Of a stretch of 64,000 nucleotides of DNA, positions 1 through 64,000 are shown piece after piece. A program made the translations under genes and the position numbers. This stretch comes from Terfezia claveryi. Lineage: Eukaryota; Ascomycota; Pezizomycetes; Pezizales; Pezizaceae. Every line of letters starts with the position of its first letter. The first letter of the stretch is position 1. The stretch lies in contig WHUX01000141.1 of NCBI GenBank assembly GCA_015179025.1, positions 62,001 through 126,000 of the forward strand. Reading direction: 5' to 3'. The notes beneath the pieces were generated by a model. The model was not told where the DNA came from, did no database searches, and was given only the letters and a program-made list of their open reading frames with translations.

Positions 1-388
1 AAATTGTAACGGACTGGAGGTTCTTAGATTTAGGGTTACGAGCCTACTACCTAAAAATTGATTCTCGTAAACGTACATGAATAGATGATGTTATAACCTC
101 ATTCCACCACCTGCCACAAGCGAGCCAATTGAATTTTCCATTCCTCGAGCTTGATTGTTGCTTGCTTTTTTGACGGTGAGGCGTGATCTGCGGTGTGCAT
201 GCAAGCTTGCCAGTTCCAAGTATCAAGGCCAATGAATTCTGGTCTGCACGCTGCATACAAGACAATCATACCGAGTAGACTAGTACCCTTCCGTACTGTA
301 CATCTGAAGATCCCGATCACGGGCCGCGCCGCCAACTGGAATGGGCATCGCAAGTGTCTGATCTGAAGTGCATGAATTCTTCTCCAGT
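1..388. other. Spacer, nothing recognised
   Basis: I see no conserved coding frame, RNA gene or repeat here. The small open frames have no recognisable motif. Confidence 0.5.
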
Positions 389-1372
389 TTTTTTTTTTTT
401 TTTAAGTCGTACGTCTATGGAGCCTAAGGCTATGAGACGGCCCCGTTCCCTCATCTTAAAAGACTCGGTAAATCCACGGGACAACGGATTGCATAAACGC
501 CCAGCCTCCAGAACCAAAGAAACGCAGCCGAAAAAACCCCTTCCTCCCCCACCACGCCCCCCACGGGCCCATCCCCAATGAAGATGTCCTCCTCTACCAC
601 GCCCCCTCCCAGCCCTCCCCTACCCCCGAGCATCCTGCTCACACCAGGTCCAAATTGGCGAAGAAGGTCTCGGCCAAGTCTTCTACAACTTCCTTGCCCC
701 CGTCCTTCACCTTCTTTGCCCACCTCCTCCTGTCATCCACCTCCTGCTATGTGCTCCACCTTCTACCTAACCCCTCTCCATGCGCACAGGCCAAGGCCAC
801 ATGCCTGCCTGTCTCTGTTTGTTCCCCACACTTTCGGCAACCAGGTTCAACCGTGTCGTCCAACTTGGCACGCCAGGATTGAAGGTTACCCTTCTCCGGC
901 CTGCAGTGGACGTAGTTGACCCTCGCCCTCCTTCCCAGTCCCGCCCCCATCACCTTCCTCTCTTTCTCCCTCCTTCTTTTCCATTCTTGGCTGACGCCCC
1001 CCTCTGTAACCACTGGGTCTTCAGGATCTTCCTCCTCTGCCCCAGCCTTTGCCAGCAGGTCGGCCTGTTCGTTCCCAGGGATCCCCACATGAGCCTTAAC
1101 CCACCCAAGTCTCACTGCCCCCCTGCCCAATCTTTCCTGCCTCTCCTTAATGTGCCTAATTGTATTGACCAACTCGGTAGTCCTCGCCTTCCCCCTCCCT
1201 CCTGCATTCTTGATTGCTCTAATGGCTCAGACAGGATAAGCATTTTCCACTCTAGATCTGTCATTTCCAGGCCTTTTCTATGCCGGCGACCTCCCCGTCC
1301 CACACCGTGCACATACGGCCTAGCCCTGTACTCCCTTCTATATTTCTTCCTTGAGAAAGAACTGTGAAACTC
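389..1372 (-). mobile_element. LINE relic (family A): RNase H, CCHC knuckle, 3' tail
   Basis: This is the 3' end of a Tad-like non-LTR retrotransposon read on the minus strand. The frame at 747-1172 has the RNase H signature WVKAHVGIPGNEQADLLAK, followed by a C-terminal zinc knuckle of CX2CX8HX4C form (CRKCGEQTETGRH and the Cys 5 residues after that His). The upstream half of RNase H (SDS-like and AIKNAG blocks, about 1180-1340) is present but frameshifted. After the ORF the 3' UTR runs to a conserved terminal box (GCCGTCTCATAGCC on minus) and a poly(A) seen as 15 T at 389-403. Reverse transcriptase and endonuclease domains are absent. The same tail box recurs near 2440, 25740 and 35040, so the family is repeated. 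The element is inactive. Confidence 0.8.
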
Positions 1373-1850
1373 GCGGATAAGAACTGAAATGAATGACCTC
1401 CGAAAAAGTTGTGACTGGATGAAAGGGACTGAAATAACAAAAGGGACTCGTAAAAGTAACTCTCCGTCAATTGTACTAGGTTAGCTCGTGATATAAGAAC
1501 TTGAAAAAGGCTTCCGTAGCCTCGTATGTCTCTTCCCCCTCCTTTCTCCATTCCGGTTTGTCAAGCTCTTCCCAACAGCGTTTTTCTCCTAAAAGGTCTC
1601 CCCGGGAGCGGTCAAAGCGTGGGCAATTGAAGACGATGTGTGCTCCTGTCTCCGATGGATGACCGCAAACGCACTCTGCTGACTCTGCTTTGCCGATGTG
1701 ATGCAGCCAGCTCTTCTGGGGACCTCTGTTTGTTCGTAGCCACGTATAGGCTGATATACAGTTCAGGTCGAGGCGCGCACTGATACAATTTGTACGTAAT
1801 TCTAGCCCCATCGACCATCGACCGGTCAATCGCTGTAACTGTGGGCATTG
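1373..1850 (-). mobile_element. LINE relic (family B): C-terminal end of ORF2
   Basis: The minus-strand frame 1476-1829 is the C-terminal part of a second LINE ORF2. It has a cysteine/histidine knuckle (CVCGHPSETGAH, then C 5 residues on) and a C-terminal tail ending YHELT just before the stop. The same tail (GEKRxWEELDxPEWRKEGEE) is found on the plus strand at 8247-8357, which identifies it as a repeated family distinct from family A. No RT domain is left. The downstream 3' UTR is cut short near the edge of the family A copy, so the order of insertion is unclear. Confidence 0.75.
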
Positions 1851-2416
1851 TGCAGCAACATTTGGCTCGTGCTAGTCGAACGTGTGCCGCACGAGCTTAG
1901 CATGAGCTAATTCCAAGCCATTTAGGCCTCCGGACTTTTCCCTGTTTAACAATGGATACTTGGATAAACTTGAATGATTTGGGGCATGTAGACATCTATT
2001 CATAATGATGATGCAATATTGCCAATGCCTTTGTAATTGAGGGATATCAGGGGTGGCCGTCAAGCTGCATGCATGGGTACCCACATGCAGCATATGTAAA
2101 TAAGTTATGCATATCTCCCAATTTAAGTACCAGTTCTAGAGATGTGATCCTTCCCAAGCCACTTCATACATCCCTCAGCAGTTCAAACGAACCTAATCTG
2201 TAGGATTACTTTGGCTCAGCTGGTTGATATAGTAAGTAATTGGTAGGAAGAACATATGCCGTTGGAACGTTACCAGAAAACATAAGACTGCAGGCGTCAT
2301 TCAAATCGTCAGGCTTTCTATAAGCTTCTCAATTCGGAGGACAGTAGAGTCCCAATTTAGACCATAGTTTTGTCCTTATGTTTGCCTAAAAGCAACAACA
2401 GGCCAAAAAAAAATTC
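1851..2416. other. Spacer, nothing recognised
   Basis: No recognisable gene, RNA or repeat. Base composition is even and frames are short. Confidence 0.5.
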
Positions 2417-2459
2417 TTTTTTTGGAAGTCTGTTGCCATAGGCTAGGCTATGAGACGGC
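2417..2459 (-). mobile_element. Minute LINE family A tail fragment
   Basis: The stretch holds the family A terminal box (GGCTATGAGACGGC on plus) next to a T run, the arrangement seen at 389-450 on the minus strand. Only about 43 bp of the element is present. I could not find a clear target-site duplication. Confidence 0.55.
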
Positions 2460-3190
2460 GGCCTGAACATGTAGGCATGCCAATTTGTCAACAATGGACC
2501 TCGAAGATAAGAAAAGCGGGAAGCAAGTTGGTGCCACAAACAGCTCCATATGTGATTAAAAGATTTTGAGCTGAACCCATGACGATCGCCCAATTCTTCA
2601 CCAATCGCACAGAAACCTAGCGGCTGAGCTCCTCAGCTGAACTATTCCGTCAAACGAACTAGTAATTCCCATGACTGTGCAGCTCGCATCCTCTTACGTA
2701 GTAGATGAATCGGCAATGCCTAATACACTGTGTTTTCTTACTACTTTCTGTTAGAATGCCGTGCAGGTAATTCCGCCCATACCTAGGACATTTTAACACC
2801 CCTGCTCGGCACATATGTACCTATATTACTTTCAACACGAATTATTCACTAATTAACGTCTGAATATGAAAAACAGCTAGCTATACAGCTGCTTCTAAGG
2901 AGAGTTATGTTGTCAGGAAGTGTTGAAAAAAAAAAGAATGAGCTTAATGCATTTGAGAGTATAGTGGACAAAGCAGTGCTAATGACAAAGTAGGTACAAT
3001 ACAAGAGAATTCAATGCAACTCCATATACAGGATATAGTATTAGTTGCCCCATTGGTGAATCTTTCGTCTTGGTTTGTCGTACAAGACTACCTAGGGCCA
3101 GCCGCAGGCTTTTGCACTGGGGTCCTTCCATTTGCAGAATGCAGTCATAATCCTACGGAGTGTGGGTGGAGTTATCTCGGGCCCTAGCCA
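2460..3190. other. Spacer upstream of the lectin gene
   Basis: No coding frame or repeat recognised. The last part must include the lectin promoter region, of which only the TATA box below is identifiable by eye. Confidence 0.5.
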
Positions 3191-3200
3191 CTGTAGCTTA

Positions 3201-3206
3201 TATAAA
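3201..3206 (+). promoter_or_regulatory. TATA box of the lectin gene
   Basis: TATAAA in the context CTTATATAAAGGAGG, 141 bp upstream of the lectin start codon. A CT- and AC-rich leader follows, as is usual for strongly expressed fungal genes. Placement is inferred from position only. Confidence 0.5.
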
Positions 3207-3295
3207 GGAGGAGTTCCCGGCACTACAGCGAATTGGCCTCTCTCATTGCCAAACCAAAGAATTAGGACACTCTTGAGCATTGTCAGTTATCTTGA

Positions 3296-3772
<477 letters not shown>

Positions 3773-5395
3773 TGAGCTGTGTGCTTGTCGCAGGGATGGA
3801 TCGCGATCGGTAAGCCCCTTAAGCTTGTTCCCCTTATATTCTTTGGGACCCTAGTAGCCTTTTAGCTAATTTTGGAAAGACAGGCCTCTATTCCACTCGT
3901 ATGGCGAAGGACTTGTTGGATGGTTTTTATTTATTTCCTGTCATTGTGGCTTTGCATGTTGGTAGCTTTTCCTAACTGCTGGTACAATGATGCTTGTTTT
4001 GAGGCTGTACTCTGTCGCAGTTATGATGGGAAAGAGAAAGGGAATAAAAAAAAAAAAACTTTTATGTTAACTTGGTATTTTTGACACTTTCTGCTAAGGA
4101 GGAATGGAAATTGACTCTTGAGCTTATTGGTTCCTTGATATCATGTGAGAAATGGTTACGGAGTAGTTGCGCGCCACGATGCTGTGGTTATAGTTCCCAC
4201 AACCGTTCAGGGGAGTGAATCCGTTTGGAAGACCGAAATGAGACCCACGTAAACAGCCTGAAGGTTTTACCTACTTAAGTAAGGCCACCGATCGATGCTC
4301 ACGAAAAACAGCCCCAGCCCTACCACGCAGCGGAATCCTCTACGAGGGTCTGATCGAGACTAAGCGGAATATCCTGTGGGAATGTCTTCGACTTGAGGGT
4401 TGCAACCCAACTACGAATATCTACATACGGTAGGCCGTTTTAAGACATGGCTGCCTCTCTGGGACAGAAGCTAAACCTTTCTTGGCAGTCTTGATTTTTG
4501 GGCAGAAATCCGCTCCGCAATCCATTTTAACCAGACTAGGTACCGTACTACGTCGCCCTTCAAGCCGGGCGGGATTGGCTATACCACTTGGCGGCTACTG
4601 AGCTGAATACTTAGGTATATAGGCGACATAGATGGAGGCTTGGCCGGCCTTGTCATTGAGGGTCATATTCATATTAGCATAGACTTAAAGAATAGAAGCT
4701 CAGCCCACACACACCAAAGTCAGCCTAAGTGTATGCATAAATAAGAATACAACCATATGGTATGTATAACATACCCCAAAGAGGACACTTGTTTGCTCAA
4801 ATCCATACATACCAGTCTACGGGCTTAATTTTCATATTTTTCGCTCAGTTAGTATGCATATGATGTAGAATGGGTTCATACAGTATTTGTCCAACTTGAA
4901 AGCTACATATACCAAATTGCATAGAAGTGATAAGAATACACTCCCAGGCTATCGGAACAAACTGCGACTTGAACTTGAACATTTATACCACCATTATCCA
5001 TGCTATAGCTAGCAATAGGATCTCTGATTCCAACAAATGGAGTGCAATTGCAACGAAACTCCTGCAGGCTCTTACGCTTCTTCTTTGCTTCGCTTATAAT
5101 GAACAATAGTGAAGTCTGGGTGTCCGTTTCCAAAAAAAAATATACGATGGAGTCATTTGCATGGGAATCCATACAACCAAGGAAGGGAACTTAAAGATAC
5201 TTACCCAAGTACAGCCGAACTTGCCAGATGTGCTTTCCATACAAACAACCATGCTATTCAGATCCTAGACCGCCAGGTGGAATTGAGTGTGGGTTTCCGG
5301 TTTCTGCTTGGGACAGACTCCCTCTTGCCGAGAATGGAGGCCTTGTCCCTGCACTCGTGTGGGTACATTACCTTTTCCTACGATTTCATTGAATA
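3773..5395. other. Spacer downstream of the lectin gene
   Basis: The first 300 bp should hold the lectin 3' UTR and poly(A) site. Beyond that I see no gene, tRNA or recognisable repeat. A phrase near 4380-4430 faintly resembles 5S rRNA but does not fit it along its length. Confidence 0.5.
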
Positions 5396-5633
5396 GCCTG
5401 GATATCCGCGTGCAAACAAGTCCTGATATTAGCATCCAAATCAGCCTACCCATCTCATCCATATAAGCCTAGAATTCGCAGAACAAATCAACCTCGACAT
5501 CCGCGTGCAATGAGCCTAGAATTCAGCGTGCAAATAAATCTAGATACCAGCGTCCGTATAAGCCCAGAATTCAGCGTCCAAATCAGCCTGGATATCCGCG
5601 TGCAAATGAGCCTCGACATCCATGTGCAAATGA
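5396..5633 (+). repeat. 24-bp minisatellite, about ten units
   Basis: About ten direct units of 23-24 bp with consensus like GCCTAGAATTCAGCGTGCAA plus four bases. Units vary, for example ATATCCGCGTGC versus ATTCAGCGTCC, but keep the 24-bp phase. One plus frame (from 5510) reads through five units as an 8-residue repeat of the type SLDIRVQ with an alternating hydrophobic pattern. The minus frame is also open. I cannot tell whether either frame is translated; no gene context supports it. Confidence 0.75.
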
Positions 5634-6267
5634 GCCCCCAAACCAGCCTGAATTCGCATGCAACGTGCAAGGTTCTTGGTTCTTGGCACTGACACATGCC
5701 TTTAAGCCTACTAAATCCCAGAAAACCCAATAGAGAGGTTTGCACCCTTGCGCGCTAGCTATCTTATAACCCAGCAAGCACAGTGAGCACAAAAGAGTGG
5801 AAACAGAGGTTTTGCAGTCCTGAGAATATCTCTCGTACTATCTCTCCTTAGTAATCATCAATATGCAACCAACATAGAGTACCTACCATACATGCTTATG
5901 TGCGGGGCAGGCCATCCATGCAGAGTCTTCATGACGAGAATGATGACTAGACACCTGTCAATCACATATGAGCATAAGAACTGGGCATGAGGGGAAGCGA
6001 AATGGGTGGAATCAGCGGTTAAAACAATTTGGACGATATGCCAGGTGTGCGAAAGAAGCACTTTGCATATTGCTCTACCAGCTACATATTTTGTTGCATA
6101 TAGAGCTTGTGATCTGCAAACATACCGGTACGTGGTACATATCTTGCTGCCAAGGTGAGACTTTAACCCTGTTCAGAAGTTTGTTATGAAAGATAGACTG
6201 TGCCAACCAGACTAGATAGACTTAGGAATCCAAGAGATATTCTCTGACTATCGATAGTCAAAGAATA
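5634..6267. other. Spacer, nothing recognised
   Basis: No gene or repeat recognised between the minisatellite and the TIR element. Confidence 0.5.
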
Positions 6268-6779
6268 GAGGGATTTTGTACACCCTGGTCAGCCATTAAG
6301 CAAGTTATTATGGCTTATCTAGCTAACCAGGCTAGACGTAGTTCAATTTTGCAGAATAATAAAAAATACTTGCAACAAAAACATCAAAATATACCCGTAT
6401 CAGATGCACAACCAACAGCGACAGCTCCTTTTGGTAGTAATATTGATGATAATGCTTCAGAGAAGGCTTAAATGGCACCGCACATGATTGCTTGCCTCCA
6501 ACAGCTCAATATACCTCCGCTACCGTCTATCTATACCTTTTGAACAAGCGATATAGACACTTTGCTGCTGTATTTTTGTTTGTTTTTTTGTTTGTTTACA
6601 TCCTTAAAATAGTATAAGGACAGAGATTTTTTCCGTCACTAATAGTGACAGACTAGTGGAGAATCCTTAAGCACGAGCATGGGTTATGCAGACAGTCTAG
6701 CCTACTTAGCAACGTTGCTGTGGGAACAACACTAAATAGAGGCAGAGTTAAGGACTGACCAGGGTGTACAAAATCCCTC
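6268..6779. mobile_element. 512-bp TIR element, TA target duplication
   Basis: A perfect 25-bp terminal inverted repeat (begins GAGGGATTTTGTACACCC) is found at 6268-6292 and, inverted, at 6755-6779. Each end is flanked by TA (6266-6267 and 6780-6781), the hallmark of Tc1/mariner/pogo insertions. Inside, a plus frame of about 60 codons around 6295-6471 ends at a stop, which may be the tail of a lost transposase. It has no catalytic motif, so the element is best called a non-autonomous derivative. Confidence 0.8.
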
Positions 6780-6789
6780 TAATATCTTT

Positions 6790-6889
6790 TGATCCCTGCG
6801 ATCCTTAAGCACAAACCCAGTACGTGCGTTAGTTAGTCGCGTTGCTGTGGTTACAAGCTATTCTACAGGGTTGCAAAACCTCTCTAATA
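6790..6889. mobile_element. Partial second copy of the TIR element's right end
   Basis: Directly after the element, ATCCTTAAGCAC, GTTGCTGTGG and a degenerate terminal repeat (CAGGGTTGCAAAACCTCTC) repeat the order found at 6664-6779. Both copies end in the same TAATATC flank. It looks like a diverged tandem right-end fragment. Confidence 0.5.
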
Positions 6890-8202
6890 TCGAGAAACAA
6901 AACCCACAAATTACTATCAATCGGCTTCCTTGGCAATTCCTACGGTCCTCGTACTCGCTCTAGACACGAAAGACATGTCCGTCGACTTCCTCAAGAATAA
7001 GACGGATGTAATCTTGGAGATACTCCGAGGCTTCAGATTTTCGTTGCCGACCCCTTTATTGTAAAAGAGTCACCAAATCTCCGGCGTTATTATTGCGACG
7101 ACTTCCATCCCAATCGACAAAGAGTGAATCTCTGCCGTGAGCCAGGCATGCCGACATCTCTTTCAATGAAAGCTGTCAGACTCAAGTTTGTTTGAACCTG
7201 CAAGCATGATATACAACCCAGACTACCCAGGGGATGGGGGCCAACTTTGTGAAGCTGGAATTACGTTTACGAGGATTTCAGATGGGTGGTTGGGCTACAT
7301 CGGCGACGTGAATGACGACGTGAGTATCTAGAACGTCATCCTCGCAATGATTTATAAGGCTTAGCTCGGAAACATAACAACTTCTTCTTTCTCATTCATG
7401 AGCATTTTGTGAAGCTATCTACTTTGCTACATGTGTATAAATTTGAAATGTGAAACGCAGAGGCTGACAAATAAGAAGACGGTGTATCCCCAATGCGTGA
7501 AGGAAGACTGTGTGTGTGGGTGTATTAAATTTCCGAGATAAGCGAGGCAGACTTTTTTATTTCTTCGAGACCAACTACCGTTATGTCGTTTACGTGTTTG
7601 TATTTTCAAGTTGAATGACCCACGGCCTGCCAATGTCATTAACTATTTATCCCATATTGTGACGGTGCAAATCTGACCGGTGGTGGGGGTACCTGATTTG
7701 GTAATGGTCAAGTGATATGTTCCAATTCAATACACGGGTGGTGTGACGAACCCCGCTTAAATTTAGAGACAAACTCCATGACTTCTGACCTGCCTCTTAC
7801 TGTCTACTCCTCTGGTACTTATGTAAGTCCCTCTCTGATATATTCTTCACCTTACACACCCACCTGTATGAGAAACTCCTACGATTCCCATCTACCCCCC
7901 ATGCTTCGCTCCTGGCACACGCTTAACCTACAGTTAACCTCACCTGTGTAACTCGAGTCCCCCCACTGAATACAGTAGACTCTCGATATAAAAGCATATC
8001 GGTGCATCATATATGGATGCGTGGTCACAGTGGCGGTGCCGGCCGCGATGAGAAACACTCGGAAGAACCTTTGGACCCAGTATCAATAGCAACGGTGATG
8101 ATAGTGTATGTGGACTAAGTCCGAAGCCTCTGCCGTATCGCGAATACTCTCGCAACCCTAATCTATACACACCACAGAAGCACACATCTCACCATCTACC
8201 AC
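6890..8202. other. Spacer; isolated TIR-like motif near 7974
   Basis: No gene recognised. CAGTAGACTCTCGATATAA at about 7974-7992 resembles the terminal repeat of fungal Tc1/pogo elements, but I found no matching inverted partner nearby. Confidence 0.4.
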
Positions 8203-8644
8203 ATAATTTTTCCCGCTTCAGACGCATCAGATTATCCCTTCTGGGGGAGAAGCGCAGCTGGGAAGAACTGGATAGCCCAGAATGGAGAAAAGAGGGAGAG
8301 GAGTCGTTTGAGGCAACGGAGGCCTTTTTCAACGCAATATACCACGAGCTCACATAGGGTTCGACAGTAGTGGTCTTCAAAGAGAAGGGATCATTTTCAA
8401 ATAGGGTACCTTCACGAGTTCTTTATTTCTTGCGATGTTTATGTTTTCAGGAGTTCACTCGGGTACGACATTTCTTAGCCATCACGAGTTCACTAAGTAA
8501 TAAGTACCTCTGTAGTTATGTGTATCTAGCGTGCGTGGGTCTGGCAGATTAAACTTGCTCTACCCCTGAATCCACCCGGGTTTCCGAGTGACTCCTCATG
8601 GGCCCCCTAACGGGACCGCATAGGAGTAACAAGTAAAAAAAAAA
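8203..8644 (+). mobile_element. 5'-truncated LINE family B insertion with TSD
   Basis: A 442-bp insertion carrying the last part of LINE ORF2 (the frame ends YHELT then stop at about 8357), a 3' UTR, a conserved 3' stem-loop box (CCCCCTAACGGGACCGCATA) and a poly(A) run. It is flanked by an imperfect 14-bp target-site duplication, TCACCATCTACCAC at 8189-8202 and TCATCATCTACCAC at 8645-8658 (one mismatch). The tail marks family B, since the same ORF end occurs at 1476 and the same 3' box at 33954 and 35540. No RT is retained, so it is dead on arrival. Confidence 0.85.
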
Positions 8645-9506
8645 TCATCATCTACCACGATGTCCCTGTATACCATACCTAGTCCGAGGATACAGTACCA
8701 AAGGGCCAGAGTCAGCAGCTGCATTCCTATAACCAAACCCACCGCGATCCGCAACACTGAAGTCCCTCTCTACGATCACTCCTTCAAGCTTGGCAAACTC
8801 ACCATCCCCCTCAATACAATCACCTCCCTCCACGCCAAATCTAAACCCGGAGTCAGCAATATCTTCCACCACCTCCTTACCAGGCCCCCCTACCCCTGCA
8901 CTTCACCTGAAAATTGCCCCTCAGCAGTTCCTCCACACCCCTCGGCCAATCTGGAACGTGCGGGGCAAATTACAGGGAAAGTGTGTGAGTTGAAGGTGGA
9001 TTGTGGAAACTATATTCTTGCGGCTTTGGCAGCTAGTGTGAAACAGGGGAGGAGAGTTGTTAATCACTGTGGACTAAAAGTAGGCTGATGAACATACACC
9101 AGTTTTTATTTTGCAGGCGATAGTGTCTTAACATTGTTTTACTTTGTAGGGAAGGGAAGGCTAAGTACACTTGTGAATTGTGTAAAAATGGTTTAACCAT
9201 AAACTTTGGTTACCCTGAAGTCAATCTTTAGTCTCAGTCCACATACACAGGCGCTACCACATATGTACTCCGTACGGAGTATTATGTGGCAGATGTATGC
9301 AATTCACCCAATTTCAAGGGTACATCTATATAGGCATATATATCTAGATCACAAGTCAGATGGATCCACCAGCTCGAGCTCACATAAATAATCACTTAGT
9401 TGCTCAGCACGTATTTCACACTAGCATAATATAACTGGAGAGCAAGGGATACATCCAGATCAATGCATGCAAGGATGATCACCCACAGAGACCCCGCTTT
9501 TGTTAC
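8645..9506. other. Spacer with an unassigned 142-codon open frame
   Basis: A plus frame at 8660-9088 starts just after the LINE TSD. I recognise no family in it and the minus strand is open over part of the same stretch, so neither can be supported as a gene. A near-perfect inverted repeat lies at 9257-9289. Confidence 0.35.
9257..9289. repeat. 33-bp inverted repeat around TACTCCGTACGGAGTA
   Basis: The perfect 16-bp palindrome TACTCCGTACGGAGTA (9266-9281) is extended on both sides by CCACATA and TATGTGG with a one-base bulge. It would form a strong hairpin or could be a two-fold protein site. The half-site TACTCCGTA recurs near 28568. Confidence 0.7.
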
Positions 9507-10904
9507 ATGTTTCGACGGACAATTAGAGTTGAAAAAAATATTCATATTAGCAATGACATGTTAACTATCCTATATATATTCGACTTGGAATATCAAAACC
9601 AATGTCTGGCTTCGAGATACCCGGCGTTATACTCGCCGCCCCGGGGATCCCGACCTCTGTCTAAATATGCACAGATACTTTGCGACAAAGTCGAATTATA
9701 TCGATACCTTGACCTCCAATTGAACGAAAACATCTCCGGATTTCAGACCACCGCATCAAGATCCAAACCGAGTTTCAATTTGTCAAAGCTATCGCTCATA
9801 AACTCTAACCTGAAGTCCTATAGCATTTTTTGCTCTTGCTAAAGCAGTTAGTGGGAACCTCGAAGCGGCAATTCACCTCCTGGATTCTTTGTATGGCAGG
9901 GGGACTGACTCGTGGCGACAGAAAGTTAAAGTGGTAATGGGAGGGTTCTCAGGGGTAAAGAAAGTGATTGATGAACTTGATGAATGGCAAGGGTGATTTT
10001 CAAACTACCTTATGCTGGAAACCTTGACCTTAGTTAGAGACAAGATTATTGACACAGCATTGGGGCAATGTAAAGATCGGTGAAGAGAGTCAGGCTTTGG
10101 TCCGTATACAACCTGTGAGGGACGTTTTGAACACGCCACCTCTTCCAAAAAAAACTTGCATTGTCTACAACGTCGACTGAGGGCAGCCTATTCCCAGCGA
10201 ACACTGCTTCCCGATTCTGGGACGAGATTTTGTCCACACCGTCCTTATTGTAAAGTACAAGAGGTTTAACCACACCTGCCTGCGCAGCAACACCCTTAGA
10301 GCAAGCAAGGTACATGGCAAATCTAGCTTCTCATATCGATATCCAAAACCTTGCCCATGTGCTTTCTGCAGGTGATCCGGCTACAATGAATATGCCAAAG
10401 TGCTCCGGTTTTTACAGAATCTAGGACAAACAACGCTTTGAGCTATTCTACGATATCCCTACGCTGGATGGCGCCAATGCCTCTCCACGCACACTGCGAA
10501 ATCTCTTAAGTGCAAAAGAGAATAACCTGGGAGCCTTCCACTCCATCAACAATCGCCTACGCCTTGCCTTTCAGCTTGCCCAGTCGGTGTTATATGTCCA
10601 CACGGCAACATACATTGATGCACAAGAATACCCGCCTGGAAACGATTCTGATTATGGAGCCGCCTGCGAATGCAGATAAGAAAACAAGATACCCATACAC
10701 CATCTGGTACCCTGTTCTTTTCGGGTTCAGCTAAGTCCACGAGATTGAGTTGAGTCCGAATTTATTGGTGACCATGACTGGGAAAAAAACATATACCGCC
10801 ACCCGCAGCGGCAGGGTCTCCACCCCGAAGACAAATATAACATCCTACATGATGTATATAGCCTCGTTGTGCGTCTGCTGGAAATTAGTAATGAGGTCTT
10901 CTAG
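9507..10904 (+). pseudogene. Decayed kinase-like gene of the fungal HET/NLR-associated type
   Basis: Read across three frames, this stretch gives in order a helical N-terminal part (AKAVSGNLEAAIHLLDSLYG near 9843), then YMANLASHIDIQNLAHVLS (about 10311), DKQRFELFYDIP (10421), PRTLRNLL (about 10485), LRLAFQLAQSVLYVHT, HKNTRLETILI (10617) and DWEKNIYRHPQRQG followed by HDVYSL (about 10770-10860). This block order is that of kinase-like domains that follow prion-inhibition (HeLo/LopB-type) N-termini in fungal proteins tied to heterokaryon incompatibility. The usual HRD is HKN, so the family is a pseudokinase even when intact. Here there are at least three frameshifts and an in-frame stop (TAG before DKQRF), so the locus is a pseudogene. 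The N-terminal assignment is weaker than the kinase-like part. Confidence 0.7.
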
Positions 10905-12264
10905 CGGTAAACAGTGACAGGTCTGCCACACCTGCGAGACGGAGATCTCCTGTATACAATAAATAACATCATTTAGTGTAAGTGTGTTACTCTATCGGTT
11001 GGATAGTCAAGGTTATTTACTTCTGTCTGTGTGGATTTACTTATAGAAGCACTGGAAAGTCGTTCCAGCCCTTTTTATGGCTAATCCTTCCGAGTCGAAT
11101 AACAAGTTGATATCTCTTAGTCACTAGACCGGAAATTACGCAGCATACAACACTGAGCCTATAGCGTGCTTTCAAAAGGAGGTATCCACTACTTTTCGAA
11201 TTACCAGACCAGGAGCTGGTGTCTTGTTAGCCGTGTGGCTTCTCACATATACAGCTAGAGAGATACATATGTTAATTACATATGTTATGAGAACTTGGCC
11301 GATGACAGACAAAAAGATTGCCTAATACAATAAAATCTCGCGGCCAAGAAAGTAATAATGTATAAGTACTCTCCAATAAGACGCTGTGCAAGGTCAGGAC
11401 GGATTTGCTATGGGTATAGAATGCAAATAAGAAAGGCATTGTGAAAGTTAGAATGTTCTAGCTCGCACTAGCCATGAAAACTGTAGTTGCTAGTCAACTT
11501 CCAATGTTGTATACAACATCGCCTTTATCTATGCGTGTTTATACACAACATCACCTTTACCTCTGTGAAGGATTGTCTCAACATGCCACCCAAAAGACAA
11601 GGTCTGATCCCAGAAAATACAGTGAAGGGCCGGCTTTGATGATTCCGACAGTACAGAATCTGATATAGAAACTGAGACTTTCCAAGTTCTACCTCATATT
11701 CAGTTATGTGAAGAAATTTTTTGAAAGCATGGCTAGTACAGATGTATCTGGGTGGTGTGTGGGCTATTATGACGGAGGTGATTGTATTTACAACTTTGCA
11801 ACGAAAACATTTGGGTACATCATGCATCAGAAAGTACCTATGATTAAGAATGTAAGGATGATTAAGAAAGTAATCGTGAATAAGATGTGAGGAGAGCTTT
11901 TGGCAAAACTGCCCCTCCGTAAATAAGACTGCAGTTTTGTCCGCGAGATTTTACGGTAGTTGGAATAGGTATGCCGGCCACTTACGGTAACCACAGCACC
12001 TCATTCTCTTGTGGGATAGAGGTCGCCGTGACTCGATATGAATACTTGTGCAAATTGTCCTCTGAACCTATGGGTACGGGGTCGCATTACCTGTAAAATA
12101 GTCAATCATTTAATCACAGTTGTTTGTTAAAGCGAATTCCGGAGGTTTGATATTATTGACTGAGGCTTTGTAATCCTTCAACTGAGATGGAAGCTGAAAT
12201 AATGCAAGATTCGAGAGCTGTTCTGGAGTCACTGCCACTGACTGAGCAGCCGTAGCTATAGTGT
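10905..12264. other. Spacer, nothing firm
   Basis: No gene recognised. A short plus frame around 11590-11720 contains an acidic serine-rich run (DDSDSTESDIETE) broken by stops, perhaps a gene relic without identity. A small inverted pair GCAAAACTGC / GCAGTTTTG lies near 11900-11940. Confidence 0.4.
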
Positions 12265-12843
12265 CTAATTCTCGTAATTGACGTTAGCACCCTTGTCGAG
12301 CAGGAATCCTACACAATTTAAAGAACCAACTTGTGCTGCTATATGGAGCGAAGTTCGGTAATATGAGTCTCGTGTATCGAGCATCTCGGGACCAGCACCA
12401 TCGACAGATAATAACAAACGAAGGAGTGCTGAAATTCCGCGCCGCTGCCATACAGTGAACTCGCGTTCCAAGAAACTCCTGGGGACCGGGAAAAGGTCGC
12501 TTATAGGGCGAGTTTTCTTATAACACGAGATACATACAAAAACTAGGAAATGCCCGAGAGGCTTAAAAACCCTTGATAGCAGCCTGATGGTGTGCCCCCA
12601 GAGCCATGCCTTGTAGAGTCTCAATATCGCGCTTTTCTCGATACAGAACAGCCTCCACCTTCTCTCCTCACTGTGAATTGACATGAGGATTTTAAAAACA
12701 AAAGAGACGGAGGGCTTCAAGACCTTCAAGTGCAGCTTGTTAGGAAATAATAGGTACATCTTGTATACCTGCCGGATGGAATCAGAATCCTGAAGCGAAA
12801 TAGGCTCATATGTATCTAAAATATATTGCTCCTCGTCTTCCAC
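12265..12843 (-). pseudogene. Ankyrin-repeat protein remnant
   Basis: The minus frame of 192 codons ends with a recognisable ankyrin repeat (TSLHIAAQVGSLNCVGFLLD then KGANVN). The rest of the frame has no ankyrin match, and its middle is not ancestral coding: the stretch around 12453-12530 is a small TIR element that happens to stay open. Only one ankyrin repeat is clear. It lies on the same strand downstream of the kinase pseudogene, so it may be the C-terminal part of a kinase-ankyrin protein, a common fungal architecture, but the intervening 1.2 kb is too decayed to prove this. Confidence 0.55.
12453..12530. mobile_element. 78-bp MITE, Tc1/pogo type
   Basis: Bounded by TA on both sides (12451-12452, 12531-12532). 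The left end reads CAGTGAACTCGCGTTCCAAG and the right end, inverted, TCTCGTGTTATAAGAAAA, which share the CTCG-GTT-AAGAA pattern. The core GGGGACCGG is shared with the second copy at 12991-13107. It sits inside the ankyrin remnant's frame. Confidence 0.65.
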
Positions 12844-12990
12844 CGAGTTCTGAACAACTTCATCAACAGAATTAATAACCCAGAAAGACTAGCTCGCTGG
12901 ATACCAGGATGCACAACACGATTACAGTCATCTATCTCTTCCTCAACATCTGAGATTAATATTAAAATGTGCGGCTCAACTGACTCTGGC

Positions 12991-13107
12991 AACCATCTCG
13001 TGATATAAGTAACTTTTATTTTTGAAGTGAAAGAAAGGGGGGAAAGGGGACCGGAGAATAGTTGCTTATATCGCAAGGTTTCTTATTCTTATAACGCGAG
13101 TTCACTG
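12991..13107. mobile_element. Second copy of the same MITE family
   Basis: The right end is TTATAACGCGAGTTCACTG followed by TA at 13108-13109. The left end is degenerate (ATCTCGTGATATAAG). It shares GGGGACCGG and GCTTATA blocks with the copy at 12453. It lies between the kinase and ankyrin remnants. Confidence 0.6.
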
Positions 13108-13109
13108 TA

Positions 13110-14025
13110 TGCAAGATCGTTGTTTTGCATCCAACTCTGGAGCCAGTTGTCTTGTAATACCTGCATCTGAGGGTAATTAAACAGTGCGCACCACGCTGCC
13201 GCAAGTTCAACGGTGTTATATACCCGAGTATTCCCCCTGCTTTACAGTTGCTCTAAGCCCCGCCCTTTAGTAAATCCTCCAACCCCTTGACGTCTCCTCT
13301 CATAGCGGCAACATGTTAGCGCAGTTAATCCCACTGACCTGTTATCGGCGATTTCTGAGGCGTCATAAGTCGCATATTGTTGGAGAGTTCGGCGTATATG
13401 GGTTTCACTTTCTCGGAATGTGTGATACTGGTCCAAGAGTTTAGCTTCCACTCCAACCAGCAGCTGTAGAAAATGTTTGGCCAGGTTATTTGATGGCCAA
13501 AATCCTTGACTTGTATTGGACTTCCCTTGACATCAAAGATTGAGAATCTCTGATTCCCTGGGTACATAGACCCAGCAGACGCAATGTTTGTCAAAGTGTT
13601 AATCCCATCGTAAGGTAGTGTTCGAATATGCTCTGTTTAATTACTCGGAGGAGTTTGCTGAATGAAAGCTGAATTTCTGGGATAGACGCAGCTGACTGGT
13701 GGAAATAGTCCGAAATTTTCGTCTTTACAATCACGAAAGTGTTATATACTTCTATGAGAATTAAGGATCCGGAGGGTAGACTTACGGATGCTAGAGTTGG
13801 AAAACGATTTGTGACTACCATTTGAGTGATGTTATACCTGGGAGCGTCAAGGATCAACATAGCCCAACCTTAGGTGAGTACTCCAATCTTGATTCTTACT
13901 TTACAGCAAGGTAGCTCCTGATTGCATTCAGAAACTGTCTTCGCGTCCATGGGTAAACATTCAAGGTAGTATCTACCAACTTTACTATCTGCTCCAAGGT
14001 TCCCTGGTGCCACTCGTCCTCATGG
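13110..14025 (-). other. Degenerate stretch between kinase and ankyrin remnants
   Basis: Minus frames here are broken every 60-90 codons. None carries a motif I recognise. It may be the eroded middle of a kinase-ankyrin gene. Confidence 0.35.
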
Positions 14026-15330
14026 CTATCGTTCCCTGCCACCACCTTTCGACATCCGTTTTGCAAATATACACCTGACTTTATTAATGGCTATTTCCCT
14101 CATCTCCTCCGCAAGTTTCATTCTATCCAATTCTACCAGGTCCCTAAACGGCAATGGCTCCACCCCATCCAACAGAATATGCATCACTATCAACGCAAAC
14201 GAGTATACGTCTCTCGTGGCTTTCTTACTCCATCCCCTAGCTTCCACACGAAAGACCCCTTCCGGAACAGCTCTAACTCTACTACACCCCTTCAGTTATG
14301 CATAAACGTCTTGCCAACCATACAAACACTCTGGACATTCCGCACCCGCATCCCTCCACGTCGTGTCATCTCCTACTCATTTCTGAACCCGCTAAAACCC
14401 TCTGCCACCCGAGCTAGGATCCGTAAGGCATTTGAATTTTGCATCGATAACAACTCATCAAAACTATCACTAGGATAAATGAGGATATTCTCCGGCTCAG
14501 ATCCGCATGTACCACATAACATGATGCAGCGCATGCAATCCCTCACCAATATCCCCAATAAGTTAGCACGTAACGCCCCAGGGCCCAGAATCCCCTTTGT
14601 GATCTAAGATATGTCGTAGGTCGGGATACTCTGTATGTGCAAGTGGAGACACAAGTATGGGGCGAGATATATTTGTACAAACCATAGTACTCCCTGAATC
14701 AGAACTACTAGCACCAGTACCAGCCTCGAAAGATATCCCATATAGTTGCGCAACATTTCTTATGTTGGTTCGCACCAGCTTGATACATAATCCGGATCTC
14801 GTAGAATATATCCCGCATAAGACGTGTATACGTACCCGCTGCTTCCCACACACGTACAGCATCTAATGCAGATCCTAGCCCACCTTTACCACGAAGCGCA
14901 GCACTCACAGGTGCGTGCTTTAATACTTTAAGTGCAACTTCCATAGACCTCAGAGAAGAGCAGTACTTATACTATAAGGCCTCTCATCAGTATGCCATTT
15001 CCCACGGATGGCTTTCATATTTGCCCCTTGAAAAATGACAGCATCAGTGTCCGCCGCGCGGGACCCTGGTATCTCAAGCTCTTCGTGCGGAATAATACGG
15101 ATGCCGTGTTTGGCGATGAATTCAAGGAATTCGAGAGTCTCTGCTGTTGCGGGCTGCGTAGGAGATGTATGAGGTAATGCAGCTTGTAATTGCATTGTGG
15201 GAGTTTTCTTTTGACCAACAGCCCCGGAATCTGATTCACAGTTTGCGAAAATTGAGGACTATGATCCCTGGAAAGCACGAATGCCCCCATAACCAGCTGC
15301 GGAGAGGTTTTCCGAGTCCTCGAAAGACTC
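14026..15330 (-). pseudogene. Protein kinase gene, split by Copia1 and frameshifted
   Basis: Minus strand. The open frame that runs in from the Copia1 junction leads to a kinase N-lobe: an N-terminal part ending AKHGIRIIPHEELEIPGSR, then VALKVLKH (about 14937-14914) with the lysine of the VAIK motif, NIRNVAQLYG, PLAHTEYPDLRHIL, GLHALHHVM, a catalytic loop, a damaged DFG region and DVYSFALIVMHILLDG (about 14215). Breaks seen: an in-frame TAG near 15264, a frameshift near 14950, one near 14785, a one-base loss inside the catalytic loop (HADL then PENILI), and a DFG shortened to VAEGFS. The start codon is not here: it lies at 25046-25048, beyond the Copia1 element. I judge it a pseudogene; some of the single-base breaks could be sequence errors. 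Confidence 0.8.
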
Positions 15331-15335
15331 GATGC
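15331..15335. repeat. Left TSD of Copia1 (GATGC)
   Basis: GATGC directly before the 5' LTR, repeated at 25007-25011 directly after the 3' LTR. It belongs to the kinase coding sequence. Confidence 0.85.
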
Positions 15336-15574
15336 TGTAGGAAATACTCTTCCAATACATGTGCAACCATGTGAGTACGTCAACAACATATGGACATAGA
15401 GGCATGTGGATAAGAAGGCATATGACAAGCATGTGTGAATACGGAGGAGATATGTATATATAGACTGCTAGAACCCTTAAAGCAGAGATATAGATCAAGC
15501 AAGCAATACATCTCTCTTACAGATCAATCCCCAATATCTACGTTCATATATCCTAAGATCTCATAATCCTTACG
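15336..15574 (+). repeat. Copia1 5' LTR
   Basis: Starts TGTAGGAAATACTC and ends ATAATCCTTACG. A TATATATAG stretch about 85 bp before a purine-rich leader could serve as its promoter. Identical to the 3' LTR except that the latter has a duplicated ACATGTGCAACCATGTGAGT. Confidence 0.9.
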
Positions 15575-15587
15575 GGTTATGAGCCCG
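15573..15587 (+). other. Primer binding site: half-tRNA type, initiator tRNA-Met
   Basis: CGGGTTATGAGCCCG follows the LTR directly. It is the reverse complement of the anticodon stem-loop of eukaryotic initiator tRNA-Met (GGGCTCATAACCC), not of a tRNA 3' end. Drosophila copia and yeast Ty5 use the same cleaved-tRNA priming, so this element likely does as well. Confidence 0.75.
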
Positions 15588-15616
15588 AAGCTTCAAAAGC
15601 GCCACTTCAATATACA

Positions 15617-16530
15617 ATGTCAAGCCTTGCAGAAGCCTCAGGGTTGGGCAACGACTCAATGAGGCCTCCAGAAGCCCTCAAAAGCATGAATACAACACCC
15701 GATCAAAAAATAACCACACTTACGACCAAACTAAATGGATCAGACAATTACCCTGAATGGGTCACAACTATGAAACTCTACTTCCAAATGATCCAACTAG
15801 GAGACCATTGAGCATGAGATATTATCGAAGGAACATACCGAAAACCTCCAGATAAGCCACAAGAATAGCTGGATGGGAATCACTACATTCTTCTTACCAT
15901 CCTAAAAAATAGCGAACCCCAAGTCCGTAGTCGAATTGCAACAGTAGAAAAAGCCAAAGACGCCTGGAATACTCTCAAACAAGCCTATGAAGGAAGAACA
16001 GCAACTGAATTCCATTCTTTATTAAGAAGCTTGGTATATCTCCACTATGACGATAGAAAACACTCGATCTCAGAGCACATTACAGCATACGAAAAACTCT
16101 GAAATACCTTCTTAGGCATTATCACTTGAGCAGACCTTACCAAGGATACTGGATTTGGTAAAGGATTACTGGCCTTCTCTAGATGTGAGTAGGTTAAAAC
16201 CGAATTTCTACTCATATCACTGCCTACATTCTACGCAAGTACTGTAGAAAATGTCAGGTCAAAAGAACAAACCTATGACGATACTGCACAGAAAATAAAC
16301 GAATACATTACTGCTAGGCAAAAAGGCCAAAACCAACACAAAGAAAACAACAGCAATCCACTGGTTCAAAGAATAGCCTTGAACGATAAACGTTGCAGCT
16401 ATTGCATAGGTAAGGGATGGCAAAGTCTCAATCATAATGAAAACGAATGCTATACCAAGAAAAGGGAACAAGGGAATGCTGCTAAATGCCAGAAACGAAA
16501 GAAGGATGAAGAAGCCATTATTGTGTAGAT
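15617..16530 (+). pseudogene. Copia1 gag
   Basis: Begins MSSLAEASGLGNDS and continues with a Copia gag core (NYPEWVTTMKLYFQ, then KDAWNTLKQAYEG, HITAYEKL). A zinc knuckle CX2CX9HX4C (CSYCIGKGWQ then H and C) lies near 16395-16450. At least six in-frame stops (TGA or TAG) occur from 15809 on, several clearly at Trp codons such as the one after AYEKL. The part after the knuckle, which should hold the protease, is cut by the solo LTR. Confidence 0.8.
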
Positions 16531-16714
16531 AATAATAGGAAAGGCAGATGGAGGACTAACAGGAGCATATCAATACAATACTGCTGCATCCCACCATACA
16601 ACCAATGAATTGGAAAAACTATCTGATATCCAGGATAACCTCAATCTGGTAGTAAAAGGACATAATGGAGCCGAATCCATCTGTACCACTATGGGTACCC
16701 TTATCCTCAGATGC

Positions 16715-17213
16715 TGTAACGATGGCTCTGGGGGCAAGGCGACCAAGGGGTACGCCGCGGCAAGGGCAAGGCTAGGATAACACACACGTAGGAACGCTAC
16801 GTGTGTGACTAGGGGGAGGCTGAGACGGGAGGCAAGGGCAAAAGGCAAGAGAGGCAGAGGGCAAGAGGCACGAGACATGCGGAAGTAGTTGCCGCGTGTG
16901 TCAAGGGAGGCAGCTGGGCTGCAGAGACAAGGCGAGATAAGGAGGTGCACCAGGGAGATACACCAACATGGAGAGAAGCAAGGCCCTGTATTGGATATAC
17001 AAGACGTTGGATGGGGATCCAACGAGAGGGTGGAGAGAGCAAGCTATATATACAGGATTCCTCCCTGGCTGGCCAAGGCCACAGGAAGGAATAAGGTTCC
17101 CGAGACCCCTTATCTCGGGAACAGAGATAACAAAGATATCAATCAACAATAACGAGAGTCGGACGGAATCCCGTCTGACTCTCAAACCCGGCTAGGAAAG
17201 GACGGTTATGACA
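16715..17213 (+). mobile_element. Solo LTR of the Gypsy2 family
   Basis: 499 bp starting TGTAACGATGGCTCTGG and ending GGTTATGACA, flanked by GATGC at 16710-16714 and 17214-17218. It shares with the Gypsy2 LTRs (46581-47196, 52328-52943) the blocks AAGGCGACCAAGGGGTA, GTAGGAACGCTACGTG, ACAAGACGTTGGATGGGGAT and GACTCTCAAA. It is shorter and clearly diverged. A solo LTR forms by recombination between the two LTRs of a full element, so a whole Gypsy element once sat here. Confidence 0.85.
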
Positions 17214-17239
17214 GATGCAATGGAAAGACAATATACTAT

Positions 17240-18490
17240 AAAGAATGCCTATATAATGCAACATATAGCAATATTATCAGTGGAGAAAGAATGCCGGATA
17301 AACATACCCTTCAAGTGCAGGGAAAATCAGCCAGATTGTAGAAGGAGAAAAATGTTATATATAACATGAAAAGAGATATAAAAGGCGCCCTCTGGATAAT
17401 ATCTGATAAAGTCATATTATAGCAATTAGCTATCCAACCACCAAAATCAGCTATCCAACTACCAAAGGCTGCCCTCGCCTAATTAACTACCGAAACCGCC
17501 CAATCAGCTATCCAACAACTAAAAATCTTACATGAACAATATAGGCATATCTCACTCAATACCTTAAAAAATCTCTCCGAATATCAGTTACTAGGTAAAA
17601 TAATCCAACCAACAATTACCTGCGAGGCATGTCAGCTCAGTAAAGCAACAAAACCACCAGTAAAAAGCGGACAAGGGATAAAGATATCTAAACTATTGGA
17701 ACGATTATATGCAGACTTAGTTGGGCCTATAGATCCAATGACTCTTGCCAGCCAATATAAATATCTCCTACTAGTAACCGATGACTATAGCAGATATATA
17801 ATAGCAAGAGCTCTAAGAAATAAGAGCGATGCAGCAGGAGCACTTATTGGAATTATTAATGCTCTAGAAAATAAGACCACCCACCAATACAAAGTTGTCC
17901 AAATACAAGCAGACTGGGGAGGCGAATTCCATACTCTCAAACTCGATACCGAACTTCAGCAGAGGGGAATCACCCTTAAAGAAACTGTACCAAGGCATAG
18001 CGAAACTAATGCTATAGCAGAAAGAACAAATAGGACCATTATGACAATGAGCAGAACAGCCTTACTAGCAGTGAATATACCAAAAAACCTCTGGGACAAA
18101 GCTGCCCACTGGGCAGTATACACAAAAAACCGAGTTCCCCATAAAGGCCTAAATAGAAAAATTCCTATTGAAGTACTATTCAATAAAAATGCCTTGCAAG
18201 AACGCACAAATCTAAGACCATTCGGCCAAAAAGTCATTTGCTTTAACTATGAGAATAAAGCCTCAGATAAATTGGCCCCTCGAGGGTATACTGCTCGAAT
18301 CGTTGGATATATAACTACATTTGGTACATATATAACGATCAATGAAAAAAGAAAATGCACCTTAGCTAAAAATCCTGCAAAAGCTCAAGAAAGCGAGCTC
18401 CAAAAAGGTCAAGAAAGCGAGCTCGAAAAAGCCCAAGAGAGCGAGCTCGAAAAAACCCAAGAAAGCAAGCTCGGAAAAGCTCAAGAAATG
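17240..18490 (+). pseudogene. Copia1 integrase
   Basis: The long open frame 17696-18499 with its upstream part holds the integrase: zinc finger HEQYRHISLNTL then CEAC (HHCC), catalytic D in LYADLVGPID, D in QADWGGEFHT and E in AIAERTNRTIMT, giving the DDE triad. The C-terminal part (FGQKVICFNYENK, ARIVGYITT) is the usual Copia integrase end. Three stops lie before 17696. A charged 8-residue repeat follows from 18374. The triad is intact, but the frame upstream is broken. Confidence 0.85.
18374..18486 (+). repeat. 24-bp in-frame repeat in Copia1
   Basis: Four to five units of GCCCAAGAGAGCGAGCTCGA plus four bases encode the octapeptide AQESELEK. They sit between the integrase end and the deleted RT, where Copia proteins have a low-complexity linker. 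Confidence 0.75.
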
Positions 18491-18493
18491 ACC

Positions 18494-19277
18494 TTATAGG
18501 AATTGTGGATAATGAGACAATACTCAAAGAATTCGAAGAAAAAATCAAGGAAAAAATTGAGCTTGAAAAACATGGGAATCTAGAGAAACTCCTAGGAATT
18601 GAGCTTAAGTAGAACAATACAAATACGGAAGTCATAATGACCCAAAAGGCACTTATAGAAACAATGGCCTCAAAATACCTCCTCTACGGCGAACTGCAAC
18701 ATAAGAATTCCTTACCCATTAATCTAGAAGTATACGGCGACTCTAATGACCATTTCGAAGATGCTAAGAAATATCAAGCACTTACAGGAGGTCTACTTTA
18801 TATTGCAAGAATGACCAGACCTGAGATATCTATCCATGTCAACCTTCTAGGATGGCGAGCATCTAAACCTTCCACAACAAATTATAGAGCTGCTTTAACT
18901 ATTCTCTAATATCTCAAGAACACCAAGCATTTAGGACTAATTCTATGCAAACCTACGGATTTACACCTCGTCATATATGCAGATGCATCCTACGGTGGTG
19001 AACAAGTGAGATCCCAAACAGGAGTACTCATGACTCTCGATGATCAACCAGTAGGATGGTACAGTCGCTGTCAGGATACTGTATCCTTGTCAATCATCGA
19101 AGTAGAATATATTGCTACATGTGAAGGAGCCAAAGATGCAGCTTGGGTACAACAACTCCTAGATGAACTTGGATTATCACTAAAACCTACGGTAAAAACA
19201 GATAGTGAAGGAACCTTCAACCTAGCTCATACCTCTCGCTGTTTAAGACAAACTAGGCATATTGAACATCGATACCA
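18494..19277 (+). pseudogene. Copia1 RT tail and RNase H, first part
   Basis: The sequence resumes after the place of the YVDD box (LIGIVDNETILKEF, then NLEKLLGIEL) and runs through TGGLLYIARMTRPEI, IYADASYGGE, SQTGVLMTLDDQPVGWYS, EVEYIATCEG and AAWVQQLLDELG to RHIEHRYH. These are the Copia RT end and RNase H. Stops at 18610 and 18907 interrupt it. The RNase H frame is cut at 19277 by the palindromic element and resumes at 24572. Confidence 0.85.
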
Positions 19278-19278
19278 T

Positions 19279-19496
19279 CAGGATAGAAATTTCTGTGCCG
19301 CAACGCCCCCTGCAGGCGCCCTGACGGACCACCTTGTACCTCTCCTGCCCTCTACGTTAGGTCACCCCGATGCCACTTCTGGCATATCAGGATATATATT
19401 TCTGTGCCGCAACGCCCGCTCCCGGCGCCCTGACGGACTATCTTCTACCTGACCCGCCTTATGCGTCAGGTCGCCCCGATGCCACAACACCATCAC
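19279..19496 (+). repeat. 109-bp tandem duplication at the FB1 left end
   Basis: CAGGATA..ATTTCTGTGCCGCAACGCCC followed by GGCGCCCTGACGGAC occurs at 19279 and again at 19388, a period of about 109 bp. GGCGCCCTGACG recurs once more near 19500, and related GGCGTCAGG motifs occur at the right end. Confidence 0.75.
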
Positions 19497-19694
19497 CAGG
19501 CGCCCTGACGATTGCCCTCTTCTAGCTGCGCACTCTAGGAACCCTAGCCCTTATATCGCTCGGGCGCCATGTCTTCCGAGGTACCGCCCTGGCGCCTTGT
19601 GTTCCGAGGTGCCACCGTGGTGCGTGTGTATATCCATGCCCTGGCACAACTACCTGATAGGTGGACCACTGTATGCACTCGGAGCATGGAGGTA

Positions 19695-19942
19695 CATCAG
19701 CAAGAAAAAAGTGGTATCGGGACACCAGGTGGTGTCTCCAGGAGACAGGGTTGTCTCTGGTGTCTTTTATGTCTTTTATGTCTTCTAGGTATCTCCTAAG
19801 TATCTCCCATGTGTCACCCAGTGTCTCCCAGTGTCTCCTGGAGACACTGGGAGACATTCTGCCAATCGTGGAGACACACCTTGTCTCCAGTGGCAATACT
19901 GTCTCTAGAGACACTGGAGACAAACTATTTTCGTTACTGATG
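19695..19942. mobile_element. 248-bp MITE inside the FB1 left arm
   Basis: Absent from the right arm, where CATGGAGGTGATAGCAGC is continuous. In the left arm the same words are separated by an insert with ends CATCAGCAAGAAAA and, inverted, CATCAGTAACGAAAA, flanked by TA (19693-19694, 19943-19944). The interior is full of GTCTCC/GGAGAC palindromes, including a perfect 25-bp one near 19840-19864. Confidence 0.7.
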
Positions 19943-20239
19943 TAATAGCAGCTATACATTGCAAGAACTATATACATTTGAATTTCTATATACATAGCTA
20001 AGCTATAGATGCACTTCGAATGAACCATTCTCTCATGCATCCCACTTGAACTCATCCTGCGCATATGCCTCTAAAAATCCTAGCAGTTCCCTGATCTGAG
20101 CCGTCTACAAAGTCGTTATCGCCATGCTTTGATCTAATAATATCCATATAGCTATTAACAACAGAACGCTGATATCGCGAGACTGCACATACCTAGAGCT
20201 ACCCAATTGCTAGCTGATGTAGTCATCCACTGCCATTAG

Positions 20240-21480
20240 CAATGCCTATTACTAGAGCAATTAGCTATGCGTTCCCATAAAGTCCGTGGATTTGCTGGTG
20301 AGTTCACGTACCTAGGTATGTCTACACATATAGATGGGGAGTATCTCGGGAGTGCACTTGCGGAGTCCTAAGAGCAATTAGCTATGCCTTCACATATAGT
20401 CCACTGGTTTTCTGGCGAGTTCACATACCTGGCTATGCCTTTGTCTGCGAATATAGATTAGGGATATATCGGAACTGCACTGGCAGAGTCCTAAGAGCAA
20501 TTAGCTATACATTCACATAGAGTCCGCTGGTTATCTAGCGAGTTCACGTACCTAGCTATGCCTTGCACTGGGGGAGTCCTAAGAGCAATTAGACATATAT
20601 TCACATAGAGTCCGCTGGTTTTCTGGCGAGTTCATGTACCTAGCTATCCCTGTGTCTGCGCATATAGATTGGGGATATATCGGAACTGCACTAGCGGAGT
20701 CCTAAAAGCAATTAGCTAGAGTCCGCTAGTTTTCTGGCCAGTTCACGTACCTAGCTATGCCTGTGTCTGCACATATAGATTAGGGATATATCGGAACTGC
20801 ACTGGCGGAGTCCTAAGAGCAATTAGGTATACATTCACATAGAGTCCGCTAGTTTTCTGGCGAGTTCACATACCTAGCTATGTCTTGCACTGGGAGAGTT
20901 CTAAGAGCAATTAGACATACATTCATATAGAGTCCACTGGTTTTCTGGTGAGTTCACGTACCTACTTAAGCTATGCCTGTGTCTGCGCATATAGATTGGG
21001 GATATATCGGAACTGCATTAGCGGAGTCCTAAGAGCAATTAGCTAGAGTCCACTGGTTTTCTGGCCAGTTCACATACCTGGCTATGCCTGTGTCTGCGCA
21101 TATAGATTGGGGATGTATCGGAACTGCACTGGCGGAGTTCTAAGAGCAATTAGGTATACATTCACATAGAGTCCACTGGTTTTTTGGCAAGTTCACGTAC
21201 CTAGCTATGTCTTGCACTGGGGGAGTCCTAAGAGCAATTAGACATACATTCACATAGAGTCCGCTGGTTTTCTGGCGAGTTCACATACCTAGCTATGCCT
21301 GTGTCTGCGCATATAGATTGGGGATATATCGGAACTGCACTGGCAGAGTCCTAAGAGCAATTAGCTATACATTCACATAGAGTCCGCTGGTTTTCTGGCG
21401 AGTTCACGTACCTAGCTAGCTATGTCTCCGCATATAGATGGGGGATATCTCGAGAGTGCACTGGGGGAGTCCTAACCTCA
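20240..21480 (+). repeat. FB1 left-arm satellite array
   Basis: About twelve units of alternating roughly 90 and 120 bp. Shared words are GAGCAATTAGCTAT, TTCACATAGAGTCCGCTGG, CTGGCGAGTTCACGTACCTA. The longer unit adds GCGCATATAGATTGGGGATA and ATCGGAACTGCACTGG. The array is longer than its inverted partner at 23155-23935. Confidence 0.85.
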
Positions 21481-21824
21481 GCTTGACCTGTCGCTGACTG
21501 GCTGGTTGAGTTACCTGTGCAAAGAGGGGGCACACGTGCTCTCGTGTTATGTTTGTTCATGCAAGCCTGGAAATATGTGTCGGTTGACGCGGCCGACAAA
21601 TATGTGTGATTGGCGGGAAGGCAGATTGGCGCACGCTGGTATGACAAATCAGCACAATGTATAATTGGCGGGAAGGCAGATTGGCGCACGCTGGTGTGAC
21701 AGATCAGCACATGCATGTTTCAGGCCACATATACCTGCCAGCCATGAGATTACCGAAGTGGGTAATAGGTATGGAAGAGGAGCCCTCATGGCAGGCTTGT
21801 AAATATGGACTTGTTTATGCAAAA

Positions 21825-22800
21825 AACTTATGCTTTGAGACTTATATATATATATATGCGAGAAACTCATGCTTTTCGAGGCTTATATATATATATGCGG
21901 GAAACTCGTACTTTGGAGATATATATATATATATATGCGAGAAACTCGTGCTTTTGAGGCTTATATATATATGTGAGAGAAACTTATGCTTTTCGAGGCT
22001 TCTAGATATATATGCGAGACACTCGTGCTTTTGTGACTTATATATATATATGCGAGAAACTCATGCTTTTCGAGGCTTCTAAATATATATGCGAGAAACT
22101 CATGCTTTTCGAGGCTTCTAGATATATATGCGAGAAACTCATGCTTTTGAGGCTTATTAGTATATATGCGGGAAACTCGTACTTTGGAGATATATATATA
22201 CTCATGCTTTTCGAGGCTTCTAGATATATATGCGAGAAACTCATGCTTTTGAGGCTTATTAGTATATATGCGGGAAACTCGTGCTTTGAGACTTATATAT
22301 ATACTCATGCTTTTCGAGGCTTCCAGATGAAACTAATGATGAGTTTCTCGCATATATATATATAAGTCTCAAAGTATGAGTTTCTCGCATATATATCTAG
22401 AAGCCTCGAAAAGCATGAGTATATATATATCTCCAAAGCATGAGTTTCCCGCATATATACTAATAAGCCTCAAAAGCATGAGTTTCTCGCATATATATCT
22501 AGAAGCCTCGAAAAGCATGAGTTTCTCGCATATATATTTAGAAGCCTCAAAAAGCATGAGTTTCTCGCATATATATATATAAGTCACAAAAGCACGAGTG
22601 TCTCGCATATATATCTAGAAGCCTCGAAAAGCATGAGTTTCTCTTACATATATATATAAGCCTCAAAAGCACGAGTTTCTCGCATATATATATATATATA
22701 TCTCCAAAGCACGAGTTTCTCCCATATATATATATAAGCCTCGAAAAGCATGAGTTTCTCGTATATATATATATATAAGTCTCAAAGCATGAGTTTCTCG
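21825..22800. repeat. FB1 central AT-rich minisatellite, inverted at about 22330
   Basis: Units of about 40-60 bp with consensus TATATATGCGAGAAACTCAT followed by GCTTTTCGAGGCTT on the left, and the reverse complement on the right of about 22330. Periodic open frames on both strands (repeating SFSHIYLEASKS and similar) are by-products of the repeat. Confidence 0.85.
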
Positions 22801-23154
22801 CATAAACAAGTCCATATTTACAAGCCTGCCATGAGGGCTCCTCTTCCATACCTATTACCTACTTCGGTAATCTCACGGCTAGCGGGCATATGTGGCCTGA
22901 AACATGCATGTGCTGATCTGTCACACCAGCGTGCGCCAATCTGCCTTCCCGCTAATCACACATTGTGCTGATCTGTCACACCAGCGTGCGCCAATCTGCC
23001 TTCCCGCCAATCACACATATTTGTCGGCCGCGTCAACCGACACATATTTCTAGGCTTGCGTGAATGAACATAACACGAGAGCACGTGCGCCCCCTCTTTG
23101 CACAGGTAACTCAACCAGCCAGTCGGCGGCAGGTCAAGCTGAGGTTAGGACCCT

Positions 23155-23935
23155 CCCAGTGCACTCTCGAGATATCCCCCATCTATATGCGGAGACATAG
23201 CTAGCTAGGTACGTGAACTCGCCAGAAAACCAGCGGACTCTATGTGAATGTATAGCTAATTGCTCTTAGAACTCCGCCAGTGCAGTTCCGATATATCCCC
23301 AATCTATATGCGCAGACACAGGTATAGCTAGGTACGTGAACTCGCCAGAAAACCAGCGGACTCTATGTGAATGTATGTCTAATTGCTCTTAGGACTCCCC
23401 CAGTGCAAGACATAGCTAGGTACGTGAACTCGCCAGAAAACCAGCGGACTCTATGTGAATGTATAGCTAATTGCTCTTAGAACTCCGCCAGTGCAGTTCC
23501 GATATATCCCCAATCTATATGCGCAGACACAGGTATAGCTAGGTACGTGAACTCGCCAGAAAACCAGCGGACTCTATGTGAATGTATGTCTAATTGCTCT
23601 TAGGACTCCCCCAGTGCAAGGCATAGCTAGGTACGTGAACTCGCCAGATAACCAGCGGACTCTATGTGAATGTATAGCTAATTGCTCTTAGGACTCCGCC
23701 AGTGCAGTTCCGATATATCCCCAATCTATATGCGCAGACACAGGCATAGCCAGGTACGTGAACTCGCCAGAAAACCAGCGGACTGTATGTGAAGGCATAG
23801 CTAATTGCTCTTAGGACTCCGCAAGTGCACTCCCGAGATATTCCCCATCTATATGCGTAGACATACCTAGGTACGTGAACTCGCCAGCAAATCCACGGAC
23901 TTTATGGGAACGCATAGCTAATTGCTCTAGTAATA
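23155..23935 (-). repeat. FB1 right-arm satellite array
   Basis: Inverted copy of the left-arm satellite with about seven units starting GTACGTGAACTCGCCAG, spaced alternately about 90 and 120 bp. Units are more uniform than in the left arm. Confidence 0.85.
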
Positions 23936-24571
23936 GGCATTGCTAATGGCAGTGGATGACTACATCAGCCAGCAATTGGGTAGCTCTAGGTATGTGCAGT
24001 CTCGCGATATCAGCGTTCTGTTGTTAATAGCTATATGGATATTATTAGATCAAAGCACGGCGATAACGACTTTGCAGACGGCTCAGATCAGGGAACCGCT
24101 AGGATTTTTGGAGGCATATACGCAGGATGAGTTCAAGTGGGATGCATGAGAGAATGGTTCGTTGGAAGTGCATCTATAGCTCAGCTATGTATATAGAAAT
24201 TCAAACGTACATAGTTCTTGCAATGTATAGCTGCTATCACCTCCATGCTCTGAGTGCACACAGTGGTTTGCCTATCAGGTAGTTGTGCCAGGGCGTCGAT
24301 GTTAAAGACACGCATCACGGCGGCACCTCAGAAAACACGGCGCCAGGGCGGTACCTTCCAAGACATAGCGTCAGAGCTCGTTCCTGATGATTGTGCAGGA
24401 ACGTCAGGGTCAGGTGGAGGACCATGTGGTGCCAGCGTCAGCAGGCAGCCTGTGAAGAGCCGGCGTCGGGGAGACAGAGAAACAGCGGAGAGCGCCGGTA
24501 ACTGGCAGTTTGTCATTAGTGGCACCGAAGGCGTCAGGCGCCATAAAGGCAAACTATATTCCTTTGTGATG

Positions 24572-24720
24572 ACCACTATCTACGCCAACAAGTACAAGCA
24601 GAAAAATTAGCTATAACAACTATCCCAGGCAAGGAAAATCCAGCGGATATTCTTACCAAGATTACGCCCATGGTTACCATTAAAAAATGGCAAGACCGGT
24701 GGATGAGATTGGCAGAGTAG
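24572..24720 (+). pseudogene. Copia1 RNase H, C-terminal end
   Basis: After the FB1 element the frame resumes (HYLRQQVQAEKLAI, then PGKENPADILTK, KKWQDRWMRLAE, stop TAG at 24718). GKENPADILTK is the conserved C-terminal block of Copia polyproteins. A polypurine tract AAAGGAGGG abuts the 3' LTR at 24739-24747. Confidence 0.85.
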
Positions 24721-24747
24721 AGGAGGGATTGGCAGAGTAAAGGAGGG

Positions 24748-25006
24748 TGTAGGAAATACTCTTCCAATACATGTGCAACCATGTGAGTACATGTGCAACC
24801 ATGTGAGTACGTCAACAACATATGGACATAGAGGCATGTGGATAAGAAGGCATATGACAAGCATGTGTGAATACGGAGGAGATATGTATATATAGACTGC
24901 TAGAACCCTTAAAGCAGAGATATAGATCAAGCAAGCAATACATCTCTCTTACAGATCAATCCCCAATATCTACGTTCATATATCCTAAGATCTCATAATC
25001 CTTACG
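24748..25006 (+). repeat. Copia1 3' LTR
   Basis: 259 bp, same as the 5' LTR plus one extra 20-bp tandem copy (ACATGTGCAACCATGTGAGT near 24770-24809). Ends CCTTACG followed by the GATGC target duplication. Confidence 0.9.
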
Positions 25007-25048
25007 GATGCCCTCAAGCTCATCGTCAAAGGTAGCACTAGACGACAT
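25007..25048 (-). pseudogene. Start of the split kinase gene (first 12-13 codons)
   Basis: On the minus strand, ATG at 25048-25046 opens MSSSATFDDELEG. After removing Copia1 and one GATGC copy, this frame continues without a shift into the left flank (IESFEDSENLSAAGYGG at 15334 and below) and on to the kinase N-lobe. The continuity of frame across the exact TSD is strong evidence that Copia1 jumped into this gene. Sequence beyond 25048 would be the promoter and 5' UTR. Confidence 0.8.
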
Positions 25049-26424
25049 TGTAGATCAAATACCTATGGTAATTTATGAGTTGTATAACAAACTCTTTGCA
25101 TCAGGTTTAAATATATATAGTGCTAATGTCTCAATATCTACCGCGCAAGCTGAGCGGTGAGAGGGAAAGTCACGGTGTGACGTACATTATACAGTCCCAA
25201 ACCAAAAATCTAGGTGCAATTGGTGTATACGGTATACAATCACATACAAAGCAGTTCCACAAGACCAAGAGCGTCAACACTAACCAAGGCTATTGAATGC
25301 AAAGTCCGGTTACGGGTACATAAAGGCCAACAAACCGCTAGATTAGTATAGTACCGGTACCTCCGTATTTGAGAGTCCTCTGCAGGGCCGAAGTGTAGCC
25401 TAGTTATGACAGAGTGGACAGGGCCTAGGGGCCTCGCTCTTTTCAGCTTTAGTATACGGTCGCAGATATCTCCTGTTGCAGCCCTTCAGAATATATATCG
25501 CTTCCACTTTCAGATAAGATATCAATGTACACACATGGATTGAGAATAATGTTTCATCGTCGCTTTCACCAAGCAACCTGGCCAGTAATAATAGTTTAAT
25601 GCATTGTTAGGTGATTGCAATGAGCAAATGCGGCAGTGCAATGCATTGAATGCGACCCCACAGATGCGGCTCTTTAGGAACCTTGGTGGGTTTTTTTTTT
25701 TTTTTTGAATTTTGAATTTTGGGGTCTGTGCAACCCGAGGCTATGAGACGGCAACCTTGGTGGGTAATTTGCATTTTTTTTATTAATGGTCTATACCCCA
25801 AAGTAATTAAAAGCTTAAGCTTAGGCTGCTATAAAGTGCTTGACAAGCCCATGTCTAAGTTCACACTCTAAGCCTGGCCGAACCTACTGCCCTGTTGCCA
25901 AAAAATTACCGATTCATGAGTGTCATGTCCAACTGGAACTGGAAGCAGGTCGGATTATAAATGAGGGTACTGGATCCATATCGATATATATTGTCAAAGA
26001 GCGAAGCTAAAATTGCTGAGCTGCTATTAACAGATGTTAGGCATGACACAGAATACTAGCTGGCGGGGAGAACGAAAAAAGCCCACGTATAGCATGAGAT
26101 GCACCTTCGTTCAAAACTTCTCCTCGCTGGCTATCACCGGTATCCTACGAATACAGTTTAAAATCCCTAGGCATCGCAGCAAGTATTGTTCGGTTTACGT
26201 CATATAGGGCCAACGACTGGAAATCTCCGTCGACCGTTACCCTGAACCCAGGCTTTCTGCACCCCTCAAAACAGAAAAATCTACATACAGCCCCATACAC
26301 TTGGAATTGGTCACACTCTTCGAGTTATGGGTACTCTAGTAGTTAACACAGTTACAAGCGAGTTTTGCAATGTTGTCTCCAATTCTACCACTCCATTTAA
26401 CAGTATAGCTGGATTGATACCACA
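25049..26424. other. Spacer: former kinase promoter side, LINE tail insertion
   Basis: Upstream region of the split kinase gene. No other gene recognised. It contains the 61-bp LINE tail listed at 25692. Confidence 0.45.
25692..25752 (-). mobile_element. 61-bp LINE family A tail with 13-bp TSD
   Basis: A T run followed by GAGGCTATGAGACGGC, the family A terminal box, is bracketed by perfect AACCTTGGTGGGT at 25679-25691 and 25753-25765. It is one of the shortest retrotransposition products that can still be proven by its TSD. Confidence 0.85.
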
Positions 26425-26526
26425 GGCAAGATGGCCGAGTTGGTTATGGCGCCAGGTTAAGGATCGCATCCTTAGCACCACATCCTGGTAGGGAAACCTG
26501 CGTGGGTTCAAGTCCCACTCTTGTCA
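26425..26526 (+). tRNA. tRNA-Leu(AAG) with a 20-nt intron
   Basis: Folds as a class II tRNA: acceptor GGCAAGA / TCTTGTC with one G-U pair, D stem GCC/GGC, anticodon stem CCAGG/CCTGG with anticodon AAG at 26459-26461, long variable arm (TAGGGAAACCTGC) and T arm GTGGG-TTCAAGT-CCCAC. An intron of 20 nt (26463-26482) lies one base after the anticodon, the canonical position. The discriminator is A at 26526, as needed for leucine. A T-rich Pol III terminator follows (TTTTTT, 26530-26535). The A and B boxes are intact, so it should be functional. Confidence 0.9.
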
Positions 26527-29236
26527 CTAATTTTTTGCACTTTTTAATTAACTCCACTGATTTTGCTCTCGCTATTCAATATTGCTAGGGCCAGCTTTGG
26601 TGGTGCCTTTCCAGCAATCTCGAGCGGGCTGACGTCGGGTCCAGGCTCGCCACGAACTAGATTTAGAATTGAGATTCTCTGCTACAGGTAACGCAAGCTC
26701 AACCGTTGTTGTATGGTATTATTGAATGGTTAAAATGGAGCTGCGCAAAGATTTGCGTGGTTCCAGGAGATTGGTTGTACGATGTATTCGCCGGCTCGAT
26801 GTTCGATGTTAATTCCCAGAAACTTTCGATCTCACTTCTGGATTGCTCTTCTCCCGAACTAGCTTTTTTTTTTTCCTGTTATTAACCTCTGACTTGCTGA
26901 CTGTGAAGGGCACCTCTCAAACCCCATGCCAAAACAAAAAACTGGCCATAGTCAAAATATTTGGGACCGAAAAACTTTCTCGCTCCTGCAAAATTAGCGT
27001 GGATTCGTCTATCCCACCTATCCCTTCAATGAGTCGTCAATTCAACACCTCCTACTGAACTTCAGACGCATAGCATAGCCGTTGGGGTGTGAGATTTCCT
27101 GGTAGGCAGGCATGAAGTTGGAACGTTTGCCGGGTGAGGGGGACTGAAGGGCCTCTTTGAAATTGATCGGAGGTAAAGAACATATACCGTCCTCAGAAAT
27201 TATACGAAGTTATGCCCTAGGACGAAGGAACGAGAGGTTTTGAGGACGTTCATATATCAGTTTACGCGGTTAGGTGTCATGTGGGGCGACCTGTTGCATT
27301 CGCTGCAAGTTTGCACGAAGCAAGCTGCTATCTAAGAGCGGGGTCACTGATGGTAATGGGGAGATTGACATTTGGTTCAGGGGACAATGCTTATCTAGAT
27401 AAAGGATTTCTCGGATGAAGCCTTCAGACAGTGGAATACTAGTTTACGATGTCATACATGCAATACGCGGGTTGATGCAGGACAAGGTCTACAGTGGATG
27501 AGTAGAGGCGCCTGGAGAAAATTGATGTTGGTGTGAACATGGATTCACCTGACATTCACAGGGTGTGTTTAATTGGGGATCACATACCACCTCCTTACTC
27601 AAATAGGATGACAGCTGCGGGGTTCTTCTTTGCAACAATAATAATAGTTGGTATCAAGAATTCTGGACATTTTTCAAACACAACCTAACTTTGAATAGAT
27701 AGTATACCTATGTCTGGATATCCGCGGATATAAGAGGGGAATTATGGTATACCTCCGGAAGTGAAGGTTAGAAATAGAATGGAAAAGAAAAAGCACGGGT
27801 ACTTGCACAAAGGAATTCCGCTTGGAGTGCACAACATTAGGCAATGACAAGTTTGCCTAAACCTAGACCCGTGGATTTTCACACACTATGACACCCGGGA
27901 TCCGTGATGGATACTGTACCTACGTGTACTTCTATCCCTCGCAATCTTTATTTGATTAATTGATCCATTGGGATACGAGGAGGAGAAGAATTAAACCAAA
28001 GAATAAAAATTAAAAAAAGGCTGGATGTACCTAGAGGAAAAAGGGTACAGAGCTCACTACCTAGCCTCCTCATTTCCTCCGATGTGGATGTGACCCCCCC
28101 CCCAAAAAAAGCACCTATTGCAATCCTCACCCTAGCCGTCCCTGCCGCCGATACGAGGTCGAATCGTCAGAGGCTTGCCGGGATTTTATCTCCATTAGTG
28201 TCTTTTTTTCAGCTCGTTTCGGCTTTGATAATGTTCTTGTCAGCCGCCGCCACCCCAACCCCAGCCTCGCCTTTTTTCTGGCCTTCCCTGATGGCATGCT
28301 TCTGTCCGGGTATTGATTGTGCGAACACAGGTGTGAATTTTCCCGAAGCCAGGGGGCCAGGGCTGCTGTTGCCCGTAGATCTAGACCTAATTCGACAGTG
28401 ATGCCGCTTTTTTCCAATTTGAAGTTGTTTATTGCTTGGAACGGGGTTGGTTTGTTTTAGGTAAGGACGCCAAGAGGTAAAACTAACGAAACGAAAAGCC
28501 ACTGCCAAAAAAAGGCGAGAAGGAGTACCGGTACCGTAGTCTGGCTGCACACATACTCCGGGATTTCGTACTCCGTAGGTGCCAGTAAACAGAGCTAAGG
28601 ACACCTAAACAAACAGGGGTCTAGGTCGTGACACGGTAAGCTACTGTTAGGTGTCAGGGAAAAGGAAAAGGGGGAAGAGACGTGGGCAGGAAATCCATAT
28701 TCTTGCCGTTGAAGCTGAAGGCCCAGCGAGATGCGTGCTTAGCTGAAGTTGTTGCGTGCAATTGCATTCGTTTTATTTTAGGATATTGACGCGATACAAT
28801 TGACATGGTGAACGAATGATCAACGGATGCATAATGCGGGAATTGATCAGGCATTTAGTTGCTTGTCAGCAGGCCTTGAAATCACATGAGAACAAAGAGG
28901 TGCACGATGATTGGCTGCGGTAGCATCACGATAATCATTGACACTGGGATTGACATTTAATACACGCAAGAACACACGGACACATCAAGAGAAACCCACA
29001 CTCCACACCTCGCCCGCTAGCTCCATGTTTCCCCTAGCCTTTCACATTAAACTAACCCGTAAAAACAACTCCCAAGATATCGGATCGCTAGAATTGACAT
29101 GCAAGAAGATGCTAAACAGATCAGAAAAATATGACTAGAAGAAACAGGATAACCAAAGATGAATATTAGAGAGGCACGGTAGAGGAATTAGGAAGCTGTT
29201 TTGACACCAAAAAAAAGACACAGTAGAAGACGTCAT
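26527..29236. other. Spacer with unassigned open frames
   Basis: No gene that I can support. Overlapping frames at 28084-28401 (plus) and 28209-28604 (minus) have no family match. The last 300 bp contain the 3' UTR of hex1. Confidence 0.4.
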
Positions 29237-29809
29237 TTAAAGCTTGTGGGCCAGGTGAACGACCTTGTAGTCAACAGCCAACTCCTTTCCGTGGTCGGAA
29301 ATAACCAATACCCTAACGGCACCAGAGCCCTTTCCGAAGGCCTCCCTCAACTTATTCCAGAGATTTCCCTGGTCAACGACCTTCAATCCCTGCTTGATCT
29401 CACCAGACTCGGTCATGGCGACGAGCTTTCCGTCGTCACGGATGTCAATGAGTCTGTACTGCTTGAATACTGGGCCCAAGAGGGAGTGGAGGACAACAGA
29501 TGGAGATGGGTGAGAGACAACACATGGCTCCTCATGGAGTTGCTTGGTGAAGAGGTCAACACCGAGGTATCTGTGTTGACCGGTCTGAGCAGAGGTGGTG
29601 ATACGGATGATCTGGCATGGACGGTGTTGGAGAATAACCAAGTCACCAATGCGGATGTGATGGCAAGGGATCGTAAAGGTGGAAGCCTTAGGGGCGTGAA
29701 CAGAGGAGACGTGAGTGGCAGACTTGTTCTCCTTGTGCGCCTTCACTCCATGAGAGGAGCTGGTGGAGTGGGCATAGGAGTCCTCATCGTAGTATTCGTG
29801 CTTGGCCAT
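29237..29809 (-). CDS. hex1: Woronin body major protein Hex1
   Basis: A 190-residue protein that self-assembles into the crystalline core of Woronin bodies, the peroxisome-derived plugs that seal septal pores after wounding in Pezizomycotina. The core from about residue 45 is unmistakable: TIPCHHIRIGDLVILQHRPCQ, TGQHRYLGVDLFTKQLHEE, GPVFKQYRLIDI and VRVLVISDHGKELAVDYKVV, the two-domain fold related to eIF5A. The first 44 residues are Ser/His-rich and variable, as in homologues. The C-terminus is AHKL; other Hex1 proteins end in a peroxisomal PTS1 such as SRL, so HKL is an unusual but plausible targeting signal. The start has A at -3 and G at +4. An H/E-rich decayed frame lies upstream (next entry). 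The frame is intact and the gene is likely functional. Confidence 0.95.
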   Translation of the reverse strand: MAKHEYYDEDSYAHSTSSSHGVKAHKENKSATHVSSVHAPKASTFTIPCHHIRIGDLVILQHRPCQIIRITTSAQTGQHRYLGVDLFTKQLHEEPCVVSHPSPSVVLHSLLGPVFKQYRLIDIRDDGKLVAMTESGEIKQGLKVVDQGNLWNKLREAFGKGSGAVRVLVISDHGKELAVDYKVVHLAHKL

Positions 29810-29879
29810 TGTATCGGTGATAGGGTAAGGAGGAGAAGTGTGAAGAAGTTTTTTGTCGTGGGAGAAGAGTTCTTTAACT

Positions 29880-30780
29880 TGAGTTCGGGTTTGTGTTTGA
29901 TGTGAATGTCCTTATACTCGTGAGTCTCGTGAGTGGTCTTCTTTGGAACTGGAACAAAGGTAGGCGGGTCGACCGTATAAGAATGTTCGGTGTGTGTGGT
30001 TCAGAGTAAGGGGTGAGGGCAACCTGGGGTTTATCTACTGTGTAGTGCTCCTCGATTTTGGTGTGGGTGATAGAATGCACTAGTGGCTGGGCAACCTGGT
30101 CGACCACGTAGTGTGCTTATGCGTGTTGTCTTGGTGGTGGTGGTGGTTGTTGTTGTTGTTGTTGTGCTTGTGCAGATGGACGGAAGGCAGCAAACGCTTG
30201 ACACCGTGGGCTTAATGGTGCTCTTTGACGAATCCGAGGACGACGAGGATGACGAGGACGTCGAGGAAGTCGAGGACTCAGACGACTTGGAGGAGCCAGT
30301 GTAAGGCCTGAACTCGCTCTCCTTGTGATGCGACTTCGTATGGACTAACGCAAGATGGTGATTATTGCCTTGGTGATGGTTATTGCCGTGGTGACTATGG
30401 CCAGGCAAATGCGGGAGATGGGAGGAGATTTTCTCCTTGATTCTCTCCTTGATGTCGTGTCCGTCAATGTGAAAATGCTTGTGATTTTCCTCGATGTGGA
30501 CGACCTCGACAGCGGAGGAGGTGGCTCAAGTGCGTCCCCGAGTGTGCAGAATGCGCAACTGAATGCGCAACTGACTGAGCATCCTCACGAGCAAAGCTAT
30601 CATGAGAGTGTGAAGACAGGAGGTGATCCTCACGATGCTCTTGCTCGTGATGCAGAGCGTCAGGCTCAATATGTTGGTCCTTAATGTGCTCCTCGTTATG
30701 CGTAGACTTGGTTGTCCACGCAGACCGGAGTACACTGGGAGGGATCGGTACTCGAGCGTCAAAATCCAGATTGGCTGATT
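29880..30780 (-). pseudogene. His-rich frame upstream of hex1, possible lost N-terminal extension
   Basis: Minus strand, directly upstream of the hex1 start. Successive frames share one composition rich in His, Lys, Glu, Ser and Thr: HNEEHIKDQHIEPDALHHEQ (about 30690), VVHIEENHKHFHIDGHDIKE (about 30500), PGHSHHGNNHHQGNNHH (about 30405), HLHKHNNNNNNNHHHH (about 30175), THTKIEEHYTVDKP and TTHETHEYKDIHIKHKPELK (about 29900). The frame shifts between these blocks and has a few stops. Some fungi make longer Hex1 isoforms by alternative splicing of a 5' exon. I infer this was such an extension, or a neighbouring His-rich gene, now broken. Introns or sequence errors are alternatives. Confidence 0.5.
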
Positions 30781-33700
30781 TCGGTTAGAATCCCCTGACA
30801 CTTGACTCTAATTAGAGACAAGTGGGATTCTACTTTGGGAAAGGGTTTTAGGGAAAGATTGTGGTTGGACACGTAAATGTCGGGGGACAGGGGAATAGAA
30901 TGGCTTGTGAATGTAGAATGAAGGGTTGAGAATGGGGAAGAAAAGAAGCTGTCAGCGGAAGTTAAAGAGCACGTCGGAGCTCGTCGTCCGGTGGAGAGCG
31001 TATCTAGTGGACGACTGCCGAGAGTGGGTGCCAATTGACTGCTCGGTTCCCGAAAAAATCACGTTGCAGTGACCTTGAAAGTGCAACGTGCAACGGGGGT
31101 ATAACATGCTGCGCCAAAGAGGCTGGTAAAAAGCGAGCCGTAAACATAGCACTGAAACTACTGAATATGAACCAACTCACGTGCCCCCACAATACAAATC
31201 CTTGTTTATTTGCTTAACCAGCCCCCCCAATTACCCGTTGGCATAAATCTGTGTACCCGTCACAGTGCCAGCTGCGTGGTATCATTCTATTCGCTGAGGT
31301 CCACATGCGGGATGTAAATATGTAAAACGGTGGTGGTTGGGTAATGCAATCTCCAACTCTGGAAGCAATCCCAATAATGATTGTGATAGGTACTGTCTGT
31401 CTTCCATTTCTGTTTATTGCCAAACCGCCTCCATTAACTGTAAACTTCTTCATGCGATAATTCATGGCTTCAAATCATTAGGTGATCTATCCAATGACGT
31501 GCCAATGCCCAGCGAAGACCCAAAACAAAAGCAGGAGGTCGGTTTCAAGGCCCAGGGGCCTGGGGTTGGTCAGCTCCCAGTCGACCTTGAATACGTCCCT
31601 AAATAGCTCAAACCGCGCGCGAAGCTTATCCTGATCAGCCAACAATTCATCAAGAAGGAAAGAATGGTGACACCTTGGCTGGTTTGAGCCGATCCCCTCC
31701 TGCACGAAATGTTATGCTGCAGTTGTGTGATTGGCTCAGGACTATAGCCCGGACTCGGTATCGCAGCTAAGGATTGGGGATCACCCACCCACCCATGACT
31801 AGCTGACTTCGGCTGGTGATAGCGATCGCTGTTATATCAGGATCGTCACTCTGAAGTTTGAGCGACTTCGGGAATATTGGGATATCACGTGCGCACTGCA
31901 CTACTGAGTGACAACTTGAACTCAGTAGCGATGTGATGTAACTGTACACCACAACCGTAACTACGAAGTAGGAGATTAAGGCGCTCTACCAGCATAGGCT
32001 ACAGAGATTTGTCGGGGAGCCGTGCTAGGAAACTCGACCCCAGAGTGCTAGGTCGAGAGCGTAGCTCCAAACTGCAACCAAATACTAGGCCTGCTGCATG
32101 TACCTTAATATTTGCCAGTGTATTTAGAGATGTATTTATCCTCTGCCCCTGCATGTACATAATGACAGTACTGTCATGCCAGTCATTCACCATGCTCGAA
32201 ATACGATGAGGCCTCATCTGAAAATATTCGCATTCATATTGCCACAGAAAGTAACCTTCACGAAATATTCTAGACAAGTGTAGCCCCTGGTTTTCATTTC
32301 CTTCCCCAGACTTAAATCCGGCCGTCGACCCCGCACGCAATTGAGACCTCATCGTGTAATTGTAGGACGGTAACGTCGTAAGTTCATTACAATCCACTCA
32401 AATGACATTGTTTATTACATGACCTGCGGAAGGTGGGGTAGGTCCTTTCCGAATGTACGATAACTTACGTGGTACGTGTACGGTTAACTACGTCTATTTT
32501 TATACCTTTAAGCTCAACGGGAATTGAATCGAACAAATGTGAAGAGAACATATGGGGCATCATGCAGATGAGTGCACTTAGGTTTCTTCGGGTGACCCTT
32601 AGCCTTTAGCTACAAACCGATGTAACACCCTAGTCAACTGACGATGAAGCTCCACATACCCGAAATACCAAACCTTTTGAGCGAAGTACCAGTAAGGAGG
32701 ATACATGCTTTTTTTCACCAATGACTTGGCTGCCGATATAATTCGATCGCCGATGTAACATGAAATGCGTTTCACGGCATGAACCAGCGGACCGTTTGCG
32801 TGCTGCAGCTGCAAGCGATGATTGGCACAGATGAATATACTGCATGCATAGCGATTAACTGCTTTGATGAGCACATTTTTTCATTGGCGGCCCTACCTAG
32901 TTGGAATTTCTAAGTACTTGGATATGTACTTCTGTGTTAAAATATTGTACAGATACTTGGAATTGTTGTCAATACCAAATTAGGAAGGTGGAATTACCAC
33001 ATGCGGAACTATATTACCTCCCTGGTTGGCGCAAGCCGCCAACCAGTTTATTTAGGCTCGCTATTAACACCTAGTAGATACGACTGTTTGAACAATTAAA
33101 TATCAGTCCATAGCTTGTTACTGTATGGGAAAAAGCACCAGACAACTTCAAGCAGAAGAAAAAAAAAAATGTGGCCATTAAAACCTGTCTTCGTTGCAAT
33201 GGCTGGCCCCGCAAATAGTTCGAAGTTATACTAGTGGAGCGGGTGCCTGAAACATGAGAGAAAGAATGACAGATATTCGCCGTTTTAGACCTAGAAAATG
33301 AAATTATTCCAATTTATATGCGGCATGTTTCAACAAGTACCTGAACCATGGCGAGCATGTAATTGGCGTTCTAGTTTCTCGTTGCTGGGGATCTAGTTCG
33401 CAAACAATAAGCTTAATATCAAGACCTATGTGTTATACCCACGGTATGTTGGAATTCGCTTGCCCGGCCCCATCTAGACCAAGATTGTAACTTATATGAG
33501 GCCTGACTTGGTCTTTGCAGATTCAATATACAACGTCTCAAAGGATATACAATGCGGGAGTCCCTAGATGCCAAGAAGCTACGTGCTTAAATAGAGGGAG
33601 TCAAGAAAAATGTGATCTCGCAGTTACACTCCACATTGGCAGAAGTAGGCTTCTAGTTTGGCCAAGATGTGGCTGTAACCTATAGCCGTAAGAAAAGTAA

Positions 33701-33953
33701 GTCGTAGCGCGTAGATTCTATGGAAAGTATATCACATCTAGGTCTCCTCGAGTAATATACTGTTATAGCCCGAAATGATTGGTTTTCAAATTTCACTGTG
33801 CGTGTCACCTCGATTCTGGGTTTAAGATCAGCCTTCGTTTAAAATGCCCCGTAGAGACAAATATTGTTACCTAAGTTGGCTTATTGAAGCGTTGACAGTG
33901 ATTGGACCCAATACAAGGTGGTAGGTCAGATTATGATTTCATATTAGCTATGG
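30781..33953. other. Spacer, nothing recognised except a hairpin
   Basis: Should include the hex1 promoter. Open frames up to about 130 codons (for example 31999-32397 minus) carry no motif I recognise. A strong hairpin lies at 33022-33046. Confidence 0.4.
33022..33046. repeat. Perfect 10-bp stem hairpin
   Basis: CTGGTTGGCG, loop CAAGC, CGCCAACCAG. It stands alone in AT-rich spacer with no T run behind it. It could be a terminator-like or small-element structure. Confidence 0.6.
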
Positions 33954-34045
33954 CACCCGGGTTTCTGGGTGGCTCCTCATGGCCCCCTAACGGGGCCGCA
34001 TAGGAGTAACAAGTATTTTTTTTAAAAAAAAAAACAAAAAAAAAC
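33954..34045 (+). mobile_element. 92-bp LINE family B tail with 7-bp TSD
   Basis: Holds only the 3' stem-loop box (GGCCCCCTAACGGGGCCGCA, then TAGGAGTAACAAGT) and an A-rich tail. GCTATGG at 33947-33953 and 34046-34052 is the target duplication. The stem GGCCCC/GGGGCC is perfect in this copy. Confidence 0.75.
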
Positions 34046-34486
34046 GCTATGGTATATCAGGGAAAGTTCCTTAAAAAGTACAGTCAACGTACGTATATAT
34101 GCGTGACTCACGCACTTAGGTATAAGAGATCAAACTGCGTCTCAAACAGGATTTCACGAACAGGTTCTTCTTCGACAAATCTCGCAGTTCCAATGGACAA
34201 TTCATTCTAGAGAGCCGGTATACAGCCATATGCCCCATTGCTACCAACACCACCATCCTGCCGACTTCCACAGCAGACGGTAGAAAGGAGTTGAGATTAT
34301 CACAGTCATAATTCCATTGTCGGTGTCAGCTTGGCCTAGTCATATTATACGGCATACCAAGGATTCTATCCATTACTATGGGGCGGGCAGGATCCAACTG
34401 TGGAGCTAGCGCGTGGATGAAGTAGATAAGGAAAGATCTGGGAGGCAGTTTCAATAGGGATTACACCGGCCGAGGTTCAACTAACC
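34046..34486. other. Spacer, nothing recognised
   Basis: No gene or repeat recognised. It ends with the left TSD of the next LINE insertion (34474-34486). Confidence 0.45.
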
Positions 34487-35100
34487 ATTTAGACGCAACA
34501 AGATGAAGGTAAGGGCTCTCCCGACTCCAGAGGTAGAGGGCAGTCTCCATGGTAGAGGGAAGTAAGGGAGGATGCGAAGGTTGTGCCCTGGGCGACCCTT
34601 AACCAAGGATAGGAAGCACCCCAGCCTCATCTTGTTGTTCTTGCCAGCGTGATCGCAGTGGCTTCAGCTGGCTGATCGCGGCGTTGAATTTAGACGCAAC
34701 AAGATGAAGGTAAGGGCTCTCCCGACTCCAGAGGTAGAGGGCAGTCTCCATGGTAGAGGGAAGTAAGGAAGGATGCGAAGGTTGTGTATCTGGGGTGGGG
34801 TAGAAGGAAGAAAGTAAGTAGAGGGAAGATTAGAAAGAGGGGTGGGGTGGGGCCAAGGGTATCGTGCGCCAAGGTTGCCATAGCAGTCACGGTATGCGGC
34901 GGAGGAGTTTATTTATTAGGGGACGGGCTGGTTAGGAGCGTGGTGGCGGAGGAAGGGGTATATTTCTTAGGTTGGGAGGCAGGGCGTTTAAGCAACTTGT
35001 TGTCCCGTGAGAAACCAAACCTTCAAAGGGGCGGAACGGGGCCGTCTCATAGCCTTAGGCTCCATAGACGTACAGACTCCAAAAGAAAAAAAAAAAAAAA
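34487..35100 (+). mobile_element. 614-bp LINE family A insertion with 13-bp TSD
   Basis: Perfect GGTTCAACTAACC at 34474-34486 and 35101-35113 brackets an element ending in the family A box (GGGGCCGTCTCATAGCC, then TTAGGCTCCATAGACGTAC) and a 15-16 base poly(A). The first 100 bp (34488-34586) is repeated at 34688-34786 with one difference. No ORF2 motif remains. Compared with the copy at 389-1372 it contains only the 3' UTR part. Confidence 0.85.
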
Positions 35101-35539
35101 GGTTCAACTAACCCAGCCTACACCCGATGGACTAGGCTTTATGCTCACACGCGGCGAGCTTATTGTGAGATACAGTAGGGCCTCGAGGTGTTATTGATCT
35201 AATAGCTCGTAATTAACTGGATCCAGGACTACACGCATATTCACTTGATCGGGATCCTATGGCAAGATAGGCTCAGGTTCAGAGTATTGGCACGGCCTTA
35301 GCCTCTAACTAGGCTCCTGAGGAATTGTTAGGAGTGTACCATATGCACTCCCTTTCGAAGAAGATGCCCTGAAGTTTGCAACATATCAACCAATGGATGA
35401 TGTATTTTACACCTTTAATATTGAAGCCTGTAGTCCAACTAGGGCCTAAAGAGTGAGTCTTGGTCAAAGTCTTCAGTGGCTGGCGTCCATAAATCATGAG
35501 ACTGATATACCATATTTACATAATAGGGACAAGATTCAG
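35101..35539. other. Spacer, isolated TIR-like word
   Basis: No gene recognised. CAGTAGGGCCTCGAGG near 35174 resembles a Tc1/pogo terminal repeat but no partner was found. Confidence 0.4.
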
Positions 35540-35770
35540 TGTTTTTCTTTTGGGTCGAGGTTCAGTCAGGCCTCCTTGGGTCATCGGGCGCAAGCCCGTT
35601 AATGACAGCATGGGGCCTTGATCCCACTTTATGTATTTAGCGTTAAGCCTAGCAGATTAACTTGCCTTGTACCTGAATTCACCCGCGTTTCTGGGTAGCT
35701 CCTCATAGCCCCCTAATGGGACCGCATAGGAGTACATAGCAAGTATTTTTTAAAAAAAAGAAAGAAAAAA
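35540..35770 (+). mobile_element. 231-bp LINE family B tail with 12-bp TSD
   Basis: Perfect GACAAGATTCAG at 35528-35539 and 35771-35782. The insert ends with the family B 3' box (CCCCCTAATGGGACCGCATA, then GGAGT) and an A-rich tail. It covers only 3' UTR sequence. Confidence 0.85.
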
Positions 35771-38434
35771 GACAAGATTCAGGCTATCTGAATCCACTCC
35801 ACACTAGAAGAATGTAGTGAGCATCCTACCAGTAATGTTAAGAATACTAATAGTAGGAGCTCCCGGAAAGGCGTTTATGCGTGTTCTAGTCCCGTTTTAA
35901 TGAAAATATCGTGGGGCTTCACTGAGCTATTATGTCTTCGGTACGGACTGTGTCATGGCTTTATAAAGTGACTCAAAACAGTAGGTTAACTCGAGTATGC
36001 ACTGCCTATTCTGCTACTAGCTTGTGCCGGAGTCTAATACCAAATGGTATATTCCTAGCTAGTTTAAATTCTGAGGCTATCCCAGCTGGTTCACATTGTC
36101 GCACGCTGTTACCCTGAGCTCAGCCTATAACTTTGAATGTTACCATTTCTGAGATATCCTACAAATAGGTCTATTTTGGGGTTAGTTAACATCCAAATTT
36201 TTTGTGTTATAGCTCAATTAATTGTAAATATCAAATGTTGGATTATTTCCTCGTACTGGTTGCAGTGATACTAACATTACCCTCAATATCCAAGGACTTT
36301 TTGATACAGTTTCCATTTTCTAGGTCCACCTTTTTACTTAATTCTGTAATTTGTTTAGGGCCCAAATTTAGTATATGCCAGAACCTGCTAGGCAATTGCA
36401 ATGCATTCTTCGAAACAGACTCGTCAAGAAACTCACTGTTCATGAGGGTTCGGTATTATCAGACACTAGCATGCCATGGGGGTGGGCCTGGGTAATCCAA
36501 AATGAGGATTATATCTGTACGTGTGGATCGCATCCCCCACCATTCACAATCTAAAGGTATTGATATTAGCAATTACGTATCAATTATCATCGGCTCCGGT
36601 CCAAGTGTAAGCTGTTAAGGCATGGCGCTCCAATCTTTCCCTCGCGGGCCAAACCCCGGAGCCGTGCGTTGAGTTACTCTCCTGTCTTTTATGGCGTTCT
36701 TAGGCCTCGGGCGGTGGCTGTCTCCTGGAGTGAAGCGATTTGTTCTAGATGCTGGATCTGGCATCGGCCTTTTCGTTCCCTGCAATGCCTCTGACCCAGG
36801 ATAGCCGTGTCCTGGTTGGATTTTTCTGATAAAAGGCCTTTAAATGGCGGATCTGGTGGACTCCTTGGAAAGGTTGAGGGTCTCAGCCTCTTGAGCTCTC
36901 AGGAAGTTTGAGGGTTGAGGGATTTTAGCTATTTCCGCCAATAGCATATGGGCCGAATACCTATCCTCGTTCCCGCGAATATCTGCAGACCTCAATCGAT
37001 AATATCATCTTCATTGTTTACAAGGCCCGGTGTCAAGTATCTCAGGAACGCAGGTGGTGTCGTGTTGCATTTCGATGTCTGGAATCAGCTTTTTGAATCA
37101 ACATATGCACCTATACATACCTATTGGTGCTGTCACGCATATTATGGCTATAGAATTCGGCACAGTCTAGGCTATCTGGATGCCCTTATGTTAAAATCTG
37201 GTACAAAGTGTAAGAAAGCTGACGCCGCAGCCCAACTGAAAACGACAATATTCTATACATGGCGTATTATAAGTTAGCGCTATATATATACATGCCAAAG
37301 CAACATCTACTAAGGAGCCTATAAACAACTGCCAAAAGATTAAAAGAATCAAATAGATCTTCCTCGCAGCTCGCCGCGCATTCCGCTCCTCTCTGTTCTT
37401 AACCTCATGGGTCTAGCTAGTTCACTTAACATATCTTACTTATTTTCATCACTGATTCATCTTGAACTCTCGACACTCCTTCCCATCTCTCGCTGTCGCA
37501 ACCTTCAGCTTCTCCTTCCGCTCCTTCTTCCCTTGTTTCTTGTCCCCATTCTCTAATATGGTGAGCTTAAGAGATCATTCTGGGGTTAATATAGCTATTG
37601 GGAATTGGCAACTGGTAGAAGTGGTTATATTGGTGTGTGACTGAGTGGTTACTAGTGAGTACTGTTTGTTTATTTGAGATAGAAGCCGACTGCTTTGGAA
37701 AGGCCTCTTAGTGTATTCAGGAATTCGACTAGGCCTAGAGTTTAGTAGAACAGGATCTAGAACAAGTGTCGGATAGATGCTACTTACTATAAAGCCATAA
37801 ACAAGGAATTTGATCATATGTATTCCCAATTTCTCTACATAGAGTGGGCGATACATATGCCAGAGGCAACAAGTTCGGGATCTTGTATTCAGGTGGGTGC
37901 TTTGGAAAGTTTAATGCTAGCGAGGAGCCTGCAGCATATACTTGTCTCCAGCAATGGCAACCCCGCCTAATCTACCACATGTCTCGCTGTAGGGGCTTCA
38001 TGGAACGGCGCAGCTGTTGGGTTGCATATTCAGAAGCATTCTCAGCTGTGAGTCTCGATAACAAGGGTAGTTTATCGCCATACCAGCTATACCGACGACA
38101 CCGATAAAAAGAAATAAAATACATAAAATATTGTAAATATATACATACAGAAAAGGCTCATGCCCTCGTACTCCTACCGAAACGCAGACAGGAAGAGAAA
38201 AAAGAGATAGGAATACACAGCCCCAAAATAAAAAGTGAAACGGACTGTCAATCCTGCCAAACCAATGAATATCAAGCTTACAAACATCCCAAGCGAGACA
38301 AATGGTCGAAGTGAAGATGAAGAGAAAATAAAAGTGAAGGGAATATGGCTGAGTTGTTCATGATAATATTCGTATAGCTCTCATTGATATTTCCCTTTTT
38401 CTTTCCCCAGTTCTCGGAGCTACCCCTTTCGTGC
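35771..38434. other. Spacer, no supported gene
   Basis: A pyrimidine-rich stretch (37460-37555) followed by ATGGTGAGC at 37558 looks like a fungal leader with a start codon and immediate splice donor, but I could not find a following exon. Frames at 36948-37277 and 37844-38107 have no recognised family. The last part holds the 3' UTR of the X325 gene. Confidence 0.4.
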
Positions 38435-39321
38435 TTATAGCATTCCTTCGACCAACCAAACCCCCCATGCAACAGCAACCGCTAGAGCCAATCCTTGCGC
38501 AATTCCTCCAGTTGCCCTTACTCCCGCACTCTTGCTCCTTGTGCTGTATACCTGATTGAAACCGATTGTTGTTGAGTTCTCGCATCGATCCATCATAGGA
38601 TCCGCTTCCGCTGCCGTCTCAACAAGAGTAATATCTGCGCACTGTTCAACCACAATCCCAAGTTAGCCTCCCAAAACTCTCTCCATATACGTAATTCTGC
38701 TCCTTGCTCATGAACGGTGCACGTACGTTATACAAACTCGCCCCATGCAGCGCCACCTGAATAACCTGGATAGTGGCATTATCCCCCGGCTTCAACCCCC
38801 CCCACTCTGTAGCATTGACCGGCAGCGGCACTTGTCTGAGACAAAAGCTCCCCGGGTACGCGTCCCTACTCGGGCCAGTAATCTGAAAAACACCGACCAT
38901 AGGATTCGAGTGGTTGGCTGGGTTATTGCCATATCCCATGTTGACATAGAAAAAGGCCTGGGGGTGGCCTGCGTTCCAACCGGGGGTGATTTGAATATTT
39001 CCGCCGTTCATAGGCCATTTGGTTCTGTTCTGGCCGACGGGGAGACCAGCACCTATGCGCACAAGTGGGTATTAGTCTTCTTAAGTAGTTAAGCGTGTTG
39101 CTATTTTGATGCGGCGGAACTGAACACGGTATGAAAGGAGGCTTCTACGTACAAGGATATTGCCACTGCATGTCGTCCTTCAACGTATTCCCTCTCCATC
39201 CAGGATACTGAAGTTGAAAATGCGCCGATACCAGCGGTGTTAACAACAGAAGTGTCGCAAGAAGCACTCTGAAGACACTTGGGGTTCGTGTTGACGATAT
39301 CGATACGTTTGCGATGGACAT
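38435..39321 (-). CDS. X325/BIM1-like secreted copper-binding protein (LPMO-like)
   Basis: Three exons give a 233-residue protein: 39321-39153, 39052-38727, 38641-38435. The introns are 39152-39053 (GTACGT..TAG, 100 nt) and 38726-38642 (GTACGT..CAG, 85 nt); both keep the frame. Residues 1-33 are a signal peptide ending VSA, so the mature protein starts with His34 (HFQLQYPGWRGNT), the copper-binding N-terminal histidine of X325 proteins. Family blocks follow: QYPCAGLPVGQNRTKWP, GGNIQITPGW, NPMVGVFQITGPS, PGSFCLRQVPLP, GDNATIQVIQVALHGASLYN, then CADITL. Four mature cysteines and four N-glycosylation sequons are visible. The hydrophobic C-terminus (GLALAVAVAWGVWLVEGML) suggests a GPI anchor. X325 members such as Bim1 of Cryptococcus act in copper uptake at the cell surface, not in polysaccharide cleavage. 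No linked genes. Confidence 0.9.
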
Positions 39322-42300
39322 CTTGTTCGCTAATCGTGAAGCGGTCGTAAGAAATCAGGAAAGACTGTGTCCGAAAAACTTCAAGATAAGATATATTGAA
39401 GGTCGAATCTGAGCCGTGCCTTGATCATCCACGTGAAATGTTGGAGGTTACTCGGGTTTTATTGAATGCGGGTTTGTGTTTTTTTTTTTTGCTTTTGTTG
39501 TAAGCGCTGAACATTTGTTAGCTACAGCTCAAGGTTGGGATCCACGCAATAACAGATGCAAAGTGGCGAGTGACCGCGGCTGAGCACTTTGCCGCAAAAT
39601 CAGAACAAGGGATCAAGAGAGTGGTATAAAGGAGGGCACAATAGGCACTACACTTACATGTTGATTCGCAATTATTTGTACCTGCGTGCTGATTGTGCCA
39701 CAGGGAAGGATATATTGTGGTATGAATCAATACGCAGGCACAGAAAGGCAGTCAGGTACTATTCGCAGCTGATGTCGCTTCGGAGTTCCAGTCATGTGAG
39801 GTATTTGGCTACTAAGAAAGAAACAGGAAAATTTAAATTCTCTTAGAAGCCTCAACTCTAGAGGTAGGTACAGCCCCGCAGGAGAAGATGGCGATGCGAA
39901 TCTAGCAATATGAATGTTCGCACTCCGCACTCCGCGGCCAGACTCAAGAATTATAATCTTACGCCGTCAAAATTCTACCCCTCTAAGGCCTGCGTAAGAC
40001 ACATTCAGGGCAACATATAGCCTTAACCAATGAGGGCTCAGAGTTCAATTAGGGCCACTGAGTGTGGTTAAGCTCCATGCGAGATACCTAGGTAGTCTAT
40101 GAGGTTGGTAGGATGGAATGCACCAATCCCTGTAGTTAGCCCACCAACCAACAGGTGAACTCATGGAGAGAAGTATTGCAGCACCCACGTTGGGAACTGC
40201 CAATATATGAAGAGGTCATTTGGATCCTTTTCCCGTTGATATCATGCTATTATGTAAATACATATGGCGTAGACATTTTCATTATGGTGAGTCTGGCATT
40301 GCGCAGTCCTGGATGAAGAACTTTGGTGTCTCTCTCCTATTCACAAAACATAGCTGGCCTTTCTCATTGGATCATTAAATTTCAGGAACTCTCGGCCCGA
40401 TCCGAAACCCTAAATTGCTATTTATAGTTATACTGTACCTATATTTGTTATAATTTAGTTAGTGTAATTTATTTTTTCTTATTGGTGCTGTTAATTCGCC
40501 CATTTTAGGTAAGGCCTAATGCATGGCGTCATATCTCGAAATCAAAGAAGTGCTAATTTAGGAAGCCGTTAAAGTTACTAATGTGCCCAAATTTGGACAT
40601 GTATAAACTGTACATATTGAATTTCAAGCCAACATCGATGCATATCGGCTATCAGACATGATATACTCAATGAACATTGTGGAACAAGACTGCAGCGCAA
40701 TGTTCCGAGTTTCTGCTATATTTTACGAGGACAGATTATAGCTCTGAGCACAGACTATAATTACATATACAGTATACAGTATATATCAGTGCAAATCAAC
40801 CGCCAAGAGCTACTGAGTTCAAAGTTAAGGCATGAGGTGAGAGGCCCAGATAGAGCAATTTAAGGGTTTGACTAACCATGATCATGCACTAGTTTTATGT
40901 CCACATGGTGTTTCATCTGGTGCTGTATCTGAAACTCAAGACCCCAGGTACTTAATTACGTATTTTCCAACGGAAATTGCATCAGACTGGTTTTATTAAA
41001 CCTTTTTCTAAAGTCAGTGCTCGCATAGCATAGCGCTATGGAAGGGCTCTGATCGTCCCCATAAAAGGTTCCATAGGCCTTCGGTTCCACAGGCACAAGT
41101 TTCCCGGCTACCAAAACTTACGAAATAGAAAAGCGAATTCGAGACAATTTTGTCCACCTCCCCGATGCTACTCTATTCCCTCCCTACACCGGGTCCATCT
41201 TCCGTCAGATTCAACTGTGACTACATGTTCCCTTACCTTTTCTTCCCAAACATTTTGGGGCCATCTGCCTCCTGCTTCCAAAGCGCCTGCATCTCTCGCC
41301 CATGAGAGTGGAGGAGTACGTTAGAGGTTAGAAAGTTAAGTAATTGAAGTCTTATATAGGCCGAGCTCAGGGTAACAGGCAGCAACCTGTGAATAACTCA
41401 ACATCCCAGGAGTCATTCCTCCCAGATCCTCTAAAGGAAAAAATGCTACATAATTTTATTTCCAAGTCATACTAGACTTATTCAACAAATACTCCAGTTA
41501 TATCACAACTGTCAGTTCTCAACTACACAATTCACAGGAGTAATCCGAGATGCATATGGGTACTACTAGCCTGGCATGAAAATTAATGGACTACTAGCAA
41601 CTGGCATTTGCCTTGCCGATAATGCTTAATTAGGCAGCCACATAGTATCAGCTGGCATGGTAGGTGCATCTGCTGGGCGTGTGCTGCCATGGGGACTTTG
41701 CTCAATCGGCTAATTGTGTTCATGAAAAGAGTATCGATGGTCAGGATTCCAAGAGATGCATCTATTCGCTTCATGGAAGCTTAATTTCCAGCAGTGCAGG
41801 ATCAATAGATCGTTGCAAAATAAAGCAGATGGTAATTACCTCATCAGGAATCTTGCCTAACTTTATGCTATACCGTGGAAAGTGTCCAGTCCTGTGCAGG
41901 CTATACTAGAAGCATCACTGTCTCTCAGGCGGTCAAGGGTATCTAGGTGCGAAGTATTGAGCCTTAGGCGTATCTTTCGACCACTAATCTGATGACTGTA
42001 GTATGAAAACATGCCAATTCAAGAATCATGGGTGATGACTTCGGTCCGGGAACTTGACCCTGAACTCGCGAAATTCCCCACCATAAAAACTCACAAACTT
42101 GTGGACTAATGTACTAGCTGCAAGCATTAAAGGACTTGAATAAGCTCATGTGAGGTTAACTATACCTAGTCTTCGGCTTGTGAGCTATCGTAACGATGTC
42201 TGGTTGATCGAAATCATGCACTCTACATCGAAGCTGCCTCCCCTAACTCCCTCACAGAAGTCCGCTAGACCTCTAGATCCGTCCTCCGGATGATTGTCTA

Positions 42301-42730
42301 TAGCACCCGGTGCGCTGCTCAAGCGTCGCTGTCATCATATCTGCATAACATATTAATGTAAATATCACACCTACACGTGCCTTTAGCGAGTGTGCGGTCT
42401 AGCGTCTCATATTCATATATTAGATCCATTGTGTCTAGGTATCGAATCGGGAAGAATCCGGATTCCCAACCGTTGTCAATTACGGCTCTTGGCCTAGGCC
42501 CAGACCCCTGGCTAGATATATACATTGAACTCTCTTATATAGGAATGTCCGGTATTAGAATATATTCGGTATAAGAATGGGTCTACTGCCTAAATTATGA
42601 ATTGTAGGCACCTTCCCCCGTGATACAAGAATACCATATAATCCCGTGTATAAGAAAGTAGAATACGGCACCGGGTTTCCGCTCACTTGCATATATTTCC
42701 AAAAAAATGTACATAAAATAAGGGCAGATG
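39322..42730. other. Spacer, nothing recognised
   Basis: Upstream region of the X325 gene and long spacer. No frame with a known motif, no RNA gene and no TSD-bounded insertion was found by eye. Confidence 0.4.
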
Positions 42731-43417
42731 CTATTTACGGAACCTAAGAGACCGCCTGACGCCACCAATGGATGGTGGAGGCATGCCAGAGAGCTGGCGT
42801 TGGATGCGGGGTGTCCTAGGGTTGGTTGAGGGTCCAGGGGTAGGTGTATGAGGGGGCGGGGGGAGTGCTGGCGTGGTGAGGATAGGTGATTCTGAACCAT
42901 CATCAGACTCATTCTCGATCTCATAGTAGCTAGAGGAGTCACTGGAAATCTCGATTGGACTGGCTGCTTTTTGGGGTTTATTTCGGGAGCGTTTGGAAGG
43001 ATGTCTCTGGTAGGATGTCTTAGCTGCACTCTTGCGTAATTTTGATGTCTGTGCACGCTGGTGTTTGGCAGCCTCCTGCGCAGCCTTTTTCACAGCCTTT
43101 TTCAAATCTGCCTCCTCTCGTGCTTGATAAAGACTTGCAATTTCCTGACCATTAAGTATATGTCCTAACTTCAGCTCTTTCTTGCCTAGGTGACGCCCAT
43201 CATGTCCTGTATTTTTTGAATTGGCTGCCTGCCACTGCTCAAATATTTATTGAACTAACTGTTGATCTCGCTCCTGAGCAATCCCAAATTGTGATAACTG
43301 ATCCACCAAGTTCTCCAAAATATACTCACAAGCTTCTGAATTAGTTTCCTGTGCTAGCAGAAGCTTCTGTTAGCGAACTAAATGAGTTATTTGACTAGAG
43401 TTCTTTAGTGTAGGAGG
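42731..43417 (-). pseudogene. C-terminal remnant of a pogo/Fot1-like DDE transposase
   Basis: The minus frame reads YILENLVDQLSQFGIAQERD, then GRHLGKKELKLGHILNGQEI, a basic coiled KKAVKKAAQEAAKHQRAQT run, and a Ser/Pro-rich tail ending RRSLRFRK. Fungal pogo/Fot1 transposases end with this type of helical, basic tail after the DDE domain. Two TAA stops (about 43371 and 43244) interrupt it and the catalytic domain is missing. The upstream side is cut off by the Gypsy1 5' LTR at 43423. The right flank of Gypsy1 beyond 56400 does not clearly continue it. The family assignment rests on tail resemblance only. Confidence 0.55.
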
Positions 43418-43422
43418 TGGTA

Positions 43423-44047
43423 TGTTACGGCTCAGGTAAGAGACCTACTCTCAACAGAGAATATCCCAATACCTAATTATGGCTGCTAACTGCTATGGCT
43501 TGATCAACCATACAGATGCAGGTAATATGTTCAGGATGGACAGGTATTGGAGCAAGGAAGCATGTAACCTCTGAATGCGTTCTTATACATGTACTCTCTT
43601 CTATAGATATCCATTAAGTTCTTATGTTCGTTATTCTTATATTGTTATTTATTATATGCAAGTTTATCCTCTGTATGACAGCCTGACTACAATGCGTTGA
43701 AGTTCAGGCTGCCTAATCAATATATGTCAGACTGCAGGGTTCCTAAATAGGAAGCGTCTTTCTATTCTAGGCAACTATCTAATGTCAGTTCTACTAAGCC
43801 GTTAAGGGAAGTGTCATCAGATCTGATAATGAGTTATCAGATCAACGCTTCTATAAAAGCTACTGCTTTTACATAGTTAATACAATAAGACCCAAGCGGT
43901 ATTCTAAGTCTCATATAGCTTTACTCTTATCGAGTCCACTTTATACCCAAGTTGCTACTACGTTTATACTTATAATTTATTACCAAACACCCCTTATATA
44001 CCTCTACCGCTAACTTGTATATTCATAGTTATAGCCCGTCTGTAACA
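43423..44047 (+). repeat. Gypsy1 5' LTR
   Basis: Starts TGTTACGGCTCAGG and ends CGTCTGTAACA, with matching terminal inverted TGTTAC/GTAACA. Sequence after it (TTATACCGCTTG) is the place of the primer site; I could not assign the tRNA. Confidence 0.85.
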
Positions 44048-44096
44048 TTATACCGCTTGTCTATAACACCGTATAGACACTACCTCTGACACTAAT

Positions 44097-45813
44097 ATGT
44101 CTATGCTTAGAGGACTACTTGGTACTGGGTCTGACGACTATATGGCTGATGATGATAATAATAGTGTCACTCGAGCCCAACAACAGGGTGAAGAATTTAT
44201 TCAACGAGAATACTCATCTATTCAAAGTCCATTTCAAGCACGAGATGCATGGGGACCTCATCAGATTAAACCACCAGTATCTATGTCTACTTCGTCAGAA
44301 GAGCCCATTATTTGATCAGTTACACTATTAGTGCCACCACCACTATTTTCGTGTTCTATACAGCCAGAACTATTACAAAAAAGCAAGCAACCAGCATTTC
44401 ATCGCTGAACACTAGTACCAGATTCCTCCGCAACTATAAAGCTCCTCAAACAGCTAGAGGAAGAGAAAGAAGCAGCCTTACGAGAAGTCCGCAAGCTTCA
44501 AGCAGCACAATAATCCAATTCCGCCTTTATTCTGCACACAGTAGCCAACGTCCAAAATATAGCCAATGCTGCTACTGCGGGACAAGCTAAGTTATCAAGT
44601 GATACTAGTGCTACACTCACTCAAATATAGGATTTAATCCTTAAAGGACAAAATACTCAAGCTGATGAATTCAAAATTGTCCACCACAATATCGGATGGC
44701 TAAGAAATCAAGCCGAACAACACTATCTCCACTACGATCGACAATTTGGAACAATAGAGAACTGGTTTGATGAAATGGAGAATCGGCTCACTTAGCTAGA
44801 AGGACGGGTACTAGCACCACGACCCATCCTACCATACAATAGCCTTATAGAATGGTTGGAACAAGCAGCAAGGAACCCCCCACCACGACAACCAAAAGTT
44901 CTACTAGTAGGACCACTATGAGATCCTACTCCACCACAACCACCAATACTACCAGTACAAGTTGCAGGAAAAGCACCTCCTCCTACGAAGTTTAAGGGTG
45001 AATGAGTATAGTTAGAAGGCTGGATCCTTCAGATGGATGATTACTTCCTTATTACCCTTACTCAAAATGAAAGTTAGAAGCTTGTATATGTTGGTTTATG
45101 TTTGGAAGGGAAGGCATTGGATTGGTGGAAGGCTAATAGAATAAGTTACACTATATGGGATGAGGTGAAAAAGGCTATGAAGATGTACTATGGGGATCAT
45201 TATTAGGGAGACCAATCATATCAAGAGATAACGCAGCTAAAAAAGACAGGATCTATCATTGATTATCTCACAGAAATCGACCGACTCAATACCTATGCTA
45301 AGATCCTTAATGCCCAGATAATCAACATAATCATCTCTAACCTTCCTCATAACCTCCGTATATCCATGGCTCACTATGAGTAGCTCCAACAACAACCTAC
45401 TCTCTGGAGACAAAAACTTATTAAGATGGACGTCATTAGTACTGAATTTCAAAGCCGCAACTGCAATCCTCCTTCAACCTAACCAGCATCAAAGAAGCGT
45501 ATATTCGAGAAACAGATACAACCTCGAAGTGTAGTACCCTCTACCACCAGAACAAATACAAGGGATGTACAAATCCCAGAAGCAATCCGAGATACAAGAA
45601 TGTGAGAAGGAAGATGCTTGTCTTGTGGATATATTGGCCATCGAGCAGCCGAGTGTAGGCGTGGAAAAGTCACTACTGAACCTACTACTAAGCCAAAGAA
45701 TACTACTAGTACTAGCCAGGCATTAGTACCTACCAACAAAAAGGCTCAAACCGATAAAGGACAGCTTCGGATTACAGAGCTTGGTTCTGAAGAAAAAGAA
45801 TCTGGAAATGAGT
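44097..45813 (+). pseudogene. Gypsy1 gag
   Basis: Starts MSMLRGLLGTGSDDYMADDD. Downstream a capsid core (LEGWILQMDDYFLIT, GLCLEGKALDWWKANRI, GSIIDYLTEIDRLNTYA) and a zinc knuckle (CLSCGYIGHRAAEC, the canonical CX2CX4HX4C) are clear. Over ten stops break the frame. Some sites suit Gln (CAA/CAG to TAA/TAG), others Arg (CGA to TGA) or Trp. Confidence 0.8.
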
Positions 45814-45865
45814 AAGGAGTACCTCACCTACCATCGGACGTACTCCTAGGCATTCTCCTCTCCTG

Positions 45866-46580
45866 ATGGTCCAAATTCTCATTACTGGGGAAGAAGTTGA
45901 AGTAGTAGTAGACTGTAGAGCTAGTGCTCCAGTCGTTAGGAAAAGATTGGCAGTTAAGTTAGGAATTTGGAAGAGAGCTAAGGAAGTTAGGGTTAGGCAG
46001 GGAAATGGATCTCGAACTTCTGGAGGAAAATATGTGGTTAATACTAGGTTTGATATAGTAGATTCCTCTTCTTATTTTTTGGGTAAGTTTAAGATGGATG
46101 CCGAAGTTTTGGATATTGGGAAGAAGGATGTTATTTTGGGTCTGTCTTGGTTAGAAGAAAATGGATTTTCGGTGGATATACAGAACAGGTGCCTGAGACA
46201 GGTCTCTACAGGTTTGATTATTCCGTGTTCTGTTAGATGGATTCCTACTATTTCTGTTCTTGAAGTTGAAGAGCCATTAGAGGATAGTGAGATTGTGCTT
46301 ATTATTGACGCACGTGAACGATACTCTCATTACGTACATTGCTTTACTGCAGAACAGGCAGCTAGACTCCCTGAACACAAGCCATGGGACCACGAAATCC
46401 CTCTCCAAGACCCAACCGCAAAGATACCATTTGGAGCTATCTACAAGACTATATGGGAAGAAGACAAAGCACTCCAGAAGTACCTTGATGAGAACCTTCC
46501 TACTACCAAAGTCCAACAATCACGCTCTTCTGCCGGTACTCCTATCCTATTTGTTCGAAAGAAAGACGGATCCTTAAGGC
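45866..46580 (+). pseudogene. Gypsy1 pol, first part (protease and RT start)
   Basis: An open frame of 239 codons with the aspartic protease (VVVDCRASAPVV, then VILGLSWLEENGF) and the RT start (SAGTPILFVRKKDGSLRL). The protease active site should read D-S/T/C-G-A; here the Gly codon is AGA (Arg), a G-to-A change that would kill it. The frame is cut at 46580 by Gypsy2. Confidence 0.85.
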
Positions 46581-47196
46581 TGTAACGAGGGCTCTGGAAG
46601 ACAAGGCGACCAAGGGGTATGCCAGGGCAGTGGCAAGGGGGAATTGCATATGTAGGAGCACTACGTGTGTGATCTAGGGAAAGGATAGGGACAAGGCAAG
46701 GGTAGGGCTAGGGTAACACTCATGTAGGAACGCTATATGTGTGACTAGGAAAACTAGGCTTGTTATGGACACCTGTCACGGATGTCACGGACACCTATTA
46801 TAGATGTCATGGACGATGTCAGGGGGGGCAGGATGTTCAGAAGGCAAGAGGCAAGGACAAGAGATATGCGGAAGTGATTGCCACATATGTCAAAGGGAGG
46901 CAGCTGTGCTGTAGAGTTGTTTTGTACGAGACAAGGATGTGCACAAGGGAGGTGCACAAGCACTGGGAGAAGCAAGGTCCTGTATTGGGTATACAAGACA
47001 TTGGATGGGGATCCAATGTGAGTGCGAGAGCGAGGAGATATATATATACATAGTGGCCCAAGGCCGATAACAGAATAAGGTTCCGAGATAGGGAACCCTC
47101 GACAGTCGTGCCAAAAGTGGCATGACTCTCAAAACACAACCCAGTACTAGGCAACATCAATAACAATAACAATGGTAAAGAGAGGTGGTTGTTACA
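46581..47196 (-). repeat. Gypsy2 3' LTR
   Basis: In plus coordinates starts TGTAACGAGGGC and ends GGTTGTTACA. A purine tract (AAAGAGGGAGATAG on minus) abuts it at 47197-47210, as expected for the plus-strand primer of a minus-oriented element. Confidence 0.88.
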
Positions 47197-47366
47197 CTAT
47201 CTCCCTCTTTAGGCAAGAGCTCCAGTGACACGAAGGCCTGGGCGTGATAATAGTAAAAACAACTTGACAACAACAAAAACAATAATCATTACTCCAAACA
47301 ACCTGACAACAATAGAAACAACAATCATAATTTCAACTCCAAATCAACGAAGATAAGACAAAAATA

Positions 47367-50300
47367 TCATTCAGCTGGATGAGGCTTGAGAGGGTAACGC
47401 TGGTGGAATAGGGTGACCAGGTTAGCGGCGTTTTCCAGATCCTCTACTAGTTGCCAGGTACTCTCCTCATCCCCTAACTATTTGACCTTGTACTGAACTC
47501 GTCCATAGCGCTTCCTGGAGTCCTGTACCTCCTCAACCTCCCACTCCTCTTCACCTGCAATCACCATGGAAGGAGGGGGGGGGTGCTTTTGCCTTGGAAG
47601 GGGATTGTCAGCGGCTGGCTCGATCTCCGAGACATGAACGACCGGATGGCACTTGATCTCCCTGGGAAACCTCAGTCAGTAAGCATGAGTGCCCACAGCT
47701 GCTAACACCTCGTAGGGACCTAGAAACTTGTGATCCAGCTTACAGAAGAGCCATTCTGTCTGGAAGTATCTGCTAGAAAGCCATACCTTGTCTCCAGGCT
47801 AGTACCTTGGGGCTGGCAACCATGATCTGTTGGTATATTCTGCTTGCCTGGCCTGGGCATATCCTAGCTCAGTCTTCAGGGTACGGTGGAGCTCAGCAAT
47901 TCTAGCTGCTAATTCCTTAGCCGGGGGATGGGCTTTCTACAGAGGTGCTAAGGTATCCACGAATTGGGGGTGCCAACCGTAATTGGCCAGGAAGGGAGAG
48001 GTTTTCGAGGACTCCGAGAACTGGTTGTTGGCAGCAAAATCGCAGGTCGCCAGCAATGAAACCCAGTTGTCCTGCTGGTAATTGACAAAAGCCCTTAGAT
48101 ACTGTTCCATAATGGCGTTCATCCTCTCCGATTGGCTATCTGTCTGGGGGTGGTAAGCTGTTGACAGACGAACTTTGATCCCCAGAAGTTCGCAGAAGGC
48201 TTGCCAGAATTCTGAGGTAAACTGGGGCCCACGGTCAGACACGATCGATTCAGGGAGGCCATGGTACCAGAATACATTATTGAGGTAGAGGTTGGCTAAC
48301 TCCAGAGCGGAGCAGGTATCCCGGCAAGGTATAACATGCCTTATCTTTGTCAACCAGTCTACCACCATTAGGATGGCATTGAACCCTGCATCTTCTGGCA
48401 ATCCCATCACGAAGTCCATAGTCAGGTGCAGCCAGGCCCGATCTGGGATGTCCAGAGGTTTCAGGGTCCCATATGGGGCGTGGCGGACAGGCTTAGCATG
48501 TTTGCAAACATGGCAGTTCCGTATGTACCGTTCCACTTCCTTCCGCTGGTCAATCCATGTGTATTCCCTAGCTAGTAGCTCCAACGTTTTAGCCACCCCA
48601 GGGTGACCTGCAACTAGGCTGTTGTGGTGTTCCTTAATCAATCGCAGGCGCAGCTCTCCTTCTGGTACATAGAGCTGTTTGAGGTGATAAAGGATGCTCT
48701 CCTAGACGATACATTCGGCCAGGGAAATCTTGGGGTGGCGGCGCTGGCCGGAATCCACTGTGGTAATGATGTCTTTGGCCAGGGGGTCTTCTTCGTAAGC
48801 CTGTTTCACCAGCTATCGGAGGTTGGCTTCCGCTTCAGCAAGGGTATTGGCTGCCAGATCAAGGTTTTCGGGCTTCAATACCACCTGATTCTGGTATTTT
48901 AGCCTTTCATCCCCCCCTTTAGGGAGGTCTCCTGATCTCCTAGTCAAAGCATCCGGTTTCCCACCAGCCTTTCCTGGCCGGTATTTGACCTTGAAGTTGA
49001 ACCGGGAGAGGAACTCCGACCACCTAGCCTGCCGCCGGTTAAGCAGCTTGGTGGTAGTAAAATACTCAAGGTTCTCATGATCGGACAGTACCTCGATAAT
49101 TCCCTTAGCTGACTCCAGGTGTGGCCTCCACTCTTCGAATGCTCGCACAATGGCCATTAACTCCTTATCATAGATTTCATAATTACACTCCGCCGGGGAG
49201 TGCTTTTTTAAGAAGTATGCTACTGGGTGGAGGATACCATTATCATCATTTTGAGATAGTATTCTAGCGGAGATGTAGTCGGAGGCATCAGTTTTGACCA
49301 TGCATTCTCGATCGGGATCGAAGTGGGCTAGGATTAGAGCTGAACAGAAGGCTTTCTTGAGGTCCTCGAAAGCGGCCTGGGCTGCTGGATTCTACTGAAA
49401 AGCCTTTTTCGGTATTCCAGCCTCCATCTTGGTCTTGGTCAGGGCTGTTAGAGGTGCCACAATTTTCGAATAACCCAGAATGAACTGGTGATAGAAGTTA
49501 GCAAAACCCAGGAAGGCCTGTATGTCCTTCAGATTGGCGGGGATTTCCCATTCCTGGATTGCCGCAACCTTGGCAGGGTCCATTTTAATGCTTTTCGTGG
49601 TTATGATCAAGCCCAAGTACTTTACCTTTTGGACATGGAATTTGCATTTTTCGGGCTTGAGGTATAACCCAGCTTGTTCCAGCTTCTCTAATACTTGTCG
49701 GACATAGATCCTGTGTTCTACAAGCAAATCAGAGTATATAAGAATGTCGTCCAGATAAGCTGTACAGAATATATCTAGAAAGTTCCGCAAGGTGATGTTG
49801 ATAAAGTGCTGGAAGGAGGCCGGTGCATTGGTTAGACCAAAGGGCATCACGTTGTACTCGAAGTGGCCATATCGTGTCCGGAAGGCAGTTTTCCACTCCT
49901 CCCCTTTGGCAATCCGTACCAAGTTATAGGCCCCTCTCAGGTCTAATTTGGTAAACAATTTAGCCTTTGACAACCTGGCCAACGTCTCCTGGATCAGGGG
50001 CAAGGGGTATCTATTTTTTACCGTTATCTCATTCAAACCATGGTAGTCCACGCATAACAGAAGAGAACCATCCGATTTCTTCACGAATAGTACAGGGGCT
50101 CCAGCTGGAGAAGAGCTGTGCTGAATGAAGCTCTTGTTGAGGTTTTCCTCCAGTTACTTCTTCAGAGCCTCTAATTCCAGCTGGGACATTCCATAGAGTG
50201 GGCCGTACAGTGGGGTCTTTCCTTCCACCAGGGGAATTGTGTAGTCATAGGGTCAGTGTGGTGCCAACTTCTCCATGGCTTTTTCGGAGAACAAATCAAT

Positions 50301-51059
50301 AAACTCGTGGTATTCCTCTAGGACCATAGACTTCCAGTCCTCCCTGGACCTCGTCTTATTGATCGCTAGGTTCACCTCATATATGGAAAGAGTATGTGCC
50401 TTCAGCTTGTACCTTCTAGTGAGGTAAGCGAAAGCCCCTGTGCCAATAAAGCTAACATTGATGGGTTTTTGAGGAGAAGGGGATATTAGGGAAACAGGGG
50501 GAACAGGAACAGGTGGGTTGTCAACATTGATATGTGTGGTCTGGTGTACTACTTGGGTGGGGTCCTCTACCGGGGGTGGTAGTGCGCATAATCCCTTAAT
50601 GGCGGTCCGTAGGGCACCACAGTGCCTCTTGCAATACCCACTATTAAAATTTAAGGTGTAAGAGCCAAAGTTGACAGAGACATCATGCATCCGGAGCCAT
50701 GGAATCCCTAAAACAATTGGGTATTTAAGCTTGGTCACAAACATGGGGAGACTCTCCGAGTGGTCTCCAATGGCACTGGGTAGACAGGCAAGGTCGGTGA
50801 TAGCCCTGGAAGAGATGGGGCAGCCATCGATAACGTCGAGAAGGCAGGGGGTGTTGAGTTTCGAGGTTGGTATAGAGTTTTTACTAACGAAAGTTTGGTC
50901 AATGAATGCTATTCCTGAAGCACCACAATCTATGAGAGCTGATGTAACCACTGTTTTATTATTGAACTTGACAGTTATTGGTACTATAAAATGCTCGCCG
51001 AACAAGCGAGATTTATCAACAGACATAGATGTAGGAACAGAAAAAGATGACAAAGACAA
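47367..51059 (-). pseudogene. Gypsy2 pol: protease, RT, RNase H, integrase, chromodomain
   Basis: From the start MSLSSFSVPTSMSVDK: protease with intact DCGA (ALIDCGASGIAFID) and LGIPWL (51059-50253); RT with [28 protein letters not shown] and YLDD (50084-49392); RNase H with TDASDYISA and the tether [10 protein letters not shown] (49301-48813); integrase with the HHCC finger (HHNSLVAGH, CHVCKHAK) and a DDE triad (MDFVMGLP, SDRGPQF, E in QSERMNAIMEQ) at 48641-47937; and a C-terminal chromodomain (GRVQYKVK, then LGDEESTWQLVEDL). About nine in-frame stops interrupt it, several at sites where CGA, CAG or TGG is expected. Catalytic residues are otherwise preserved. Confidence 0.9.
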
Positions 51060-51094
51060 ATGACCCAGAATAGGTCCCTTGCTAGTGTTAGCAA

Positions 51095-52291
51095 CTAGGC
51101 AAGGGACAGGGCTTTTCCCGACTCATCCACCTCCTCGATCCGGGGTTCTGGAGTGTTGGCTGGGCGGTCGGAGATAGCGTGGATGGCCAGGGAGCAGTTT
51201 TTTTGAAGGGGACAGGCTGCAATGAAGTGATCAGCCTTCCCGTACGCAATACACAAGCCTTTATCCCTGCGCCTGTCCCGTTCCTCCTGCGTCAATCGAG
51301 GCCTTCCTGAGGACAAATCCATAAGGGCGGGCCCTCCTGGCACCAGCGAAGGATGTGTCGGTTTGTTGGCTAGGGTCGTAGTTGTTGCAGCGGATTGGGC
51401 TGGCTTCGGCTGCTGCTGCTGTTGTGCTGGGCGGATGGTTGGTCGGAAGGCTGGTCGGTGGCGTAACCTGGCCATTCGTTGCTCCACCATGGAGGCCTGG
51501 TCGATCAACTCCTCGAGGGTATCAACTGCGGGGAGGGTAACCATGGCTTGTTGGAGCTCATTGCTGAGCCCCTCCTGGAATTGCTCGAACTTAGCCTGGT
51601 CGTTCCACCTTACCTCTGTGGCCAGCCTCGAGAACTCTGTGACGTAAGTAGACAGCTCTGAGTTGCACTGTCTCAGTGCCCGGAGTGCTCGACTGGCCGT
51701 CCCTACTGCATCAAGATCTCCGAACGCCCGAACCAAGATAACAAACAAGGCTGAGACATTGTCGAGCTTGATCCCTGTCTCGAGCACATATGGCTGGATT
51801 TGATTCATGCCCTTGCCCTCCAGTAGGGCAAACACATAGGCCAGGTGGTGTTGTTCTGACGGAAACCTAGCCAAATCTCCGCACAACTTCAAGTTCACTA
51901 CATTTTTCCAGGCTTGTAAACGAGCCCTATCCCCATTGAACTTAGGGGGGGTGGGGATACTTTCCGTTTTGGCAGTGGTGGTTGGGGTAGAGATAGCCAG
52001 ATTTGCCAGGGCGCGGCCGAGGTTTTGTACCGTAGTCCGTTCGGTAGCTAGGGCAAGATTCACATGGTCGAGATCCATCTGGAAGACCGTGATCTCTTCA
52101 TTGGCAGATCTCAGCTTTCGTTCGGCCACGGCCAGGCTGTTACCAAGTTCGGCCCCGATGGCATCTATGGCCTTGAAGATATCGATGATTTCTCAACAAT
52201 AGGCATTCAATTCGTTCAGGCCTGAGGGTATAGGGGAGCTTCTCCAGGTCTGGAACCTGACGGCGGGTGGTGGGAGAGCTGCTCCTGACAT
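51095..52291 (-). pseudogene. Gypsy2 gag
   Basis: The frame starts MSGAALPPPAVRFQTW at 52291, meets one TGA near 52198 (likely from CGA), then runs open for 344 codons. It has a capsid core (PPKFNGDRARLQAWKNVV, AFGDLDAVGTASRALRALRQ, YVTEFSRLATEVRWND), a Gln/Pro linker and a zinc knuckle. The knuckle reads CIAYGKADHFIAAC, with Tyr in place of the second Cys of CX2CX4HX4C (a TGC-to-TAC change). Confidence 0.85.
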
Positions 52292-52327
52292 GACTGCGTA
52301 CCAGTTGGTCCAAAGGATCCAACATAG

Positions 52328-52943
52328 TATAATGAGGGCTTTGGAGGACAAGGCGACCAAGGGGTATGCTGGGGCAGTAGCAAGGGGGAATTGCACACAT
52401 AGGAGTGCTACGTGTGTGATCTAGAGAAAGGATAGGGGCAAGGCAAGGGCAGGGCTAGAGTAATACTCATGTAGGAACGCTACATCTATGACTAGGAAAA
52501 CTAGGCTTGTTACGGACACCTGTCATGGATATCACGGACACCTGTCACGGATGTCACGGATGATGTCAGGGGGGGCAGGATGTTCAGAAGGCAAGAGGCA
52601 AGGACAAGAGACAGGCAGAAGTGATTGCCGCATGTGTCAAAGGGAGGCAGCTATGCTGCAGAGTTGTTTTGTACGAGACAAGGATATGTACAAGGGAGGT
52701 GCACAAGCGCTGGGAGAAGCAAGGTCCTATATTGGGTATACAAGACGTTGGATGGGGATCCAACGTGAGTGCGAGAATGAGGAAATATATATATACATGG
52801 TGGCCCAAGGCTAATAACAGAATAAGTTTCTAAGATAGGGAACCCTCGACAGTCGTGTCGAAAGTAGTACGACTCTCAAAACACAACCCGGTACTAGGCA
52901 ACATCAATAACAATAACAACGGTAAAGAGAGGCAGTTGTTACA
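52328..52943 (-). repeat. Gypsy2 5' LTR
   Basis: 616 bp, plus-coordinate left end TATAATGAGGGC (terminal G changed to A and C to T relative to the other LTR), right end AGTTGTTACA. The two LTRs differ by a few per cent by eye. Confidence 0.88.
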
Positions 52944-52948
52944 AAGGC

Positions 52949-55479
52949 TATGTGTCGATTACTGAGCCCTTAACCATCTTACAGTACCAAACAAATACCC
53001 ACTTCCTCTTATCTCAGAGTTGCTCGATAGAACTCGTGGAGGTAAATGGTTCACCCGATTGGACCTCAAGAATGGGTATAACCTCATTAGGATTACATCA
53101 GGGAATGAATGGAAGACAGTGTTTAGAACAAAGAAGGGACTGTTTGAGTATACTGTGATGCTATTTGGGTTGACCAATGCCCCCGCTACCTTTCAAGAGA
53201 TGATGGATACGATCTTTAAAAATATGGAAGGATGTATCTGGTACTTGGATGACATACTCATCTATGGAGGTAAGACAGAGGAAGAACATCAACAAATAGT
53301 CGAAAAAGTTCTTCAGCAATACATCCAACATGGGTTAGCTATTAACCTCATCAAGTCCAAATTTCATGTCCAAGAGACCTTATTCCTTGGTCATATTATC
53401 AATGGTCAACATGTCCAGATGGACCCCTCCAAGCTCGAAACCATGTCCAAGTGGCCCATTTCTACCAAGAAGAAAAAGGTTCAAGCATTCCTAGGCTTTG
53501 CTAATTACTACCGTCAATTCATTGCCAACTATAGTACAAAAGCACGCCCCTTAATCGACTTGACAAAGAATGTTCCTTTCAGTTGGGAACGCGAACAACA
53601 GCAAGCCTTTGATGACCTCCGAGAATGATTCCTCACCGCCCCTATCCTCACACAGTTTGATAGACAACTCGAGACAATCATAGAGACTGATGCTAGTAAT
53701 CAAGCTATTGCTGGTATTCTCTCTCAATATCATGTTGTCAATGGAGGAAAACAGCTTCACCCCGTTGAATACTATGCCAAAACCCTCTCCGCAGCTCAAT
53801 GCAACTGGCCTATCCATGATAAAGAGTTGTTTGCAATCGTAGATTGCTTCCGGAAGTGGCGAAATTGGTTGGTTGGTGTTCCAGTGAACGTCTATACAGA
53901 CTACCAAAGGTTACAATATTTCAACACCAAGCAGAAGCTCAACTCCCGTCAAGCCACCTGGTATCTCCGCATGTCCAAATTCATCTACAACATTCACTAC
54001 AGACCCGGTTCGAAGATGGGTAAGCCTGATGGCCTGTCTAGACGTTTAGAGGAAAAGAAATCAGGCATGGATACTAGATTTTTTGAAGATGGACAGCTAA
54101 TGGTACTTGGGGAAGAGGATGAAGAGGAAGCTGAAGATGTTGAAGTGGAAGGAATAGATGTGGCCGGATAGCAGAAGAAAGATGGACTATGGGTGGTACC
54201 TCCTGAGTTTAAGTTGGAAGTGCTAAGACAGTACCATAATAGTCAAGTGGTAGGACATTGGGGAAGACATCGTACTTAAGAGCTAGTGTCAAGGAATTTT
54301 ACATGGGATAAGTGGCAGGAAGATATAGCGAACTATGTAGCAGGATATACTAAGTGTCAGAAAGCAAAGGCAAATAGGCATAGCAGGCAAACGAAGTTGG
54401 TACTAATGCTAACTGAGGAACGACCATTTGAGGAAATAGCTATGGACTTCGTTGGTGAGCTACCAGAGTCAGAAGGTTTCAATACAATACTAGTTATCAC
54501 AGACCGGTTTATGAAAGTACAACACTATATTCCAGCAAAAACTACATGGACAGTATCCAATGTTGCTGATACCTATATTAACGAGATATGGAGACTCTAT
54601 GGCCTTCCCTGATATATCACCTCTGACCGCAGTCCACAGTTTGCTTCCAGATTCCTCAAGAAGCTTAACCAAAAGCTCAACATAACTCTGCGCCTCTCCA
54701 CTGCCTATCACTCTCAGACCGATGGACTTGCTGAACGAGCAGTCCAAATACTTAAGCAGTACCTCTGCATCTACTATCATGATAGGCAAGCCCGTTGGAA
54801 ATGATGGCTACCCTTAGCTGAGTTTGCCTATAATACTGCCGCCCACTCTACCTATAAGTACTCCCCTTACCGAAGTTTGTATGGCTTCAACCCTCATACC
54901 ATTCACCTTTCAGATGACTACGAATTCTTCTCTCCCGCCACAGAAGAATGGCTAGACCGAATGACAACTGTACATAACCAAATTTATGATACCCTCAAGC
55001 AAATCAACTACAAAAGAAGTGCTATACACCTCGAGAAGGCACGCAAGTTTGCTATTAACGACTGGGTATTGGTTGACTGCCAGAACCTACAGATACGAGC
55101 TAGGAACAACCGTTCCCTTACCAGCATGTGGATAGGGCCCTACAAGGTCATTGAAGCTATCGGTTCACATGTATACAGGCTCGAAGTTCCACAAGGCACA
55201 TGATGGCACAATGTTGTTCATGTTACCCTCCTGAAGCCATTCAGACGACAAGACGAGCCACAAAATATGAATGAAGATGAACCAGATATCTTCGAAGTCG
55301 AATCCATCATGGACTCCTACAAGAATAGAGGAATAGTCAAGTATAGGATGCGTTAGGAAGGATATACAGAGTTTAAAGACACTTGGGAGACCTTTGACAA
55401 GTTGGATAACTGTCCAGAAAAGCTCAGAGAGTACTGAGAGAAGTTCCTCAATAAGCTATGTAATGAAAGAGATGTCTGA
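52949..55479 (+). pseudogene. Gypsy1 pol, second part (RT to chromodomain)
   Basis: Resumes at CVDY and gives RT with [37 protein letters not shown] and YLDD, RNase H (IETDASNQAIAGILSQY, KPDGLSRR), integrase (CQKAKANRHSRQTKL, MDFVGELPESEG, SDRSPQF, E in LAERAVQILKQYL) and a chromodomain-like end (DEPDIFEVESIMDS, EFKDTWETFDKL). About nine stops. At positions such as CVDY*ALN and GLP*YITSDR the expected Arg codon CGA explains TGA. TAG in MR*EGY suits Trp. Confidence 0.88.
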
Positions 55480-55770
55480 AGTTTGGACTTATATCCAGTG
55501 TTTCATGGATGAAGACATGGTACCTTTTACCCTCCTACTCATCGCCTTTTCCCTGTGGGTTTTTTGGCGAGAGGTTTGGTTTTTAACGGCTATGGCATGT
55601 ATATATAGGCACACCGGTCTTGTGGCACCCTTGAATGGGATAGGGGTATTGGTCGGGATGGTCAGTACCTATGTCACTATGGTTACCTGAGTTATTACTA
55701 ATACTTGTCTTCTCCAGGGTCGGAAAGACTTGTATTCAGCTGAGGACAGCTGCCTCGAAATGGGGAGTAA
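55480..55770 (+). other. Gypsy1 3' untranslated part
   Basis: Between the pol stop and the 3' LTR. An off-frame ORF with a hydrophobic stretch is present but has no env-like feature. A purine tract ATGGGGAGTAA abuts the LTR. Confidence 0.6.
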
Positions 55771-56394
55771 TATTACGGCTCAGGTAAGAGACCTACCCTC
55801 AACAGGGAATATCCCAATACCTAATTATGGCTGCTAACTGCTATGGCCTGATCAACCATACAGATATGGGTAATATGTCCAGGATGGATGGGTATTGGAG
55901 CAAGGAAGCGTGTGACCTCTGAATGCGTTCTCATACATGTACTCTCTTCTATAGATATCCATTAAGTTCTTATGTTCGTTATTCTTATATTGTTATTCGT
56001 TGTATACAAGTTTATCTTCTGTATGACAGCCTGACTGCAATGCGTTGAAGTTCAGGCTGCCTAATCAATGTATGTCAGACTGCAGGGTTCCTAAATAGGA
56101 AGCGTCTTCCTATTCTAGGCAATCATCTGATGTCAGTTCTACTAAGCCATTAAGGGAAGTGTCGTCAGATCTGATAATGAGTTATCAGATCAACGCTTTT
56201 ATATAAGCTACCGCTTTTATATAGTTAATACAATAAGACCCAAGCGGTGTTCTAAGTATCATATAGCTTTACTCTTATCGAGTCCGCTTTACACCTGAGT
56301 TGCTACTACGTTTATACTTGTGATTTATTACCAAACACCCCTTATATACCTCTACCGCTGACTTGTATATTCGTAGTTACAGCCGCCTGTAACA
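55771..56394 (+). repeat. Gypsy1 3' LTR
   Basis: Starts TATTACGGCTCAGG (terminal TG changed to TA) and ends CCGCCTGTAACA. It differs from the 5' LTR at many positions, mostly transitions. Confidence 0.85.
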
Positions 56395-56892
56395 TAGTAG
56401 GTTAGTGTAAGGAAGTGGCTTACTCATACCCTATGACTAACTCTCTCTCTCACAAATGTATTTCTTATATATTTTCTTACTCAGCAAGCATCTCAAAAGA
56501 CACAACATTCTGTGTACTGTCTGCCTTGCTAATATTTCACATGCTTTCATATGTTATCACATACTTTCACAAGCTTTCACATGCTTTCACATGCTTTCAT
56601 ATGCTTTCACATGCTTTCACATGCTTTCATATGTATAAGTCAAAGTTAAGACTTAACCTATTTTGTACTAGATAGTATTTGGAAGTACTATCTAGAAGAT
56701 TAGATGATGCTGATCTCAATCACATGTAAGGGTCAGATGATGTTGATCTCAATTACATGTAAGGGTCAGATGATAGTGCACTGCCTTAGCACTGCCTCAG
56801 CACTGCCCTATTGGAAACATATATAGTCCCTTAAATTTCCCTTCAGTTGGACAGATAGTTAGAACTCAGAATATAGTTAGAGTACAATCAAT
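56395..56892. other. Spacer between Gypsy1 and the second palindromic element
   Basis: Holds an 11-bp minisatellite (next entry) and a doubled 30-bp phrase (GATCTCAAT.ACATGTAAGG near 56713 and 56745). No gene. Confidence 0.5.
56538..56636 (+). repeat. 11-bp minisatellite CATGCTTTCAC
   Basis: About nine units of CATGCTTTCAC/T with little variation. Plus frames read as a repeating CFHMLSHAFT pattern, which is a by-product. Confidence 0.8.
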
Positions 56893-57237
56893 ATTAGCGT
56901 GCGCACCGAGGTGAGTTTTCCCCGCGCCGACTCGCCAAGACTCGCACCGACGGCCGAGTTTTGCCCAACCCTCCAACTCGGCGAGTTGGCGACACAATTC
57001 TCTGGAAAACTCGGGCCAGCGCCGAGTAGCCGACGAGTACTCGCCAAGCCTTTTTGTTCTGCAGAATAGGCTGGAAGCCTACCTTCGCCGCCCATATATA
57101 CCTGGAAATCATGCATTCGCGGCTTGTACATATACATGGAAGTCATGCATTCGCAGCTTGTACATATACATGGAAGTCATGCATTCGCGGCTTATATATA
57201 CATGTATACCTGAAATTCGTGCATTCGCGGCTTATAT

Positions 57238-57532
57238 TGTTGAAATGAGGGTAATAGGACAACGCAGGATAAGCTGACAGTAGGATAAGCTGACAGTAGG
57301 ATAAGCTGACGGCAGGGTAAGCTGACGGCAGGATGGGTCGGTGAGAAATGATGAGGGATATCTATATTTGGGATGTTAGCAATGGGTATTTAAGAGCGAA
57401 GGATTTCTCTACTTTTATATTGAATTAAGCAAGCGGCTTCTCTCATAATATATACGAATATATCTCTCTCTCTTTCTCTCATATACTATATTATCCTCAC
57501 GAACGAGTGAACGACGTAGAACGATTTCTACA
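57238..57532 (+). repeat. Copia2 5' LTR
   Basis: Starts TGTTGAAATGAGGG, ends GATTTCTACA. Contains three tandem GGATAAGCTGACAGTA-like words and a TATTTAAGAG promoter-like stretch. The next bases TGGTAGCAACACG (57533-57545) are the primer site, complementary to a tRNA 3' end in CCA; the tRNA is not identified. Confidence 0.9.
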
Positions 57533-57554
57533 TGGTAGCAACACGTCAGTTTAT

Positions 57555-58541
57555 ATGAGCAACATAGACCCCGCCACACAAACATCGCCCAACTTACCGC
57601 CCTTACCACCATCTCATCCCTCATCACCCTCAACACCTCAACCCATGGCGGACTCTATGTTCAAACCACCCAAGGTGGCACGAGCCCTAAAAAACCAAGA
57701 CAACTATCACTCGTGGACAACCAGTATGACACGAGTACTGCTGGTAGCAGGAATGTTGCCACTGGTCACAGGTAATGAAACAACCCGACCAACCATTGCG
57801 GCAGATGCATAGGATATCAAGGCTGCTAAAGCTCTCATTACTATCATCGCCAACTGTGAGGAAGAAGCCCAGTCCCTTATCGAAGCATGTACGACCCCAG
57901 CCGAAGCATAGGAAATCCTCAAAACTCACTACGAAGGAAGAACTCGGACACACCTGTCTGCCCTTCTACTCAATATCACAGCTCTACGATTTGACGATAG
58001 AAAAACCACCATCGCTGATCATATTACTACCTTCGAAGGCAAGTGGAACTTGCTTCGACTTAACACAGCTACCGCAGAAGCAGGGACGAACTCGCTGGCT
58101 GCAGGAATCAAAAACTTCATTAACACAGATGCCTGGAAAGCAACCATGTTGCTCGCTACATTGCCAAAATTCCAGAACTACCAGAACATTATCGATAATA
58201 TTACATCAACAAGTGAAGATCCATCATATGGCACCATCGTCCTCCGTCTCAAAGAACTATCGGAGCGATCTAGGACCTCTCAGCAGCGTGAGAAATCAGC
58301 TGAACCACCATCAGCATTCGCCACAGTCACCAAGAACTGTACATACTGCAAGTCAAAGGGATGGCCAGGAACATCTCATAATGAATCAGAGTGTCGGACT
58401 AAGAAGCGAGATCAAAATCAAGCACGCTCATATATCACCACCACCTCGAATGCAGCACCACCAGCTCCGGTTATAGTAGATGAATGGTCAGCCCTCAATT
58501 ATGCTATCGATACAAATGCCGAATTAGATAAGGAAGGCTAG
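57555..58541 (+). pseudogene. Copia2 gag
   Basis: From MSNIDPATQTSPNLPPL, with the core NYHSWTTSMTRVLLVAG, then EILKTHYEGRT and ADHITTFEGKWNLL. The zinc knuckle CX2CX9HX4C (CTYCKSKGWPG then H and C) is near 58340-58395, the same unusual spacing as in Copia1. Stops TAG at 57810 and 57909 replace likely Trp codons, and a third at 58540 precedes the protease. Confidence 0.85.
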
Positions 58542-61500
58542 TGGGTTGACTCATGCTCATCAGTTCATATTACTAATAATATCAATGATCTTATCCAACT
58601 CGAACCATGGAGGCAACCTGTTAGGACTGGCACGGGGCCTACTCACTCGTCACATAAAGGAATTGCTACCACTCATGATCTGACCCTTCAATCTGTTCTC
58701 TATATTGCCGACTTCCCTAAGAAAATCATTAGCTTCTTTGCACTTGCTAGAGATGGCTGGTCCCTTCTCCTACATAAGGGAAAAGGTGAACTTAAAAAAA
58801 GGGAGATCTTAATTCAAGTCGAACAGCAAGGTAGTCTGTACAGGCTAAAGCAGGCTGAGGTAAATTTGACTGAAATAGAATGGCATGAAAGGTATGGTCA
58901 CCTCCCCTTTAGAGCATTTGCCCACATTCCTGAAGCTCCTCAAAATCTGTGCAATTCTTCGATACAATGTGAACAATGCATTAATGGAAAAATGACCAAA
59001 CCCACAACACACTCACATGGAATTCGATCAACACGAGTTGGAGAATTACTACACTCAGACCTATGCGGACCATTCCCTATAGCCAATGCCCAACAGCGGC
59101 AGTATATGCTCATAATGGTAGATGATTTTTCCCGATTTATCATAACAAGAGCTATTCGAAAAAAGGCCGAAGCAGCAGCTGCACTACAAGAGATGATTCC
59201 AGCTTTCGAAGTGTTAGCTAATTGCCGAATACAAGCTCTGCGAACTGACTGGGGAGGAGAATTCAACTCAAAAGAATTCCTCCAATGGCTTCGAGTGCGA
59301 GGGACTAACTTGAAGCCAACGGTACCTCACCACAGTGAAACGAATGTAGTGGCTGAAAGAGCCAACCGGACCATTATAACCATGATTAGGGCAAACCTCG
59401 GGAACTTACTGAAAGGCCTGTGGTCACTAGCTATGGACTATAGCGCATTCATCAAAAACCGTCTACCTGCAATAACCTTGCAAGGAAAAGCACCATTGGA
59501 AATTGTCTTCCCTACTAGAGATATCAAGCAGGAAAGGTTAAGGTTCCGACCATTTGGACAACCAGTCTATATCCACACATACCTCGATGGAAAACTGGAA
59601 AGCAGAGCTGCTAAAGCACGAATAGTCGGATTCACTCCATCTTATGGTATCTTCAAAGTTATGATCATTACCACTAGAAGAATTACTACTGCCAAAAACC
59701 CTATACCAGTTCAAGAAAGCATCTCACCAACACTTATACAAGCATCAGTCCAAGCATCTGGCAACCCAACCACTTTGGAGAACCCAATATCTCAACCACA
59801 AACGCCTGAGCAACAGACCTTGCCAGGAAGTTTCCCTGAAAGCACTCGAAAAACTGGTCCATCTAGTCTTCTACAAACACTCACAGCACCAAGACATACC
59901 TCACCAGAACTCCCTACAGCTCCAGAAATAGCAACTTCTCCATGGAGGAAGTATGCAGACAAATGGCCGGAAGCTCTCCGAGAAATGTGAGCTGAGCGAG
60001 AAGTGAGTGAGCAGTTGCTAGGAGAATGGCAGGCTCCACCTCCAGCACCAGACCCACCAATCACCCAGCAACCAAGAAGAAGTCAAAGATCAACAGCTAG
60101 GAAAGCAGCATTAAGGCTCACCGAAGACCCCGTATGGCTCGGTACACAGGCACCTAGCTCAAGTCCTGAAGAAACCCATCTAACTATGACCGAGGCACTC
60201 TCTACATCCCAGGCAACAAAATGGGAAGCAGCAAAGGCTCGGGAACTGGAACAGTTGGAGCGGTATGGAGTATATAAATGGGTGGATCAGGTCCAGAAGG
60301 AAAGCGGGTGGTAGATATCAAGTGGGTGTTGAAGGAAAAAGAGGAGAAAAGCAAAGATGATCCTAAAAGATTCAAGGCAAGACTCACAGCCAGAGGATTC
60401 ATACAACGACCAAGTATCGACTTCCATCAGACCTATGCCCCAGTTTGTCGAGAAGAAAGCTGGCGCATTCTCATTATCATTGCTCTAACTCGAGATCTCA
60501 TCATGCGCCAATACGATATCGAAGGTGCTTTCTTGAACGGACCAATCCAGGAAGAACTATATGTGCGGGATCCTCATGCTACAGGAACCCGAGCCTGGCG
60601 GCTCCACAAATCCTTATATGGTACCAAGCAAGCAGCCCACAACTGGAACAAAGTGCTGGATGATCTGCTAAAAGGACTGGGTTTCCAGCAATGCTCCGAT
60701 GATCCAGGCCTCTACTACGAATAAGCGATGGAAGTATTATCGTGGTTCATGTGGACGACCTCATGTGCGGATTCAGGACCCTCGAGATTGAAGAAATTTG
60801 GAGGAAGGAAATGAGCAAGCACCTAACCCTGGAAGAGCGTGGTCAACCAGGAAGGTTCCTAGGAATGGATGTCAGCTGGGGAAACAAGCAAGTTACTATC
60901 ACTGGGGCATCCGCCATAGAGAAAATTGCAGAAGATCTCCAAGTCACAAGGGGGGCCGTTAGCCCATTCACACCCGATCTGGAGGAACTCAATCATGTTC
61001 TTGGAGATATTAAGGCATTCCAAGCAATCACCGGCCGATTGCTCTTTATTACCCGCATGTGGAGACCAGACATCCGATATGCGGTGCAGCGACTCTGCGT
61101 TAAGACAAAGTGCGCGACCCAGCAAGACATGAGAAGAGCGACCAGGATTGCTGCCTACCTTCTGCACACTAAAAATGAAGGGATTAAGTTGACCCCCGCT
61201 GCGGCCGCCCCTATAGATATATTCTGTGATGCAGGAGAAGAAAAGTTGGAGGAGAAAGCAACATCAGGTATTCTGACAAAGCTTGGGAATTCTCCAATCT
61301 CATGGGCGTCTAGGAAGCAGGATGTCACAACCCTCTCATCAACAGAAGCCGAGTACATTGCGCTAAGCATGGGAGTGCAAGACGGGATGTGGCTGCGGAA
61401 GGTCATGGAATTTCTGGGAGAGGATCGCACCCCGAGGATATGGACCGATAATAAAGGCGCAGCAACCCTAACGGAGAACCCGATTTCCACCGAAGAACCA

Positions 61501-61689
61501 AGCACATCCGAAGGCATCACCACTTCATCCGAGAATGCGCAGAAGAGGGGAGCGTGACAGTGCACTGGTCCCGGGCGAGGAAATCCTGCAGATATGCTAA
61601 CAAAAGTAGTGACAGGACCGAGGTTGACCAAGTTGAAGGAACAAGCAGGAATGACAGATTCGGAGGGCGTTGTCCCATTAGGAGGGCGT
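58542..61689 (+). pseudogene. Copia2 pol: protease, integrase, RT, RNase H
   Basis: Protease remnant WVDSCSSVHITNN (the active site DSG has Cys for Gly). Integrase in the frame 58866-59990: HERYGH and CEQC finger, D in LLHSDLCGPF, D in RTDWGGEFNS, E in VVAERANRTI, all catalytic residues kept. RT: DPKRFKARLTARGF, QYDIEGAFLNG, LYGTKQAAHNWN, VVHVDD (Copia normally has YVDD). RNase H: DIFCDAGEEKLEEKATSG, STEAEYIALSMG, and the end block PADMLTKVVTGP. A TGA at 59988, frameshifts near 60290, 60722, 61490 and 61570 break the frame. A purine tract GGAGGGCG abuts the 3' LTR. Confidence 0.88.
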
Positions 61690-61983
61690 GTTGAAATGAG
61701 GGTAATAGGACAACGCAGGATAAGCTGACAGTAGGATAAGCTGACAGTAGGATAAGCTGACGGCAGGGTAAGCTGACGGCAGGATGGGTCGGTGAGAAAT
61801 GATGAGGGATATCTATATTTGGGATGTTAGCAATGGGTATTTAAGAGCGAAGGATTTCTCTACTTTTATGTTGAATTAAGCAAGCGGCTTCTCTCATAAT
61901 ATATACGAATATATCTCTCTCTCTTTCTCTCATATACTATATTATCCTCACGAATGAGTGAACGGCGTAGAACGATTTCTACA
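61689..61983 (+). repeat. Copia2 3' LTR
   Basis: 295 bp, same ends as the 5' LTR. The three differences are A/G in TTTTATATTG, C/T in CGAACGAG and A/G in GAACGACG. Confidence 0.9.
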
Positions 61984-61988
61984 TATAT

Positions 61989-62600
61989 ATATACATAGAA
62001 ATCATGCATTCGCGGCTTATCTATATACATGAAATTCGTGCATTCGCGGCTTACATATATTCATGAAATTCATGCATGCACGGCCTCTATATTGTGTATT
62101 TGCGGCCTCTATATATATATGTAAATCTGGCATTCGCGGCTTCTATATATACATGGAAATCATGCATTCGCGGCTTATACATATACATAGAAGTCATGCA
62201 TTCGCGGCTTATATATATACATGAAATTCGTGCATTCGCGGCTTACATATATTCATGGAATTCATGCACCCACGGCCTCTATATTGTGTATTCGCGGCCT
62301 CTATATATATATGTAAATCTGGCATTCGCGCCTCTATATATACATAGATTCGATATATACTAGCCGCGAATGCACGAACTCCATGTATATATATAAGCCG
62401 CGAATGCATGATTTCCATGTATATATATAAGCCGCGAATGCACGAATTCCATATATATATATAGCCCGCGAATGCATGATTTCCATGTATATATATAAGC
62501 CGCGAATGCACGAACTCCATGTATATATATAAGCCGCGAATGCACGAATTCCATGTATATATATAAGCCCGAATGCACGAATTTCATGTATATATGGGCG
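61989..62600. repeat. FB2 minisatellite array, inverted near 62355
   Basis: Units of about 36-45 bp: CATGCATTCGCGGCTTATAT with TATACATGAAATT on the left, and CCGCGAATGCACGAATTCCA with TGTATATATATAAG on the right. More units of the left orientation lie at 57086-57237, before Copia2. Confidence 0.8.
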
Positions 62601-62778
62601 GTAAAGCTAGGCTTCTAGCCTATTCCCCGTAACAAAAGGGCTTGGTGAGTACTCGCGAGTAGCCGGCGAGTCGGCTTGAGTTGGCTTCTCATGGATTGCC
62701 ATCGGCGCGAGTCGGTGTTGAGTAGGAAAAATAGTTGGCAAACTCGCCTCGACTCGGGCCGATGCGCACACTAATAAT

Positions 62779-64000
62779 ATAGAAGTTCCACTGGTTAATC
62801 TTCTAAGTGCCTTTGGCACTTCTATACTACTTTACCTATTACACTAATCTTATGCTACTGGTAATAACTTTAATAGGTAAAATAAACAATACACTATTAG
62901 TAATCTACTTTGTTGTATACATTACTAGCTTGAGATTATCTGATTAGATAAGATCCTTATCTTATCTAATCTAATCTTCCAGTCCCTCTAACAACACTTT
63001 ATATTTTTTTAACCTAAGAACTTGATTCTTACCTAACTAGGAGGGCCTGATTAACTTTATCTAATCAACAAAGTTTCTACTAACAAAGTAGAAACTAAAG
63101 CTAGTATAAGCTATAGCATTAAGCAGAGTAGCACCAAAGTTTGACAGTCAGCAGTAAGACTATCCTCCAAATAGCAACAAGTAAGACTATTTAAGAAATA
63201 GCAACTAGTAAAAGCCAACAAATAGTAGCAAAACAATATAAGAGGGCAACAAATTGTATTTAACTAGCAAATACAAAGAAAACAATAAAACTACCTAATT
63301 TAGAAACTTTGAGACCTAGAAACAGCCTCAGAAGTCCAATAAGAGTATGGATTATAGGAACAAGTCCTATCAACATCCAAACTTCAGAGAGTATCCCAGC
63401 TCCACTCTCTACCTAACCTAAAGAAAAATTGGGAATTCTCCCAGTAAGCAGAATAAGGAAAGTTTCTGTACTTCTCTCTCCAAAAAGAATACAAGTACCT
63501 AGCAGTCCAACCCCTATCCTTCTACTCAACTTTCTTCCCAGCATTTAAAGGAAACCCTGCTTCCACAACAATCTTATCAACAAAAGTTACCCTTTTCCCC
63601 TTCAATCTCCTCTCTCCCTTACTATAGTCAACTTTGGTATCAGAAGCAACAGATAGAGGATAAAAAGGAAGTTGATAAGAAGTAGATCCTTCCCCATTAG
63701 AATCCACCTTAAAGAAAGCAGGAATAGAAGAAACAGAGTTTAAGGAATCAGTGGTATAATATTTGATAGACATGGAGACTCCTAAACAGAAAAGTACTAG
63801 TGTAATAGAAGGAGGAGCTAGAGCTAGAAAAGGCAGGAGAAAGGCAATGATAAGTGAGGAGCTAGAAGTACTCAAGGCCAAGTTAGTTAATACTGTAAGG
63901 AAGTCATATTCCATTTCCCAATGAAATGTAACTCCCATTACATACCAACTTTTAACCTAGTGGAATAAGATATTATCAGGCCGCCAGTGTCAGCCGGCAG
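62779..64000. other. AT-rich end of window, nothing assigned
   Basis: Strongly AT-rich up to about 63500. An open frame of 138 codons on the minus strand (63522-63938) and a shorter one on plus (from 63771) have no recognised family. The region may continue into an element beyond the window. Confidence 0.4.

What the first reader, a model, noticed from the sequence alone, without database searches (positions are those of the whole stretch)
19278..24571. A 5.3-kb non-coding giant palindrome built of satellites, inserted in Copia1
Two arms of roughly 2-2.7 kb are inverted copies around 22330. They contain a 90/120-bp satellite and an AT-rich minisatellite in mirror order, outer GGCGCCCTGACG repeats and no transposase. 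The insertion splits RNase H codons with a 3-4 bp duplication, so it behaves as one mobile unit. The arms differ in copy number, substitutions and one MITE, which argues against a mirror artefact. I do not know a named fungal family with this plan.
Basis: partly seen in the sequence, partly recalled or inferred. Interest (0 to 1): 0.75.

Follow-up and report, generated by a model that had tools for sequence, protein, structure and literature searches.

The report
Palindromic jumping DNA in a fungus
A 5.3-kb stretch of fungal DNA that reads almost the same on both strands is a gene-less jumping element, present in many copies, that carries the end signals of a known fungal transposon type (Plavaka) and is probably moved by its enzyme.

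Summary
The palindrome is real and mobile. The unit is 19276-24571 (5296 bp), inserted in a Copia element. Fifteen examined copies (window included) carry both ends; 14 of 15 have a 2-bp target duplication. The 30-base undisturbed target occurs at 34 other places, 21 exact. CATCA..TGATG ends with 2-3 bp duplications define PlavakaB (PMC12730594, passages). A 10.9-kb relative sharing the ends encodes a Plavaka transposase piece; of 23 such transposase loci, 6 lie 2.8-3.6 kb inside one of 40 left ends (0.06 expected). So this is a non-autonomous PlavakaB derivative whose interior is an inverted duplication of satellite arrays. The outer arm block keeps left/right identity across copies (29 of 34 arms), pointing to one founder palindrome; the inner block does not, and two near-identical copies differ by an inverted centre, pointing to exchange between arms. 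Fold-backs with satellite arms are known (Tetris, Galileo); none of my seven literature searches listed a Plavaka one. Transposition and the transposase pairing are inferred.

The parts
19274..19275 (.). left target-site duplication AC
19276..24571 (+). whole non-autonomous PlavakaB fold-back element, 5296 bp, ends CATCAGGATA...CCTTTGTGATG
   Evidence: same ends in 15 examined copies with both ends (L038 and L040 each with one changed tip base)
19276..19556 (+). unique left end (LEu): 109-bp tandem repeat (19277-19485) and CTGACG/CGTCAG subterminal motifs; not copied on the right
19557..19690 (-). outer part of left arm, ~83% inverted copy of 24244-24370
19695..19942 (+). nested 248-bp MITE, CATCAGCAAG...TTACTGATG, TA duplication (19693-19694/19943-19944); absent from the right arm
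19939..20252 (-). left copy of single-copy subterminal block SUB (96% to 23930-24243); its outermost bases overlap the end of the MITE
20254..21475 (-). left satellite array, ~88/111/123-bp units (about 10)
21480..21815 (-). left copy of PRE block with a doubled 55-bp repeat
21816..22328 (-). left AT-rich 38/39-bp minisatellite
22329..22338 (.). centre of the palindrome
22339..22804 (+). right AT-rich 38/39-bp minisatellite
22805..23140 (+). right PRE block with a doubled 55-bp repeat
23145..23928 (+). right satellite array, ~88/123-bp units (about 6)
23930..24243 (+). right SUB block
24244..24370 (+). outer part of right arm
24371..24571 (+). unique right end (REu); its outer 179 bp are 90% identical to the right end of the transposase-bearing C155 element
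24572..24573 (.). right target-site duplication AC
15356..15575 (+). left LTR stretch of the host Copia, identical to 24788-25007
24788..25007 (+). right LTR stretch of the host Copia (220/220 identical)

Best explanation
A family of gene-less cut-and-paste transposons moved in trans by a PlavakaB-type (CMCT clade) transposase. The enzyme is thought to recognise the two unlike ends (LEu and REu, with CATCA/TGATG tips and CGTCAG subterminal motifs) and to insert the unit with a 2-bp duplication. The interior is a large palindrome, probably made once when the right-hand block (SUB, 123-bp satellite, PRE, 39-bp AT minisatellite) was duplicated in inverse behind the left end. That founder then spread by transposition. 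Arrays grow and shrink in each arm, and arm-to-arm recombination flips or homogenises the centre. Shown: dispersed copies, ends, 2-bp duplications, unoccupied target, shared ends with transposase-bearing relatives, left/right identity of the outer block, an inverted centre between two assembled copies. Inferred: trans-mobilisation, the single founding event, the recombination step, and binding of the motif.
For: 230 genome matches, 31 of 947 candidates scored. 15 copies with both ends, 2-bp duplication in 14 of 15, 3-bp in 0 of 15, p about 2e-16 against 1/16; a 16th (L045), with a shorter left end at the second 109-bp unit, also shows TA/TA by inspection. Unoccupied 30-base target: 34 matches with up to 3 mismatches, 21 exact, reversed-pattern control 0. 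PlavakaB diagnosis in print: 2 or 3 bp duplications, CATCA..TGATG (passage). Plavaka domain (profile 18-100 of 325) inside the C155 left-to-right-end interval, E 2.6e-14. Of 23 transposase loci at 75% identity or more, 6 (5 of 22 without C155 itself, which I had picked for its ends) lie 2.8-3.6 kb inside one of 40 left ends, all antisense; 0.06 expected. Same block order in 17 copies with both arms (the left PRE of L038 seen only as a split match; L047 has REu in place of LEu). SUB: nearest relative is a same-side arm of another copy in 29 of 34 arms, own opposite arm in 2 of 34; 4 sites with different left and right majorities, 3 strong (14-15 of 17 against 18 of 18) and 1 weak (10 of 17 against 15 of 18). 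PRE: own arm nearest, ties counted, in 14 of 34, 0 such sites. L041/L042: the central 1100-bp piece aligns inverted at 99.8%. Motif CGTCAG/CTGACG: 7 in the two unique ends, 0.26 expected (mononucleotide shuffle, motif chosen after looking), 0 in the 4.3-kb core.
Against: No transposition was observed. The C155 left end is only 84% like the window's over 108 bp, so the true partner may be another PlavakaB member. 17 of the 23 transposase loci are not near a scored left end, though both lists are capped. L041 has no matching duplication. Arms within a copy are on average closer than arms paired at random (SUB p 0.0008; PRE 0 of 10000), so some within-copy homogenisation or shared age affects the outer block too, and 5 of 34 SUB arms are nearest to an opposite-side arm. 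The centre inversion could be an assembly choice.
Confidence: 0.85

Rival explanations
1. Local inverted duplication or assembly artefact at this one locus.
For: Several other copies run off contig ends (C240, C412, C680 match from base 1), as expected where palindromes break assemblies; no reads to test.
Against: Dispersed copies with the same ends and a 2-bp duplication in 14 of 15; unoccupied target at 34 places.
Confidence: 0.02
2. A fold-back element of another superfamily (Mutator, P/Galileo, hAT).
For: A passage in PMC4079207 says most fold-back elements seem to belong to Mutator.
Against: 2-bp duplications instead of 7-10 bp (those lengths recalled); CATCA..TGATG is the PlavakaB signature; co-location with Plavaka transposase.
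Confidence: 0.03
3. The palindrome forms anew in each copy (repeated inverted duplication of the right arm), so family likeness is convergent.
For: PRE has no left/right diagnostic sites and own arm nearest in 14 of 34, ties counted; a single-arm relative L049 exists; RE-RE copy L047 has right-type states on both arms at all 4 sites; SUB arms within a copy are closer than random pairs (p 0.0008).
Against: SUB keeps left/right majority sites across copies, nearest relative is a same-side arm in 29 of 34 and the own arm in only 2 of 34.
Confidence: 0.1
4. The satellite arms are functional cargo: multiplied transposase-binding sites, as in Galileo, or a source of hairpin RNA that affects silencing of the parent.
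For: Array-filled arms occur in all 17 both-arm copies read. Galileo long TIRs carry multiple transposase binding sites (PMC3688188, title and start of abstract in a listing).
Against: The candidate subterminal motif is absent from the 4.3-kb core; left and right array lengths are not significantly correlated (rho 0.40, p 0.11, n 17); no expression data.
Confidence: 0.12

Closest known systems
PlavakaB transposons (CMCT clade, fungi; PMC12730594, passages seen)
   Same: CATCA..TGATG termini, 2-bp duplications, shared ends with transposase-bearing copies in this genome
   Different: No transposase or other recognised gene; interior replaced by a satellite palindrome. A passage reports Plavaka families reconstructed from Agaricomycotina; this genome's nearest named transposase relatives are from Terfezia claveryi, a Pezizomycete (class recalled).
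Tetris fold-back transposon (Drosophila virilis; PMC4079207, passages seen)
   Same: Non-autonomous, long inverted arms with internal tandem repeats, related satellite-like arrays, no conserved ORFs
   Different: Three structurally complete copies and no autonomous partner reported; here 15 copies with both ends and a candidate partner. Here the outermost ends are unlike each other and the palindrome sits inside them.
Galileo (P superfamily, Drosophila; PMC2775673 abstract and outline, PMC3688188 listing)
   Same: Long inverted arms; chimeric copies after recombination (compare RE-RE copy L047)
   Different: Different superfamily and duplication length (recalled). In the C155 relative the 1.75 kb read next to the right end lacks the arms.
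Helentron elements carrying satellite arrays (oyster; PMC7492417, listing only)
   Same: Mobile elements that disperse short satellite-like arrays
   Different: Rolling-circle elements without duplications (recalled); whether arrays there are palindromic was not seen

Membership tests
PlavakaB | termini 5'-CATCA..TGATG-3' | tested here: met
   13 of 15 copies exact at both tips; L038 ends TGATA, L040 starts CATTA; definition
PlavakaB | 2 or 3 bp target-site duplication | tested here: met
   2 bp in 14 of 15 copies
PlavakaB | encodes a Plavaka transposase | tested here: not met
   no family over cut-off in any of 9 frames of 90 aa or more. It is therefore filed as a non-autonomous derivative, not as a full member.
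PlavakaB | shares ends with transposase-bearing elements of the same genome | tested here: met
   (C155: left end 84%, right end 90%)
PlavakaB | transposase falls in the PlavakaB clade of the phylogeny | not tested
   only a 262-aa N-terminal piece was read; no tree built
Fold-back elements | long inverted arms, often of tandem repeats, with little between | tested here: met
Fold-back elements | inverted repeats reach the very termini | tested here: not met
   outer ~280 and ~200 bp are unlike apart from the 5-bp tips; of the copies fetched only the RE-RE copy L047 is symmetrical to the tips
MULE or P/hAT fold-backs | 7-10 bp target-site duplication (recalled) | tested here: not met
   2 bp in 14 of 15, third base matches in 0 of 15
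Helitron/Helentron | no target-site duplication (recalled) | tested here: not met

The most novel reading that the evidence does not exclude
A new architectural class: a CMCT/Plavaka fold-back in which two unlike transposase-recognised ends enclose a kilobase-scale satellite palindrome that behaves as an invertible, self-recombining module. Its centre flips, and exchange between copies swaps whole ends (RE-RE at C136; an LE..LE pair at C190), so the family acts as a dispersed engine of chromosome rearrangement in this fungus.
Probability: 0.25. Interest if true: 0.6.

Novelty: new variant of a known kind. Interest (0 to 1): 0.45.

Why it matters
It suggests that fold-back structure arose in the Plavaka/CMCT lineage of fungi, with a candidate partner transposase in the same genome, which was missing for Tetris. 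Because outer and inner arm segments behave differently across copies, the family lets one ask how long palindromes form, persist and exchange in a eukaryote. The palindromes are also likely causes of assembly breaks and possibly of inversions in this genome.

Tried and rejected
First considered a 4-bp duplication ACCA, which would suggest superfamilies with 3-4 bp duplications (Academ, Sola; recalled); rejected when 15 copies showed CA belongs to the element. Considered that the C31 interval (18 kb) is an autonomous copy because a Plavaka domain lies inside; left open, since one search lists no C155-type match at that place and it may be a nested insertion. Considered that C155 carries a single arm next to its right end; rejected for the 1.75 kb read: only the last 179 bp match, the rest holds a DUF6532-like coding region. 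Looked in the fetched flanks for a reciprocal partner of the RE-RE copy; none found, and one C190 flank could not be read. The host could not be named: none of the 54 hits of the Copia piece named an organism; the transposase piece hit four Terfezia claveryi proteins at 56-79% identity over 45-81% of the query, behind three better-scoring unnamed hits. Literature: seven searches listed no Plavaka or fungal fold-back of this plan; three lists were cut (20 of 64 papers, 20 of 466, 20 of 277) and one search listed 10 of 11. That says only that these lists of a held open-access library did not show one; Repbase was not available.
Full report
Observation. The window stretch holds a large imperfect palindrome: arms of 1206 and 780 nt at 96% complementarity around about 22330. 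Each side carries three repeat arrays (a satellite of ~88/111/123-bp units, a 55-bp doublet, a 38/39-bp AT-rich minisatellite) in mirror order. It lies inside a Copia element with LTR stretches 15356-15575 and 24788-25007, identical over 220 bp, with an apparent 20-bp tandem-copy difference beside them. The two arms of the window copy differ by about 4-5% (94.6% identity including gaps; SUB 4.1%, PRE 5.1%), more than the LTRs (0 of 220; rough 95% upper bound 1.4%). So the palindrome most likely existed before this Copia inserted, and it arrived ready-made. This is an inference that assumes similar rates.

Copies and ends. The window lies in a 72.56-Mb, 794-contig genome (G000). A search with the element gave 230 matches, with 31 of 947 candidates scored, so counts are lower bounds. 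I fetched 20 further loci. Fifteen copies (14 of the 20 plus the window) hold both ends; the other six are L043 (no right end in the stretch), L045 (shorter left end), L047 (two right ends) and L048-L050 (right end only in the stretch). The 15 pairs of ends fixed the tips as CATCAGGATA and CCTTTGTGATG; L038 and L040 each have one changed tip base. The flanking two bases agree in 14 of 15 copies and a third base in 0 of 15. The exception is L041. L045 uses the second 109-bp unit as its left end and has TA on both sides (by inspection). The 30-base target without insert occurs 34 times in the genome with up to 3 mismatches, 21 of them exact, and the reversed control pattern 0 times; that these places are Copia copies is presumed from the sequence, not checked one by one.

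What moves it. A 2025 survey gives PlavakaB termini as CATCA..TGATG with 2 or 3 bp duplications, and places Plavaka with EnSpm and Transib in a CMCT clade (PMC12730594, passages seen). A left-end probe gave 66 matches (40 of 42 candidates scored; 40 sites after merging second repeat units by hand) and a right-end probe 40 matches (40 of 54 scored). Some left-right pairs are 10-18 kb apart. Inside one (C155:40273-51222) I read 4.5 kb and 1.75 kb. The first holds an open 262-aa frame that ends in the N-terminal part of the Plavaka domain (E 2.6e-14). The second ends in 179 bp that match the window's right end at 90%, tip TGATG, behind a DUF6532-like coding region (E 9.6e-6). A search with the 262-aa piece gave 149 matches (146 of 393 candidates scored). 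Of 23 places at 75% identity or more, six lie within 5 kb inside one of 40 left ends, all antisense, at 2829-3572 bp; 0.06 are expected if places were random. Without C155 itself, which I had picked for its ends, it is five of 22; the other 17 are not near a scored left end. The Plavaka family is abundant here in general (127 matches, 123 of 598 candidates scored). In the stretches read, the palindrome shares its right end and little else with the C155 element: the usual relation of a non-autonomous element to its partner. That the partner moves it is inferred.

How the palindrome arose. L049 (C159) has the right end, SUB, satellite, PRE and AT minisatellite once, at 81% identity and without a mirror arm in the 4.7 kb read inside its right end: either a single-arm precursor or a remnant. 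In SUB, mean distance is 3.1% between same-side arms of different copies, 3.5% between the two arms of one copy and 3.8% between opposite arms of different copies (17 copies). The nearest relative is a same-side arm in 29 of 34 cases and the own partner in 2 of 34. Four sites have different left and right majorities, three of them strong (L047 and L049 left out of that count). In PRE, nearer the centre, there is no such site, the partner is nearest (ties counted) in 14 of 34, and 27 of 34 arms tie between sides. Against a pure founder model, arms within a copy are closer than arms paired at random (SUB p 0.0008; PRE 0 of 10000 shuffles). The simplest account is one founder palindrome, copied by transposition, with exchange between arms stronger towards the centre. 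L041 and L042 agree at about 99% on both sides of a centre that runs the other way; a 1100-bp piece spanning it aligns inverted at 99.8%. L047 has right ends on both sides, right-type SUB states on both arms at all four sites and no matching duplication, as expected from recombination between copies rather than transposition. C190 has two left ends facing each other 13 kb apart, not read through.

Decay and possible roles. Differences from the majority are mostly C>T/G>A (182 of 230 in SUB, 135 of 189 in PRE), with about three times the number per site at CpG (SUB 63 on 22 sites against 119 on 119; PRE 67 on 40 against 68 on 141; L049 left out, and shared changes are counted more than once). 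This fits methylation or RIP-like damage. The motif CGTCAG/CTGACG occurs 7 times in the two unique ends (0.26 expected from mononucleotide shuffles; the motif was chosen after looking) and never in the 4.3-kb core; 3 times in the C155 right end. It is a candidate transposase site, and its absence from the core speaks against the arms being extra binding sites. Array lengths of the two arms are not significantly correlated (rho 0.40, p 0.11, 17 copies).

Comparison. Fold-back transposons with satellite arms are known: Tetris in Drosophila virilis (PMC4079207, passages) and Galileo, whose copies caused an inversion with exchanged duplications (PMC2775673, abstract and outline). What differs here is the superfamily, the candidate partner, the copy number, and the plan: unlike outer ends around an internal palindrome. 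I call it a new variant of a known kind.

Noticed in passing
window 19695-19942: A 248-bp MITE in the left arm has CATCA..TGATG ends and a TA duplication, so it looks like a second PlavakaB derivative nested in the first.
   Followed up: partly
window 61984-62595: Another AT-rich minisatellite that also matches itself in inverted orientation; parts are 73-76% like the palindrome's AT array.
   Followed up: no
window 57238-57533 and 61689-61984: Direct repeats at 99% flanking integrase and reverse-transcriptase ORFs: a second young Copia-like LTR element.
   Followed up: no
window 43422-44048/55770-56395 and 46583-47196/52330-52943: Two nested pairs of direct repeats (93% and 90%) around protease/gag/integrase ORFs: one LTR element apparently inserted in another.
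   Followed up: no
window 26425-26526: tRNA match in Rfam (102 nt, perhaps intron-bearing) that ARAGORN in bacterial mode did not report.
   Followed up: no
L047 (C136:11607-17117): Symmetrical RE-RE copy without target duplication, a likely recombination product.
   Followed up: partly
G000 C190:317578 (+) and C190:330727 (-): Two left ends facing each other 13 kb apart, each followed by an inverted SUB block: possible LE-LE chimera with a nested insert.
   Followed up: no
L049:4332-4682: Integrase-like reading frame next to the single arm in C159, recognised by eye only.
   Followed up: no
L052:328-579: DUF6532 match (E 9.6e-6) beside the right end of the transposase-bearing C155 element: a possible second gene of this Plavaka lineage.
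   Followed up: no
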